Shown: one piece after another, positions 1-64,000 of the stretch
Layout of the letters: each line of letters opens with the position of its first letter
Numbering within the stretch: the first letter of the stretch is position 1
NCBI GenBank assembly: GCA_021787665.1
Contig: JAJYLN010000008.1
Location: 1 to 64,000, forward strand
Length of the DNA stretch: 64,000 nt
Direction: 5' to 3'
Source of the DNA: a bacterium
Lineage (GTDB): Bacteria; JAMCPX01
The notes under the pieces: model-generated
Databases searched by the model: none
Told to the model about the DNA's origin: nothing
What the model saw: only the letters and a program-made list of their open reading frames with translations
Made by a program: the position numbers and the translations under genes

Positions 1-142
1 ACAACAAGATCCGGGTGATTCAGCGAAGAGCCTACGGACTAAAAGATCCTGAATACTTCCAGCTAAAAGTCCTGACTTGTATGCTGCCACCTCTCGACTA
101 CAAAAAAACCTGAAATTCACCCACTCGATAAGGAGAAGACCC
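1..142 (+). mobile_element. Right end of an ISL3-family IS: transposase C-terminus (codons 3..113) plus probable right terminal inverted repeat
   Basis: Frame 3 reads NKIRVIQRRAYGLKDPEYFQLKVLTCMLPPLDYKKT*, the characteristic ISL3/IS204 transposase C-terminus. It is followed by 'aggagaagaccc' (131-142), resembling an ISL3-type terminal repeat. Confidence 0.8.
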
Positions 143-167
143 AGTAAAATATTAGAAGGAGGATAAC

Positions 168-2558
168 ATGGCAAGGCTTAAAATTTACAGCATTATATCC
201 TTTCTGGGAATGCTTATTGCATCGGCAGGGATTGTTATCGTAGGATTGAGTTGCGTCAGTAGTCATAGTTCGAGCTCGCCCCCGGCAGCACCGACAGGGC
301 TTGCCGCAACAGCAGGCGATGCAGCGGTAACACTAAGCTGGAACAAGGAGTCAAATGCAGTAGCGTATAATATCTATTGGTCAACGACTTCAGGGGTTAC
401 ACCGGCTAACGGTACAAAGATTCCCAATGTAACGACTCCCTATACGCAGGCAAAATTAACGAATGGAACGACATATTACTATGTGGTGACAGCGATAAAT
501 AACAGCGGAGAGAGTGGTCCATCAGTCCAGGTGTCTGCAACACCTTCTGGATCGGGAAATTCAGGTACGCCTCCGGCGGCACCGACCGGCGTCGTGGCAA
601 CAGCGGGCAATGGAGGGGCCGTGATCAACTGGAACACCGTTTCGGGTGCGACCTCTTATGACATCTATTGGTCGATTACCTCAGGCGTAACCTCAGCCAA
701 CGGAACAAAGATTGCCAATGTAACGAGTCCATACAGTCAAACAGGACTGACGAATGGTACCACCTATTACTACGTAGTCACTGCGGTAAACAGCTATGGA
801 GAGAGTGCGGCATCCACTCAGGTCTCTGCGACACCTTTTGCACCAGTTGCGCCGGCAGCGCCGACCGGAGTCAAGATACAATCCTGGGGGAGCGGAACCA
901 TCTATGTGAATTGGAACACAGTAACAGGCGCTTCCACCTATACTATCTACTTTTCGACCACGTCAGGCACAGAAAAAACGAGCGGGACAGCAATTACCGG
1001 GATAACCGGGACATTTTACATAGGCTCACCGGCATTGACCCCTGGATTGACCTATTACTTTGTGGTAACGGCGGTGAACAGCTACGGCGAGAGCACTCTG
1101 TCATCCGAAGTCTCTTATATAGCTGGGTCAGCTACGCCACCTAATTTCGTTACAGCAACATCTGATTGCAATGGTAACGTAGCGATTAGCTGGTCCGATG
1201 GGGACTCGAGTGTAACATCGTATACTATCTATTACTCGACCACATCAGGGACAGAACGAACAAGCGGGCTGGAGATTACCGGTCTAACCAATACAAGCAC
1301 TACCATAAACGGATTGACCCAAGGCACGACCTATTATTTTGAGGTAACTGCGGTGAACAGCTACGGTGAGAGTGCGGCATCGAATGAAGTCAGTGTGATA
1401 CCAGGGACACCTCCACCGCCGACGGGTGTCACCGCCACAGGAGGGGACGGACAGGTTACAATTAGCTGGAGCAGTGTATCATGTGCAACATCGTATAACA
1501 TTTACTGGTCGACGAACTTTAACGTGACGCCTCAAAACGGTATCGAGATCACCGGTGCAAAGAGTCCATACATACAGACAGGGCTGACAAACGGACAAAC
1601 CTATTACTACGTAGTCACTGCAGTAAACAGCTATGGAGAGAGTGCCGCATCTCAGGAGGTCTCTGCAATAGTGGGTGTATATACGTACACTGTGGGGGCA
1701 AGCCCATTTGCCATGGCAATAGATGCGGTCGGAAATGTCTGGGTCACCAATAGCTTAGGTACGACGGTAAGCGAGATTACCTACGGTGGGGGCACCATAA
1801 GCAGCTATACCGTGGGCAGTAACCCGATAGGCATAGCGATAGATGCATCCGGCAATGTATGGGTGGCTGACCGAGGCAGCAATACGGTAACAAAGCTGAA
1901 TTCCAGCGGCAGTATAGTAAATACCTATCCTGTCGGGAGTAATCCATGGGGAATAGCTATTGATAAAGCCGGGAATGTCTGGGTCACCAATATCGGAGGT
2001 ACGACGGTAAGCGAGATTACCTACGGCGGGGGCGCCATAAGCAGCTATACCGTAGGCAGTGGACCAGCAGGCATAGCGATAGATGCATCCGGGAATGTCT
2101 GGGTTGCGAACGAGGGCAGCAATACGGTAACCGAGCTGAATTCCCATGGTAGTACCGTAATGACCTATTCGGTTGCAGGGTCTCCCTCTCCCATAGCGAT
2201 AGATTCATCAGGGAACGCATGGGTCGGAAGCGTAGTGAGTGAAACGGTAAGCAAGATCAATCCAGGAAGTGGCACAATAAGTACCTATGGTGTTCCCGCG
2301 AAACCGTCTGGCATAGCGATAGATGCATCGGGTAATATCGGGATCACGGGTTGGAATTTAGGTACTATAGTCGAGCTTGATTCCAGCGGAAACATCGTAA
2401 ACGAGTATAGCGTCAATGGAACTCCGTGCGGTATAGCAGTAGACACATCAGGCGATGTCTGGATTACAGATTACTTTAATGATACGGCAACAGAATTCAT
2501 AGGAAGCTACGCGACAGGCCCCCAATACTGGCCATATACAGGGCCTCAGTGGCCGTGA
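168..2558 (+). CDS. Secreted lipoprotein with five fibronectin type III domains and a C-terminal seven-repeat NHL/Vgb-like beta-propeller
   Basis: Signal peptide with lipobox-like VGLSC; five PPAAPTGV..W..V....Y.IYW / TYYYVVTAVNSYGES units; seven GIAIDASGNVWV repeats; RBS aaggagg upstream. Confidence 0.85.
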   Translation: MARLKIYSIISFLGMLIASAGIVIVGLSCVSSHSSSSPPAAPTGLAATAGDAAVTLSWNKESNAVAYNIYWSTTSGVTPANGTKIPNVTTPYTQAKLTNGTTYYYVVTAINNSGESGPSVQVSATPSGSGNSGTPPAAPTGVVATAGNGGAVINWNTVSGATSYDIYWSITSGVTSANGTKIANVTSPYSQTGLTNGTTYYYVVTAVNSYGESAASTQVSATPFAPVAPAAPTGVKIQSWGSGTIYVNWNTVTGASTYTIYFSTTSGTEKTSGTAITGITGTFYIGSPALTPGLTYYFVVTAVNSYGESTLSSEVSYIAGSATPPNFVTATSDCNGNVAISWSDGDSSVTSYTIYYSTTSGTERTSGLEITGLTNTSTTINGLTQGTTYYFEVTAVNSYGESAASNEVSVIPGTPPPPTGVTATGGDGQVTISWSSVSCATSYNIYWSTNFNVTPQNGIEITGAKSPYIQTGLTNGQTYYYVVTAVNSYGESAASQEVSAIVGVYTYTVGASPFAMAIDAVGNVWVTNSLGTTVSEITYGGGTISSYTVGSNPIGIAIDASGNVWVADRGSNTVTKLNSSGSIVNTYPVGSNPWGIAIDKAGNVWVTNIGGTTVSEITYGGGAISSYTVGSGPAGIAIDASGNVWVANEGSNTVTELNSHGSTVMTYSVAGSPSPIAIDSSGNAWVGSVVSETVSKINPGSGTISTYGVPAKPSGIAIDASGNIGITGWNLGTIVELDSSGNIVNEYSVNGTPCGIAVDTSGDVWITDYFNDTATEFIGSYATGPQYWPYTGPQWP

Positions 2559-2657
2559 GGAAGATAAGGGGTACATTTGTCTAAGGTGATCCGTGTCAGT
2601 TCGTTGTGTGTCAGTTCGTTGTTGCCTTTGTTTCGTGACTGTGCTATCCGTATACGC

Positions 2658-4199
2658 ATGAGGTTTGTAGTAGGGATTGTACTGCCTGCCCTGCTGCTCA
2701 GCATGGTAGCTTCGTGCGGCTCGGCAGGGAATTACGCGGGCTCGCCGGCCGAACAAGTGGGGTCCCCAGGCCAGGGGGCCGGGGCGATAGCCCCGGTAGG
2801 TCCGCAGCCCCTGAGCTACGTGCTCTCCTCTCCCGCCGCGACAAACAGGTATGTCTTCGTGGCGAACACGACGAACAATACGGTCGCAAAGATCGACGAG
2901 AGCAACCTGTCCATAACCTCCATACCCGTGGGACTCATGCCCACGGCCGTCGACGTCACACCGGACAACCGCACCGCGGCCGTGTTCAATGCCGGGGACT
3001 ACTCGGTGTCGCTCATAGACATATCCACGGACACGGTCACGACCCTGCCCGTGGACACCTACGACAACACCATGGTCGTGTCCCCGTCCGGCAACGTCGC
3101 GATTACCTACTTCGATCCGTCGAAGTCATCCAACCTCCTGGCAAATCCCACGCGCAACTTTAACGATATCACTATCGTCGATATCACCGGTGCGACATCT
3201 GCCCTGGTCAACGTGGGCTACCTGCCCTATGCGGTCGTGTTTACCCCGGACGGCAGCAAGGCGCTGGCCGTCACCACATCCCTGATCAGCGTCATCGACC
3301 TGTACCGTGGCTATGCCGTTACCCGCTATCAGCTCGTGGACCCGACCCAGCAGCAGATAGTGCCGTCGTCCCTCAAGATCACGGCGGACGGCAGGTTCGC
3401 CCTGGCCGTGGTACAGGGCTCCAGCGATGTCGTCGTGCTGGACCTGACAAACGGCAGCAAGACCGTGCTCAGCCTCGGCCCTACGGTGACCGACATCGGG
3501 CTTACGGCCGACGGCTCGCGGGCGATAGCGGTCAACCAGGGCAATGGCAGCCTCTCCTTCATCACCCTGTCCACGTTCAGGGTAACGACCCTGTACACAG
3601 GCCTGGACATAAACAGCATAGCCGTGTCCCCTGATGGCACGGACGCCCTGCTTTACACCAACAGCCCCACCACTACCACGGCGGCAGGCGAGACCGTGTA
3701 CGTGCTCTCGTTCACCGACAGCTCGATTCAGTCCTACCCGGTTATAAAGGGCGTCAGTTCCGTGATCATGGCCCCGTTCACCATCACGACCGGTGTCTCG
3801 TCCGCGATCATCGTACATAATGGTCCGGGCGGCTCGTCATCGGACCCGGTCAAGCAGTTTTTCTATAACAATTATGCGGTCACGATGTTCAACATGGCGA
3901 CAGGGGTGTCCACACCCGTTGCGCTCGTTTCGAGGCCTACCCTTTTTGCGGTAAGCAGCGACGGCGCGTACGGGTACGCGATGATGCCGGACTCCGACGC
4001 CATCGCAGTCTTCGACCTCCTTACCCAGATAGCTACCGGCGTCTATGTGCCGTCCACGCCGACCTTCGTCGGGGTCATGCCCGGCATGCATACGGCTTAC
4101 CTAGGGGAGACGTACCCGCTGGGGAGGCTAAGCTTTATAGAGCCGGACCAGGGCATAGCGGTCAGGACGATCACGGGATTCGAACTAAAGACGAACTGA
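2658..4199 (+). CDS. YncE-like beta-propeller lipoprotein
   Basis: Start moved from ORF 2577 to the ATG at 2658 (MRFVVGIVLPALLLSMVASCGSAG, lipobox). Repeated 'VTPDNRTAAVFNAGDYSVSLID' propeller blades. Confidence 0.75.
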   Translation: MRFVVGIVLPALLLSMVASCGSAGNYAGSPAEQVGSPGQGAGAIAPVGPQPLSYVLSSPAATNRYVFVANTTNNTVAKIDESNLSITSIPVGLMPTAVDVTPDNRTAAVFNAGDYSVSLIDISTDTVTTLPVDTYDNTMVVSPSGNVAITYFDPSKSSNLLANPTRNFNDITIVDITGATSALVNVGYLPYAVVFTPDGSKALAVTTSLISVIDLYRGYAVTRYQLVDPTQQQIVPSSLKITADGRFALAVVQGSSDVVVLDLTNGSKTVLSLGPTVTDIGLTADGSRAIAVNQGNGSLSFITLSTFRVTTLYTGLDINSIAVSPDGTDALLYTNSPTTTTAAGETVYVLSFTDSSIQSYPVIKGVSSVIMAPFTITTGVSSAIIVHNGPGGSSSDPVKQFFYNNYAVTMFNMATGVSTPVALVSRPTLFAVSSDGAYGYAMMPDSDAIAVFDLLTQIATGVYVPSTPTFVGVMPGMHTAYLGETYPLGRLSFIEPDQGIAVRTITGFELKTN

Positions 4200-4200
4200 T

Positions 4201-5661
4201 ATGAAGAAGCTGTGGATCATCATGATAATAGCGATAACGGCGGCTTCGTGCTCCGGCGGAAACACCACGCTGGCCCCGGCCTCGTCCTTTACCCTCACGA
4301 GCGCCGGGAACGACGTCTACGTGCTGAGCAAGCAGTGGGGGATCGTGACGAGGATAGACATGACCACCCTCGGCCTGACGACCTACAACGTCGGGGTCGG
4401 GGCCAGCATGGTCCTGCCAGCGTCCGGCAGCGTCGCGGTGCTGAACCCCTCTACGGACACGGTCTATATTATCAACGGCTCTGTTGTCAAAAAGACGATA
4501 GCAGATCATCTCAACGACATGGTCATTTCATCGGACGGCTCGCACGCGGTGGTCTTTCACAACTATATACCCGGCGAGGAGGCGAACTTCAACGGCGTTC
4601 TCGTATTCAATACCTTCTCGGTCGTAAACCTCACGACGACGACGGACGACACCGACACCCTGAGCATAGGCGGGGGCGCGCCGCAGGAGGTCGCATTCAC
4701 GCCCGACGGGAGCAGGTTCATCGTGATCTCCCGTAACAAGTGCTTCGTCGTGCCGACGACGGCGCCGTCGGACAGTAACTTCATCGAGCTGTGGCCGGAT
4801 CCGTCGAAGGTCGTGGTGCCTGACCAGGTGTCTATCACGCCGCAGGGAGATATTGCGCTCATACGGTCGTATGCAGAGAACGCTGTGTACATCGTGAACC
4901 TCCTGACACCCTCGATTATGAACGTCCTTACGGAGAGCGGACCCACGCAGGTGGAGATCTATCCGGACGGCGAAAACGGCCTCATCGTGGACCAGGGCTC
5001 GAACAGCGTGAGCGTGCTGAGCTTCGACCACAGCGCCATGAGCGTGAGCGAGCAGCCCGTCGACGTGTCCACGCCGGTGGACGCGGCAGCGACCTCGTTC
5101 TCGTGTACCGGAGCGTGCACGCTGTCCACGGCGACATACTCGGCCCTCCTGTACTCGCCCACCAGCAGCTCCGAGGCCATCACTTACCTCATGGTCAGGA
5201 ACGGCATCATACGGACGACCGTATACGGGGGGCTCGCGCAGCCCGTACACGCCATCGCCTTTGCACCCGACGACCCGGTCATAGCCCTGATCATGCACCG
5301 TGCGACGAGCCTTCCCAACGCGGCGTACCCAATGTCCATCATCAATGTGGACACGCAGGACGTCAACCTCTTCTACATCGAGTCCGCACCGTCCTCCGTG
5401 ACCTTTGCAGAGAACCAGGCCGGGCACGAGATCGTATTCATGACCCTGAACAGCCAAAATGAGCTGGTCTACTACGACATAACCTCCGGGCTGTCCGGCT
5501 CTCTTGCGCTCCCCGCCCTGCCGGACTTCATGGGGATAAGCAACGGTACCCTGTTCATATCTCACGATCAGCCTCTCGGCTTCCTCACCCTGCTCGATAT
5601 CAATTCGTTCAGGCTGCGGTTCGTCAGCGGCTTCAATGTCTATAAGCTGTTTGACAGGTAG
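4201..5661 (+). CDS. YncE-like beta-propeller lipoprotein
   Basis: Signal peptide/lipobox MKKLWIIMIIAITAASCSGG; propeller-like repeats (VAFTPDGSRFIVISR, VSITPQGDIALIRS). Confidence 0.7.
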   Translation: MKKLWIIMIIAITAASCSGGNTTLAPASSFTLTSAGNDVYVLSKQWGIVTRIDMTTLGLTTYNVGVGASMVLPASGSVAVLNPSTDTVYIINGSVVKKTIADHLNDMVISSDGSHAVVFHNYIPGEEANFNGVLVFNTFSVVNLTTTTDDTDTLSIGGGAPQEVAFTPDGSRFIVISRNKCFVVPTTAPSDSNFIELWPDPSKVVVPDQVSITPQGDIALIRSYAENAVYIVNLLTPSIMNVLTESGPTQVEIYPDGENGLIVDQGSNSVSVLSFDHSAMSVSEQPVDVSTPVDAAATSFSCTGACTLSTATYSALLYSPTSSSEAITYLMVRNGIIRTTVYGGLAQPVHAIAFAPDDPVIALIMHRATSLPNAAYPMSIINVDTQDVNLFYIESAPSSVTFAENQAGHEIVFMTLNSQNELVYYDITSGLSGSLALPALPDFMGISNGTLFISHDQPLGFLTLLDINSFRLRFVSGFNVYKLFDR

Positions 5662-5667
5662 GGAGGT

Positions 5668-6327
5668 ATGGTGAAGAGACTCTGGATAATAATGATCGCC
5701 CTGAGCCTCGCGCCGGCCAGTGCGAGGGCCGGATCTATGAAGGCCCAGGCCGGACCGATGACCGAAACATCGGTACGCACGCCCGTTGGCGTGAAGATCT
5801 ATAACGGGTATCTGGCCACAAAGATAGCCGACCCGGGATGGAGGTACGTGGACTCTGACAACTGGCTCGGTTCATGGTACTATGAAGGCGCCTACACCGT
5901 ATACAAGAACGTCGATGTATTCGCCAATTACGCGTATTCTGACTATTATGGTACCGGTAATGGCATCTCCACGGAGTTTACCGCACACCAGATCACGGTC
6001 GGAGCGCGCTACAGCTACCCGCTGTGGCGGTTTACCGTACCCTACGTAGAGTTCGGGATAGGCAGCTACATCGTGTCCTTCGACATTAGCACACCCGGGC
6101 AGGACATAAGAAGGGGCGACGTCATCGTGGCACCAGAGGCAGCGGTCGGCTTCTACGTCCCGCTCAAAGTGCCCACGGCTACCAGCACGGTAGGCGTAAG
6201 CCTCCAGTGCTCCTTCGGCCTGATACGGAGCTACCTGGTGAGGCCGCTCAAATTCGATTTCGGCCCACTTGGTGACATCGATATCGACGGCCAGAGGCTC
6301 GTCATAGGCGCGGGTGTGTCTTTCTGA
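5668..6327 (+). CDS. Small outer-membrane beta-barrel protein
   Basis: Signal peptide; alternating amphipathic strands; C-terminal aromatic (GVSF). Tightly linked to the preceding gene. Confidence 0.6.
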   Translation: MVKRLWIIMIALSLAPASARAGSMKAQAGPMTETSVRTPVGVKIYNGYLATKIADPGWRYVDSDNWLGSWYYEGAYTVYKNVDVFANYAYSDYYGTGNGISTEFTAHQITVGARYSYPLWRFTVPYVEFGIGSYIVSFDISTPGQDIRRGDVIVAPEAAVGFYVPLKVPTATSTVGVSLQCSFGLIRSYLVRPLKFDFGPLGDIDIDGQRLVIGAGVSF

Positions 6328-6403
6328 CCTTGCGGATTTATTTCTATTGACAGGTTAACGGCCTCGTGCTGTAATAATATTACCTCTCATCACGGGGGTT
6401 CGT

Positions 6404-7330
6404 ATGGGTAAAGAGAAGAAACTAACTTTTATCATTGTTCCCAACGGTACGGAAAAGACCAAGAGGTTTTCCGTGGGCTCCGGCGCACTGAAGGTGGGCG
6501 TCGTTCTGGCGAGCGCCATCGGCCTCGTGTTCGTCTTCCTCGTGTACGAGTTCCTGCACCAGCAATACCATGGATACGAGCTGCTGAAGGCAAAGAAACT
6601 CGTCGTCGAGCAGGACAACCAGCTCATGGACTTCGCCAACAAGATCCACACCCTGCAGACACGGTTGGAGTCACTTCAGCAGTTCGATATGAAGATCCGG
6701 ATCCTCGCAAACATCCAGAGCCCGGCCTCGAAAGAGGAAAATACCTACAGTATCGGTGGTCCCACAATCGATACCGGGGGGTACCCGGTGCCCCTGTCCG
6801 GCGTGAGCAAGGGTATGCTCATCAAAAAGATAAAGATGGACATAGACGAGTTGCTGTCGAAGACGGGCCTGGAGGAGAGGAGCCTCCAGGAGGTCTACGA
6901 GAACATACTCGACAAGAAAGACCTCCTGCTCGCGACCCCCTCGCTGTGGCCCACCCACGGCTTCATATCGTCGGGCTTCGGCTATCGCATCAACCCCATC
7001 ACCGGCGGGAAGGAGTTCCACGAGGGCATCGACATAGCTACCCAGCTCGGCAATCACGTGGTTGCGCCGAGCAACGCAATAGTCAGCTTTGCCGGCCCGG
7101 ACGACGGCTATGGACTGGCGATCATTCTGGACCACGGCTACGGCATCACGACGCTCTATGGTCACCTTTCAAAGATAGACGTCAAGGTCGGCGAGCTGGT
7201 GAAACGGGGACAAGTCATCGGGAACATCGGCGATACCGGTTTCTCCACCGGGCCCCACCTCCATTATCAGGTCATGATAAACGGCATCCCGATCAACCCG
7301 ATGAAATATCTGGTCCTCAATGTTCCCTGA
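6404..7330 (+). CDS. M23 family metallopeptidase
   Basis: Coiled-coil N-terminus followed by GFGYRINPITGGKEFHEGIDIA ... LYGHLSKI ... GFSTGPHLHYQV. Confidence 0.92.
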   Translation: MGKEKKLTFIIVPNGTEKTKRFSVGSGALKVGVVLASAIGLVFVFLVYEFLHQQYHGYELLKAKKLVVEQDNQLMDFANKIHTLQTRLESLQQFDMKIRILANIQSPASKEENTYSIGGPTIDTGGYPVPLSGVSKGMLIKKIKMDIDELLSKTGLEERSLQEVYENILDKKDLLLATPSLWPTHGFISSGFGYRINPITGGKEFHEGIDIATQLGNHVVAPSNAIVSFAGPDDGYGLAIILDHGYGITTLYGHLSKIDVKVGELVKRGQVIGNIGDTGFSTGPHLHYQVMINGIPINPMKYLVLNVP

Positions 7331-7344
7331 CCATACTATCCTGA

Positions 7345-7977
7345 ATGTATCTACGGAAAGACGGCTACTACAGGCTTGCCAAGCAGCAGGGGTATAGGTC
7401 ACGGGCAGCCTTCAAGCTGATCGAGCTCAACGAATCTTACCAGATCATCCATCCCCATGATACCGTGCTCGATATCGGCGCTGCTCCGGGCGGATGGATG
7501 CAGGTGATCAAAGACGTGGTCCGTCAGGGTGGAACCGCTGTGGGGGTGGATATTCTCGACATAGCCCCGCTGCCGGGGCAGGCGCACTCCGCGGTGACGC
7601 TCAAGGGCGACGTCAATGACGCCCGAATCAGACAGAGGGCACTCGCTGCAATCCGTGGAAAGTTCGACGTCGTCGTCTCAGACCTTTCTGTAAATATCTC
7701 CGGTAATGCCCTGTCGGACACCTCGAGGAACCTGGCCATGGTGCGGTCCATCCTGTCGTACTTACCTGAGCTACTGCGGGAGGGCGGTAACTTTCTGATC
7801 AAGCTGTTCTATAGCGATACTCTGAAATCCATACGTGCAGACGCAGAGGGGACCTTTGAAAAGGTCTTCACGACAAAGCCAAAAGCGTCACGAAGCTCTT
7901 CGTCAGAGCTGTATCTCATAGGGAAGGGGTTCCGCCCTGCTGCCGGCGACAAAAAGGGGGTGCCTCATGCTCGATAG
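7345..7977 (+). CDS. rlmE: 23S rRNA (uridine-2'-O-)-methyltransferase RlmE/FtsJ
   Basis: RSRAAFKLIELNESY, VLDIGAAPGGWMQV, VVVSDLSVNISG, NFLIKLF motifs. Confidence 0.93.
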   Translation: MYLRKDGYYRLAKQQGYRSRAAFKLIELNESYQIIHPHDTVLDIGAAPGGWMQVIKDVVRQGGTAVGVDILDIAPLPGQAHSAVTLKGDVNDARIRQRALAAIRGKFDVVVSDLSVNISGNALSDTSRNLAMVRSILSYLPELLREGGNFLIKLFYSDTLKSIRADAEGTFEKVFTTKPKASRSSSSELYLIGKGFRPAAGDKKGVPHAR

Positions 7978-8728
7978 TATCATACTCATACATGGGCTGT
8001 CCGGCAATGCCACGGACATGGAATATATCGCCGGCAGGGTGGCAGGTCAGGCGCGCATGATCTCCAACAGAGACCTGCCCGGGCACGGCATCCCCGGCGA
8101 CGGGCTCGGCCCGGAATCGCTGCTCCGGGTTACGATGTCGGACTGGATTGAAGCGGTGGAGGAAGAGATCCGTTCGACGAAGGGCAGCCTGGGCATCGTG
8201 GGTCAGTCCATGGGTGCGCTGCTCGCGATCCATAGCGCCGTAAAACACGCTGACCGGGTAAAGGGTATCGCACTGCTGTCTCCTGCCATCAAGCTGTACG
8301 GCAGGCTGAACAGGCTCTCCATATCGCTCATCTACCTCTGGTCGAGGGCCATGAGACTGCCGGATCTTTTCTATACCAAGGTCAATGGTCCGGACATCGC
8401 GGACGCCGCGGTCAAAATGAGCTACACAGCCTACGACAGGATACCGATCCATGCACTGGCCGAGTTTGAGAGATTGCGGAGACTGGTCATGGGATTGCTG
8501 GGAGGGCTCACTGCGCCGCTCCTCATCGTGTATTCCAAAAACGATCACACCATAGCACGGGACGCGGTAGAAATAATTGACAGGAAAGTTGCCTCTCCTG
8601 TAAAAGAGATCAGATCGGTGAATGACTCATTCCATGTAGTATCCATAGACAGAGACAGGGAAAGCGTTGCCGGAGTGACAGAGAGATTCTTCCGGCACAT
8701 AAATAATACCATGAGAGGTGGCAAATGA
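7967..8728 (+). CDS. Alpha/beta hydrolase (carboxylesterase-like)
   Basis: ILIHGLSGNATDM; nucleophile elbow IVGQSMGALLA; C-terminal SFHVVSIDRDRE. Confidence 0.8.
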   Translation: MLDSIILIHGLSGNATDMEYIAGRVAGQARMISNRDLPGHGIPGDGLGPESLLRVTMSDWIEAVEEEIRSTKGSLGIVGQSMGALLAIHSAVKHADRVKGIALLSPAIKLYGRLNRLSISLIYLWSRAMRLPDLFYTKVNGPDIADAAVKMSYTAYDRIPIHALAEFERLRRLVMGLLGGLTAPLLIVYSKNDHTIARDAVEIIDRKVASPVKEIRSVNDSFHVVSIDRDRESVAGVTERFFRHINNTMRGGK

Positions 8729-9567
8729 TAAAACACATCCTTATTGCTGTTGACGGCTCTTCTAACAGCGATACGGCATTATCGTACGGCATGTACCTCG
8801 CAAAAAAGCTGAAGGCGGCAGTCCACGTCCAGCACGTCATTGATGTGATATTTCTGGAGAACCCGTTCCTCCATGACCTTTCGGGCGCGATGGGCTTCGA
8901 GCCGTTCATGGACTTCTCCGGGAAGGTCAGTGACATCCTGCGGAAGAGGGGTGAGCAGATACTCGCGGACGCTGAGAAAGCATGCAAGGATGCGGACGTT
9001 GAGTGTACAACCTACCTCGACTCCGGCATCGTCTCCAGGGAGATAACCGAAAGAGAGAAGCTCGTGGACCTGGTGATCATAGGTCAGAAGGGCATCAACG
9101 GGCAGTTCGACAGGAAGATCCTGGGTTCGACCACGGAGGGCCTGTCGCGGAGGTCTTCCAAGCCCCTCCTGATATGTCCCGCGCAGTTCAAGGAGATCGG
9201 CCACGTCCTCCTCGCCTACGACGACAGCAACGGCGCAAAGAAGGCGATGGCCTTCGCGGTCGACTTCTGCAAGGCACTGGACATGCGACTTACCGTGGTG
9301 ACCGTCAACAAGGACGAGACGATACTGAAGACCATCCGCAACAGCGTGACGTCCTATATAGAACCGTACGGTATCGGGTTCGACATAACCGGTACCAGCT
9401 CGGGCAACGCGGAGGGTGTGCTCAAGTCGATGATGGACGATGGTGCATTCGACCTTCTGATCATGGGGGCCCACGGGCACTCGAGGATCGTCGAGATGGT
9501 GCTGGGTAGCACTGCAGAGTATGTGATACGGAATACAAGGAAGCCCGTGGTCGTGACGAAGGGCTGA
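8725..9567 (+). CDS. Universal stress protein with tandem UspA domains
   Basis: MIKHILIAVDGSSNSDTAL ... ILGSTTEGLSRRSSKPLLI; second unit HVLLAYDDSNGAKKAM ... GAHGHSRIVEMVLGSTAEYVIRNTRKPVVV. Confidence 0.88.
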   Translation: MIKHILIAVDGSSNSDTALSYGMYLAKKLKAAVHVQHVIDVIFLENPFLHDLSGAMGFEPFMDFSGKVSDILRKRGEQILADAEKACKDADVECTTYLDSGIVSREITEREKLVDLVIIGQKGINGQFDRKILGSTTEGLSRRSSKPLLICPAQFKEIGHVLLAYDDSNGAKKAMAFAVDFCKALDMRLTVVTVNKDETILKTIRNSVTSYIEPYGIGFDITGTSSGNAEGVLKSMMDDGAFDLLIMGAHGHSRIVEMVLGSTAEYVIRNTRKPVVVTKG

Positions 9568-9584
9568 AGGAGGCATAGAGACTT

Positions 9585-10595
9585 ATGAAGATTGGAATAA
9601 ATGGCTATGGGAGGATCGGGAGACTCGTCCACAGGATTTCGCTCACGAGAAAGGACATCGAGGTTTGTGCAATCAACGACATTACGGACCCGAAGACGCT
9701 GGCGCACCTTCTGAAGCACGACTCCGTGCATGGCACCCTGAGCGCGCCGGTCGAGTCCTCGGACAAAGGCATCGCCGTCGACGGACACGCCTCGTTGGTA
9801 ACGGCATTCAGGAACCCCGCCGACATCCCGTGGAAGGACATGGGCGCGGACATCGTCGTGGAGAGCTCCGGGCTGTTCACGGACAGGGAGAAGGCCGGGC
9901 TCCACTTCAAGGGTGGTGCGCGGAAGGTCATCATCTCGGCGCCGGCAAAGGACCCGGACGTCACCATCGTCCTCGGGGTCAATCATGGTGTCTACGATCC
10001 GGGGAAGCACCATATCATCTCGAATGCCTCGTGTACGACAAACGGCCTCGCCCCGATTGTCAAGGTGCTGAACGACAGCCTCGGCCTCGAGAGCGCGTAC
10101 ATGACCACGATCCACTCATACACGAACGACCAGAAGATACTCGACTTGCCGCACAAGGACCTGCGGAGGGCACGTGCCGCTGCAGTATCCATGATACCAA
10201 CGACGACCGGCGCGGCGAAGGCGCTGCACCTCGTGATCCCGGAGGTAAAGGGCAAGCTCGACGGTATGTCGATACGTGTCCCGACCTTCGACGTCTCGAT
10301 CATCGACCTCTCCGCTATCGTGCGGAAAGCGACGGCGGCGGAAGAGGTGAATGCCCTGTTCAAGACGGCGTCCGAGGGTGCGATGAAGGGCATACTGGGG
10401 TACTCGACCGAGCCCCTCGTGTCCATAGACCACCGGGGCACCACGTTCTCCACCGTGGTCGACTCCCTGCTGACCAGAGTGGTAAACGGGACATTGGTCA
10501 AGGTCTTCTCGTGGTATGACAACGAATGGGGGTTCTCCACGAGGATGGTGGACCTTATAGAGCTGGTCGGCAGAGGAGTCAGCTCATGGCGATAA
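9585..10595 (+). CDS. gap: Glyceraldehyde-3-phosphate dehydrogenase
   Basis: [49 protein letters not shown]. Confidence 0.97.
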
Positions 10596-11803
10596 ACTAC
10601 AAAGACATCAAGTACATAGATAACATGGACATCAAGAACAAGCGGATATTTGTACGTGTTGACTTCAACGTGCCGCTGACGGACGACGGCGCAATATCGG
10701 ATGACACGAGGATACGGAGCGTCCTGCCCACCATCAACTACGCCCTCGACGAGGGGGCATCGATCATACTCGCGTCCCACATGTCCCGGCCCAAGGGCAA
10801 GGACCCCAAATACTCGCTCCAGATTGTCGCGAAGCGCCTTTCCAGGCTGCTGGACAAAGAGGTGCTGTTCGTGGGTGAGTGCATCGGCCCGTCCGTGGAC
10901 GAGTACAAGAAGCACCTCGCGAAGGAAGAGGTACTGCTGCTCGAGAACCTGAGGTTCAACGGCGGAGAGGAGAAGAACGACGACGCGTTTGCGAAGGAGC
11001 TCGTGAAGGACATCGATGTCTATGTCAACGATGCATTCGCAGTCGCACACCGCAACCACGCGAGCGTCTCGGCGATAACCCGGTTTGCGCCGAAATGTGC
11101 CGCCGGATTCTTGATGAAGAAGGAGCTCAACTACTTTACCAAGGCCACGGAGAACCCTCTGAGGCCTTTCGTCGCCATCATCGGCGGCGCCAAGATCTCC
11201 AGCAAGCTCGGGGCCATGTCGAACCTTCTCGATAAGGTCGACAAGCTTATTATCGGTGGGGGCATGGCCTTCACCTTTCTGAAGGCCCTGGGCTACGAGG
11301 TGGGCATGTCCATCGTGGAGAACGATATGCTCCGGACAGCGCTCGATACCCTGCAGAAGGCCAGAGAGAAGGGCGTGAAGCTATACCTGCCGGTCGACTG
11401 CGTCGTCGCGGACAGGTATGACCCGAAGGCTGACTCGAAGATAGTCCCCATCCAGGAGATACCACACGAATGGATGGGTATGGACATCGGCCCGGCGACG
11501 AACCTCTTGTTCTCGCAGGCCATCCAGGGCGCAAAGACCATCATCTGGAACGGGCCGATGGGTGTTTTCGAGATGGACAGCTTTTCCCGGGGCACGATGT
11601 CCATGGTAACGCACGTGGCGAACTCCTACGCGCTCACGATCGTGGGTGGCGGTGACACAGACGTCGCGGTCCATGACGCAGGAGAGAGTGCAAACATATC
11701 GTACATTTCGACGGGGGGTGGCGCGTTCCTCGAGATGCTCGAGGGAAAGGAGCTGCCCGCACTCAAGGCTCTCGATGGCTGTCTGGGCAGGGAGCCGGCG
11801 TGA
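10586..11803 (+). CDS. pgk: Phosphoglycerate kinase
   Basis: Start moved from ORF 10526 to the ATG at 10586 (overlaps the gap stop). [30 protein letters not shown]. Confidence 0.97.
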
Positions 11804-12570
11804 AACCGCGGTATTTCGTTGCCGGGAACTGGAAGCTCAACAAGGGTGCCGCGGAGTCGGCCACTTTCATGAAGGCTCTCTCCGGGGCTCTCCCCGCCGG
11901 CGCAGCGCGGGACATCGATGTCGTCATTGCACCACCGTTCACGTCCCTGCCGGCTGCCTTGGGGCCTGGCCCGAAGGACGTATCCCTTGCGGCGCAGGAT
12001 GTATTCTGGGAAGACAGGGGCGCGTTCACCGGCGAGGTCTCCGCTTCGATGCTCAGAGAGCTCGGCGTCCGGTACTGCATCGTGGGACACTCGGAGAGAC
12101 GCCTCTATTTTCAGGAGACCGACCGGATGGTAAACCTCAAGACATGCGCCCTTCTGAGAAACGGTATCAGGCCCATCGTGTGTGTCGGTGAGAGAAGCGA
12201 CGACCGCAGGGCCGGCACCATGCAGAGCGTGGTAAAGTTCCAGCTCTCGTCGGCACTGTTCGACGTCTCGATCAAGGGGCCGGATGAGCTCGTCATCGCC
12301 TATGAGCCGGTGTGGGCGATAGGCACGGGTAACGTTGCGACGCCGCGGCAGGCCGAAGATATGCACGAGATCATACGCCGGACGCTCGAAAAATGCTTCG
12401 GTGTCGATATAGGATCACGGGTCAGGATACTCTACGGTGGCAGCGTCAACACGGACAATATCGGAGGGCTCGTGGACATGGACAACATCAACGGTGCCCT
12501 GATAGGCGGCGTAAGCCTTGACCTCGACAAATTTATACGTATAATTACCCTTATATCGCAAAAGGAGTGA
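11800..12570 (+). CDS. tpiA: Triosephosphate isomerase
   Basis: [39 protein letters not shown]. Confidence 0.97.
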
Positions 12571-12580
12571 TAACGGCTAC

Positions 12581-12910
12581 ATGTATACACTGATTCTCTT
12601 AGTGCACGTCAGCCTTGCGGTCATGATCGTGATGGTCGTGCTGATGCAAGTCGGGAAGGGCTCCGGTATGGGGGCAGCGTTCGGCGGTTCGAGTGAGAGC
12701 TTCTTCGGCTCGACCGGACCGAGCAACTTCCTCGAAAAGGCCACCATCGTGGCAGGCATCCTCTTTATAGTGACCTCGATTATACTTGCCGTCCTCAGCG
12801 GCGAAAGCCGCAGGAGCGTCCTGTTCAACCAGGCCCTTCCCGGCCAGACCTCGACCATGCCGGCCCAGAAGCCGGGACTGCCGGTGAGTCCTCCGGCTGG
12901 ACGGAAATAA
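12581..12910 (+). CDS. secG: Preprotein translocase subunit SecG
   Basis: VLMQVGKGSGMGAAFGGSSESFFGSTGPSNFLEKAT. Confidence 0.93.
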   Translation: MYTLILLVHVSLAVMIVMVVLMQVGKGSGMGAAFGGSSESFFGSTGPSNFLEKATIVAGILFIVTSIILAVLSGESRRSVLFNQALPGQTSTMPAQKPGLPVSPPAGRK

Positions 12911-12919
12911 GAGCACTGC

Positions 12920-13001
12920 GCCGAAGTGGTGGAATTGGTAGACACACCATCTTGAGGGGGTGGCGGATAACACCGTGCGGGTTCGAGTCCCGCCTTCGGC
13001 A
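12920..13001 (+). tRNA. tRNA-Leu (anticodon GAG)
   Basis: Acceptor GCCGAAG/CTTCGGC; anticodon stem CCATC/GGTGG with loop TTGAGGG; long variable arm; T-arm GCGGGTTCGAGTCCCGC. Confidence 0.95.
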
Positions 13002-13252
13002 TTTAACATAAGGCTCTGATTTATAGGGCTTGTTGGCTACAAACCCGCATGGATAAAGGAACAGAGCCATTTGTATAATAGGATTGATTAAAGCTAACGA
13101 TTTTCACCATGAAGCTTTTATCTGTCCTGCTTTCTTTTGCGTGCACCTTTTTTAATAAGGATCCCCACTGGTTCTGAGAACCGCATGCACCATCGTTTTC
13201 GCCAGTCTTTAACGGTTGCTATTTTTGCCGGGCTAAACTAAAGTGTCATAGT

Positions 13253-15331
13253 ATGAAGACAAGGCTTGCCCGTGTCTTACAAGAGGCATTATTGAGGGCC
13301 GAGATGTCGCTTTCAGAGGGAAGGGATAAATCGTCAGGGAGACGGTTTACAGGAAGGTTTCTTACGATCAGAACGCTCGTATTTCTTATGTTTCCGGTGG
13401 TGTTTCTCGCGGGCTGCTCTTCGCCGCGACCGGGGCCGTCTTACCGTGCCACGACCGTATACTTCGACCCGCAGGGCGCCGGTTTCTATGCTATGCCGTT
13501 CCCCAATGACTACGAGACGGACTTACAGGGGCACCCTCTGCTCACGGGGTTCCCGAACCCCTTCAACAACTCACTCCTGCAACAATACCTCGAGACCGCG
13601 AGGACCGAGGTCATCGGCTTCGGGAACAACGCCCCGGCGTATCTGCGCTTTACCGGTGCATCCCTTGCCCTGTCCACGTTGCCGCAGACTGCATCGGACA
13701 GCGTTACGCCGGGTGCATCTCTGTATCTCGTGGACATCGACCCGGCGTCTGCCGACTACGGCTCGCGCGTTCCGGTCATATGGTACTACGAGCTGACCGG
13801 CACGGACTATATGCCGGCCGACACGCTCGCAGTCGAGCCGCTGTATGGATTTCCTCTGTCCGGGGCAACGGAGTACGCGCTTGTGCTTACTACCGGCATA
13901 AAGGACATCGATGGCCATCCCATCGCCATGCCCGCACTCATGCGAGCGGCACTGTCCGGCAGCCCGGGCAGCAACCCGGCGCTCCCCCGGCTCACAGCGG
14001 TGTACAGGCAACTCTCCGATTACCTGAAGCAACAAGGCATGTCCCTTGCTGCGATAGGGGCAGCGACCGTGTTTAAGACACAGGACCCCACGAAGGACCT
14101 GCGCACGATAAAAAGCTTTGTTTCGACGCTGGCGGGTCTTGGTATCTCGACCATGGGCTGGTATGGCTACGGCTCCGACTATGCATGGTACAATACCAGC
14201 AGCTTTTACGTGTTCGGAGGCACGTACACGTCTCCCAATTTCCAGTACGGCACGCCACCCTACGCAACAACCGGGGGCAACTTCTCGTTCGATACAAACG
14301 GATATCCGATAATCCAGCGGTGGGAGGCCCTGGATTTCAGCCTGACCGTCCCCAAGGGTACCATGCCGCCCCAGGGCTGGCCTGTCGCCCTGTATGCACA
14401 TGGTACCGGCGGCAGCCACATGAGCCTGATAGAGGAATACGGCGGCGTCGGGAATGTACTCGCGAGCGTTGGGATCGCGGGCATCGGTATCGACCAGCCT
14501 CTCCATGGCAACAGGGTCAATCCACCACTGTCTGCGAGCGACCTCGATTTGGATTCGTTCAACTTCTTCAATCCGGACGAGGGCAGGACCAACTTTAGAC
14601 AGTCTGCAATAGATTCGTTCGTTCTTACCAGACTCATCAGGCAGGGCGGACTTTACATAACGCATGGTACGTCCCCGACAGGTCAGCTTATCACCTTCGA
14701 TACGCATAATATCATGTTCGTGGGCCATTCGCAGGGCGGCCTGACCGGCACGCTGTACGCCGCACTCGAGCCGGACGTCCAGGGTGTGGTGCTGTCCGGC
14801 GATGGCGGGGACCTGTCGCTGACCATCCTGTACAGGAAGTATCCCATCGATATCCAGCAGACCATAGAGCTGCTGTTCGGCATACCGTTCACCGAGCCCA
14901 TCACGACCTTCCACCCGCTCGTGGGGCTCGTCCAGCTCCTCGTAGAGGTGACCGACCCGGTCAACTACGGACCTTATCTTATCAACCCGCAGGGAGGCAA
15001 CGGGACGCCCAAGGACGTCATCCTGACCGAGGGCATGCTCGATCAGGACACCCCGCCGGTGACCACCGAGGCGCTCGCGCTTGCAAGCGGCATACCACTC
15101 CTGTCGCCGGTCGCGCACCCTGTCGACGGATATTCGATCATCGGGCTCGGGACCTTTACCCCGCCGGTGAGCGGTGACGTCGTCGCATCGACCGGCACGC
15201 GGGTCACGGCAGGCCTCCTGCAATTCCCCTCGTACGATCACTACGTCATATTCACGGACACCACGGCGCAGGCAGACTACGCCGGTTTCCTGCAGTCGCT
15301 CGCGTACTCCGGGACCGCAACGATTCCCTGA
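13253..15331 (+). CDS. Lipoprotein lipase/esterase-like protein (alpha/beta hydrolase)
   Basis: Lipobox VVFLAGC; nucleophile elbow FVGHSQGGLTGTLYAA; HGTGGSH motif. Exact start uncertain. Confidence 0.75.
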   Translation: MKTRLARVLQEALLRAEMSLSEGRDKSSGRRFTGRFLTIRTLVFLMFPVVFLAGCSSPRPGPSYRATTVYFDPQGAGFYAMPFPNDYETDLQGHPLLTGFPNPFNNSLLQQYLETARTEVIGFGNNAPAYLRFTGASLALSTLPQTASDSVTPGASLYLVDIDPASADYGSRVPVIWYYELTGTDYMPADTLAVEPLYGFPLSGATEYALVLTTGIKDIDGHPIAMPALMRAALSGSPGSNPALPRLTAVYRQLSDYLKQQGMSLAAIGAATVFKTQDPTKDLRTIKSFVSTLAGLGISTMGWYGYGSDYAWYNTSSFYVFGGTYTSPNFQYGTPPYATTGGNFSFDTNGYPIIQRWEALDFSLTVPKGTMPPQGWPVALYAHGTGGSHMSLIEEYGGVGNVLASVGIAGIGIDQPLHGNRVNPPLSASDLDLDSFNFFNPDEGRTNFRQSAIDSFVLTRLIRQGGLYITHGTSPTGQLITFDTHNIMFVGHSQGGLTGTLYAALEPDVQGVVLSGDGGDLSLTILYRKYPIDIQQTIELLFGIPFTEPITTFHPLVGLVQLLVEVTDPVNYGPYLINPQGGNGTPKDVILTEGMLDQDTPPVTTEALALASGIPLLSPVAHPVDGYSIIGLGTFTPPVSGDVVASTGTRVTAGLLQFPSYDHYVIFTDTTAQADYAGFLQSLAYSGTATIP

Positions 15332-15354
15332 GGCATAGTTGCCGGGACAGGGAC

Positions 15355-16692
15355 ATGATCGAGAGACTGTTCAAATTAAAAGAGCACGGCACGGACGTCA
15401 GGACAGAGCTGATAGCCGGCGTTACCACCTTTATGACCATGGCGTACATCCTGCTCGTAAACCCTGCCATACTTTCCGTGCCGGCTCCGCACGGCGCCGG
15501 CATGGATTTCCAGTCCGTGATGGCTGCGACTGCCCTGAGCTCAGCAGGAGCGACCCTGCTCATGGCGCTGCTGGCGAACTACCCCATTGCGCTCGCGCCC
15601 GGCATGGGCATGAATGCGCTGTTCTCCTTCACCATCTGCGGTGCGATGGGTGTAAGCTGGCAAATAGCGCTCGGCATCGTGTTCCTGTCGAGCGTCATTT
15701 TCGTGCTGCTGACCTTCTGGGGGGTCAGGGAGCTCGTGTTCAACGCGATACCGGACACGATAAAATATGCCACCGTAGCGGGGATCGGCCTGTTCATCGC
15801 ATTCATAGGCCTTCGGGACGCCGGCATCGTTGTCCCGAGCCCGGCGACCCTGCTCGCGATAGGCGACGTCAGGTCCGTGCCCACGCTTATTGCCATTGCC
15901 GGGGTCGTCACCATTGCGGCTTTGAGGTCCATGCGCGTAAAAGGCTCCATCCTGATCGGGATTGCGGTGTCCGGTATCGTCGGATACTTCGTCGGTATCG
16001 TGCACTTCGATTTCTCCCATGGGTTCCTGACCCTCCCGCGTATCGCCGCGACGATAGGCAGGATGGACGTCACGGGCGCTTTCCGTTTACGGTACATCGG
16101 ACCGATCTTCACGATCCTGTTCTTTTCCCTATTCGACGCGATAGGGACCCTGGTCGGCGTCGCAAAGCAGGCGGGACTCATGCAGGGCGGAGAGCTCCCC
16201 GGACTGAAGAAGGCACTGTTCGTGGACGCGATAGGCTCGAGCGCTGGGGCGCTGCTGGGCACATCGCCGGTCACGGCGTACATAGAGAGCGCTGCCGGTA
16301 CGGCGGTGGGAGGTAGGACCGGCCTGACCAGCGTGTTCACGGCGCTGCTTTTCCTTCTCGCGCTCTTCTTCACGCCAATTGCTGCCGGGCTGGGGCAGGG
16401 GTACGCGGTCCGGGGCGTGCTCCTCTATCCGGTCACGGCGCCGGCCCTGATCGTCGTCGGCAGCCTGATGATGGAGGTCGTTACGGACGTCCCATGGACA
16501 GAACCTTCGGAGGCTATCCCGGCATTCCTTACCATCACTCTCATGCCCCTTACCTATAGTATATCGAACGGACTTGCGATCGGGTTCATCTCGTATCCGA
16601 TCATCAAGCTGCTCAGCGGCAAGGGCAGGACCGTGCACTGGCTGGTATACCTTATCGCGTTCTTCATCGTGCTGAGGTTCGTGTATCTGTGA
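15355..16692 (+). CDS. NCS2 family (AzgA-like) purine permease
   Basis: RTELIAGVTTFMTMAYILLVNPAIL; PGMGMNALFSFTIC; FDAIGTLVGVAKQAGL; TSPVTAYIESAAGTAVGGRTGLTSV. Confidence 0.93.
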   Translation: MIERLFKLKEHGTDVRTELIAGVTTFMTMAYILLVNPAILSVPAPHGAGMDFQSVMAATALSSAGATLLMALLANYPIALAPGMGMNALFSFTICGAMGVSWQIALGIVFLSSVIFVLLTFWGVRELVFNAIPDTIKYATVAGIGLFIAFIGLRDAGIVVPSPATLLAIGDVRSVPTLIAIAGVVTIAALRSMRVKGSILIGIAVSGIVGYFVGIVHFDFSHGFLTLPRIAATIGRMDVTGAFRLRYIGPIFTILFFSLFDAIGTLVGVAKQAGLMQGGELPGLKKALFVDAIGSSAGALLGTSPVTAYIESAAGTAVGGRTGLTSVFTALLFLLALFFTPIAAGLGQGYAVRGVLLYPVTAPALIVVGSLMMEVVTDVPWTEPSEAIPAFLTITLMPLTYSISNGLAIGFISYPIIKLLSGKGRTVHWLVYLIAFFIVLRFVYL

Positions 16693-16888
16693 GGGCTTAA
16701 AAGGCATAACCCTTCAGTCGGTGCCCGCCCGCTCCTACACGTGCCATGACGACAGTGAACGCCAGAAGATAATATTTGGAGAATAAGGAAAGACCCAGAG
16801 TCTGGGCTGCACTTTGCACGTCCGGCTATCTTTGTGGTTGCTCTTATTTTACTTGACATCTCGATGGAGCAATGTTCAATTGTACAGC

Positions 16889-17764
16889 ATGAAAGGTTAT
16901 ACTATTGAACAGAGGGCAGGCAGCACAGAGTTGGGGGCTGCCCCAAGTGCATATCGGTCCCTCGAAAAGGCACTCGATGTGCTGAGCCTTTTTAATACCT
17001 ACTCTGTCCTCAAGGTAACCGAGATCAGCCGTCAGCTCGGGTATCCGAAGAGCACGGTATCCGGCCTGCTCAAGACCTTCAGCAAATACGAGCTCGTCGA
17101 GAAAGACAGCGACAGCAGCTTCAGGCTCGGCATAAGGGCCTTTGAGCTCGGGTTCAGGTATCTGAACGGCATGGAGATGCTTACCGTAGCAAGGCTGTGG
17201 GCCGAGAGGCTGTTGAAAGAGGAGGGTGAGGCGGTTCACGTCGCCATTCGGAGGGGGTGGAATGTCTACATCATTCTCGATCTTCAGCCCCCGAACTCCT
17301 ACATGACCATACTCCAGACCGGGATGAGCGTTCCTGCCCACTCGACGGCCCTCGGCAAGGTATTGCTGTCCGGCACCTCCGAGGAGCAGCTCAAGGCCTT
17401 TCTGCGGAGGCCCCTCGAGAAACTGACGGAGCATACCATTACCCAGCCCGGGGTATTCCGGGAAGAGATCAAGCAGGTGCGAGACGCCGGCTACGCGATG
17501 GACAGGGAAGAGAGCCTTCGGGGGCTGCTGTGCATATCCGCGCCCATTCTTCAGAGGGACGGACGGATCATCGCGTCGATAGGCATTTCTTCCATGGAGC
17601 TTGCCGGCAGGGACGAGAGGATACAGGCGCTCGTCCGCAAGATAAAGGCCGTTGCAAGCAACATCTCTATGGACATCGGTTATCAGCCGGTCAGGGCCGG
17701 CGTGAGGATATCCGGCAGGCAGGGGACGGCTGTCCTGACCGGGGGCGCCGGATTAAAGACATAA
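16889..17764 (+). CDS. IclR family transcriptional regulator
   Basis: SLEKALDVLSLFN...LKVTEISRQLGYPKSTVSGLLKTF; effector domain PAHSTALGKVLLSG...GYAMDREES. ORF opens at 16814; start chosen at 16889. Confidence 0.9.
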   Translation: MKGYTIEQRAGSTELGAAPSAYRSLEKALDVLSLFNTYSVLKVTEISRQLGYPKSTVSGLLKTFSKYELVEKDSDSSFRLGIRAFELGFRYLNGMEMLTVARLWAERLLKEEGEAVHVAIRRGWNVYIILDLQPPNSYMTILQTGMSVPAHSTALGKVLLSGTSEEQLKAFLRRPLEKLTEHTITQPGVFREEIKQVRDAGYAMDREESLRGLLCISAPILQRDGRIIASIGISSMELAGRDERIQALVRKIKAVASNISMDIGYQPVRAGVRISGRQGTAVLTGGAGLKT

Positions 17765-17795
17765 GCACAAGACCAAGAATCCAAAAGGAGGATGT

Positions 17796-18203
17796 ATGGC
17801 GTTTCCCTACGTGGATGACAAGCAGAAGGCAGACGAATTTCTCTATGAGTTCTTTTTGAAGACAAAGACGGACCCGGAACTCTTCGAGGGCTGGAAGGGC
17901 CTCGGCATGCTCGTGGGCGTACAGATACCGGACCTTGGTCTCGGCTATACCCTTGACTGTACCTCCGGCACGGATGTCGTGATAACCAGGGGTTACCCGG
18001 ATAAGCCCGGCGCTGCGCTCAAGCTCAATATCGGCGTGTTCCATGACCTGTGGATCGGGAAGCTGAATGTCGTCTGGGCGTTCTCGATGCGGAAGATAAA
18101 GACTGAGGGCAATATCGCGAGTATCATGAAGCTGACGTCGCTGATGCCCAAGGGCATCCAGATGTATAAGGACTATGTGAAGGGCAAGGGCATGCCCCTA
18201 TGA
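17796..18203 (+). CDS. Small SCP2 sterol-carrier-like domain protein
   Basis: Compact 135-aa protein with SCP2-like pattern (LGLGYTLDCTSG..VVITRGYPDKPGAALKLNIGVFHDLWIGKLNVVWAFSMRKIKTEGNI). RBS aaaggagg. Confidence 0.6.
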   Translation: MAFPYVDDKQKADEFLYEFFLKTKTDPELFEGWKGLGMLVGVQIPDLGLGYTLDCTSGTDVVITRGYPDKPGAALKLNIGVFHDLWIGKLNVVWAFSMRKIKTEGNIASIMKLTSLMPKGIQMYKDYVKGKGMPL

Positions 18204-18217
18204 AGAAGGAGGTAACG

Positions 18218-19174
18218 ATGGACAAGGCATTTCTTCTCGGTCTTTACGAGACGATGTTCAGGATACGGACGTTCGAGGAAGAGGTCATGGTGCAGTTTAT
18301 GGACGGCAACATACCGGGGTTCATACACCTTGCGTCCGGACAGGAAGCGGTCTCTGCCGGCGCATGTGCGGCTCTCCAAAAGGACGATTATATAGGATCA
18401 ACACACCGGGGCCACGCCAACCTCATCGCGAAGGGTGGCAGGACCGACCGCATGATGGCGGAGCTCTTCGCCCGCGAGACCGGCTACTGCAAGGGCCGGG
18501 GCGGGTGTCTCCACATAACGGACATGCGTGTGGGCAGTCTCGGGGCCAACGGGATCGTTGGCGCAGGCATCGTCGTTGCGAACGGAGCTGCCCTGTCGTC
18601 GAAGATACTGAAGAACAAGAGGGTCACGCTGAGCTTTTTCGGGGACGGCGCTGCGAACCAGGGCAAGTTCCACGAGGCCCTGAATCTTGCCGCTGTGTGG
18701 GCGCTGCCCATCGTATTCATCTGCGAGAACAACCTGTATGGCGAGGCCACCCCGCAGTCGGAGCACATGAAAATAAAGGACATAGCGGTCAGGGCGCAGG
18801 CCTACGGTATACCGGGGGCCTGCGTAGATGGCCAGGACGTCCTCTCGGTTTACGATGAGGTCTCGAAGGCCGTGAAGGCCGCGAGAGAAGACAGAGGGCC
18901 GACGCTTATCGAGGCCAAGACCTACAGGTTCCATGGCCACCACATCGGCGACCCGGAGACCTACCGGACAAAGGAAGAGGTCGATGAGTGGATGGAAAAG
19001 CGGGACCCGATCAAGCTCTTTAAGGCGAAGCTCCTGAAAGAATTCAAGGTCGCCGGTAGCGAGCTCGACCCGATAGAGGCGCGGATACTCAAGGAGATTA
19101 AGGACGCCGTTGCGTTCGCGAACCAGAGCGACAGGCCGGATCCCGGTACCTTGATGGAGAACGTGTACGCGTAA
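18218..19174 (+). CDS. Thiamine-PP-dependent 2-oxoacid/acetoin dehydrogenase E1 alpha subunit
   Basis: MFRIRTFEEEV; STHRGHANLIAKG; GRGGCLHITDMRVGSLGANGIVG; FFGDGAANQGKFHEALNLAAVW. Confidence 0.93.
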   Translation: MDKAFLLGLYETMFRIRTFEEEVMVQFMDGNIPGFIHLASGQEAVSAGACAALQKDDYIGSTHRGHANLIAKGGRTDRMMAELFARETGYCKGRGGCLHITDMRVGSLGANGIVGAGIVVANGAALSSKILKNKRVTLSFFGDGAANQGKFHEALNLAAVWALPIVFICENNLYGEATPQSEHMKIKDIAVRAQAYGIPGACVDGQDVLSVYDEVSKAVKAAREDRGPTLIEAKTYRFHGHHIGDPETYRTKEEVDEWMEKRDPIKLFKAKLLKEFKVAGSELDPIEARILKEIKDAVAFANQSDRPDPGTLMENVYA

Positions 19175-19208
19175 GACCGGCCCGGCACCAGCAGAAGAGG
19201 AGGCACGT

Positions 19209-20186
19209 ATGACAGAGATGAAATTGATAACAGGCAAGGACGCGATACGGTCGGCGCTGATAGAAGAGATGCAGAGGGACCCGACCGTGTTCCTGCTCGG
19301 CGAAGACCTTGAGCAGGCTACCTTCGGCGTGACCGAGGGGCTCAGGGAGAAATTCGGTCCGGAACGTGTGCGGAATACCCCGATCAGCGAGAACGCCATC
19401 GTGGGCGCTGCTATCGGTGCGGCGCTGACCGGCACCAGGCCGGTCGCGGAGATCATGTTTGCCGACTTCCTCATGGATGCGATGGACCCGATCGTCAATA
19501 CGATGGCGAAGGCACGGTTCATGACGGCTGGTCAGGCGAAGGTCCCGATGGTAATCAGGACGCCGTCCGGCGCCGGGCTCTCCGCGGCAGCGCAGCACTC
19601 CCAGAGCCCGGAGGCCCTATTCATGCACATCCCGGGCATCAAGATAGCGGTTCCTTCCACGCCCTACGACATGAAGGGCCTGCTGAAGACCGCCATCCGC
19701 AGCGATGACCCGGTGCTGTTCTTCGAGCACAAGATGCTCTACTACGAGGGCGGCGAGGTGCCGGACAAAGACTATACGCTGCCGTTCGGCAGGGCGGATG
19801 TGAAGCGGCAGGGCAAAGACGTGACGATCGTGGCCGTGCTCGCCATGGTAAAGAAGGCGCTCATGGCAGCGGATATGCTCGCCGGCGATGGCATCGAGGT
19901 GGAGGTCATCGACCCCATGACGCTCAACCCGCTCGATATGGCGACCATCATAAGCTCCGTCAGAAAGACCAAGAGGCTCATGACCGTGGAAGAGGGCGCA
20001 CGCACCGGAGGAATCGGCGCGGAGATCGCCGCGCGGGTCGCGGAGGAGGCCCTCGACTATCTGGACACGCCCATCATGCGGCTCGGGGGCAAGGACACCC
20101 CCATACCATTCTCCCCGGTGCTCGAAGAGGTCATGTATCCGACCGAGGATACCATCGCGAGCGCAGTAAAGCAGATGCTCGGATGA
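19209..20186 (+). CDS. 2-oxoacid/acetoin dehydrogenase E1 beta subunit
   Basis: FLLGEDLEQATFGVTEGL; RVRNTPISENAIVGAAIGAALTGTRPVAEIMFADF; QHSQSPEALFMHIPGIKIAVPS. Confidence 0.93.
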   Translation: MTEMKLITGKDAIRSALIEEMQRDPTVFLLGEDLEQATFGVTEGLREKFGPERVRNTPISENAIVGAAIGAALTGTRPVAEIMFADFLMDAMDPIVNTMAKARFMTAGQAKVPMVIRTPSGAGLSAAAQHSQSPEALFMHIPGIKIAVPSTPYDMKGLLKTAIRSDDPVLFFEHKMLYYEGGEVPDKDYTLPFGRADVKRQGKDVTIVAVLAMVKKALMAADMLAGDGIEVEVIDPMTLNPLDMATIISSVRKTKRLMTVEEGARTGGIGAEIAARVAEEALDYLDTPIMRLGGKDTPIPFSPVLEEVMYPTEDTIASAVKQMLG

Positions 20187-20190
20187 CCGC

Positions 20191-21561
20191 ATGATCACCA
20201 CTATTCTTATGCCCAAGCTCGGACTCGTCATGAAGAAGGGCAGGGTGATAACATGGTACAGGAGCGTGGGCGAGCAGGTGAAGGAAGGCGAGCCGCTCTT
20301 CCAGATCTCCACGGAAAAGGTCACCATAGATGTCGAGGCAAAGGCATCCGGCTACCTGCGGGCCATCTATGCAGTGCCGGGGGCTATCGTGCCGGTCTCC
20401 GGCATCATCGGTCTGATGGGTGACCGGGACGAGTCCTTACCGGACATGAAGCCGCCGGTGTACGAGATGGACACCAAGGGCATCGAGAGCGCCGGCAGTG
20501 CAGGCCCTGCACGCCGTGAAGCTCAGTCGGCTGCCTCTGTGGAGGGTCCGGCACAAGCAGGAACATCCGGGGAGATAAAGGCAAGTCCGGCTGCGAAGAG
20601 GCTTGCAAAGGAAAAGGGCGTAGACCTCGCCGCGGTAAGGGGTACCGGGCCGGGGGGCAGGATCACGGAATCGGACGTCCTCCAGTATAAAACCGCGGGT
20701 ACGGCCGCAGGGACAGGTTTTCAAACTGCCCCTACCGATATACCGGCAACGCCCTATGCGCGCAAGCTCGCACAGGAGCGAGGCGTATCCATAGAGCAGG
20801 TGGCGCAGTCGGCCGGCGACAGGAAAATACACGCGCAGGACGTCATCGATGCAAGTGAGGGGGCAGCCAGCGGCGCGGCCTCCGCGGTATGGCCGCTCAC
20901 CGATATGCGGCGGGCCGTTGCAGAGCGGATGAGCTACAGTGCGCACACGTCAGCACCGGTAACTCTCGGTATGGAGGTCGTGGCCGAGGAGCTGCTCAAG
21001 CTCAGGACCGCCCTGTCTGTCTCGTACCCGTCCGATAGGATCACGATCAACGACCTCATGGTCAAGCTGGTTGCCGCTGCACTCAGGAAACACCCCCTTG
21101 CGAATGCCTCGCTCGAGGAAGGCGGCATCAGGGTCTACCGTGCGATCAACATTGGCATCGGCGTTGCAGTCGAGGGGGGCCTGCTCGTCCCGGCCGTCGC
21201 GGACGCCGACAAAAAGGGGATCGTCCAGATCTCGAGAGAGTCCCGGGACCTGATAGAGCGGGCAAAGACCGGCAGACTTACCCTCGATGAGCTCTCCCGG
21301 GGGACATTCACCGTGACGAACCTCGGCGCCTACGGCATCGATATGTTTACGCCTATCATCAACCCTCCGCAGTCTGCAACGCTCGGGGTGGGAAGAATTG
21401 TCAGGAAACCGTGGGTCGTGGGCGAAGCGATCGCAGTCGTATCCACGATGGTCCTCAGCCTAACTTTCGACCACAGGGTCATCGACGGGGCGCCGGCTGC
21501 TCAGTGTCTCTCGACGATCAAGCAGTACATAGAGAACCCGTACATGGTGCTCGGGGCATAG
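20191..21561 (+). CDS. Dihydrolipoamide acyltransferase E2 (one lipoyl domain, two peripheral-subunit-binding domains, catalytic domain)
   Basis: Lipoyl site ISTEKVTIDVEA; PSBD-like ASPAAKRLAKEKGVDLAAVRGTGPGGRI and ATPYARKLAQERGVSIEQVAQSAGDRKI; catalytic TFDHRVIDGAPAAQ. Confidence 0.93.
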   Translation: MITTILMPKLGLVMKKGRVITWYRSVGEQVKEGEPLFQISTEKVTIDVEAKASGYLRAIYAVPGAIVPVSGIIGLMGDRDESLPDMKPPVYEMDTKGIESAGSAGPARREAQSAASVEGPAQAGTSGEIKASPAAKRLAKEKGVDLAAVRGTGPGGRITESDVLQYKTAGTAAGTGFQTAPTDIPATPYARKLAQERGVSIEQVAQSAGDRKIHAQDVIDASEGAASGAASAVWPLTDMRRAVAERMSYSAHTSAPVTLGMEVVAEELLKLRTALSVSYPSDRITINDLMVKLVAAALRKHPLANASLEEGGIRVYRAINIGIGVAVEGGLLVPAVADADKKGIVQISRESRDLIERAKTGRLTLDELSRGTFTVTNLGAYGIDMFTPIINPPQSATLGVGRIVRKPWVVGEAIAVVSTMVLSLTFDHRVIDGAPAAQCLSTIKQYIENPYMVLGA

Positions 21562-21563
21562 GT

Positions 21564-23006
21564 ATGGACTACGACGTCTGCATCATCGGCGGCGGTCCGG
21601 CCGGCTATCTGGCGGGCATACGGGCAGCACAGCTCGGGGCGAAGACAGCCGTCATAGAGATGGACGAGCTCGGGGGCGTGTGCACGAACCGCGGGTGCAT
21701 TCCGACCAAGGCGCTCCTCGAGGTGTCGGGACCGCTGCTGTTATCCGGGAAATGGGCAGACATGGGTCTCGGCGTGAAGTGCAGCCTGGACATCAAGCAG
21801 GCGATGGGAAGGATGCATGACGTGGTCGGATACGTCAGGGCCGGGATCCATGCGCTACTCGATGCTCATGGGGTCGCGATGATAAAAGGCAGGGCGCAGA
21901 TCATCGACCGATATACCGTTGGCATCACCCTGCCTTCTTCCGGTCTTAGCGCGAGCGTGGACGAAGGAGTCAGGACGAAGTCGGTCCTTATCGCGACCGG
22001 CTCTGTTCCTTCCATGCCGGACATCCAGGGTGCCGGGCATGACACGGTCCTGTCGAGCGATGGGCTCTTCATGATGTCGGAAGTGCCGGAGCGGGTGGCC
22101 ATCGTAGGCGGTGGCGCCATCGGTATCGAGTATGCGACCATCCTGAAGTCGTTCGGGACGAAGAGGGTCGTTCTTATCGAGTTCATGGACAGGCTGCTTC
22201 CCTTCATGGATCCGGCGATCGGTGCGTATGAGAGAGATCTGATGGAGAGGCTCGGCATAGAGGTCATCCTGTCCCATAAGGCGACGAAGGCGTCCAAGTC
22301 CGGGAAGGGGATCCGGCTCGAGATCGTGCCCGCTTCCGGAAGCGCGCAATCAGGGATCGGTCCCCTCGATGTTGACAAGGTCTTTGCCGTTACCGGGAAG
22401 AAGCCCAACACAGCCGGACTCGGGCTAGACACGATCGGCGTATCGGCACCGAGGGGCTGGGTCGATGTCAACAGGGCGATGAGGACCAGCGTGGACAACG
22501 TCTACGCTGCCGGGGACGTCAACGGGATAAAGCTGCTTGCCCATGCTGCGTTTCACCAGGGCATGATCGCCGTGGAGAACATGCTCGGACAGGAGAAGCT
22601 CTTCGAGCCGGGCCTCGTGCCTTCGGTCGTGTATTCGATACCGCCGGTTGCGCAGGTGGGTATGGACGAGGTCTCCGCGCGGAAGGCCGGCATGGACGTC
22701 AAGACAGGGGTGTTCGACCTTGCAAACAACCCGATGTCGCTCGTGCACGGGGATCCGTCCGGCTTCATAAAGGTGTTGTCCGATACGAGGTACGGACGGG
22801 TGCTCGGGGCCTCTATTGCCGGAGAATCGGCCTACGAGCTCATCTCGGTGTTTGCGCTGGGCATCGCCGGTGAGGTCACGCTCGATGAGCTGAGGAGGAC
22901 CGTCTTCGCGCACCCGAGCCTCGCAGAAGGGATCGCAGAGTCGGCGTGGGCTGTGGACGGCCTGTCACAGCATACAATCAGTACAAAAAACGGAGTTCAA
23001 AAATGA
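21564..23006 (+). CDS. lpdA: Dihydrolipoamide dehydrogenase E3
   Basis: Start moved from ORF 21411 to the ATG at 21564. DVCIIGGGPAGYLAGIRAAQLG; GGVCTNRGCIPTKALLE; AHPSLAEGIAE. Confidence 0.94.
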   Translation: MDYDVCIIGGGPAGYLAGIRAAQLGAKTAVIEMDELGGVCTNRGCIPTKALLEVSGPLLLSGKWADMGLGVKCSLDIKQAMGRMHDVVGYVRAGIHALLDAHGVAMIKGRAQIIDRYTVGITLPSSGLSASVDEGVRTKSVLIATGSVPSMPDIQGAGHDTVLSSDGLFMMSEVPERVAIVGGGAIGIEYATILKSFGTKRVVLIEFMDRLLPFMDPAIGAYERDLMERLGIEVILSHKATKASKSGKGIRLEIVPASGSAQSGIGPLDVDKVFAVTGKKPNTAGLGLDTIGVSAPRGWVDVNRAMRTSVDNVYAAGDVNGIKLLAHAAFHQGMIAVENMLGQEKLFEPGLVPSVVYSIPPVAQVGMDEVSARKAGMDVKTGVFDLANNPMSLVHGDPSGFIKVLSDTRYGRVLGASIAGESAYELISVFALGIAGEVTLDELRRTVFAHPSLAEGIAESAWAVDGLSQHTISTKNGVQK

Positions 23007-23055
23007 AGGTTTTCTTCACAGGACGAATGATGATGGGGAATACCGTTTATTCTCT

Positions 23056-23709
23056 ATGAATAAACTTCGCGTTATAGATCTCAATACCATGGACTATCCT
23101 TCCGCGATGGAGTTCATGCGTACGACACGGGACGAGGTCGAGCGCGGTGAGGATGACACGCTCCTGCTCGTGGAGCACGGTACCGTCATCACGATCGGCG
23201 TGGACGGCGACGAGGCTGGTCTCGTGGACCGGGGGTACATCGACCGGCACGGCATCCCGGTCATCCGCACGGATCGTGGCGGTGAATCCGTCGTGCACAA
23301 CGCCGGTCAGCTCGTCGCGTACCCGGTCATGAAGGTCCAGAAGGGGACGTTGGACATGGTGGGTGCTGTAACGGGCGCGATCATGGACGTCATTGCGGAC
23401 TATAGTCTCAGGCCGGAGACGGGCAGCGAGCCGGGGGTATGGGTCGCCGGGCAAAAGCTGGGCTTCGTCGGTATGAAGATAGAGCGCGGCGTCTCGCTCC
23501 ACGGCGTCGCGATAAACGTGTCGAACGACCTCGGACCGTTCCGGGCGATCAAGACGTGCGGTATCGAAAACGAGAAAGTCACGAGCCTGACGCTTGCCAC
23601 AAAGAAGCTCATTGCGGTGGATGACGTCAAGCGCAGGTTCGTCTCCAGGTTCTCGCGGAGGCTCGGCTACCTGCCGGACAGGTTTATCCTCAGAGAAGGC
23701 AACGGATAG
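23056..23709 (+). CDS. lipB: Octanoyltransferase LipB
   Basis: VIRTDRGGESVVHNAGQLVAYPVM; VWVAGQKLGFVGMKIERGVSLHGVAINV; CGIENEKVTSL. Confidence 0.93.
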   Translation: MNKLRVIDLNTMDYPSAMEFMRTTRDEVERGEDDTLLLVEHGTVITIGVDGDEAGLVDRGYIDRHGIPVIRTDRGGESVVHNAGQLVAYPVMKVQKGTLDMVGAVTGAIMDVIADYSLRPETGSEPGVWVAGQKLGFVGMKIERGVSLHGVAINVSNDLGPFRAIKTCGIENEKVTSLTLATKKLIAVDDVKRRFVSRFSRRLGYLPDRFILREGNG

Positions 23710-23715
23710 GGTCCC

Positions 23716-24564
23716 ATGGTGCCGGACTGGATCAGGGTGAGTTACAACGAGGGTCGGGTGGGCCCGGTGGCGGATTACATCGGGCGGAACCGGGTGAACA
23801 CGGTCTGCGAGGGCGCGCTATGCCCGAACAGGTGGACGTGCTATGCGGACAGGGAGCTGACCTTCATGATACTCGGGGAGCGGTGCACGAGGCGATGCGG
23901 CTTCTGCGGGGTCCAGAAGGGTACGCCCGGGAGCGTCGATGAAGACGAGTGCCGGACGGTTCTCGAGGCCGCTGCATGGCTCGGCGCTGACTATGTCGTG
24001 CTGACCTCGGTTACCAGGGACGACCTTCCGGACGGCGGTGCCGGGCAGTTCGCCACGGTGATTCGGTCGCTCAGGGAAAGGGGCATCCAGGTCGAGGCGC
24101 TCGTCCCGGACTTCAATGGGGACGAGACGTTGATAGCCGCCGTGCTCGATGCATATCCGGACGTCGTGGCCCACAACATGGAGACGACTGCGGCCCTGTA
24201 CCCGGCAATACGACCGATGTCGGACTACGCGGTGAGTCTCTCCGTGCTTTCGACGATAAAGCGGCTGCGCCGGGATTTACCCACGAAGTCCGGGTTTATG
24301 CTCGGGATCGGGGAGGACATGACAGAGGTAAGGGGACTCATGCAGGATATACGATCGACCGGCTGCGATATACTGACGATAGGCCAGTACCTCAAGCCGT
24401 CTCCAGAGAACGTAGAAGTCAGGGCGTACGTGCACCCTGAGGTCTTCGCGATGCTCGAAGAGTACGGGTATGCCCTCGGCTTCATCGCGGTCCAGTCCGG
24501 CCCTCTGGTGAGAAGCTCCTTTCGTGCACGAAAGATGTGGAAGCAGGTACGAGACAAGCGTTAG
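23716..24564 (+). CDS. lipA: Lipoyl synthase LipA (radical SAM)
   Basis: Auxiliary cluster motif CEGALCPNRWTC; radical-SAM CTRRCGFC; TSVTRDDLPDGGAGQFA; VRSSFRA C-terminus. Confidence 0.96.
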   Translation: MVPDWIRVSYNEGRVGPVADYIGRNRVNTVCEGALCPNRWTCYADRELTFMILGERCTRRCGFCGVQKGTPGSVDEDECRTVLEAAAWLGADYVVLTSVTRDDLPDGGAGQFATVIRSLRERGIQVEALVPDFNGDETLIAAVLDAYPDVVAHNMETTAALYPAIRPMSDYAVSLSVLSTIKRLRRDLPTKSGFMLGIGEDMTEVRGLMQDIRSTGCDILTIGQYLKPSPENVEVRAYVHPEVFAMLEEYGYALGFIAVQSGPLVRSSFRARKMWKQVRDKR

Positions 24565-24583
24565 AAACCATAAAGGAGGATGT

Positions 24584-25030
24584 ATGGTAAAGAAGGATGT
24601 TTCAAAGACCTTTCTATGGCTCGAGGTCGTGGTGGGTGTGCTCACACTCGTTTACTGGGTACTGTTCTTCTTCGTGCCGGACAGCGTGCAGTCGTTTCCC
24701 CGGGAGCCGAGCTATATGATATTCGAAAAGAGCTTCGTTGCAGCGGACGTATGGATGACCATAGCGTACTTCCTCTCTGCGTACTATCTTTCGAAGAAGG
24801 ACATCAAGGGGGCGCTGTGGGGCATCATTGCCGGAGGGACGTTCGTGTATCTCGGGTGCATGGACTCGCTGTACAATCTGGAGAACGGCAAGTACGCCTT
24901 CATCTTTTCTTCCAACAGTAGCCAGGTGGGCATGGTGTTCGAGCTCATCATAAACCTCGCGAGCTTTATCTTCGGTGTGGTCACGATCGTGTATGTGTGG
25001 AACCTCGTTAAAGGAGAAGTGGAAAAATGA
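24584..25030 (+). CDS. Small integral membrane protein of unknown function
   Basis: Start at ATG 24584 after RBS aaggagg; about four hydrophobic segments. Overlaps the next gene's start by 4 nt. Confidence 0.7.
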   Translation: MVKKDVSKTFLWLEVVVGVLTLVYWVLFFFVPDSVQSFPREPSYMIFEKSFVAADVWMTIAYFLSAYYLSKKDIKGALWGIIAGGTFVYLGCMDSLYNLENGKYAFIFSSNSSQVGMVFELIINLASFIFGVVTIVYVWNLVKGEVEK

Positions 25031-26769
25031 CGCCGAGCGATGTCATAACCCCCATAGAGTTTCTCTCACTGCCGGACGGAAGGATCAAGAGGGTAGGCAG
25101 GCTCAACCTCATAACCCTCAGCGGGAGCGCGTACGATATGGGGCACCAACACGGGATCATAGCGAAGGAGCTCTATGTCCGGGGCCTGATTTTGTTCTTT
25201 GCGAGGTTCCTGAGAACACTGAAGCTCGGTTTGGAGGACATGCTCGGATCGAAGTTCCTTCGCAGGCAGGCGGGCAAGCTGTTCGACCGGTACGTGGGGA
25301 TACTCGCATCGAACATGGCCAGAAGGTACACGGGCTTCATGCTGGACGAGATCAGGGGCTTCGCCGACGGCAGCGGGGAAACACATGCGCTCCTGGAGAA
25401 GCTTATGTCCATGCCGGACGTCCTGCAGATCCTGCTCGCCCGCGGGCTCTCGCACACCGTGGCAAACTCCATTGCTGCGCTGAACCCGGGCTGCACGAGC
25501 GTGGCCGTGTGGGGGGACGCAACGGCAGACCGGGGCTTTATCTATGGTCGTGACCTCGATTTCTTCGACGATCATTCCATGGACCGTAACCCGGCGATTA
25601 TCCTGTACAAGCCCGACCACGGGATGAAGTACGCAACGTTCGGCTTTCTCGGCGTACCGGGGGGCGGTATCACCGGGATCAACGAGGCCGGCATTACGGT
25701 AGCACTCCATATTATGCTAAGCAGGGACGTGTCGAGCTATGCAACCCCGATCATGAACATAGCGAACGAGATCATCGGGAACGCGGAGAGCACGGACGAT
25801 GCGCTACGGATCGCACGCTCGTACCGATCCTCTTCCGGCTGGGGTATCGTGGTCACGGATGCCCGGCGCAGGGACGCGGTCGTGATAGAAACGTCGTCAC
25901 GGCACGTCCAGCCGAGAAAGGGCTCTTCCACGTTCATCATCAATACCAACCACTACAACACCGACCTCCTGAAGAGGAGGGAGTACGACTATAGCGTCTC
26001 GGCGACTGCCTCGACGATCGGGAGGTACAGGAGGGCCGAAGAGATACTACGGGAGAAGCACGGTAAGTTCACCGTGGACGACATGGTGTTGCTGCTGGGC
26101 GACCACCTTGAATATTACACCCGCCGGGAGCGGGCCCTGGGCAGCACCATAACGGCGGTGCACAACGTCAGCGCAGTCGTGATGCAGCCGGAGGAGATGA
26201 AGGTATGGATGTCCCACGGCGATGCACCCTCCAACAATTCAGACTTCATCGGTGTCGATCTGGGGAGCTGGATGAAGGGAGACCTCCGGCTGATCGACGT
26301 GAAGAGGCCCACGCCGTACGCTGGTACCTACAGCTTCACAGTGTTCAAAGAGCACTATGAGCAGGCGTACCAGAAATATTTCTACCACAACGACATACCC
26401 GGGGCGCTCGCGGAACTCGAGCAGCTCACGGAAAAGGACGAGGCGGAGCCCATCTACTTCATGCTGAAAGGGCAGATGTACGTCAAGGTCCGCAGGTACA
26501 GCGATGCCATCGTGGCCTTCGACAAGGCGCTTGCCCTGCCGGACATACCGCACCGGACCGGCGTGAGCATGTTATGGAAGGCGAGGGTGCAGGACATCCT
26601 CGGGAAGCGGGACGATGCGCTGAGCCTTTACCGGAGCATCGTGTCGATGGGGGGCATCGGCGCAAATCTCACGAAGGCAGCGCGGAAAGGCCTGGGGCGC
26701 CGGTACAGCGAGTCAAGGATTAAGAACCACGACGTCGACTTTGTGTTCTCGGACAATACGGCGTACTGA
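25027..26769 (+). CDS. C45 (acyl-CoA:6-APA acyltransferase)-like Ntn hydrolase with C-terminal TPR-like region
   Basis: NPGCTSVAVWGDAT..GFIYGRDLDF; GVPGGGITGINEAGITVALH; TNHY; C-terminal repeats PIYFMLKGQMYVKVRRYSDAIVAFDKALAL. Confidence 0.78.
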   Translation: MTPSDVITPIEFLSLPDGRIKRVGRLNLITLSGSAYDMGHQHGIIAKELYVRGLILFFARFLRTLKLGLEDMLGSKFLRRQAGKLFDRYVGILASNMARRYTGFMLDEIRGFADGSGETHALLEKLMSMPDVLQILLARGLSHTVANSIAALNPGCTSVAVWGDATADRGFIYGRDLDFFDDHSMDRNPAIILYKPDHGMKYATFGFLGVPGGGITGINEAGITVALHIMLSRDVSSYATPIMNIANEIIGNAESTDDALRIARSYRSSSGWGIVVTDARRRDAVVIETSSRHVQPRKGSSTFIINTNHYNTDLLKRREYDYSVSATASTIGRYRRAEEILREKHGKFTVDDMVLLLGDHLEYYTRRERALGSTITAVHNVSAVVMQPEEMKVWMSHGDAPSNNSDFIGVDLGSWMKGDLRLIDVKRPTPYAGTYSFTVFKEHYEQAYQKYFYHNDIPGALAELEQLTEKDEAEPIYFMLKGQMYVKVRRYSDAIVAFDKALALPDIPHRTGVSMLWKARVQDILGKRDDALSLYRSIVSMGGIGANLTKAARKGLGRRYSESRIKNHDVDFVFSDNTAY

Positions 26770-26908
26770 AGCGCCGCCAACCGAGCGGGCGGGCCAGATA
26801 CTGAGCGGCAGCGGCCCCTGATAGGGCCGGAAAGGATTCAGCGAAGAAGCTGTGGGTACCCGGCAAGCACCCAGATTTCGGATATTGACGGGTACGCGCA
26901 ACGGTGCT
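26770..26908 (+). other. Candidate structured RNA / 5' leader of serS
   Basis: Closing stem AGCGCCG (26770-26776)/CGGTGCT (26902-26908); hairpin CGGCCC-CTGATA-GGGCCG (26812-26829); long-range GTACCCG (26856-26862)/CGGGTAC (26889-26895); CAGC-GAAGAA-GCTG. Confidence 0.4.
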
Positions 26909-26919
26909 AAAGCAACAGC

Positions 26920-28203
26920 ATGCTTGACATACGATTGCTGAGAGAGGAAAGGAAGCTCATCGAGGACGCCCTTGCCAAACGGGGCATGAACGTATCGTTG
27001 AAGGCCTTCTACGAGAAGGACTCGAAGAGACTCGAGCTGCTCAGGCAGGCGGAGGAGCTCAAGCACCGGAGGAACCTCATCTCGAAAGACATCGGCGTCA
27101 GGAGGGCGAAGTCCGAGGACACGGCAGTGCTCCTGCAGGAGGTAAAGTCGATAGGTACCGAAATAGACGGCATCCACAGCTCCCTGGATGTACTCGAGAA
27201 AGAGCTGAACGACTTCGTCCTGACCATTCCCAATGTTCCCCATGCGTCGGTCGTGTACGGCAGGAGCAGCGACGAAAACCCGGTAGTGAAGACGTGGGGC
27301 ACGAAAAAGGAGTTCTCCTTCACCCCGTACACCCATGACGAGCTGGCAGCGATCCTCGGGATCATCGATTTCGACCGGGGCGCTAAGATCGCATCGTCCG
27401 GTTTTTCCGTTTCTATCGGTTCCGGCGCAGCACTCGAGCGGGCGCTGATCAATTTTTTTCTCGACATTCATACCAGGGAACAGGGCTATACCGAGCTCTA
27501 TGTACCGTATGTCGTGAACGACGTGAGCATGACCGGCACCGGTCAGCTCCCGAAGTTCAAGGAGGATCTCTTCAAGATAGAGGGCGAGGAACTCTACCTG
27601 ATCCCGACGTCCGAGGTGCCGATCACGAACATCCATGCGAAGGAGATACTCGAGAAGCAGTTCCTACCGAGGTACTACACCGCATACTCGCCGTGCTTCA
27701 GGAAAGAGGCCGGCTCGTACGGGAAGGACACGAAGGGACTGATACGACAACACCAGTTCAACAAGGTGGAGATCGTCAAGCTCGTGGAGCCGGGGTCGTC
27801 GTACGACGAGCTGGAGTCTCTGCTGATCGATGCCGAGGAGCTGTTGAAGAGGCTGGAGCTCCACTACAGAGTCGTAAGCCTCTGTTCCGGGGACCTTGGT
27901 TTCTCCGCAGCAAAGACCTACGACATCGAGGTTTGGCTGCCGGGCCAGAATGAGTACCGGGAGATATCGTCGTGCAGCAACTTCGAGGACTTCCAGGCAC
28001 GGAGGGCAGGGATAAAGTACCGACCGGCAAAGGGAGGGAAGCCCGCGTACGTCCATACGCTCAATGGTTCCGGGCTCGCGGTGGGGAGAACGATCGTCGC
28101 CCTGCTTGAGAACTACCAGCAGGAAGACGAGAGCGTGGTTATTCCGGAAGCCTTGCGTCCCTACATGAACGGTGTTACTGTCTTGAAGCCCGCGAAAAAG
28201 TAA
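26920..28203 (+). CDS. serS: Seryl-tRNA synthetase
   Basis: [81 protein letters not shown]. Confidence 0.97.
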
Positions 28204-28352
28204 GAAGGAGTTCTCCTTCCCTGCTGCAGACGGGCACATAGCCGAAGGATGGGTCGGGGACAAGGAGAGTTATGAGATTGTACCTCGCTATTTCGTAACT
28301 CCCGTTATTTCTGGTAACCGAAGAAGGATGACGCAGCAGTTTGTTACGACTT

Positions 28353-28439
28353 GGAGAGGTGGCCGAGAGGCTGAAGGCAACCGCCTGCTAAGCGGTTTTC
28401 GTCGAAAGGCGAACGTGAGTTCGAATCTCACCCTCTCCG
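28353..28439 (+). tRNA. tRNA-Ser (anticodon GCT)
   Basis: Acceptor GGAGAGG/CCTCTCC; anticodon loop CTGCTAA with stem CCGC..GCGG; long variable arm; T-arm GTGAGTTCGAATCTCAC. Confidence 0.96.
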
Positions 28440-28470
28440 TATTTCACAGGACTTTAAAAGTTACGGAAAC

Positions 28471-28737
28471 GATGTCAGGTCTTGACAGGTGAATCAAGGG
28501 CCTTCATGGTGGTTTCCCAGCTCTCCTTGATCGTGAGTTCGACAACGAATCCGCAGGTCGGGGGTTCAAATCCCCCCGGGTGCTTGTGATCTTTCAAGGC
28601 GCCGATTCATCGTCCATTGCTTCTGCTCATGACGTCATATACGGCTCGAGGATAGTTTATTCGTAACGGTCGTTCCCTATCGACAATCTATCGTAACGTC
28701 ATTGCTGTGTCATGTCCAAATGTCAAGACCTGACATC
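28471..28737. repeat. 267-bp MITE-like element bounded by 17-bp perfect terminal inverted repeats
   Basis: GATGTCAGGTCTTGACA (28471-28487) is the exact reverse complement of TGTCAAGACCTGACATC (28721-28737). Confidence 0.75.
28549..28584 (+). pseudogene. 3'-terminal tRNA fragment (T-arm plus acceptor 3' strand)
   Basis: ATCCGCAGGTC + GGGGG-TTCAAAT-CCCCC + CGGGTGC-T, with no matching 5' half (GCACCCG) seen upstream. Confidence 0.6.
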
Positions 28738-28811
28738 TTTCTTCTCTTATTAGGCGGTTATGTTTGACAGATCGGTAAAACGAGGTTAAGCAGACCCTAC
28801 AGGGGATCGGT

Positions 28812-29130
28812 GTGACCGTGCATGAATATACACAGTGTGTAAAAGCAGGCAAGTGCACCAAGCCGGATAAGGGAAAAGGCTGTAACTGGGGAGTGCATGG
28901 CAATGGCAGGCAACGTGTGTAATTGGTGCAGCGATTGGTACGGTGCAAACTATTACAGCGGTTCTCCGGACCGAAACCCGCAGGGACCTGATAAACCGGA
29001 CAGTGGGAGAGCCCGCGTTTTGGGCGGGGGATCCTATGAAGGTAATCGTGTGCAACTTCGTACATCGTACCGCGGTAGCTACATGCCGGCCGGCGGTGAC
29101 GCCACCATTGGGTTCCGCTGCGTTCGTTAG
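28812..29130 (+). pseudogene. Decayed formylglycine-generating enzyme/SUMF1-family gene with large internal deletion and frameshift
   Basis: VTVHEYTQCVKAGKCTKPDKGKGCNWGVHGNG.. (N-terminal-type motif) jumps frame into MAGNVCNWCSDWYGANYYSGSPDRNPQGP...RVLGGGSYEGNRVQLRTSYRGSYMP...TIGFRCVR (C-terminal motif). Confidence 0.8.
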
Positions 29131-29158
29131 CATGTACTGAGGAACTCCCTCAGTTGGA

Positions 29159-29827
29159 TTACAGGGCTGGCTTTATGTTATCGGGTGAGTTGGACCGGGG
29201 TGAGTTTACCCTCGATGAGACCGGGTATGCTTCAAGTTCTTCGGAGGGAAAGGGTTTCAGAAGCGCTTTCAGTATGTCCCTGTCATGGACTTCGGAGTTT
29301 AGCCATGGTGCAAAATCAGCATGGTGAAGAATGACGGGCATCCTATTATGAATCTGCGCCATTAGCTCGTTTGCATCGGTTGTGACAATGGTGGAGGTAC
29401 AGAGTCCCTCACCTTCAGGAGACTTCCAATAGTTATAGAGTCCTGTGAATGCCATAGGGACCCCGGACCTGAGACGTATATAATAAGGAATCTTCATCCC
29501 GGCCTGCCTCTGCCATTCATAATATCCATCAGCCACTACAAGGCATCGGGTCTTGAAAAAGGCTTCCCTATAGGATGTAAGTGAATCTATGGTTTCTGCC
29601 CGCGCATTTATCATAGCATAACCTGTTTTGGTATCCTTTGCCCAGGACGGAAGGAATCCCCATCGACTTAATAGCAGCCTGCTCTTATTGCCCTCATAGA
29701 CAACGATCGGGATGTTCTGGGCTGGAGCGACGTTGTAATTCGGAGCGAAGTCGCAGGCGACATCCTCAACATCGAAGAGCTTGGCGATTATTTCTATTTC
29801 GGAGTGGCAGTCATACCTTCCGCACAT
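29159..29827 (-). CDS. SRAP-domain protein (YedK/HMCES family, abasic-site/SOS-associated)
   Basis: MCGRYDCHSEIEIIAKLF (catalytic Cys2); NYNVAPAQNIPIV; INARAETI; RCLVVADGYYEWQ; HNRMPVIL. Confidence 0.94.
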   Translation of the reverse strand: MCGRYDCHSEIEIIAKLFDVEDVACDFAPNYNVAPAQNIPIVVYEGNKSRLLLSRWGFLPSWAKDTKTGYAMINARAETIDSLTSYREAFFKTRCLVVADGYYEWQRQAGMKIPYYIRLRSGVPMAFTGLYNYWKSPEGEGLCTSTIVTTDANELMAQIHNRMPVILHHADFAPWLNSEVHDRDILKALLKPFPSEELEAYPVSSRVNSPRSNSPDNIKPAL

Positions 29828-29874
29828 GAAGGGATAATACCATAAGGGAAGGGTAAAGAATATACTTCTTGACA

Positions 29875-29890
29875 GCGAACGATCGTTCGC
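29875..29890. promoter_or_regulatory. LexA operator (Gram-positive-type SOS box) inside the lexA promoter spacer
   Basis: GCGAACGATCGTTCGC, perfect 16-bp palindrome containing CGAAC-N4-GTTCG. Flanked by TTGACA (29869-29874) and TATATG (29892-29897), 17-nt spacing. Confidence 0.9.
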
Positions 29891-29903
29891 CTATATGACG
29901 TCT

Positions 29904-30497
29904 ATGCCCAAAAGGACACCGAAAGAAGAGCTTCAGAATCGCATCAAGGAGATAGAGCGATTCTACTATAAGAACGGCAGGATGCCGAGCTATGCGGAGA
30001 TCGGGGATTTGCTCGGCTTTCGCTCAAAGGATTCCACATTCAAACTCGTAGGAAAACTCGAAAAGCTCAAGGTCATCATCCGGGACAAGACCGGCAGACT
30101 CATTCCACGGTCTCTTGCCATGCCGGTGAAGGTGCTCGGTACAGTAGAGGCCGGGTTCCCAAGTCCTGCTGAGGAAGAGCTGATCGATACCCTATCGCTT
30201 GACGATCTATTGATTAAAAACCGGGAGGCTACCTTTCTTTTAAAGGTATCCGGCGATTCCATGAAGGACGCAGGCATCATGCCGGGGGATATGGTGATCG
30301 TGGATCGGGGAGTGGCCCCCAAGAGCGGACAGATCGTTATTGCACAGATCGACGGTGCATGGACGATGAAGTATCTAGAAAAACGCGGAGATGCCTTTTA
30401 CCTTGTTGCGGCGAACGAAAAATATAAGCCTATTCGGCCCAAGGATGAATTGAAAATTGCCGGTGTCGTTACGGCGGTAGTACGGAAATACCTGTAG
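29904..30497 (+). CDS. lexA: LexA repressor/protease
   Basis: GTVEAGFPSPAEEELIDTLSLDDLLI; S24 serine motif VSGDSMKDAGIMPGDMVIVDRG; GQIVIAQIDGAWTMKYL. ATG at 29895 is an alternative start. Confidence 0.93.
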   Translation: MPKRTPKEELQNRIKEIERFYYKNGRMPSYAEIGDLLGFRSKDSTFKLVGKLEKLKVIIRDKTGRLIPRSLAMPVKVLGTVEAGFPSPAEEELIDTLSLDDLLIKNREATFLLKVSGDSMKDAGIMPGDMVIVDRGVAPKSGQIVIAQIDGAWTMKYLEKRGDAFYLVAANEKYKPIRPKDELKIAGVVTAVVRKYL

Positions 30498-30531
30498 CCT
30501 TTTGCGAGATCATCACCGTGGAGGTATCTGC

Positions 30532-31845
30532 ATGGATAATCGGCCCATGACCATTTCATCCTTTCCTCAGGCTATAATGCATATCGACGTGGACGCCTTT
30601 TTTGCGTCCTGTGAGCAGGCCATTCACCCCGAGCTTAAGGGCAAGCCTGTGATAACGGGGAAGGAGCGGGGCATCGTCGCTGCCGCAAGCTACGAAGCCA
30701 AAGCACGGGGTGTACAGCGGGGCATGCGCTTGTTTGAGGTTAGGAAGGTATGTCCGGATTGCATTGTCCTCCCTTCAGATTACGAGACCTACAGCCTATT
30801 TTCAGTCAGGATGTTTGAGATAGTGAGACGCTTTTCCCCTGATGTCGAAGAATACAGTATCGACGAAGCCTTTGTCGATTTGACAGGACTGCGAAGGAGC
30901 TTTCACGGTTCTTATGAATCAATTGCCGAGAAGATGCGCAAGACGATAGAGGCCGAGCTTGGAATCACGGTGTCCGCCGGGGTGAGCTTGAGCAAGGTGC
31001 TTGCAAAGATAGCGTCTCAGTACAACAAACCCAACGGATTAACCGTGATACCAGGCAGAGAGATTCACCGGTATCTTGAAAAACTACCTGTGGAGAAGGT
31101 ATGGGGGATTGGCCCGAATACTACGGCATTTCTCAAAAAGCACAGGATAGTCACGGCCCTTCAGTTCGTCAGACAAGAACAGGCCTGGGTAGACAGATAC
31201 CTGTCCAAGCCCTATAGGGAAATATGGCATGAACTCAACGGCAGAAGCGTTTATCCTGTAGTTGCAGAAGCAAAGGAGGGCTATCAGTCTATCAGTAAGG
31301 CGAAGACCTTTACCCCTGCCTCGGCGGATCAAGCGTTTGTCTTTGCCCAGCTATCGAAGAACCTTGAAAATGCCTGTATCAAGGCAAGAAGGTACCGGTT
31401 GGCGGCTACACGGCTTATTATCTTTTTAAGGAAACAGGATTTCACAAGCAGGGGGGTAGAAATCAAGCTGAGCAAGCCGAGCGCCTACCCGATTGAGTTG
31501 TTTGAGCTTTTGAGAAGGGGGTTTGAGCAGTCCTTTGGACCGGGCAAGCTTTACCGCCAGACTGGCGTTGTGCTTGCCGGGCTGGTCCCGGAGAGCAGGA
31601 TACAGTACGACCTGTTTGAGGATACAACGAGGATAGAGAAGATGTCGAAGATATACGGGAGCCTTGACCAGATAGCACAGAGGTACGGGAAGTACACGAT
31701 ACAGCATGGCGCGAGTTTGCCCACGAGGCTTCAGACGCAGCATGAAGGTGAACGTGGCGATGTCCCTGTGAGAAAGACCTCATTGCTCAAAGGCGAGAAC
31801 CTACGGCAGAGACTGGGCATGCCGATGCTGCATATTAAGATTTGA
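30532..31845 (+). CDS. dinB: Y-family DNA polymerase IV
   Basis: IMHIDVDAFFASCEQA; AASYEAKARGV; YSIDEAFVDLTG; GVSLSKVLAKIASQYNKP; start moved from 30502. Confidence 0.95.
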   Translation: MDNRPMTISSFPQAIMHIDVDAFFASCEQAIHPELKGKPVITGKERGIVAAASYEAKARGVQRGMRLFEVRKVCPDCIVLPSDYETYSLFSVRMFEIVRRFSPDVEEYSIDEAFVDLTGLRRSFHGSYESIAEKMRKTIEAELGITVSAGVSLSKVLAKIASQYNKPNGLTVIPGREIHRYLEKLPVEKVWGIGPNTTAFLKKHRIVTALQFVRQEQAWVDRYLSKPYREIWHELNGRSVYPVVAEAKEGYQSISKAKTFTPASADQAFVFAQLSKNLENACIKARRYRLAATRLIIFLRKQDFTSRGVEIKLSKPSAYPIELFELLRRGFEQSFGPGKLYRQTGVVLAGLVPESRIQYDLFEDTTRIEKMSKIYGSLDQIAQRYGKYTIQHGASLPTRLQTQHEGERGDVPVRKTSLLKGENLRQRLGMPMLHIKI

Positions 31846-31895
31846 AGGCGATTTATTGCCTGTAGATTAATAACCGATACGCAGTATGCGGCCCT

Positions 31896-32888
31896 TCAGG
31901 ACTTCCCTTTCGTATTTTCAACGACCCATTCCCCGATCACCTTTATCGCCTCTTCGTAGGGTACCCGTGTCTTCCAGCCGAGCTCGGTCTTTGCCCTGGT
32001 GGTATCCACGTCGAGGTCCCTGCCCAGTACCGCGACAGCGGCCCTCGTTGCCGGCGGCCTGACATTGAACGGCGCGTACAACCTCTCCGAGATACCCGCA
32101 GCTATCCATGCGAGTCTGAACGGCACGCTGAACAGGGGCCTTTTGCCGACGATCTTTCCGAGGTCTGTCAGATAGCGTGCCCAGGTGACGTCATAGTCGT
32201 CCCTAAAGAAATAGGTCCTGTTCTTTGCAACGTCACGTGTGCTGGCCAGGAGGATGCCGTCGACCAGGTTCTCCACGTAGACAAGGCTGGCGCTATACCG
32301 GCCGTGGTCGATAAGGGGCACGGCGGACCGCTTCAGCCTTTCCGCCACGTCCTTTACCCATATGCTTCCAGGGCCGATGACGTTCGACGGTCTGATTATC
32401 GTATAGATGAGGCTCTGTCGTCTGTGGTAGTCTTTTACAATTTCCTCGGCTTCGAGCTTCGCGTCGCCGTACGGGATGCCGGTCTTGTATGCGGGGTCGT
32501 CTTCCTTCACGCCTTTGAGGTGCCTTCCCATACCGCATGCACAGAACGAGCTGATGTATACGAGCCGGGACACCTTTCCAGCACATTCACGGATCAGGTT
32601 GTCCGTGGCCTCCACGATTGCCGCGTGGAACACCTTTTCGGGACCCCAATCGGTCACACGGCCGGCAAGGTGAAAGACCGTGTCAATGCTGTCTGCTATT
32701 CCCCGGATAGTGTCGGGCCTTGTCAGGTCCCCGGTCACGATCTCTGCGCCTATGGCCGCGATGTGCCTGACGTCCTCTCCGGGAAATGCAAGGGCACGAA
32801 TGGCATAGCCGTTTTCCGATAGTTTCCTGCACAGGAACGAGCCGATAAAGCCCCCCGCGCCGGTTACCAATACCTTTTGCCTGTTCAT
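31896..32888 (-). CDS. NAD-dependent epimerase/dehydratase (extended SDR)
   Basis: VLVTGAGGFIGSFLCRKL; VFHLAGRVTDWG; YGDAKLEAEEIV. Confidence 0.9.
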   Translation of the reverse strand: MNRQKVLVTGAGGFIGSFLCRKLSENGYAIRALAFPGEDVRHIAAIGAEIVTGDLTRPDTIRGIADSIDTVFHLAGRVTDWGPEKVFHAAIVEATDNLIRECAGKVSRLVYISSFCACGMGRHLKGVKEDDPAYKTGIPYGDAKLEAEEIVKDYHRRQSLIYTIIRPSNVIGPGSIWVKDVAERLKRSAVPLIDHGRYSASLVYVENLVDGILLASTRDVAKNRTYFFRDDYDVTWARYLTDLGKIVGKRPLFSVPFRLAWIAAGISERLYAPFNVRPPATRAAVAVLGRDLDVDTTRAKTELGWKTRVPYEEAIKVIGEWVVENTKGKS

Positions 32889-33019
32889 TATTGCGGGCGG
32901 ATTAATCGAACTTTAGTGCGCCGGGAGGGGGCGGCTTTTTCTGCTCCGTGATCCTTTCCCCGCTTTTGCTGCAAAAAGTGATCCTGTTCCTGACGTCGTT
33001 CAATGATAAGTGCCGGAAA

Positions 33020-33109
33020 CTGCTCGAAAAGGCTGATCCTCAGGAGGACTGATCGTATCTCCTTTCTCCGGTTGGTCGAGTCATCGATTATCAATGTGCT
33101 TAACGACAT
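33020..33109 (-). pseudogene. Truncated response-regulator receiver (REC) N-terminus
   Basis: MSLSTLIIDDSTNRRKEIRSVLLRISLFEQFP resembles REC beta1-DDS-alpha1; the Asp phosphorylation site and Lys regions are absent. Confidence 0.45.
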
Positions 33110-33269
33110 CCACATGCCTTCCGGGCCTTCCATCGCACGATAGAGACGTCCTGTCAAGGAATAGCCTCATACCGCTTCCTCTATTTCTACCGTGTAAACC
33201 GTGTTGTGGCAGGTGTCGCCAAGGTTCAGGAAAACAGGCCTTTGGCCGTCGCGACATACGTCGATTCAA

Positions 33270-33323
33270 TTTAACTGAAATTTACACCACGGTTATACGG
33301 CGTTTATACGCAAAAACTATAGT
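33270..33323 (+). promoter_or_regulatory. PHO-box-like array (four hexamers, exact 11-bp period) upstream of a -10 element
   Basis: TTTAAC (33270), TTTACA (33281), GTTATA (33292), TTTATA (33303), then TATAGT (33318-33323). Confidence 0.55.
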
Positions 33324-33377
33324 GGCATCATGGAGAAGATAGGAAAGGCAAAAAACAAAAAAAGGAGAGAGGAAAAA

Positions 33378-34550
33378 ATGAAAAAACGGATAAAGAGTAT
33401 TTTCACGATTGGCGGTACAGCCGTCATGCTGGGATTGGCAGGAACTGCGTCGTATGGGTACCAGATCAATGACCATTTGAACGTCGGCGTAAAGGCCTAC
33501 CTCAATGCGATGGAAGCGTCCGGGGACCACTTTGACGCATCGAAGGTGGGGCAGGCACAGGCGGATACCAACAGCTCCAATGCGGACGGGGCAAGGCTGT
33601 CGAGGGCATACCTTGCTCTCGTTGGAAAAATAAACGATGAGTTTTCCGGCAAGTTTGTCCTTGATGAGGCAATGACTGACCCGAGCGTATCGAACGGGAG
33701 GGGTAATGTATTCGTCAAATACCTCTATGGCATCTTTACGCCGGTAAAGAACCTTGCCCTGCGGTTCGGTCTTTCGGAGACGCCGTGGATACCGTATGAA
33801 GAAGGGATATGGGGCTACCGGTTCGTTTCGGAGACAGGGCCGGATTACGAGGGGTTCATGCCTTCCAGCGATTTGGGGATAGCGGTCGTCGGCAGCCTCT
33901 TCCATAAGCTCATCGAATACCATGTTATGGGATCGAACGGAGAGGGCTATCAGGCGACGCAGAACGGGAGGGGCTATGCAGCGGCGGCACGGATAGCATT
34001 GAACATCAAACCGATCATCTTTAATATATTCGGCATGGACGAGAGTATGCACAACGGTGTGCCTGACTACAACCCGAAGCGCGCGATAGTCATGCTCACC
34101 TTTACGAACAGCCTGCTGACGCTGTCCGGCGACTGGATGTGGGCAGACGACCATGTGACACCGGCGGATGCAGGTAAGGCGAAGTTCAACCACGGATACG
34201 GCTACGAGTTCTTCGGTTTCCTGCGTATACCAGGCGAAGAGAAATTGAGGGTATTTGCCAGATACCTTGACATGAAGCCGAATGGGAGCGACTCAAATCT
34301 CCCGGTAAGTGGTACGGTGGCACCGACCGCGAGCCTCGGTCCCTCGAACCTGTACTCGACTGAGCTGTACAAGTTTGTGGCTACTTCCGAGAACACCTGG
34401 GCGCTCGCCGGCATTAGCTACGACATCACAAAGCATGTAATCGCGGCTCTGGACTATAACCTGTTCACGATGCAGGGCTACGACCTGTCCAAGAACAAGG
34501 CGTCGTTCCGTGATAACGCCGTGGCACTGAATCTGAGGCTGGCGTTTTAA
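33378..34550 (+). CDS. Porin-like outer-membrane beta-barrel protein (possibly phosphate-selective)
   Basis: Start at 33378 after RBS (aaaggagagagg). Signal peptide; LSRAYLALVGKINDEFSGKFVLDEA and C-terminal NLRLAF. Confidence 0.75.
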   Translation: MKKRIKSIFTIGGTAVMLGLAGTASYGYQINDHLNVGVKAYLNAMEASGDHFDASKVGQAQADTNSSNADGARLSRAYLALVGKINDEFSGKFVLDEAMTDPSVSNGRGNVFVKYLYGIFTPVKNLALRFGLSETPWIPYEEGIWGYRFVSETGPDYEGFMPSSDLGIAVVGSLFHKLIEYHVMGSNGEGYQATQNGRGYAAAARIALNIKPIIFNIFGMDESMHNGVPDYNPKRAIVMLTFTNSLLTLSGDWMWADDHVTPADAGKAKFNHGYGYEFFGFLRIPGEEKLRVFARYLDMKPNGSDSNLPVSGTVAPTASLGPSNLYSTELYKFVATSENTWALAGISYDITKHVIAALDYNLFTMQGYDLSKNKASFRDNAVALNLRLAF

Positions 34551-34592
34551 ACCGGGTCTGCATAGCAACCTTATACGAGGAGGTATAAGAAT

Positions 34593-35690
34593 ATGAAAAG
34601 ACTAGTGTTAAAGATGAAAAGCAGGCTGCTCTTGCTCAGAGCAGCGGTAAAGGTAGAACTCATGAGGGTGAAGCGTCTATGTGCAATGGTCCTGATCACA
34701 GCAGGGTTTGCGCTCGTTGCCGGTACCGCGTTTGCGGCTACGCCATTGAGCGGGGCCGGCTCGACCTTCGCTTACCCTTTCTATGCGAAATGGTTCTACG
34801 AGTATGAAAAGGTGACCGGGGTCAAGATCAACTATCAGGCGATAGGCAGCGGGGGCGGTATCCAGCAGTTATTCGCACGGATCGTCGATTTCGGAGCGAG
34901 CGACAAGCCGCTCGACAAAAAGACGATGCAGGAGCACGGCGTCATCCAGATGCCGGACGCAGCCGGTGGTATCGCGATCGCCTATAACATCCCCGGGGTC
35001 GGCAAGGGTCTGAAGTTTACACCCAAGCTCATAGCGGCTATATACCTTGGTAAAGTCACGAGCTGGAACGACCCGGCAATAAAGGCCGTGAACCCAGGGA
35101 TCAATCTGCCTGCATTGCCCATCATCGTTGTCCACAGGTCCGACGGCAGCGGCACGACGTATATATTCACCCACTATCTGTCCAAGATCAGCAAAGAATG
35201 GGCCACGAAGGTTGGGGCTGATCTCTCGGTCAACTGGCCTGCACCGTCCAGCATCGGCGGTAAAGGCAACCCCGGCGTGGCAGGGGCCATCATGAAGATG
35301 CGGGGCGCCATTGGATATGTGGAACTTGCCTACGTGATGCAGAACGCCATGACGTATGGGCCTGTTCAGAACAAGGCGGGTGTATTCGTATGGCCCACCA
35401 TAGCATCGGCAAGGGCCGCTGCGGCGACCGTAAAGCATGTTCCGTCCGATTTCAATGTGCTGTTCGTGGACCAGCCCGGCAGGGACTCATACCCAATCGC
35501 AGGGTTCACCTATCTCATCATTTACAAAAAGCAGCTCGATCCGGTGAAGGGGAAAGAACTGCTGAATTTCATCACATGGGCCTATACAAAAGGACAGCCT
35601 ATGCTCAAGGACCTCGATTACGTGCCTATACCTGAAAATATCATTAAGAAGATAGACAGGCAGTTGAAAGAGGTAGAGATCAAGCCGTAA
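34593..35690 (+). CDS. pstS: Phosphate ABC transporter substrate-binding protein PstS
   Basis: LSGAGSTFAYPFYAKW; INYQAIGSGGGIQQLFARIVDFGASDKPL; HRSDGSGTTYIFTHYLSK; GNPGVAGAI...IGYVELAY. Confidence 0.93.
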   Translation: MKRLVLKMKSRLLLLRAAVKVELMRVKRLCAMVLITAGFALVAGTAFAATPLSGAGSTFAYPFYAKWFYEYEKVTGVKINYQAIGSGGGIQQLFARIVDFGASDKPLDKKTMQEHGVIQMPDAAGGIAIAYNIPGVGKGLKFTPKLIAAIYLGKVTSWNDPAIKAVNPGINLPALPIIVVHRSDGSGTTYIFTHYLSKISKEWATKVGADLSVNWPAPSSIGGKGNPGVAGAIMKMRGAIGYVELAYVMQNAMTYGPVQNKAGVFVWPTIASARAAAATVKHVPSDFNVLFVDQPGRDSYPIAGFTYLIIYKKQLDPVKGKELLNFITWAYTKGQPMLKDLDYVPIPENIIKKIDRQLKEVEIKP

Positions 35691-35720
35691 GGCGCACGTT
35701 CATACGGTAAGCAGCCCATC

Positions 35721-35752
35721 GGGGCCCGAAGAGTACTGAGGGCCCCTTTTTT
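35721..35752 (+). terminator. Intrinsic terminator downstream of pstS
   Basis: GGGGCCC (35721-35727) / GGGCCCC (35740-35746) followed by a T-run. Confidence 0.85.
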
Positions 35753-35808
35753 ATCATTGTAAAATGGCCCCTAAATTTTCTCCTTTTGGATGAGAACATA
35801 AAATTAGC

Positions 35809-35840
35809 TTGACACACCCGACAAGAGGAGTAAATTACTC
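35809..35840 (+). promoter_or_regulatory. Sigma70-like promoter of the cobalamin-riboswitch transcript with a dyad at the -10
   Basis: TTGACA (35809-35814), 16-nt spacer, TAAATT (35831-35836); dyad GAGTAA-A-TTACTC (35828-35840). Confidence 0.5.
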
Positions 35841-35847
35841 TTACTTT

Positions 35848-35990
35848 TCAGTGTCAGGGAATCCGGTGAGATACCGGAGCGGCCCCGCCACTGTAAGGGC
35901 GAGCGGCTCACACAGTCACTGTTCCGCGTGTCGCGGGATGGGAAGGCATGAGCAAGCCATGACCCCAAGCCAGGAAACCTGCTGAAAAGA
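35848..35990 (+). ncRNA. Cobalamin (B12) riboswitch
   Basis: GGGAATCCGGTGAGATACCGGAGCGGCCCCGCCACTGTAAGGGCGAGC...CCATGACCCCAAGCCAGGAAACCTGCTGA, including the GCCACTG box. Confidence 0.95.
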
Positions 35991-36029
35991 ATTTACGAGA
36001 CCTCTCTTCGTGGGAGAGACGAGGCAGGA

Positions 36030-37943
36030 TTGAGAAGGTACATTGACAAGCCCGTCCTTGAGAGAGGAGGGCTTTTTTTATGCGCCTTTCTCTTGGCAGG
36101 GCCAACATACGCCGTCGGAGCATCGTACGATGTTGCTCTGCAAATGAAAGAGGTCGTCGTTACCGGAGAACGGGTCCCATCCCGCTACGAACTGAGCCCT
36201 TCCTCTGAATCTGTCATCACCGCATCGACCATGGAAAATGATGCGACGCTGCAGGATGCGCTGTCGCAGTCGTCGGATGTAACTATACCATCGTATGGCT
36301 GGATGGGCGCGCTCTCGGGCATATCCATCCGCGGTGCGGACACGAGCCAGTCCGAGATCTTGCTCGACGGTGTCCGCCTGAACAATGTCGAGCTGTCGGG
36401 GTTCGACCTCTCGACCTTCCCCCTGTCCGGCATCTCCTCCATAGATATCGCCCGGGGAGGTATGTCCAGCCTGTACGGAGAGTCCGCCATGGGCGGCGTC
36501 GTGAACATCCTGCCGGACGTGTTCCCCACAGCGGACAGCGTGGCAGTGAAGGCAATGGTGGGCAGTTTTCAGAGCTACCATGCCGATGCCACGGCAAAGG
36601 GCAGGGCCGGTGATTTCGGGTATCTTCTTTCCCCTGGGTACGAATCGTCGCAGGGCGATTACCCGTACACCGATGACAACGGCAACCAGCAGGTCCGGAC
36701 CAACAACGATTATCATGGCATGTGGGTGCTTGCAGGGATCGGGTTCAGCAGCGGCGGGAACAGGGTGTATGCCCTGACGCACCTGTATACCAGCACCAAG
36801 GGGGTGCCCGGGGCGCTCGGCATGCTTTCACCGCAGGCACAGGAACATGATACCCACGGGATCTATATTATGAATTGCACGCATACCTCGGATACTGTGA
36901 CCGTCAAGGCGGTTCTGAGCCACGTGAATGAGGATTCGTCCTATTTCGACAATGTTTATGTGCCCGAATCCAGTCCGTCGAAGTCCGATGACACGGACAA
37001 CGAGGCCGGCGTTACGGTCAGCCTCCTCCGTATTCCCTACAATACCATCAGTATCAACGGTGACGGGCTTTTGCAGCAGGCGGTATCCACGAATATCGGC
37101 CGGCACACCCGTACCACCGGAAGTATCGGCGTGGAAGATATCGCACACCCGCTCGAGTGGCTTGTACTCGTTGGTGACGCGGCGTACCAGCATATCTCCG
37201 ATATCGGAAGCGTTGTGACCTACGGCCTCGGTACCGCAGTCAAGCCCATCTCATGGATGGCTGTGAAGGCGCGCGTGTCGACGTCGTATCAGGCCCCGTC
37301 ACTCGATGATCTTTACTGGCCCGATGCCGCCGGTGCGCAGGGCAACCCGGCCTTGCAATCCGAGACTAAAAACGGCTATGAAGCAGGACTGCTGCTGTCA
37401 CCGCTGAGCAGTACGACCATCGAATTGAACGGGTTTTACGACCGGTATCACAACCTCATCCAATGGTCGCCGTCGATAAACAATGTGTGGATGCCGCAGA
37501 ACGTCTCCGGCGCGGTTATCCATGGCATCGAGCTCTCCCTGAAAACGTCACCCGTGGACTTTCTGACGCTCTCCGGGAACGTCGGCCTGCTGGACACACT
37601 CAACCTCTCGAACACGCCCCAGGGCGTCTACGAAAAAGGGTTGTTATACAGGCCGGACATCATCGAAAACACCTGCATAAAGATAGGCAGGGACAATAGG
37701 TATATAGCACTGAGTTTCGGATATACGGGACAGAGGTACGCTACACCAACGAACAGCCAGGCGCTCCCCGGGTTTTATAACCTCAGCGCAACACTGAGCT
37801 ACAGGATAGCATGGATAAGGCCCTTTATAACCTTCACGCAGTACCTCTCCGATACATTCGACACCCTGGAGAGCTACCAGTACCTGTCCGGCTATCCATT
37901 GCCGGGCAGGTATGTGTGGGGAGGGATAGAATTCAAAATATAA
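36030..37943 (+). CDS. btuB: TonB-dependent vitamin B12 receptor BtuB
   Basis: MKEVVVTGERVPSRYELSPSSESV; SGISIRGADTSQSEILLDGVRLNNVE; SLYGESAMGGVVNI. Directly follows the cobalamin riboswitch; TTG start. Confidence 0.92.
   Translation: MRRYIDKPVLERGGLFLCAFLLAGPTYAVGASYDVALQMKEVVVTGERVPSRYELSPSSESVITASTMENDATLQDALSQSSDVTIPSYGWMGALSGISIRGADTSQSEILLDGVRLNNVELSGFDLSTFPLSGISSIDIARGGMSSLYGESAMGGVVNILPDVFPTADSVAVKAMVGSFQSYHADATAKGRAGDFGYLLSPGYESSQGDYPYTDDNGNQQVRTNNDYHGMWVLAGIGFSSGGNRVYALTHLYTSTKGVPGALGMLSPQAQEHDTHGIYIMNCTHTSDTVTVKAVLSHVNEDSSYFDNVYVPESSPSKSDDTDNEAGVTVSLLRIPYNTISINGDGLLQQAVSTNIGRHTRTTGSIGVEDIAHPLEWLVLVGDAAYQHISDIGSVVTYGLGTAVKPISWMAVKARVSTSYQAPSLDDLYWPDAAGAQGNPALQSETKNGYEAGLLLSPLSSTTIELNGFYDRYHNLIQWSPSINNVWMPQNVSGAVIHGIELSLKTSPVDFLTLSGNVGLLDTLNLSNTPQGVYEKGLLYRPDIIENTCIKIGRDNRYIALSFGYTGQRYATPTNSQALPGFYNLSATLSYRIAWIRPFITFTQYLSDTFDTLESYQYLSGYPLPGRYVWGGIEFKI
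36049..36079 (+). terminator. Putative riboswitch-controlled intrinsic terminator, lying inside the 5' end of btuB
   Basis: AGCCC(g)TCC (36049-36057) / GGAGGGCT (36066-36073) followed by seven T (36073-36079). Confidence 0.65.
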
Positions 37944-37947
37944 CATC

Positions 37948-37975
37948 GTAGGGGCGGTTCGCGAACCGCCCCTAC
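37948..37975. repeat. 28-bp perfect palindromic repeat
   Basis: GTAGGGGCGGTTCGCGAACCGCCCCTAC. It is followed by TTCCGTTTACGAGGGAATGAC, also repeat-like. Confidence 0.85.
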
Positions 37976-38049
37976 GGGATTTCCGTTTACGAGGGAATGA
38001 CACAAAAAAATGAGACAGATAGATACAAATTATAAAAAAGGAGAGAAAA

Positions 38050-39186
38050 ATGAAGAGATCGAACATGAAACAGGTTTTAGGGTTTGCACTCGTGGCGACA
38101 CTGTTCGCGTTTGCCGGGTGCGGCAAGACAAGTTCGGGCAATGCTGCCCTCCCGCAGGCGCCCTACGTCATAGCGCTGTCCCAGCCGGCGGGCAGCGGTG
38201 TACCTGGCTCGCTGTATGCGCTGTCTCCGACGCAGGGTACCGTCCAGAAGATGGACTTGAACGTGGGACTGATACCGAACAGCATGCTGCTCGACGGTGA
38301 CAGTCTCTATGTCGTGAATGCGGGCGACGCTACGGTGTCCGTGATAACCATTACCGAGAGTACCTCGACTATCTACATAAGAAACAAGGGACTGATATCG
38401 TTTACAACGACGGGCTTTCCGGAATACATTACCGTGACGACAGCGGCAGGCGTTGAGAAAGGCTATGTCTCGCTGAACGGAACGAACCAGGTCGCGGTCC
38501 TGAATATGACGAACGATACGGTGATGCGGTATGTCGATATAAAGCCCTACTCCAAGACGTGGGCCCCGGGGTTCGAGGCACACCCATGGGGCTTGGCTGC
38601 TGTTAATGGTAAGATCATGGTGGCGAACAACGGGGCTCAATATTTATCTACACCGCCATACGCCCAATATGCCTCGCCGGGCATGGTAAGCGTTATCACC
38701 CCCGCAACGGATGCCGTGTCCGAGGTGACCACGACAACAGGTATCAATCTCCAGGCCGTCGAGCCCCTCACACAGACAGGCTTTGTCGTCATCTCGGCCG
38801 ACGGCTACAACAGTACTATCAACGGGTATGCGGAGCTCTTTGATAACGGATTCAGAGAAACAGGGGCTGTACAATTGAGCGGCAGTGGCGCGGCCATTGC
38901 GATCAGCAGCAGCACGGGCATGGGCTATGTGGCGTCAGGAAGCATGGTCGGGTATGACGAGATCGATACCAATACCGGCACCTTTGTCACGACGACAGAC
39001 CTGAGCAAGCAGGTTTCCGGACTGACCGGGTATAATTTGACGAGTATCAAGTTTGCGCCGGATGGAACGCTGTGGGCAACGGACTGGCAGGACAACATGG
39101 TGTTCGAGATTGATCCATCTTCGAATACGGTGATTCAGACGTTCAAACTACCTGAGCCAGCACAGGATGTGGTATTTGTGTATTAA
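38050..39186 (+). CDS. Beta-propeller lipoprotein, candidate BtuB partner (BtuG-like by context)
   Basis: Lipobox ATLFAFAGC; propeller repeats (DGDSLYVVNAGDATVSVI, APDGTLWATDWQDNMVFEIDPSSNTVIQTFKL). Lies between btuB and cobQ. Confidence 0.75.
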   Translation: MKRSNMKQVLGFALVATLFAFAGCGKTSSGNAALPQAPYVIALSQPAGSGVPGSLYALSPTQGTVQKMDLNVGLIPNSMLLDGDSLYVVNAGDATVSVITITESTSTIYIRNKGLISFTTTGFPEYITVTTAAGVEKGYVSLNGTNQVAVLNMTNDTVMRYVDIKPYSKTWAPGFEAHPWGLAAVNGKIMVANNGAQYLSTPPYAQYASPGMVSVITPATDAVSEVTTTTGINLQAVEPLTQTGFVVISADGYNSTINGYAELFDNGFRETGAVQLSGSGAAIAISSSTGMGYVASGSMVGYDEIDTNTGTFVTTTDLSKQVSGLTGYNLTSIKFAPDGTLWATDWQDNMVFEIDPSSNTVIQTFKLPEPAQDVVFVY

Positions 39187-39256
39187 AAAATCCCCCGACC
39201 CAAGCTTCGCTCGGGTGCCCCTCTCCCTTTGTAAAAAGGGGAAAGAGGGGGATTTT
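39187..39256. repeat. 70-bp inverted-repeat (MITE-like) element or bidirectional terminator
   Basis: AAAATCCCCC (39187-39196) / GGGGGATTTT (39247-39256) with nested CCTCTCCCTTT/AAAGAGG. Confidence 0.7.
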
Positions 39257-39342
39257 GTGGATTGTAGAAATGGAGGAGTGTCCAAAGAAAAAGTGTGTTA
39301 TTGCATTTTTCGGATGAGTGCATACGAGCATGGGTGTCGCAC

Positions 39343-40908
39343 ATGGCATGTAAGACGCTGATGGTACAGGGCACGGGCTCGGGTGTCGGCAAGAGCACGG
39401 TGGTTGCGGGCCTGTGCAGGGTATTCAGGGACATGGGTGTCCGGGTGGCTCCGTTCAAGGCGCAGAACATAGCATTGAACTCTTCCATCACGATCGACGG
39501 AGGTGAAATTGCCAGGGCACAGGCGCTCCAGGCCCTGGCATCTGGCATAGAGCCCTCCGTGGACATGAACCCGGTCCTGATCAAGCCCTCGGACAAAAAT
39601 ACAGCACAGGTCATCGTGCACGGAAAAGTATGTGCGGATGTAAGAGCCGGCACATACCATAGACTGAAAAAGACGCTTGCATCCGACATAAAAGAATCAT
39701 TCGACAGGCTTTGCATGCAATACGATCTCATCGTCCTGGAAGGCGCAGGCAGTGCAGCGGAGATCAACCTCGCGAAAGACGAGCAGGTCAATATGTTCAT
39801 GGCACGGTACGCGGGCGCGCCGGTCCTGCTCGTAGCAGACATAGACAGAGGCGGCGTGTTTGCGTCTTTCTACGGCACGGTCAAGCTGCTCGGCAGGGAC
39901 AGCAGGTACATCAAGGGACTGATCATAAACGGGTTCAGAGGGAACATGGACATGTTCGGGCCCGGTCTCGATATGATCCGGGGGAAGACCGGAAAGCCCG
40001 TTGTCGGCGTGATACCATATATCAACGACATCGGACTGCCGGAAGAGGACGGATGGCTGATGTCCCGGCAGGGGAATGCAGCAGGTGATAGAGGGAATAA
40101 TGCGGGGACGTCGCGCCAACGTCGGGATGTCCCTGTAGTAACTATCGTTGTCGTCAAGCTGCAGTACATCTCGAACTTCACGGACTTCGACCCTCTTTCC
40201 TGTGAGCAGGACGTTGACCTTGTGTTCTCCGGCAGCCCCGCGGTCATCAGGCAGGCCGATATGGTGATCGTCCCAGGCTCGAAGAACACCATGGACGACC
40301 TCTCGTTTTTGCGCAGCACAGGCATGGAGCATGCGATACGGGACGCCCACGCAAAAGGCACAGAGATAATCGGTATATGCGGGGGCTACCAGATGCTGGG
40401 CAAAAGGCTTTGTAATCCATACAAGACCGAAGGCGCGATCAAGCGGGCGAACGGTATCGGGCTGCTGGACATAGAGACGACCTTCCAGAGACATAAGATC
40501 ACGTGTCAGGTCGAGGCTGAACTGGTTGGAGGAAACGGATGGCTGAAAGCCGGAAGGTTAAAAGGTTTGCATGCCTATGAGATCCATATGGGCGAGAGCA
40601 GGGGAGATATAGGACTGTTCAGGATAAACCGGCTTACCGCAGATACAGAGGGCCGCGTAAAGATACAGCAGACGCTCATGGACGGGTCCATGAACGGTAA
40701 TTGCTGGGGCACATATATGCACGGCATCTTCGAGAACGACCGTTTCAGGCGATACCTGCTCGACCGTGTCAGGGACAAAAAAGGGCTGGGGCCGCTGCAT
40801 CGTAGGTCGAGCTATGCCCGGGCAAGAGAGGGCGCCATCGACAGACTCGCGAAGGTCATACGAGTGAGCCTCGACATGGATTTTATAAAAAGGACCGTTG
40901 GACTATGA
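39343..40908 (+). CDS. cobQ: Cobyric acid synthase
   Basis: MVQGTGSGVGKSTVVAGLCRVF; PFKAQNIALNSSIT; GSGAAEINL-type LEGAGSAAEINL; ISNFTDFDPL; GICGGYQMLG; start moved from 39295. Confidence 0.95.
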   Translation: MACKTLMVQGTGSGVGKSTVVAGLCRVFRDMGVRVAPFKAQNIALNSSITIDGGEIARAQALQALASGIEPSVDMNPVLIKPSDKNTAQVIVHGKVCADVRAGTYHRLKKTLASDIKESFDRLCMQYDLIVLEGAGSAAEINLAKDEQVNMFMARYAGAPVLLVADIDRGGVFASFYGTVKLLGRDSRYIKGLIINGFRGNMDMFGPGLDMIRGKTGKPVVGVIPYINDIGLPEEDGWLMSRQGNAAGDRGNNAGTSRQRRDVPVVTIVVVKLQYISNFTDFDPLSCEQDVDLVFSGSPAVIRQADMVIVPGSKNTMDDLSFLRSTGMEHAIRDAHAKGTEIIGICGGYQMLGKRLCNPYKTEGAIKRANGIGLLDIETTFQRHKITCQVEAELVGGNGWLKAGRLKGLHAYEIHMGESRGDIGLFRINRLTADTEGRVKIQQTLMDGSMNGNCWGTYMHGIFENDRFRRYLLDRVRDKKGLGPLHRRSSYARAREGAIDRLAKVIRVSLDMDFIKRTVGL

Positions 40909-42356
40909 CTAAAAAGACCCGCCCGGTGCTGAAGGGAGTCGTTATAGCCGGAACACACAGCGGGTGCGGAAAGACGACCGTAACGCTGGGGATTCTCAGC
41001 GCATTAAAAAAGAAAGGCCTGAGGGCCCAGCCGTTCAAGGCAGGCCCGGATTTTATAGATGCGGGCCTGCACGCCTCTGTTACGGGCTTGTCCTCGAGGA
41101 ACCTTGACGTATGGATGTGCGGCGAGGAAGGGGTAAGGCAATGCTTTTATAAATATGCTTCGGATGCCGATATCTCGGTTGTGGAAGGCGTCATGGGCAT
41201 GTATGACGGTTCTTATAGTACAGCCGCACTTGCCGGATTATTGCAGGTACCGGTGGTCCTCGTTGTCGATGCTTATGGCATGGCCGAGAGCGCAGGGGCC
41301 GTGGTGGAAGGGTTTGCCGAGCATAGAAAAACAAACACGTTTGCAGGCGTAATCTTCAACCGCGTATCATCCAAAAGGCATTTTGACATGCTGAAACGCG
41401 CGATCAGGAAGGTACCCGTCCTGGGTTATCTCCCCTATGACAGGGATTTTGAAATCAAGGAGCGGCACCTCGGACTGATGACTGCACAGGAGAGCCATCT
41501 GTCGCAACGAGACATCGATAGGCTTGGGAAAACGGTCCTTGAGCACATCGATGTGAAGGACATAATAGACCGGTCCGTCGTAGGGGCAGGGCCGCGGGGG
41601 CGTCATTCTGCAGGAGTCCGGCCATCGGCGGGACGACTGAAGAACCTCAAGGATGTAGATTCTTCGCCTTCGGCTCAGAATGACAGGATAAAAACAGGTC
41701 CTTCGCCGAACATCCGCATTGCCCTTGCGTATGACAGGGCATTTTGTTTTTACTATGAAGATAATCTTGATGCATTGAGAGACGCCGGCGCTGAGATCAT
41801 CAAATTCAGCCCCCTGCAGGACAAACGCCTGCCTGAAGCGGATGTCCTGTACCTCGGCGGAGGGTATCCCGAGGTTCATGCCCAGGCATTGTCAGAGAAC
41901 CGACCGATGATGGAATCAGTCAGGAGATGGGTCGGCGCAAACAGACCGATATATGCGGAGTGCGGAGGCATGATGTACCTGTCAAAAGGGATACACGGCT
42001 TTGACAGCAGGTTTTACCGTATGGCAGGCGTGATGCCCTTTGAAACCGTGATGGACAGGTCGAATCTGTATTTGGGCTACCGGGAAATAGTCCTGAAGGA
42101 AGATTGCATCATAGGAAAGAAAGGAGACCGTCTCAGGGGGCAGGAGTTCCACTATTCGCACCTCAGGACCGTATCGCCGGACAGATCATTGAAAACGTGC
42201 TATAAACTGGGGAGGCGGAACCGCGAAGAAGGCTATCGTGTACAACGTGTTCTTGCAAGCTATATACATATACATTTTTGCTCCAACCCGGACATTGCGG
42301 GTCACTTTATAAATTTCGTAAGGCAGGGGGACATAGAATGCTCAGGGGATGTATAG
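40905..42356 (+). CDS. cobB: Cobyrinate a,c-diamide synthase
   Basis: IAGTHSGCGKTTVTLGIL; PFKAGPDFIDAGLH; VVEGVMGMYDG; AYDRAFCFYYEDNLDAL; YAECGGMMYLSKGI. Confidence 0.94.
   Translation: MTKKTRPVLKGVVIAGTHSGCGKTTVTLGILSALKKKGLRAQPFKAGPDFIDAGLHASVTGLSSRNLDVWMCGEEGVRQCFYKYASDADISVVEGVMGMYDGSYSTAALAGLLQVPVVLVVDAYGMAESAGAVVEGFAEHRKTNTFAGVIFNRVSSKRHFDMLKRAIRKVPVLGYLPYDRDFEIKERHLGLMTAQESHLSQRDIDRLGKTVLEHIDVKDIIDRSVVGAGPRGRHSAGVRPSAGRLKNLKDVDSSPSAQNDRIKTGPSPNIRIALAYDRAFCFYYEDNLDALRDAGAEIIKFSPLQDKRLPEADVLYLGGGYPEVHAQALSENRPMMESVRRWVGANRPIYAECGGMMYLSKGIHGFDSRFYRMAGVMPFETVMDRSNLYLGYREIVLKEDCIIGKKGDRLRGQEFHYSHLRTVSPDRSLKTCYKLGRRNREEGYRVQRVLASYIHIHFCSNPDIAGHFINFVRQGDIECSGDV
41582..41690. repeat. Palindromic repeat element inside cobB, read through in frame
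   Basis: GTCATTCTG (41602-41610) / CAGAATGAC (41676-41684); 'AGATTCTTCGCCTTCGGCTCAGAATGAC' resembles widely dispersed intergenic repeats; 5' end 'CGTAGGGGCAGG' resembles the 37948 repeat. Confidence 0.65.
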
Positions 42357-43234
42357 CTTTTGCATTATGTATGGTCGCAGGTCACCTGTATGCGCTGACC
42401 CTGCATCACCGGGACTCTACAGCCATCACCGTGCATGACGATACGGGAAGGCTCGTGTCCATCCGCCTTCCCGCAAGGCGCATCGTCACGCTTGCCCCGT
42501 CGAATACCATGATCGTCACGGCGCTTGGTATGACAGCTACCATCGTCGGTGCAAGCAGTACCGACGATGACCCCTTGCCGGCAGCGGTGAAAAGGGTAGG
42601 GTCTGTCAACCCGTCCATAGAGGATATCGTCTCTCTGCGGCCCTCGCTGGTGATGGGGATATACGGCGAGGAAGGGCTCTGCGACAGGCTCGAGCGGCTC
42701 CGTATTTCCTGTATGATACTGTCACCCCACGATATCCGCGGGGTGATGCACGACATAGAGCTTGTCGGTCGGGTTTTATCGGCAGGCACCGCGGCTTCGG
42801 CCGTCGTGAAAGGCATGGAGAAGAGACTGCATTGGGTGAGCTCGAAGCTGAAGCATTGCAGGACAAGGCCGCTTGTCTATTTCGAGATCGATGCATCCGA
42901 CCCATCGAGACCGTTCTCCGCAGGCAGGGGCAGCTTTATCGACAGCCTGATAGTCATGTCTCATGCGGTGAATATAGCGCACGATGTCAGAACGATGTGG
43001 CCGCAGCTCTCATCGGAATATATCTTAGCGCGAGATCCGGACGTCATCATTCTGTCGGACGGCCTCCCTGTGCGTGCTTTGCGGAAGCGGCCCGGGTGGT
43101 CCCGGATAAAGGCGGTCAGGAACGGCAGGGTCTACTCCATACGCAATGACCTTGTCTCAAGGCCGGGGCCGGAAATTGTCGATGCATTTATCCGGATAGC
43201 AGAGGACATCCACCCCGAGGTGTTCGACCGATGA
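42338..43234 (+). CDS. btuF: Periplasmic cobalamin-binding protein (BtuF-like)
   Basis: ARRIVTLAPSNTMIVTALGMTATIVGAS; RPSLVMGIYGE; RDPDVIILSDG; start moved from 42278. Confidence 0.85.
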   Translation: MLRGCIAFALCMVAGHLYALTLHHRDSTAITVHDDTGRLVSIRLPARRIVTLAPSNTMIVTALGMTATIVGASSTDDDPLPAAVKRVGSVNPSIEDIVSLRPSLVMGIYGEEGLCDRLERLRISCMILSPHDIRGVMHDIELVGRVLSAGTAASAVVKGMEKRLHWVSSKLKHCRTRPLVYFEIDASDPSRPFSAGRGSFIDSLIVMSHAVNIAHDVRTMWPQLSSEYILARDPDVIILSDGLPVRALRKRPGWSRIKAVRNGRVYSIRNDLVSRPGPEIVDAFIRIAEDIHPEVFDR

Positions 43235-44232
43235 AACGGGGGCCGGGCTATCTCTTGTGGACAGGGCTCACGCTGTGCCTGTTCGCGGCGTTTCTGTTCA
43301 CTATCGCCATAGGCCCGGTGAACATACCCCTTTGGGACGTGGTACATGTATTCCTGTCTTCATCGAGGAGCGTGGACAGCACTATCGTTCTCTCCCTCCG
43401 GCTGCCCGTTGCCGTAGCCTGCGTCATCGTCGGTGCAGGACTTGGGGTGAGCGGGGCACTATTCCAGGCAGTTCTCCGCAACCCGCTCGCAGACCCCTAT
43501 ATCCTCGGCGTCTCTGCCGGCGCTGCTCTCGGTGCCGCGGTCGCACAGGCGGGTATGCCGGGCAGCGTCTCCGTGTCCGCCTCGGCGTTTGTAGGCGCTG
43601 TGTGCGCCATGGCGATCGTGTATCTGCTCTCCCGAATGTCCGGCAGGACTACGCCGCTTTACCTGATACTCGCCGGCGTCGCGGTCAGCGCGCTGCTCGG
43701 CTCCGTGCTGTCGTTTGTCATCCTGATGAGCGGTTCGATGCAGGCAAAGATCTACTCTATCATGCTGTGGCTCATGGGCGGTGTAAAGGAGGCCGGGTGG
43801 GGCGAGCTCGGCTTCCTGGGTGTTACGTTCCTCGTACTTTTCGGACTTGCGGTCCTGATGTCCAGGTACCTCGACATACTTTCCCTCGGGGACGAGAAGG
43901 CATCGAGCCTCGGTGTCCCTGTGGAGAGGACCAGGGTCCTGGCGATGACCATCGCTGCTCTGCTCGCGGGCGTCGCGGTATACCTGAGCGGACTCGTTGG
44001 GTTCGTGGGGCTTGTTGTGCCGCATATAACGAGGCTCGTCATCGGGCCCTCGCACAGGAGGCTCATCATGGTGAGTGCCCTCGTGGGTGCCCTCTTTCTG
44101 CTGGTGTCCGACCTTATTGCAAGGACCGTGCTGGGACCGGTCGAGGTGCCGGTCGGCATCATCACCTCCCTCATCGGCGCACCATTCTTTCTCTATCTGC
44201 TGCTGCGGACCTACAGGGGGTACCGGTTCTGA
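43231..44232 (+). CDS. btuC: FecCD-family ABC transporter permease (BtuC-like)
   Basis: LSLRLPVAVACVIVGAGLGVSGALFQAVLRNPLADPYILGVSAGAALGA; GFVGLVVPHITRL. Confidence 0.92.
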   Translation: MKRGPGYLLWTGLTLCLFAAFLFTIAIGPVNIPLWDVVHVFLSSSRSVDSTIVLSLRLPVAVACVIVGAGLGVSGALFQAVLRNPLADPYILGVSAGAALGAAVAQAGMPGSVSVSASAFVGAVCAMAIVYLLSRMSGRTTPLYLILAGVAVSALLGSVLSFVILMSGSMQAKIYSIMLWLMGGVKEAGWGELGFLGVTFLVLFGLAVLMSRYLDILSLGDEKASSLGVPVERTRVLAMTIAALLAGVAVYLSGLVGFVGLVVPHITRLVIGPSHRRLIMVSALVGALFLLVSDLIARTVLGPVEVPVGIITSLIGAPFFLYLLLRTYRGYRF

Positions 44233-44981
44233 TGTTCTTCTCTCTGAACGATGTCTCGTTCACCCGGAACAGTACGTTCAAGATGAAGGACGTGACCTTC
44301 GGGATCGAAAGGGGAGAGATGCTGGGGATCATAGGGCCCAACGGCTCCGGCAAGACGACGCTGCTCAAGATCATGGCCGGAATACTCAGGCCCCACCGGG
44401 GCAGTATTATGGTGAACGGGAGTAATATGCATACCCTGAAGCACAGGGACCTTGCCCGGATACGGGCATATGTGCCGGAGGGAATCGACCTGCCGTTCGA
44501 CTACGACGTCTATGATATCGTGGCGCTGGGCCGGCACCCCTACGCCGGCATGCTCTCCGGACTTGACGGAAAAGACAGGGCGGCCATCGATAGCGCGTTC
44601 GAGCTCACCGATACGCGCGGGCTCCTGCACAGAAAATTTTTTGCGCTGTCCATGGGCGAGAAGCAGAGGGTCATGCTTGCGATGGCCATCGCGCAGGGGC
44701 CTGAGCTTCTGCTGCTCGACGAGCCCATCTCGCATCTCGACATCGGCCACCAGCTCGCGTTCGTCCGTACACTGAAGCAACTCAACAGGGGAGGGATGAC
44801 GATCGTCTCTGCCCTGCACGAACTCCCCATCGCACAGGAGACCTTCGGGAGGTTGTGTCTCATGGACAGCGGGAGGATCGTCAGGGCCTGCCCGGCCGGC
44901 GACAAAGGGCTGCTGGAAGACATCAAAGGGGTGTTCGGAGTAAACGATGAGCGGTTCATCGTATGTCCGTCGCAAGAGTGA
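44232..44981 (+). CDS. btuD: ABC transporter ATPase (BtuD/FepC-like)
   Basis: IIGPNGSGKTTLLKIMAGIL; LSMGEKQRVMLAMAIAQGPELLLLDEPISHLDI. True start is ATG 44232 within ORF 43257..44981. Confidence 0.92.
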   Translation: MFFSLNDVSFTRNSTFKMKDVTFGIERGEMLGIIGPNGSGKTTLLKIMAGILRPHRGSIMVNGSNMHTLKHRDLARIRAYVPEGIDLPFDYDVYDIVALGRHPYAGMLSGLDGKDRAAIDSAFELTDTRGLLHRKFFALSMGEKQRVMLAMAIAQGPELLLLDEPISHLDIGHQLAFVRTLKQLNRGGMTIVSALHELPIAQETFGRLCLMDSGRIVRACPAGDKGLLEDIKGVFGVNDERFIVCPSQE

Positions 44982-45001
44982 ATTTCGCCCGAGGCGCAGG
45001 C

Positions 45002-46174
45002 TTACAGCACGATCAGCATCCCGATGGCTGCTACGGCGCCCATGAGGCCGCCGAAATAGAAAGTGTACTGAGGCCCCACGGCGTCCCAGATCAGGCCGGC
45101 CAGCAGGGAGGCCGGGAACAGGCCGATGCCTACGAGCGTCGCGTGCAGGCCTATGAGGGTCGCCTTCAGATCGCCGGGCGCGATGTCGGTGACGAGCGCC
45201 TTTTCCACGCCCTCGGTAAACGCTGTTGAGAGGCCGTATACGGAGAACAGGGCCCACAGTGCAGAGCTGGAGCCCGCCAGGCCGAAGCCGAAGTAGACGA
45301 TCGCGTAGATAGCGTAGCCTGCGACGATGAGGGCCTTTCTGCCGATCTTGTCCGACAACCGTCCGGCAGGCCATGAGAAGACATCGTAAACGACATTGTA
45401 GACGAGGTACATCAGGAGCACGCCTTCCACCGAAAAGCCCAGGTCCTTCGCCCGTATCAGCAGGAATTGGTTCGAGGAGTTTCCGAGGGCAAAGAGGAGG
45501 GTCACGATGAGGAATGCCTTCAGCTTCCGGTCGAGCCTCGACCACTTCAGCGAGAGTGTACGCGCCAGAGGCTTGCCGGTGCCCGTCTCCTTCACGAGAA
45601 AAAGGATCGCTATGCCCGCAGCGGCAGGGGCCAGGCTCAGCAGAATGATGTACCTGAACGCCGGGAGATAGGACCGCAGGTTCTGTGCGGTGTGCAGGCC
45701 TCTGTTGAGGTTGAGGTGCCTCATGATGACGATCGCCAGAATCACGCCGATGGTAGCGCCGAGCGTGTCCATGGCCCTGTGCAGCCCGAAGGAAGCTCCC
45801 CGCTGCTCGGCGTTGCTCGACTCCGCTATAAGAGCGTCCCGGGGAGCAGTCCGTATGCCCTTCCCGAGCCGGTCGAGCGTCCTGCCTGCAAACACGAATA
45901 TCCAGCCGCCAGCCGCCCACATGAAGAATTTACCGGCCGTAGAAAATGAATAGCCGAGTATGGCGAGCGGCTTTCGCCTCCGTATCTTGTCTGACCAGGC
46001 CCCGGAGAACACCTTGACGAGGCTAGCGGTGCTCTCCGCGATGCCTTCGATCATGCCGATGAGCGCCGGCCCCGCGCCAAGCGCGATCAGATAGAGCGAG
46101 ATGATCGGATAGATCATCTCGCTCGAGATGTCCGTGAACAGAGAGGTCAGACCTGCGATGATAATGTTCCACAT
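45002..46174 (-). CDS. MFS transporter
   Basis: About twelve hydrophobic segments; LIGMIEGIAESTASLVKVFSGAWSDKIRRRKPLAILGY; GKGIRTAPRDALIAES. Confidence 0.9.
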   Translation of the reverse strand: MWNIIIAGLTSLFTDISSEMIYPIISLYLIALGAGPALIGMIEGIAESTASLVKVFSGAWSDKIRRRKPLAILGYSFSTAGKFFMWAAGGWIFVFAGRTLDRLGKGIRTAPRDALIAESSNAEQRGASFGLHRAMDTLGATIGVILAIVIMRHLNLNRGLHTAQNLRSYLPAFRYIILLSLAPAAAGIAILFLVKETGTGKPLARTLSLKWSRLDRKLKAFLIVTLLFALGNSSNQFLLIRAKDLGFSVEGVLLMYLVYNVVYDVFSWPAGRLSDKIGRKALIVAGYAIYAIVYFGFGLAGSSSALWALFSVYGLSTAFTEGVEKALVTDIAPGDLKATLIGLHATLVGIGLFPASLLAGLIWDAVGPQYTFYFGGLMGAVAAIGMLIVL

Positions 46175-46361
46175 CGTCCTGACTATGTAGCAACCGAAGC
46201 GGCAGAATGCAATAACAATCAGGGCGATGGAGGGCCGGCCGTTTTATGACAGACGATGATTTACAAGCTGTCTGCAAGCCGTCAACATGCTCCCTTCTTG
46301 CCTTCAACAAGCGCGGTTGTTATATTGTCCGACAATCTGGTTTGAGAAAAAAGGAGCACGT

Positions 46362-47132
46362 ATGTATCTAATCTCGAAGCTTTTCACCGCATGGTTTCTT
46401 CCGCCGGGCCTGGCCATTACGGTACTGGTTTTGTGGGCGCTGGCGCTTATGAGAAAGAAGCAGGCCGGGACAGGAATCCTCATGTTGTTGTTCGCTGCCT
46501 GCCTCTATGCGGCATGCATTAGTCCGGTGTCCGACAGACTGATACTGCCGCTCGAAAACGCCTTTCCACGGCTCAATGTCAAAGACGTGACGCCCCACGA
46601 TGTCTATGTCGTGCTCGGGGGCGGGATACACGACAATGCGCCCGACCTCGAGGGTAGGGGCTCGCCCAAGGGCGACTCTCTGGAGCGGCTCGTGTACGCC
46701 TTCAGGCTATACCGAATCCAGCCCTTGTCCATCATCGTGAGCAGCGGCAAAGGCTTCGGTTGCCAGAGGCCGGAGGCACCGGTGATGCAGCGCTATCTCG
46801 TGCAGATGGGTGTACCCGAAAAGGACGTTTTCATGGACACGAGGAGCAGGAATACCTACGAAAATGCGCTGGCGGTAAAGATGATGTGCGAAAAGATAGT
46901 GTGCAAGCAAATCATACTCATCACCTCGGCGTACCATATGAAGAGGGCCGTCTTCGCGTTCAGACACGCCGGCCTGACGGACGTCGTGCCCGCGCCGACG
47001 GACTACAAGACGGACAGGACATGCTACGGACCCATGAACTATATGCCGGGCATGGGGGCCCTGTCCAACACCTATCGGGCATTACACGAGTACATCGGCA
47101 TGCTCTATTACAGGGTCCTTACGCGACTATAA
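46362..47132 (+). CDS. YdcF/ElyC-like (DUF218) envelope protein
   Basis: VYVVLGGGIHDNAPDLEG; SGKGFGCQRPEAPVM; DTRSRNTYENAL; LITSAYHMKRAVFAF; start moved from 46287. Confidence 0.85.
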   Translation: MYLISKLFTAWFLPPGLAITVLVLWALALMRKKQAGTGILMLLFAACLYAACISPVSDRLILPLENAFPRLNVKDVTPHDVYVVLGGGIHDNAPDLEGRGSPKGDSLERLVYAFRLYRIQPLSIIVSSGKGFGCQRPEAPVMQRYLVQMGVPEKDVFMDTRSRNTYENALAVKMMCEKIVCKQIILITSAYHMKRAVFAFRHAGLTDVVPAPTDYKTDRTCYGPMNYMPGMGALSNTYRALHEYIGMLYYRVLTRL

Positions 47133-47175
47133 GGTACCGAGCAAGGGGGACGAGCGAAAGTGTTCAAACCTTGGC

Positions 47176-48639
47176 TTACCTGCCCCTGTTCACCGCCCAG
47201 ACCGCAAAGTTTGCTGCGGTGCCGGTGTATTCCTGCGGGAGAGAGACCAGGGGATTGGCAAGACCCGGCTTCCTCGTGACCGTGTCGCGAAGGCGGTCTG
47301 CGTGGACGCCATGCGAGCTCAGTACAGCAGTGAACTCTTCTTTCGCCCGCTGCCGTGCCTCGTAGAGTTTCATCTGTACCCTGCTCTTGACATTGATCTC
47401 CGCGTCACCCGATGTTTCTATGGAAAGGAAAATACTGTCCGGCAGGTCACTGGTCACCTTTGACTGAACACCGTCACTGAGGGTACTCGGCATACATCCG
47501 AACGGCTTAACGGAAACGACCATGTGTGCCTTCCGGTCCTTGAATGCCATGATGTGCTTGCCGACCTCGAGGTGCCCTTCGCCGCCGGTGATGTGCACGT
47601 CGAAGTACGGATTCGCATACTGCGCAAGCCGGTGCTGGGACGGTAATTTGTGTATCCATGAACCCAGCGCCCTCCGGTATGTATTGAAGTAAAACAGGAA
47701 AAGCCTCCTCAGCATGTAGATACCAAGCATCCTCCCTGCGGATTTCATGGGCCGGATCCTCAGTCGCTCCTTCTCTTCGAGCATACTGCTCCACAGCAGG
47801 TAATCGATCCACGTTGACACGGGCTCCAGCTTGACCTCGGCACCTTCGGATTCGAGCCATCGCGCAAGCCGGTAATTTCCATCCCCTTCCGTGGTCTGCG
47901 CCCAGAACTCACCGATGATCTGTACCAAAGGCCTGACCTGGAGATAATTGACCCTGATAGCTGAAAGCCTGCTGTGCAACTCTTTCAAATGGGCGATAAT
48001 CGGAGAACCGGTCCGCAGTGCACCGGAGAGTTTCTCGCGGTACTGCGCTATCACCCCGTCGGTCTCTCCTTTGCTTTCCTCGTAGGGACGTATCCGGTAG
48101 CCGGCCTCGTTCAGCATATCGCCCAGGACCAAGGATTTTATCAGCGCAGCATAAAATTCCTTATTCATATCCAGACCACCGCCGGAGGTCTCCCCGAACT
48201 GGTCTGACTGTTCGAAGGTCAGAATTCTGAAGTTGTCAAAGCCGGCATTCTGGAGCGACTTCCGGTACTCTGCTTCATACATGCCGAACCTGCACGGTCC
48301 GCACGCTGCAGCAGTCAGGAAAACGAACTTCTTTTCGATGTCCTTGATGCCCCGCTCTTTCAGCCCGTTCAGATAGCGAATCAGGTTACCCACGGTGTAA
48401 TACGTGGGATTGCACTGTCCCCGGTTGCCGTATTCTTTCCCGGTCTGCAATGCCCGGTTGTCGGGCACAGGCAGATAATCCGCACGGTATCCGAGGCCCT
48501 CGATGGCGCCCTTGAGCAGGTGCTCATGGTTCAGCGTAAGACCGCCGAACAGGATGGTTGTCGAACCGATCTCCTCCCTGGTCATCGGGAGCTCAACCGG
48601 TTTTTTATAATGCCGTATGTCCGGTGTTATCGTATTCAT
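47176..48639 (-). CDS. 2-hydroxyacyl-CoA dehydratase-like protein partnered with an activase (DUF2229-type)
   Basis: GNRGQCNPTYYTVGNLIRYL; FLTAAACGPCRFGMYEAEY; VSVKPFGCMPSTLSDGVQ. Confidence 0.75.
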   Translation of the reverse strand: MNTITPDIRHYKKPVELPMTREEIGSTTILFGGLTLNHEHLLKGAIEGLGYRADYLPVPDNRALQTGKEYGNRGQCNPTYYTVGNLIRYLNGLKERGIKDIEKKFVFLTAAACGPCRFGMYEAEYRKSLQNAGFDNFRILTFEQSDQFGETSGGGLDMNKEFYAALIKSLVLGDMLNEAGYRIRPYEESKGETDGVIAQYREKLSGALRTGSPIIAHLKELHSRLSAIRVNYLQVRPLVQIIGEFWAQTTEGDGNYRLARWLESEGAEVKLEPVSTWIDYLLWSSMLEEKERLRIRPMKSAGRMLGIYMLRRLFLFYFNTYRRALGSWIHKLPSQHRLAQYANPYFDVHITGGEGHLEVGKHIMAFKDRKAHMVVSVKPFGCMPSTLSDGVQSKVTSDLPDSIFLSIETSGDAEINVKSRVQMKLYEARQRAKEEFTAVLSSHGVHADRLRDTVTRKPGLANPLVSLPQEYTGTAANFAVWAVNRGR

Positions 48640-51600
48640 AGATTCACCTCATGTATGGGTTCTGCACCCCTGTGCCATGACAGGGGCTGTACATCCGCTT
48701 CCTCTTCTGTTGTCCTGAGTTGCTCTGTGTACTGCTTGAGAAAGTAATCGATTGTTTCTATCCGTATTTTTATGGAACCTGCAGGCTTGTTCTCGTCGAT
48801 ATCGTGAAACGTGAAGTACGGTGTGTTCGATGCCCGGAGAATGGATTCGATCGTGCTGTAGATGGGAGCATCGTTTCCGCACCTGAAATTCGACAGATCG
48901 ACTGCCACAAGATTTCTGTGCCGGGCCGTATACTTTGCCGCCCACAGCTTTTTATTGGTATTCTCGCTGTACGAGTTTTTCCATACATCGGAGATGCTCA
49001 TGGGATCATCGAGCTCCCCTGCATCGAGCTCCCTGCCGAACAACCGGTGCAGGGTTTCAGGATCGATTGGCAGCGCATCGGCAGTGAAGACCGGGTAGCC
49101 CCGCTTCTGCAGCTCGGAGAGTATGTCGTGATTGATGCCGGGATCCGCATGATAGGGCCTGCCGAGGACAACGATCCCGACCCTGCCTTCCTGCTCAAGC
49201 CCGCGGATCACGTCGCGTGCCGCGTCCCGCAGGGCCGTGTAAAATTCCTGCAGTGCGCGCTCTCCCGATTCGATGGCACGTGCGTTTTCCCGTCTGCTCA
49301 CGCCGAAGTGCTCATGGAAAAACGCGTACAACTGCGACCGCAGGAGTTCAGGTTCTGCCATATTCAGGACAGGATTGAAATACCGTATACCGTGCTGCTC
49401 GAACACATTATCCTGCTTGGTAAACGCTGCCTTGATGACCTCGGGTGTTATCGTGGCGGTCGGGCATGCGTGGCTGTTCACGGTGTTGACGAGTTCTGTC
49501 TTGAGGGTGAGCATAATGGGATAGAATATGATGCCGACTTGCTTCTTATAGATCAGGTTATGAACGTGTGCGAGTGCGGCCTTGCTCGGAAAGCACTGGT
49601 CGATGGATCCCCTTCTCGTGCCTTCCTTGTACATGGCCTCGTCGGTCACATCCGAATAAACAATGTTCCTGCCGGGCACGCCGATAGCCCTGAGGTACCC
49701 GGTAAAAAAAGGCGCTGTGTTGTACATATTGAGCGTACGGGGTATGCCGATCCGGGTCTGTTCCCTCATGCGCCGATGGGCAGAACCGTCCAGCTTCCCG
49801 AGGACGCCTGCAGACAAGGACGGCGATGGTGCGCTGTCCTGTCCTGATCCGTACAGATCCGTGTCGAATGCCTGCCGGAGCTGGATTTTTGCCAAGTTTG
49901 GATTGGCTTTCTTGATCTTGTCAATCTGTGCCTTTGCCGTCCGTACTTCATCGATGTTGTCTGCCATGCCTTTTTCACACGAAGCGACGATAAATCTGCT
50001 CTTCTCCCCGCCGCTGCGCTGCATATCGATAAAAATCCTGAGACACTTGTTCTTGCAGTAGGTACAGCGCGTGGTCTGGTCCTGCGTTATCGTATAGGCC
50101 AGGTTGCGCACACCCCCTATGCCGATAAAGCGCGAGGGCCGCTGCCCCAGCAAGCTGATCGATTCCATGGCTGCACCGATGGCTCCGCTCTCGCCGGTAT
50201 ACCGGTGGACCGTGATATTTGCGTCCGGGACACGCGCCTTGATAAAATCACGCTGGGCCTTGACTACTGCCTTGTTGTTGTGGGTGCCGCCCTGCAGAAC
50301 GAAGTTTTTACCGAACTTGCCGATGTTCGATTCCTGCACAACATACAGCCAGATGTTCTTCGGCAGAACATCGGCAAGGCCTGCCATGATCTCCTCCCGG
50401 GTAAACCCCTGCTGCTGGAAGTTGACGATGTCCGCCTCAAGGAACACTGCACACCCATAGTTGAACACCGGCGCGCGTGCTGCCGTGAATGCTGCGTCGG
50501 CATATTCGTGGATTGCGTAGCCGAACCTGTTTGCCGTATTCTGGAGGAAATATCCGTTGCCGGCAGAGCACTGCGTGTTGAGCCTGAAATCCTTCACCCT
50601 CCCGTTGTCGAGGAAGATGATCTTAATGTCCTGGCCACCCACATCGCAAATCACGTCCACGTCCTTGTAGAAGAACAGTGCAGACTTCGTGTGTGCAACG
50701 GTCTCCACGATGGCAATGTCCGCGCCTATCGCCTCTTTGATGATGTCCTTTGCATAGCCTGTGGTGCCGGCGCCAAGGACCTGAAGGGTACTGCCCTTTG
50801 CTGCTACGGCATCATTGAGGCTCATGATGATCTGTTTTGTATCGTCGATCGGATTGCCGCGCGAGAGCAGGTACGCCCGCTCGATGACTTCGCCCGCTTC
50901 CGTAATGAGTACGCCCTTGGTCGTTGTAGAGCCCCCGTCGATGCCGAGATATGCCCTGACGGTTGTACCGCGGACATGGTCTGACATTGGCTGCGGGTTA
51001 TGTTGATGCAGAGACATGTCCGTCGCATCCGGTGCTGTGCGTGTAAGAGAGTCAGGTGTCGTCCGTAGTGCCTGCAGGTGCTGACGCAGAAGGCCGCTCC
51101 CTTTGAACAGGCTCTCATGGTTATCCTCGAGTCCGTAGAGGATACTGCCGATGGCTGCAAAGAACTGGGCGTTGTCCGGTACCCTGATATGTACTGCAGG
51201 ATCGCCGTCCACGGCGATGCCCCGCTGCTCCCAGAGCATGGGAATGTTGTGCTGCCAGGCCTGTTTCAGACCCGGCAAAAAGGTATTCGGACCACCCAGC
51301 AGGAGCACATCGGGACTCAGAACATTGCCCCTGGTCAGGACACTGAGGTTCTGCTGGACGATCGCATCGAACAGCGATGCCATGAGTTCTTCCGGCGGAA
51401 CGCCCTGTTTCTGCAGGCTGTTGATGTCCATTTCCGCGAACACGCCGCACCTGCCTGCAACCTGGTGTAGTTTGGTGCCCGTATACCTGAGTTGAGAAAG
51501 ATAGTTCTGCGTTATATTGAGCTTACCGGAGATCCTGTCGATGACCGTCCCGGTGCCGCCCGCGCACTTGTCGTTCATGGTCGTGAATCGCCGCTTTTTT

Positions 51601-52001
51601 CCGGTCGACGGGTCTACAGACCAGAGTATTGCCTTGGCATCCTGTCCGCCGATCTCGATGACGCTGTTGATGTCCGGGAACTGCTGTTCGATCACCAGAG
51701 TGATTGCATTGACTTCCTGCACGTATCTGCAGCCGAGGATCGAAGCTATCGTACCGCCGCCGCTGCCGGTCACGAAGAGATTCAGGCCCGAACTGCCGAA
51801 CCTTTCCTCGATACCGGAAAGGAACTCAATCACGGTCTCTATCTGCCGTGCTTCGTGTCTTTGATACGAGCTGTACTGTATTGATTGTGTGCCATCGACA
51901 ACAACGCCCTTGACTGTCGTCGACCCGACATCAAGTCCTATGGAGAGTCTGTCCCCGGCCCGGGACCGTATGCTATCTTTCGGACAGTCCATGCAGCACA
52001 A
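48636..52001 (-). CDS. Large BadF/BadG/HgdC-type ATPase activase with two ASKHA domains plus DUF2229-like C-terminus
   Basis: IGLDVGSTTVKGVV ... CAGGTGTVIDRI; LGIDGGSTTTKGVLI ... CSAGNGYFLQNT; CTYCKNKCLRIF; VVLGRPYHADPGINHDI. Confidence 0.88.
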   Translation of the reverse strand: MCCMDCPKDSIRSRAGDRLSIGLDVGSTTVKGVVVDGTQSIQYSSYQRHEARQIETVIEFLSGIEERFGSSGLNLFVTGSGGGTIASILGCRYVQEVNAITLVIEQQFPDINSVIEIGGQDAKAILWSVDPSTGKKRRFTTMNDKCAGGTGTVIDRISGKLNITQNYLSQLRYTGTKLHQVAGRCGVFAEMDINSLQKQGVPPEELMASLFDAIVQQNLSVLTRGNVLSPDVLLLGGPNTFLPGLKQAWQHNIPMLWEQRGIAVDGDPAVHIRVPDNAQFFAAIGSILYGLEDNHESLFKGSGLLRQHLQALRTTPDSLTRTAPDATDMSLHQHNPQPMSDHVRGTTVRAYLGIDGGSTTTKGVLITEAGEVIERAYLLSRGNPIDDTKQIIMSLNDAVAAKGSTLQVLGAGTTGYAKDIIKEAIGADIAIVETVAHTKSALFFYKDVDVICDVGGQDIKIIFLDNGRVKDFRLNTQCSAGNGYFLQNTANRFGYAIHEYADAAFTAARAPVFNYGCAVFLEADIVNFQQQGFTREEIMAGLADVLPKNIWLYVVQESNIGKFGKNFVLQGGTHNNKAVVKAQRDFIKARVPDANITVHRYTGESGAIGAAMESISLLGQRPSRFIGIGGVRNLAYTITQDQTTRCTYCKNKCLRIFIDMQRSGGEKSRFIVASCEKGMADNIDEVRTAKAQIDKIKKANPNLAKIQLRQAFDTDLYGSGQDSAPSPSLSAGVLGKLDGSAHRRMREQTRIGIPRTLNMYNTAPFFTGYLRAIGVPGRNIVYSDVTDEAMYKEGTRRGSIDQCFPSKAALAHVHNLIYKKQVGIIFYPIMLTLKTELVNTVNSHACPTATITPEVIKAAFTKQDNVFEQHGIRYFNPVLNMAEPELLRSQLYAFFHEHFGVSRRENARAIESGERALQEFYTALRDAARDVIRGLEQEGRVGIVVLGRPYHADPGINHDILSELQKRGYPVFTADALPIDPETLHRLFGRELDAGELDDPMSISDVWKNSYSENTNKKLWAAKYTARHRNLVAVDLSNFRCGNDAPIYSTIESILRASNTPYFTFHDIDENKPAGSIKIRIETIDYFLKQYTEQLRTTEEEADVQPLSWHRGAEPIHEVNL

Positions 52002-52560
52002 ATCCTGTCAGCTCGTTGATAAGGGTATCGATCTGCGGGAGGTTGTTGTCCGGGCGTGTGATCTTGTCCACGATGTCCTTTACTCCCCCCAGGATAAATA
52101 CAGCGATGAGCCTGAAATCGCACCGCTCCACGATGCCCATTTGTGTACCGAGCGCCAGCGCGCCTTCGATGAGCGCGGTGATCTTGGCGTAGAAGTTGTC
52201 GATCTTCTGGTCCGTGATGCTGTCGAGTCCGGGTGCGTGCCTGAATAGTATCCGTGCGAGTTCCGGATCGTCCGCCGCGAGCTGGAAGACCCTCTTCAGG
52301 TTGTCCGCTATCTGCTCCATCGGAGGCTTCTGGTCATTGCCTACGACGACCCTCTTGACGGACGTATTGATCTCATCGAGAAGTTGATCGAACAGGGCAT
52401 CGAACACATCGCGCTTTTCCTTGAAATAGAGGTAGAAGGTGCCCCGTGCGATATTTGCCCGTTTTATTATATCGGTTATGCTTGTCTCATGATAGCCCTT
52501 TATAGCGAACATCTCTTTTGCAGAGCTCAGGATCGATAGCTTCCTCTGTTCAGGTAACAT
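51973..52560 (-). CDS. TetR family transcriptional regulator
   Basis: KLSILSSAKEMFAIKGYHETSITDIIKRANIARGTFYLYFKEKRDVF. Start at 52560 (ORF opens at 52623). Confidence 0.92.
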   Translation of the reverse strand: MLPEQRKLSILSSAKEMFAIKGYHETSITDIIKRANIARGTFYLYFKEKRDVFDALFDQLLDEINTSVKRVVVGNDQKPPMEQIADNLKRVFQLAADDPELARILFRHAPGLDSITDQKIDNFYAKITALIEGALALGTQMGIVERCDFRLIAVFILGGVKDIVDKITRPDNNLPQIDTLINELTGFVLHGLSER

Positions 52561-52575
52561 TGCCCCTCTCCTTAC

Positions 52576-52623
52576 ATTAGACTGACATGTCAGTCTAATA
52601 TAAGGGAGACTTTCTGGTGTCAA
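52576..52623 (-). promoter_or_regulatory. TetR-type operator (24-bp perfect palindrome) overlapping a consensus promoter
   Basis: ATTAGACTGACATGTCAGTCTAAT (52576-52599); on the minus strand TTGACA (52618-52623) and TATTAG (52595-52600), 17-nt spacing. Confidence 0.88.
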
Positions 52624-52757
52624 GGATTATTTTATAGGGCCTTCAGGTAGAGACCGCGTTACAGGTATGTCCTCGCAAAAATTAAAGCTGAACCTGCTTG
52701 GCAAGCGGCCGGTCGATAATGACGGGATGTCGGACGGACCAGGTCGCATTCACGCCT

Positions 52758-53417
52758 TTATAGTAGAGAGGCGGGCAGCTCTGAGAGGGGGCAATCGTCA
52801 CAGCGCGGCTGTGTCCGACAATGCCTTTTTGCAAGCTCCACGATAAGCGCATGATATTCATTAAATACCATGACATCGTGCTCAAGGTTGTCCATGAAGA
52901 TCTGCTGCAGCGAGTCGTACGTCATACGTTCGTCCGCAAGCCCATGTCTGCTGAGTACGCGGTAGGTGTAGCTGTCTACAACGAATACCGGCTTGCAGCA
53001 CGCGTACAGCAGAATGCTGTCCGCTGTCTCCCTGCCGATGCCCTTTATGGACAATAGTTCATCCCGAAGCTCCGCGGTGTTTTTTTCTCCCATCGCATCG
53101 ATACTGCCCTTATAGCGGTCCATCAGGTATTCTACCACGGCCTTCAGTCTTTTCGCCTTCTGATTGTAGAAGCCGGAAGGTCTGATAAGTCGTGCAACCT
53201 CGGCCACGGCCAGGCTATGCAGCCTGTCCGTGGAAAGCACGCCGGCGGCCTTGAGATTGGCAATCGCTTTTTCGACGTTCGTCCATGCGGTGTTCTGGGT
53301 GAGGACCGCCCCTACGATGACCTCGAAGGGGGAATCGGCCGGCCACCAGTGTCTTTTACCGAACCTCTCAAACAGGAGTGCGTAGATATGCTCGAGCTGT
53401 GCTGATGTATGAGACAA
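52758..53417 (-). CDS. Endonuclease III-family DNA glycosylase (HhH-GPD)
   Basis: VGAVLTQNTAWTNVEKAI; LLSIKGIGRETADSILLYA; C-terminal Cys cluster CRTQPRCDDCPL. Confidence 0.88.
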   Translation of the reverse strand: MSHTSAQLEHIYALLFERFGKRHWWPADSPFEVIVGAVLTQNTAWTNVEKAIANLKAAGVLSTDRLHSLAVAEVARLIRPSGFYNQKAKRLKAVVEYLMDRYKGSIDAMGEKNTAELRDELLSIKGIGRETADSILLYACCKPVFVVDSYTYRVLSRHGLADERMTYDSLQQIFMDNLEHDVMVFNEYHALIVELAKRHCRTQPRCDDCPLSELPASLL

Positions 53418-53420
53418 GGC

Positions 53421-56015
53421 TTACTGCTCGAACCTGAAGAACTCATTGCCGTGCTGGGCGTTGACCTGCGTCGCAGTCTGTGTCGGCTGTGTGCCCGCGA
53501 CAAATGCCTCGAACTTTGCGTTGGGGGTGTTCGCTGTCGCCAGATAGCCTGTTTTGGGATCAATCCTTGCGAAGACGATGTTGGGGGGTATGGGGAAATC
53601 GCTGTCCGGGTAGGGCACAACGGCTTTTTTCATGAAGTTGAGCCATATCGGGGCTGCAGCATTCCCTCCTACCTCCCCGATGCCCAGGCTCCTGTTGTTG
53701 TCGAAGCCGACCCATACCCCGGTGGTAAGGTCCGGGGTAAACCCGATGAACCACGCGTCCCTGTTGTCTTCGGTAGTACCCGTCTTTCCGGCGGCCGGCC
53801 TTCCGAGCGCGCTTGCCCTCCATCCGGTACCATGCTTCACCACATTCCTCAGCATGCTTATCATCACATAGGCAGTTGCAGGATCCACGACGCGCACCGT
53901 TGCGCCCGTCATGGTCGAGCCCGCCGTCTGCTGTAAAGCCGCCTGAACTGCGCCGGGGCCTGTAAAGGTCGCCGACGAGGTAGTAAAGTCGATCGCATGC
54001 GGTGCCACGGTGTCGTTTTCAAGCACCGTTCCGTTTCTGTCCACGACCGATCGTATGTAGTACGAGGGTATCCACGTTCCGTAGTTCGGGAAGACATTAT
54101 ACGCGGTGATAAGGTCGATAAGGCTTATGGAAGAGGACCCCAGGGCGAGGGTAAGATCGGGTGTCAGAGGCTCCGTTATGCCAAACTTCCTCGCGAACTT
54201 TATGGCGTATCTCACACCGATGGCATTGAGCAGTCGTATGGAGGGGTTGTTCTTCGAATGGGTTATCGCGTCCTCAAGCGTGACCGGCCCGGTAAAGATC
54301 TTATCGTAGTTTCGTGGCTTCCATACCGTGGGCATGGTGGGTACGGTACCGGTCTCGGTCGTACCGGTGGTGGTGTCCGTATATTGGTAAACAACCGGGG
54401 TGTCGAGGATGATAGAGGCCGGGGTATAGCCTTTCTCGAGAGCGGCCGTGTAGTAGAGAGGCTTAAAAGCGGAACCAGGCTGGCGCTGGGCCTGGACCGC
54501 ATGGTTGTACTGAGACTGTCCGAAATCGTAGCCCCCGACAAGGGCCATTATTCCTCCGGTATGGGCGTCGAGCGCAACGAGCGCGCCCTGGACATGCGGA
54601 TGAGGCTCGAGGGAGAATTCGGAAACGCTCCTGCCCTTTTTGATCAGCTTGACGAGGACGACGTCCCCGGTCCCGAGCACCTTGTGCGGGTCGGTAACGG
54701 GCGGGTACCATTTGGACGGGTCGAAGGGGTGTGCCCAGCTCATGTTCGCGATCGTTATGACCCCGCTTTCGCCTCCGACGTCGATCGTGACGCCCCTGTT
54801 TGCCGGCAGAAAGCCTGTGACGACCGCGTGATAAAGCCGATCCGGGAGGACGGTATACTGCACCGGGATAGCACTGCTATCGGACATCGACGGGGTGAGC
54901 ATGTAGTAGTCAGGGTACACCGCAAGCTCGCTCTGCTTTATCTGGTCCTCGTAGCTTTGCATATCCTTTTCATTTTTCAGGGTGGCCTCCGGACCCGTGT
55001 ACCCTTGTTTTCTGGCTATAGTTTCGAGTCCTGACCTGACTGCCTTTCTCGCGTACCGCTGCATCGCAGGATCGATGGTCGTAGAGATCCTCAATCCCTG
55101 CTCGAGCACGGTGTCCTCGCCGTACTTCGCGGAGAGTTGCTCCTTCAGCATCTCCAGAAAATACGGGGCGATGTTGTGGATCTGATACGGGCTGTTAAGA
55201 TACACTTTCAGGGGCTGCTCGTATGCAAGCTCTGCCTGTACCTTCGTAATATAACCCTGGTCCGCCATCCTGCCGAGGACATACTTCTGCCTTGCTTTCG
55301 TTCTTTGGGGCGACGTGACCGGGGAATACAGGTTCGGCGCGCGCGGAAGTCCCCCGAGAAGGGCCGCTTCCGCAAGGGAAAGGTCTTTTGCCTGCTTCCC
55401 GAAGTACATCTCGCTTGCACACTCCACCCCGTAGCACCCGTCGCCGAGGTATATCTGGTTGAGGTATATGTTCAGGATCTCGTTCTTGGAAAGGTGCCGC
55501 TCAAGCTGTGTGGCAAGGATGAACTCCCTCAGCTTTCGTGTGACGGTCTTCTGGGGTGTCAACAGGAGCGTCTTCACGAGCTGCTGAGTTATCGTGCTCC
55601 CCCCCTGGACGATCTGTCCGGCGAGGAGGTCTTTGATGGCTGCCCTGAAGATGGCCTCGTAGTCGACCCCCCCGTGCTGATAGAATGTTGCATCCTCTGC
55701 GGCAATGAATGCCTCCGGGACGTACTTCGACATCTGATCGAGCGCTATCGGTATCCTCCTCTGAAGGAAAAACTGGCCAATGACCGAGCCATCGTTGCCA
55801 TACACGTTCGTTATGACGGACGGTCGGTAGTCGGTAATCGTGTTTATCTGCGGAATATCGGAGGTAATGTAGACATACACCCCGGCTAGTACCACGATCC
55901 CGAGAGCTATCACGCCGATGCCAAGCCAGAGCAGCCTTATGCGTCTGGAAGGCTGCCTCGTATTTTTCCGGACCTGTCCCTGCTGTTTATCGCTGCTGTC
56001 TGTCTCTTCTGCCAT
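53421..56015 (-). CDS. Class A penicillin-binding protein (PBP1A family)
   Basis: Transglycosylase AFIAAEDATFYQHGGVDYEAIFRA..GGSTITQQLVKTLLL; transpeptidase PGSAFKPLYY, SKNNPS, GKTGTTEDNRDAWFIG. Confidence 0.96.
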   Translation of the reverse strand: MAEETDSSDKQQGQVRKNTRQPSRRIRLLWLGIGVIALGIVVLAGVYVYITSDIPQINTITDYRPSVITNVYGNDGSVIGQFFLQRRIPIALDQMSKYVPEAFIAAEDATFYQHGGVDYEAIFRAAIKDLLAGQIVQGGSTITQQLVKTLLLTPQKTVTRKLREFILATQLERHLSKNEILNIYLNQIYLGDGCYGVECASEMYFGKQAKDLSLAEAALLGGLPRAPNLYSPVTSPQRTKARQKYVLGRMADQGYITKVQAELAYEQPLKVYLNSPYQIHNIAPYFLEMLKEQLSAKYGEDTVLEQGLRISTTIDPAMQRYARKAVRSGLETIARKQGYTGPEATLKNEKDMQSYEDQIKQSELAVYPDYYMLTPSMSDSSAIPVQYTVLPDRLYHAVVTGFLPANRGVTIDVGGESGVITIANMSWAHPFDPSKWYPPVTDPHKVLGTGDVVLVKLIKKGRSVSEFSLEPHPHVQGALVALDAHTGGIMALVGGYDFGQSQYNHAVQAQRQPGSAFKPLYYTAALEKGYTPASIILDTPVVYQYTDTTTGTTETGTVPTMPTVWKPRNYDKIFTGPVTLEDAITHSKNNPSIRLLNAIGVRYAIKFARKFGITEPLTPDLTLALGSSSISLIDLITAYNVFPNYGTWIPSYYIRSVVDRNGTVLENDTVAPHAIDFTTSSATFTGPGAVQAALQQTAGSTMTGATVRVVDPATAYVMISMLRNVVKHGTGWRASALGRPAAGKTGTTEDNRDAWFIGFTPDLTTGVWVGFDNNRSLGIGEVGGNAAAPIWLNFMKKAVVPYPDSDFPIPPNIVFARIDPKTGYLATANTPNAKFEAFVAGTQPTQTATQVNAQHGNEFFRFEQ

Positions 56016-56038
56016 GTTCGTATGACTTCAATCCCGGG

Positions 56039-56524
56039 CTACCTTGCCGTCACCTTCTTGATCTGTCTGATGTCTTCGATCCGTGCAAGCGATGACAGCT
56101 TGGCCCTCACATATCCGTAGGTCGTCCTGCCGTAGCAGAACAAGGAGCCGTCGACCATAAGGGTCACCACGCTGCCATTCTTGAGGAAGACGGACGCGTT
56201 TAACGGCTCGCCTTCGAGCTTGTTCAGGAGCTTGGCCGGGACATGCGATGTGTCAGACAGACTCGTAAAGCTTATCGAGGCGATATTGTCGAACGGTATC
56301 ATGTTCAGGGTCATGCCATTGTAGCCCCATACATAGTTCTTGCCGTCGATGCTGCCGTGTTCGACCGCTGTTGTGACGCCGAGCTGGTCCATGATGGTAA
56401 AGCCCATGTTTGTGGTAGTCTTTGGGATATAGCCAGCCTGTCCCTGCAGCAGGCCCATTGCGCAGACCGCGCGCGCCAGCAGCACCAGGGAAAGCACCGA
56501 TATTGAAACACATAGTCTTTTCAT
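56039..56524 (-). CDS. Exported protein of unknown function
   Basis: Signal peptide MKRLCVSISVLSLVLLARAVCA. No family recognised. Confidence 0.6.
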   Translation of the reverse strand: MKRLCVSISVLSLVLLARAVCAMGLLQGQAGYIPKTTTNMGFTIMDQLGVTTAVEHGSIDGKNYVWGYNGMTLNMIPFDNIASISFTSLSDTSHVPAKLLNKLEGEPLNASVFLKNGSVVTLMVDGSLFCYGRTTYGYVRAKLSSLARIEDIRQIKKVTAR

Positions 56525-56713
56525 CTCAACAGCACCTCTTTTATCCCAGGTTAGGAGCACATCAGCCACACAAGCGCATAAGCCATCATCCGAGTCATGG
56601 CCCGCTCTCCCGCGGCACGATGCACTTGATAATACTACATAGAGGTATTATATAATGCTATGTCATAATTGCAAGCGAATTGTTTGCTGCCGCGCGAAAA
56701 AGAGAGTACGTTG

Positions 56714-56742
56714 TTGACTTTTTTGTTAATTCGGTGTAATCT
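56714..56742 (+). promoter_or_regulatory. Putative sigma70 promoter of carD
   Basis: TTGACT (56714-56719), 17-nt spacer, TAATCT (56737-56742). Confidence 0.5.
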
Positions 56743-56805
56743 ACAAAACGTTTATCCCGTCAGAGGAAAAACGGTCTTCTCGCGGGCTAAACAAGGAGGC
56801 TTAAT

Positions 56806-57288
56806 ATGTTTAAAGTAGGAGACATAGCTGTTTACCCCGCTCACGGGGTGGGGAAAATAGTCGCCATTGAGATAAAAGAGGTCGGGGGAGCGAAATATAC
56901 ATTCTACGTGATGAATATACTTGAAAACAATATGAAGGTCATGGTACCCACCAATAACGCGAACGCAGTTGGTCTGAGGCGGGTGATATCGCACGATATG
57001 GTACCCAAGATATTCGATATCTTCAAAGAGAAGAGGATCACGGTCGACAGTCAGACATGGAACAGGAGATTCAGGGAATATACGGAAAAGATAAAGACGG
57101 GATCGGTGTTCGAGATAGCGGAGGTGCTGAAGGATCTGTCGTTGCTCAAGACCCAGAAAGAGCTCTCCTTCGGCGAGAGGAAGCTGCTCGATACCGCACG
57201 GAACCTTCTGTTGAAGGAACTGGTCGTCGTAACGGGCAAAGAAGAAGAGGTCCTTGAAAAGGAAATAAACAGTATTTTTGGCAAATGA
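56806..57288 (+). CDS. carD: CarD family transcriptional regulator
   Basis: MFKVGDIAVYPAHGVGKIVAIEIKEVGGAKYTFYVMNIL; KVMVPTNNANAVGLR. Confidence 0.93.
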   Translation: MFKVGDIAVYPAHGVGKIVAIEIKEVGGAKYTFYVMNILENNMKVMVPTNNANAVGLRRVISHDMVPKIFDIFKEKRITVDSQTWNRRFREYTEKIKTGSVFEIAEVLKDLSLLKTQKELSFGERKLLDTARNLLLKELVVVTGKEEEVLEKEINSIFGK

Positions 57289-57342
57289 TCTTATTATTCC
57301 TAAATAAGGATCTATATTTTATTATGGAAAGGATGGCTGATA

Positions 57343-58362
57343 ATGGGATTAATCTTACTGAGAGTGGTTGTCCTGATATTGTCAGGACTGGGTGGGTTCG
57401 TCATAACCCTTCGCTTGCTCAACCAGCCAGAGCTTGCTCTGGCTGGGGCTGCGGTAGGAGTGGCGCTTGGCTTTCTGGTCATAGTATTTGAAAGGATAAT
57501 ACGGAAACAGCACATTAAGGCCATCATGGGCGGCTCGATAGGGCTGCTCGTGGGACTGGCTGCGAGCAATCTGCTGACCTACGGTGTACTGCGTGACCTG
57601 CTCAATGAGCCGTATGTGAGCATCACGATCTACCTCCTGCTGAACGTACTCCTCGGTTATAGCGGACTCATCATCGGCGCACAGAAGGGGGCCGCGTTCG
57701 ATCCGAGCGAGCTCAAGGCGGGAGCCACCATGGCGAATACCATAGCGAGTTACAAGCTGCTCGATACATCGGTCATCATAGATGGAAGGATTGCTGATGT
57801 TTGTGAAACGGGCTTTATTGAAGGCGTGTTCCTCATCCCCCAGTTCGTCCTCCAGGAACTCCAGTACATCGCCGATTCCGCGGACCCGCTCAAAAGAACG
57901 AGGGGAAGACGTGGCCTCGATATCCTCAAACGAATGCAGAAGATGACGGACATCGAGGTGCGGGTAACCGAGCAGGACTTTCCAAAGATAAAGAGCGTCG
58001 ATGCAAAGCTCGTCGCGCTGGGCAAGAAACTGAACGCGAAGGTGATAACCAACGACTTCAACCTCAACAAGGTCGCTGAGCTCCAGGGGGTCACGGTGCT
58101 TAACTTGAACCAGCTCTCAAACGCCCTCAAGCCAGTCGTCATACCGGGCGAGTTCATGAAGCTCAAGGTCATCAAAGAAGGGACCGAGTCCAATCAGGGT
58201 GTCGCGTATCTGGACGATGGGACCATGGTGGTGGTCGACAACGGCAAGAGACTCATCGGGAGGACGATCGATACGGTGGTCACGAGCGTGCTCCAAACGA
58301 CGGCGGGAAGAATGATATTCGCAAAGCCCAAGGAAGACAACGGGGGGGCACAGCATCAGTAG
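57343..58362 (+). CDS. PIN/TRAM-domain membrane protein (YacL-like)
   Basis: N-terminal TM helices; KLLDTSVIIDGRIADVCETGFIEG; RGRRGLDILKRMQ; C-terminal TRAM QGVAYLDDGTMVVVDNGKRLIG. Confidence 0.92.
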   Translation: MGLILLRVVVLILSGLGGFVITLRLLNQPELALAGAAVGVALGFLVIVFERIIRKQHIKAIMGGSIGLLVGLAASNLLTYGVLRDLLNEPYVSITIYLLLNVLLGYSGLIIGAQKGAAFDPSELKAGATMANTIASYKLLDTSVIIDGRIADVCETGFIEGVFLIPQFVLQELQYIADSADPLKRTRGRRGLDILKRMQKMTDIEVRVTEQDFPKIKSVDAKLVALGKKLNAKVITNDFNLNKVAELQGVTVLNLNQLSNALKPVVIPGEFMKLKVIKEGTESNQGVAYLDDGTMVVVDNGKRLIGRTIDTVVTSVLQTTAGRMIFAKPKEDNGGAQHQ

Positions 58363-58363
58363 C

Positions 58364-59044
58364 GTGCGCATAACAGCCATAGTCCCCGCCGCCGGCATGG
58401 GGATACGGCTCGGGTCGGCAGTACCGAAACAGTTCATGGAATTAGAGGGTAAGCCGGTATTGATCTACAGCCTCGAGGTGCTCAATCAGGTCGAGGACAT
58501 CAGCGATATCATAGTCTCCGGATCGGCTTCCGGCGTCTCAGTAATAAAGAAACTCCTCCGCACCTTCTCCATCGGCAAGGTGCTCGATGTCGTCGAGGGA
58601 GGAAAGGAGCGCATGCAGTCCGTCCGGAACGCATTCGATACCATCCGCACGACCGATTACGTGCTCATCCACGACGCCGCAAGGCCCTTCGTAACGAGGG
58701 CGGTCGTGGAAGGAGTGATACGAGCGGGCATCGCACACGACGCTGCCATAAGCGCGATACCGGTCAACGATACGGTGAAGTTCGTGGACGCCGGCGGGAC
58801 CATCGTCAGGAATGTCGACCGCCGTGGCCTGTGGCTTGCACAGACTCCACAGGTATTCAGGCACAGTCTCCTTGCCCGGGCGTACGAGCTGTACGACAGG
58901 CAACCTGCAGAAGTGACGGATGAGTCCGGCATGGTCGAGCTCATGGGCGTGCCCGTGAAAGCGGTAGCAGGGAGTCTGCTCAACATCAAGATCACGAACG
59001 ACGATGACCTCGCACTCGCGCGGCTCATCGCGAGGACGGCATGA
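58364..59044 (+). CDS. ispD: 2-C-methyl-D-erythritol 4-phosphate cytidylyltransferase
   Basis: IVPAAGMGIRLGSAVPKQFMELEGKPVLIYSL; VLIHDAARPFV; TDESGMVELMG; GTG start. Confidence 0.95.
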   Translation: MRITAIVPAAGMGIRLGSAVPKQFMELEGKPVLIYSLEVLNQVEDISDIIVSGSASGVSVIKKLLRTFSIGKVLDVVEGGKERMQSVRNAFDTIRTTDYVLIHDAARPFVTRAVVEGVIRAGIAHDAAISAIPVNDTVKFVDAGGTIVRNVDRRGLWLAQTPQVFRHSLLARAYELYDRQPAEVTDESGMVELMGVPVKAVAGSLLNIKITNDDDLALARLIARTA

Positions 59045-59514
59045 ACAGGATAGGCATGGGCTACGATATCCATAGGCTCGTGGAGGGGCGCAGGCTTATC
59101 ATCGGCGGCGTCGACATACCGTACGGGAAGGGGCTGATCGGGCACTCGGACGCGGACGTTCTTCTGCACGCCATCAGCGATGCCATACTCGGGGCACTCT
59201 CGCGGGGAGACATCGGTACACATTTCCCGCCGGGCGATGACGCGTACAAGGACATCCCGAGCGCATCGATACTCAGGAAGGCCATTGGCCTTGCAAAGGG
59301 GGGCGGCTACAACGTCCTGAATATAGACAGCGTCGTCGTGGCCAGCGGGCCGAAGCTATCGGCCTACTACGGCCGCATCATCGACTCGGTAGCGGGCATT
59401 GCAGGTATCAACCCCTCCCTGGTAGGCATCAAGGCGAAGACGAACGACGGCTTCGACGCACCCGGCAGAGGAGAGGCAATTGCCGCGTATGCCATAGTCC
59501 TGCTTGGAACGTAG
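59041..59514 (+). CDS. ispF: 2-C-methyl-D-erythritol 2,4-cyclodiphosphate synthase
   Basis: RIGMGYDIHRLVEGRRLIIGGVDIPYGKGLIGHSDADVLLHAISDAILGA. Confidence 0.97.
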   Translation: MNRIGMGYDIHRLVEGRRLIIGGVDIPYGKGLIGHSDADVLLHAISDAILGALSRGDIGTHFPPGDDAYKDIPSASILRKAIGLAKGGGYNVLNIDSVVVASGPKLSAYYGRIIDSVAGIAGINPSLVGIKAKTNDGFDAPGRGEAIAAYAIVLLGT

Positions 59515-59515
59515 C

Positions 59516-60976
59516 ATGCCGCTCAGGATATACGACACTTTTACCAGGAGCAAGCAGGAATTCAGGCCGATACGGGGGAACCATGTCGGCATGTACGTTT
59601 GCGGTATAACGGTGTACGACCTCTGCCATATAGGTCACGCGAGGTCTGCGATCGTCTTCGACACGATCTACCGGTACCTGCAGGCAAAGAGCTATGACGT
59701 CACATTCGTAAAGAACTTTACGGACATAGATGATAAGATCATCAATAGGGCCAATCGGGAGGGACTGACGGCGGGCCAGGTAGCGGAACGGTATATCGAA
59801 GAGTACTACAGGGATATGGACAGGCTCGGGCTGAGAAAGCCCACCCACGAGCCGAGGGCGACTCTGCACATAGGCGGTATCATAGATCTCGTGCAGGAAC
59901 TCATCCGGAAGGGCCACGCTTATGAGGTAAGCGGCGACGTGTACTATGCGGTGAGGAGCTTTCAGGGCTACGGCAAGCTCTCCGGCAAGGACATCGAGGA
60001 GCTCGAGGCCGGGGCGCGCGTCGAGCCGGGGGAGGCCAAGAGAGACCCCCTCGATTTTGCGCTGTGGAAAAAGAGCAAGCCGGGCGAGCCCTCATGGGAG
60101 AGCCCCTGGGGCAGGGGCAGGCCGGGCTGGCACATAGAATGCTCCGCGATGAGTACGCATTTTCTCGGCGAGAGCTTCGATTTGCACGGAGGAGGGATGG
60201 ACCTGATCTTCCCGCACCACGAGAACGAGATAGCCCAGTCCGAAGGCGCCACCGGTAAGCGATTCGTTTCGTATTGGCTCCACAACGGGTTCGTGCAGAC
60301 GAACAAAGAGAAGATGTCGAAGTCGCTCGGCAATTTTTTTACGATACGGGAGATCCTTGAGCGGTTTGAGCCGCAGGCGCTGAGGCTGTTCGCACTCATG
60401 CACCACTATCGGAACCCCGTCGACTTCTCCGAGCAGTCGCTCAGAGAGGCCGAAAAAGCGCTCTACCGCGGATACGCGAGCCTGAGACTCCTCAGGGGCC
60501 TCCCTGCAACCGGGAAACCGCTGTTGTTGCCGGAAAGGCTCGAGGCCCTCTCCGACCGCATCGACGAGCTCAACAACGGCTTCTTCGAGGCAATGGACGA
60601 TGACTTCAATACCGCGGGTGCCCTGTCGTGCCTGTTTGATCTGATGAGGCTCATCAATACGCACTTCAAGGACGCCACGGCCGGGCCGGAAACCGGTGTA
60701 GTCAAAGGGATCGACGCCTTCGTCAGGAAAGCAGCAGACATACTCGGCGTGTTCGACAGCGATCCGTCGGCCTTTCTGTCATCGAGACGGGAAAAAAGGC
60801 TCGCCGGGCTCGGCCTGACCAAGGGTGCTGTAGAGGAAATGCTCGAGAGAAGGGCGCTCCTCAGGAAGGAACGGGCCTTCAAAGATGCGGACGCGATACG
60901 GGCAGAGCTGCTCAGGCAGGGCATATCGATTATGGACACGCCCGGGGGCACCGTCTGGGACATCGCGGACGAGTGA
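59516..60976 (+). CDS. cysS: Cysteinyl-tRNA synthetase
   Basis: MYVCGITVYDLCHIGHARSAIVFD; WHIECSAMS; HGGGMDLIFPHHENEIAQSE; KMSKSLGNF. Confidence 0.97.
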   Translation: MPLRIYDTFTRSKQEFRPIRGNHVGMYVCGITVYDLCHIGHARSAIVFDTIYRYLQAKSYDVTFVKNFTDIDDKIINRANREGLTAGQVAERYIEEYYRDMDRLGLRKPTHEPRATLHIGGIIDLVQELIRKGHAYEVSGDVYYAVRSFQGYGKLSGKDIEELEAGARVEPGEAKRDPLDFALWKKSKPGEPSWESPWGRGRPGWHIECSAMSTHFLGESFDLHGGGMDLIFPHHENEIAQSEGATGKRFVSYWLHNGFVQTNKEKMSKSLGNFFTIREILERFEPQALRLFALMHHYRNPVDFSEQSLREAEKALYRGYASLRLLRGLPATGKPLLLPERLEALSDRIDELNNGFFEAMDDDFNTAGALSCLFDLMRLINTHFKDATAGPETGVVKGIDAFVRKAADILGVFDSDPSAFLSSRREKRLAGLGLTKGAVEEMLERRALLRKERAFKDADAIRAELLRQGISIMDTPGGTVWDIADE

Positions 60977-61130
60977 ACTCCCGGCCTGAACGGGTACGTA
61001 TAAAAATTACCGGCTTCAAAGTTTCCGAAGCCTTCCGGGATCATGTGTTTGAGTAACAACAGAATAAGAGTTGAGCAAAATCCGTAGGAACGATGTAAAC
61101 CCCTCTCATCCTTATCAAAGCTGATCTGGT

Positions 61131-61814
61131 TTACCGGTCTGCCCGGGGCCTGACCATGAACTTTTCGGCGGAGCGCCTTGCCTGCTCAAGCTCGTCTGCC
61201 TGCAGTGGCAGGGGCACGCAATCCAGGTTCAGGGACGACCGCAGTCCCTCGAGCAGCGCGGCGATGAGCTGCCCGTGCGGCACGTGGTGAAACGGCATGA
61301 CCGAGCCCTGCTGCAGAAGGAAGCCCTTCGCCCTCCTCTGTGCGCCCCCGATGATTTTTCTTCCGTTGAAGGACAGCTCGTAACTCAACGTCCCTGCAAA
61401 GCACAGGGGATCCCGGCGATGCGCATGGTCCCTTCCATATTCCAGCGCTATGCCGAGCAGTCCGAATCCGCGCCGGAGACCCTCCGTTATCGAGCGATAG
61501 CTTTCCATCAGTGAGCCGCCGGCCGGCAGGTACGACTCGGGCATGATGACACTGTAGCAGAGGTCTCCGTCGTGCAGGACCGCTCCGCCGCCGGTGGGAC
61601 GCTTTATGATCTCGAGGCCGCTATCACTCAGCACGTCCGGGAGCTCGTCGATCTTTTGGTTCATACCGATGGATATGCACGCAGTATTGAAGGTAAAGAA
61701 CCTCAGCGTGCCGTCCCGGCCAGTCTCGGGCATACGGTCAAAGAGCAACTGGTCTATGGACATGTTCAGGGGCGGCGCGTAGCGAGTTAATCCAAGGTAT
61801 CTTATCGTGCTCAT
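61131..61814 (-). CDS. Lipoate-protein ligase A-like / BPL-LplA family
   Basis: IIKRPTGGGAVLHDGDLCYSVI; FNGRKIIGGAQRRAKGFLLQQGSV. Confidence 0.88.
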   Translation of the reverse strand: MSTIRYLGLTRYAPPLNMSIDQLLFDRMPETGRDGTLRFFTFNTACISIGMNQKIDELPDVLSDSGLEIIKRPTGGGAVLHDGDLCYSVIMPESYLPAGGSLMESYRSITEGLRRGFGLLGIALEYGRDHAHRRDPLCFAGTLSYELSFNGRKIIGGAQRRAKGFLLQQGSVMPFHHVPHGQLIAALLEGLRSSLNLDCVPLPLQADELEQARRSAEKFMVRPRADR

Positions 61815-61857
61815 AATCAATCCTACGATAAAAATCATAGGATTAAAAAGGTTACGT

Positions 61858-63192
61858 CTAAATGAACTTGTCTATGAACCGTGTCGTGATATTGCCGAGC
61901 AGGAAGTCCTTGCTCGCGAGTATCTTCTTGTGCAGGGGTATGTTTGTCTTGATGCCCTCGATCACGAACTCATCGAGTGCCCTTTGCATCCTCCGTATGG
62001 ACCTGTCGCGGTCGTCCGCCCATACGATGAGCTTGGCCACGAGCGAGTCGTAATACGGTGGGACGTCATAGCCCGGATACGCATGACCATCGACCCTTAC
62101 CCATGGTCCGCCCGGCTGGAGGTACGTCGTGATCTTCCCGGCAGACGGAACAAGGGTCTGCGGGTCCTCAGCGTTTATCCTGCACTCTATTGCATGCCCC
62201 TTGACCCTGATATCCCTCTGCGACATCGTCATCTTCTCGCCGCCCGCTATCCTGATCTGCTCGGCCACGATGTCGAGGCCGGTCACCAGTTCGGTCACCG
62301 GGTGCTCGACCTGCAGTCTGGTGTTCATCTCCATAAAATAGAACTTCCCTTTCTCGTCGAGGAGGAATTCTATGGTACCCGGACCCCGGTAGCCGATGTG
62401 CCGCGCTATCCTGACGGCGGTATCGTTCATCCTGTTCCTCAGCTTGTCGTCGACCGCGACCGAGGGGGCCTCCTCGATGAACTTCTGGTGTCTCCGCTGG
62501 ATCGAGCATTCCCTCTCTCCCAGTGCAACCACACCGCCGTTCCCGTCTCCGATGATCTGGATCTCTATGTGGCGTACGAACTCGAAATACTTCTCGATAT
62601 ACAACGAGGCGTTGCCGAAAGCAGACTTCGCCTCGGACCGTGCGATCTTGATGATGTTCGGTATCTGGTCTTCGTCATAGATGATCTTCATGCCCCTTCC
62701 GCCACCGCCCTCTGCGGCCTTCACGATGAGGGGTAACCCGATGTCCTTTGCCGTCCGTATGGCGTGCTGTTCGTCCTCTATCTCCTGGAATGTGCCCGGG
62801 AGGACCTGGATACCGAGCCCGTCCACATACTCCCTTGCCTTGAGCTTGTTCCCCATGAGCTCTATGTCCTGGGGCTTGGGGCCTATGAATTTCAGGCCGG
62901 CCTGCTCGCAAACCTCGGCAAACCCCGGGTCCTCGGACAGGAAGCCGTAGCCCGGATGAATGGCGTCAGCCCCTTTTATCTGGGCCGCGCTGATAAGGGC
63001 CGGCGCATTGAGGTAGCTGCTTTTGCTCTGTGCCGGGCCTATGCATACCTTCTCGTCGGCCAGTCTGGTATGCATCGCAGCCTCGTCTGCCGTGGAGTAG
63101 ACCGCGACCGACCGTATGCCGAGCTCTCTGAGCGCCCGTATAATCCGTATCGCTATTTCGCCCCTGTTCGCTACCAGCACCTTCGAGAACAT
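61858..63192 (-). CDS. accC: Acetyl-CoA carboxylase biotin carboxylase subunit
   Basis: MFSKVLVANRGEIAIRIIRA; AIHPGYGFLSED; KAAEGGGGRGM; MEMNTRLQVEHPVTE. Confidence 0.97.
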   Translation of the reverse strand: MFSKVLVANRGEIAIRIIRALRELGIRSVAVYSTADEAAMHTRLADEKVCIGPAQSKSSYLNAPALISAAQIKGADAIHPGYGFLSEDPGFAEVCEQAGLKFIGPKPQDIELMGNKLKAREYVDGLGIQVLPGTFQEIEDEQHAIRTAKDIGLPLIVKAAEGGGGRGMKIIYDEDQIPNIIKIARSEAKSAFGNASLYIEKYFEFVRHIEIQIIGDGNGGVVALGERECSIQRRHQKFIEEAPSVAVDDKLRNRMNDTAVRIARHIGYRGPGTIEFLLDEKGKFYFMEMNTRLQVEHPVTELVTGLDIVAEQIRIAGGEKMTMSQRDIRVKGHAIECRINAEDPQTLVPSAGKITTYLQPGGPWVRVDGHAYPGYDVPPYYDSLVAKLIVWADDRDRSIRRMQRALDEFVIEGIKTNIPLHKKILASKDFLLGNITTRFIDKFI

Positions 63193-63206
63193 GCTTCACT
63201 CCTCCC

Positions 63207-63656
63207 TTAGCCAGCGGGATCGATAATGAAAAGGGGCTCACCGAACTCCACCGGATCTCCGTCTTTCTTGAGGACCTGTTTGATCGTGCCGTCCGCATCC
63301 GCCTCTATCGTGTTCATAAGCTTCATCGCCTCGACGATGCCTATGGTCTGTCCCTTTTTGACTCGTGTACCGATATCCACGAATGGCTTCTCGCTCGGAG
63401 AGGGAGCGCAATAGAAGGTGCCGACAAACGGCGAATTGACGCTTACCATGCCGCTCTCGGCGGCGATCTCCGCCGCCACGGCTTCCTGCTTCGCATCTGC
63501 CGGCTCCGCAGACCTGGCCTTCTGTTCGTGTCGCACGGCGCCCGTCGCAGACCTCGTTATACGTATCTTCTCGTCACCGCTGCTGTACTCTATTTCGACT
63601 ATGTCTTTTCCCTCGATAAGTTCGATGAGCTCTTTTATATCGTCTATCTTCATCAT
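63207..63656 (-). CDS. accB: Biotin carboxyl carrier protein
   Basis: Biotinylation motif IVEAMKLMNTIEAD; SPFVGTFYCAPSPSEKPFV. Confidence 0.96.
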   Translation of the reverse strand: MMKIDDIKELIELIEGKDIVEIEYSSGDEKIRITRSATGAVRHEQKARSAEPADAKQEAVAAEIAAESGMVSVNSPFVGTFYCAPSPSEKPFVDIGTRVKKGQTIGIVEAMKLMNTIEADADGTIKQVLKKDGDPVEFGEPLFIIDPAG

Positions 63657-64000
63657 ACCTCCAGATTTATGATAGGGACGTTCCTCTTTGTCAGAACCTC
63701 CTTATCACTGACCGAGAGATACACCATGCTCTCGATCCTTACCCCTCCCCAGTCTGGTATGTAAACGCCCGGCTCTATGGTAAATACCATGCCGCTTTTC
63801 AGGACATCTTTCGAGCTATAGTTTATGGATGGAGATTCATGGACATCCAGGCCGACCCCGTGTCCGAGCGCATGACCGAAATACCTGCCGTAGCCTTTTT
63901 TGTCAAGGGAATCCCTTGCCACCTTGTCCAGCGTGGACGCATGCACCCCCGGCCTTGCAGCGTCTATTGCCCTGTCGTGTGCCTCCAGAACCGCGCGGTA
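63653..64000 (-). CDS. M24 family (Xaa-Pro) aminopeptidase, partial, continues past the window end
   Basis: RAVLEAHDRAIDAARPGVHASTLD...YFGHALGHGVGLDVHESPSI...GMVFTIEPGVYIPDWGGVRIE. Confidence 0.9.
   Translation of the reverse strand, partial: YRAVLEAHDRAIDAARPGVHASTLDKVARDSLDKKGYGRYFGHALGHGVGLDVHESPSINYSSKDVLKSGMVFTIEPGVYIPDWGGVRIESMVYLSVSDKEVLTKRNVPIINLEV

Follow-up and report, generated by a model that had tools for sequence, protein, structure and literature searches.

BtuG proteins bind corrinoids with femtomolar to picomolar affinity and associate with BtuB on the surface of the cell. We take BtuG to be the PF16819 (DUF5074) family of the Bacteroidota, with BtuG2 (BT1954; PDB 3dsm, 8bmx and 8bmy) among its members. 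BtuG has been described as exclusive to Bacteroidetes, a restriction attributed to competition in the gut (PMC6143338), and, subscription papers and preprints aside, we found no description in the literature of a BtuG-like BtuB partner in other phyla. In a 2026 paper, DUF4465 genes from eight clades are noted as frequent neighbours of PF16819 (PMC13398666), which already implies in part a presence beyond Bacteroidetes. Here we describe a bacterial locus, within a stretch of 64,000 nucleotides (the window), in which a propeller lipoprotein (LP) is encoded next to btuB behind a cobalamin riboswitch. We consider it likely that LP is a lipid-anchored propeller that forms an outer-membrane corrinoid-capture unit with the neighbouring BtuB, and that its family stands as a sister to BtuG.

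Organisation of the B12 locus

Matches to RF00174, Pfam and NCBIfam models bear out the gene order given in the initial annotation, namely riboswitch, btuB, a 378-aa lipoprotein, cobQ, cobB, btuF, btuC and btuD (Table 1), and the two further propeller lipoproteins that it reported in the window are present at 2577/2658-4199 and 4201-5661. The receptor has a plug (2e-19) and a barrel (6e-23) in Pfam, and among NCBIfam models the B12 receptor TIGR01779 fits it best, at 7e-35 and far under the equivalog cut-off; it is named BtuB-type on the basis of this best model together with its context. Its orthologues start with ATG or GTG at the position of the TTG start used here, and the btuB and LP genes are out of frame relative to each other in the phylum. 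The palindrome between the two genes occurs once in the window and in this genome only, being absent from the other genomes compared, and could weaken co-transcription in this genome.

Table 1 Features of the B12 locus and of related loci (window coordinates unless a locus is named).
Feature	Position	Strand	Remarks
Promoter-like site TTGACA-N16-TAAATT	35809..35836	+	Consensus match only; adjoins riboswitch on its 5′ side
Cobalamin riboswitch aptamer RF00174	35832..36000	+	98.9 bits against gathering score of 31.5
Expression platform, antiterminator versus terminator reading	36001..36078	+	Alternative pairing inferred from sequence
btuB-type TonB-dependent outer-membrane receptor	36030..37943	+	TTG start; plug and barrel in Pfam
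Palindrome, btuB/LP intergenic	37946..37977	+	Perfect, 28 bp; weak terminator-like tail
LP (propeller lipoprotein), 378 aa	38050..39186	+	Predicted lipidated Cys24; proposed corrinoid-capturing BtuB partner
cobQ, cobyric acid synthase	39343..40908	+	7.8e-176; start 39343 probable
cobB, cobyrinic acid a,c-diamide synthase	40905..42356	+	1e-149
btuF-like periplasmic binding protein	42338..43234	+	Start 42338 probable
btuC permease	43231..44232	+	Model matches
btuD ATPase	44229..44981	+	ABC ATPase reading frame; orthologues 62-66%
VFEN domain	L024:8911-9888; L056:651-1238; L057:7129-7716; L060:12554-13534; L127-L152
BtuB-linked propellers of other families	L023, L024, L054, L056, L057, L059, L060

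Exactly one cobalamin riboswitch per genome was found in 8/9 genomes of the phylum; it lies directly 5′ of btuB on the same contig in six and on a separate contig piece in two, and the contig of the ninth genome ends within the riboswitch. The TTGACA box upstream of it is kept in six aligned genomes. Downstream of the aptamer lies the invariant element CCTCTCTT, whose complement, GAGAGAGG, forms part of a later hairpin with a T-run (36046-36078); from the sequence this pairing looks like an antiterminator/terminator pair. The intrinsic terminator lies within the first btuB codons, those of the signal peptide, and is conserved in all seven aligned genomes.

Conservation within the phylum and corrinoid dependence

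The phylum was sampled through nine genomes of one family. LP is single-copy in its own genome and has orthologues of ~65-74% identity in all eight others, with its gene immediately 3′ of btuB throughout (9/9), and retention of this order in every genome at such identity argues that it is not due to chance. A profile search of genome contigs with a phylum-only alignment matched relatives of this phylum only, these being uncultured MAGs, and the sample codes of relatives (DBS, FK, DX) suggest acid-mine-drainage sediment as a probable source habitat.

The ring-synthesis enzyme CbiH/CobJ had no match above cut-off in any of the nine genomes, in each of which the B12-binding domain was matched 6-33 times. 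Taken together, the lack of a detectable CobJ/CbiH and the many B12-binding domains suggest that these bacteria probably depend on imported corrinoids, and they seem unable to build the B12 ring. Both cobQ and cobB (39343-42356) are kept although CobJ/CbiH is undetectable, which suggests salvage of early corrinoid precursors.

Sequence and predicted fold of LP

Signal-peptide cleavage is predicted between FAFAG and C24, and the Gly-Cys lipobox is kept in orthologues with an intact N-terminus. Family models matched LP at the level of repeats only (YVTN TIGR02276, 5e-5; SGL and NHL weakly); phmmer gave no match between LP and PDB chains, single-sequence searches of the PDB and Pfam returned repeat noise only, and a search of viral contigs found nothing. 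The YVTN S-layer propeller (1l0q) ranks above BtuG in a sequence-profile search. AlphaFold2 modelled mature LP as a confident propeller (pLDDT 92, pTM 0.91) from an input alignment that took in BtuG-like rows. The structural comparison with BtuG that the initial annotation proposed returned BtuG2 of the BtuB2-BtuG2 complex at rank 1 in Foldseek (8bmx_D, TM 0.72/0.76), with BtuG chains in 14/19 top rows, though the archaeal YVTN propeller 1l0q came second with a nearly equal score. Because of this near-tie and the BtuG-like rows in the input alignment, the fold alone is no proof of a relation to BtuG. The model would be that of a seven-bladed beta-propeller, the blade number being taken from the BtuG match. 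In one orthologue (L020:7668-8786, genome G004) the first and second repeat segments have changed places relative to all others, which is either a real rearrangement of blade 1 or an assembly artefact.

Profile and phylogenetic comparison with BtuG

At gathering score, PF16819 (DUF5074) matched neither LP nor any other protein of the nine genomes. Profile-profile alignment (hhalign) linked LP to other BtuB-linked propellers at 4e-30, to the BtuG-like set at 5e-14 over 318 columns, collinear from signal peptide to C-terminus, and to BtuG of Bacteroidota at 2e-9; for the control propellers from the window the values were 5e-5 (68 columns) and 2e-3 (33 columns), in families with few full-length sequences and hence thin profiles. 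In a tree of 63 sequences, the split between the B12-locus set (40 propellers) and the generic controls (23) had an SH-aLRT value of 100, and LP fell outside the BtuG clade (support 99), grouped with other BtuB-linked propellers (support 84).

The pocket residues of BtuG2 named in PMC10404256 (NEG loop 54-56, Tyr239, Tyr316 and Tyr335) were mapped onto these sequences. An aromatic residue at Tyr239 is common to LP (7/7) and all the related propellers linked to BtuB. The NEG loop, Tyr316 and Tyr335 occur in nearly all BtuG proteins of another phylum, that of genome G349, but neither LP nor these related propellers have them, in an alignment that is uncertain in the C-terminal blades. With these marks largely missing, the pocket would be partly different if LP binds corrinoids. 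Lacking both a DUF5074 match and NEG, Tyr316 and Tyr335, LP is assigned to a sister family and not to BtuG itself, and by sequence comparison it is a distant sister of BtuG. The initial suggestion of an analogous or distantly homologous BtuG-like protein is thus supported by hhalign with its controls and by the tree, in a form that falls short of a strict BtuG.

LP-type propellers and a BtuH-like domain in other lineages

A profile built solely from the LP proteins of this phylum and run over 384 genomes found matches in nine that belong to other families (G017, G041, G063, G123, G142, G195, G200, G219 and G321), with a cobalamin riboswitch at eight of the nine loci and a BtuB-like receptor directly adjoining in 7/9. 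The initial annotation had made its proposal depend on a linkage to btuB that holds in relatives, and such linkage was seen both across the phylum and among most of these remote homologues. When the window's generic propeller lipoprotein (2658-4196) was used as a control query on the same genomes, a BtuB neighbour was found in 0/22 outside loci and a riboswitch in 0/20 scanned loci. The difference between LP relatives and control propeller is significant for BtuB adjacency, compared over equal flanks (Fisher p = 1.4e-5), and for the riboswitch (p = 2e-6), for which control loci had flanks of 1.5 kb and LP matches were counted over wider stretches. Recurrence of the pairing in several other lineages suggests that such B12 capture is probably far commoner than reported. 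Remote homologues at B12 loci end in type IX sorting, FlgD-Ig or dockerin tails, and these speak for a location of the family outside the cell.

The sole exception among the remote matches is an LP-type lipoprotein in G200 (L055:6951-7961) with no B12 genes nearby. At another locus (L060:6925-12368), two different propellers are encoded, one on either side of btuB.

An unannotated domain (VFEN) is fused to the propeller at L056, L057 and L127 and encoded beside it at L024 and L060. Searched by sequence against the PDB, it came closest to the BtuH domain of BtuG1 (E 0.025) and to BtuH2 (0.15), both sub-threshold; hhalign against the C-terminal domain of BtuG1 gave 1.4e-4, and BtuG1 was at rank 1 in Foldseek (1.4e-5, TM 0.49). 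These matches of sequence and model point to a BtuH-like domain, resembling the B12-binding domain of BtuH. The 384-genome search found VFEN in 39 genomes, often at riboswitch or BtuB loci, and did not find it in the phylum of LP. G200 also has a VFEN domain, at a separate locus (L131).

Genuine BtuG beside btuB, probably outside Bacteroidota

DUF5074 is present in 16/41 sampled genomes of the G349 phylum, which we judge not to be Bacteroidota from its small number of genomes in the sample. The genes concerned (L062, L064-L078) adjoin btuB in 14/16 loci, mostly followed by btuF, and the remaining two loci end at a contig edge. Their products match BtuG crystal structures over their full length at 1e-62 to 1e-67, and on that ground we regard them as genuine BtuG outside Bacteroidetes. 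Such a gene beside btuB in this phylum would contradict the confinement to Bacteroidetes that has been reported (PMC6143338). Within the G349 phylum, the place behind btuB is taken by a DUF5074 BtuG in some families, and G219 has a propeller of LP type there.

Proposed function and alternative explanations

We infer that LP is exposed at the surface, binds corrinoids and contacts BtuB as a lid. Under B12 shortage, read-through at the riboswitch terminator would allow transcription of btuB, LP and the downstream salvage and import genes; LP would bind corrinoids at one propeller face, outside the cell, and hand them over to BtuB for TonB-driven uptake, after which BtuF and BtuCD would move them inward. 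The side of the membrane on which LP acts bears directly on this scheme. No known surface-export signal was recognised in its lipobox (Cys-Gly-Lys...), the phylum has no proven route for surface lipoproteins and btuF lies in the same operon, all of which would suit a periplasm-facing lipoprotein of the inner leaflet of the outer membrane, relaying corrinoids from BtuB to BtuF or serving as a scaffold for the encounter of TonB and BtuF. We consider such a location improbable, given that remote same-locus homologues have type IX sorting or dockerin tails in place of the lipobox, which implies an extracellular place, and that BtuG homologues are extracellular (PMC10404256, PMC6143338). A variant of the capture-unit explanation, differing in ligand, is that the corrinoids captured by LP are mainly incomplete ones (cobyrinic acid, cobyric acid or cobinamide), which CobB and CobQ would then salvage, and not complete B12. 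This has some grounds, though we hold it to be rather unlikely: cobB and cobQ lie directly downstream of LP though CbiH/CobJ is undetectable, loss of the BtuG pocket residues would permit another ligand preference, and BtuG2 itself binds cobinamide (PMC10404256); yet CobB and CobQ may act at another step, and other members of the phylum have btuF or different cob genes after LP.

The identity of the propeller itself can be read in two further ways. An ordinary YVTN/NHL propeller lipoprotein merely travelling with btuB, its role unrelated to corrinoids, would explain why LP has family matches at repeat level only and why 1l0q fits its fold equally well, and there are other propellers in the same genome. 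We give this little credence, since linkage to btuB is phylum-wide and recurs in seven other families with none for generic propellers, and the tree parts the B12-locus propellers from generic ones; the generic-propeller controls for BtuB adjacency and riboswitch led us to reject LP as a random propeller. Acquisition of a true BtuG (DUF5074) orthologue from Bacteroidota is very improbable: LP shares the operon slot, the fold and a distant similarity with BtuG, but a DUF5074 BtuG was rejected on the PF16819 non-match, the missing pocket marks (NEG motif, Tyr316 and Tyr335) and a tree position outside the well-supported BtuG clade.

Significance and comparison with known systems

More broadly, and with a little less than even confidence, surface capture of B12 may be an ancient and widespread diderm trait, in which a propeller covers BtuB as a lid and a second, BtuH-like binder is often present. 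BtuG of gut Bacteroides would be one branch, and other phyla would use divergent propellers whose pocket is built differently and whose anchoring relies on lipid, type IX secretion or dockerin. If this is true, extracellular corrinoid capture would be a general strategy among B12-dependent diderms. The LP set offers checkable proteins for asking how corrinoids might be bound when the pocket residues known from BtuG are missing, and a route to tracing the evolution of the lid and its delivery to the cell surface.

The transport core of E. coli, BtuB-BtuF-BtuCD, is common to the present locus, whereas E. coli B12 uptake has no propeller partner. The archaeal YVTN S-layer propeller (1l0q) and YncE (3vgz) are like LP in repeat chemistry and fold, 1l0q being structurally close, but both lack a B12 or BtuB context and their similarity to LP is repeat-wise, not collinear. 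The BtuB-linked propellers found elsewhere adjoin BtuB behind a cobalamin riboswitch as LP does and align with it at 4e-30, although several of them depend for export on a C-terminal tail, type IX-like or dockerin, where LP is lipidated, and some, unlike LP, are fused to a BtuH-like domain; the fusion of VFEN and propeller resembles Bacteroides BtuG1, in which BtuH is likewise fused. BtuG belongs to a different phylum and to a clade that does not include LP, which is without the DUF5074 match, the NEG loop, Tyr316/Tyr335 and the Bacteroidetes lipoprotein export signal, but both are propeller lipoproteins adjoining btuB in a riboswitch-linked B12 locus and both share the Tyr239 aromatic.
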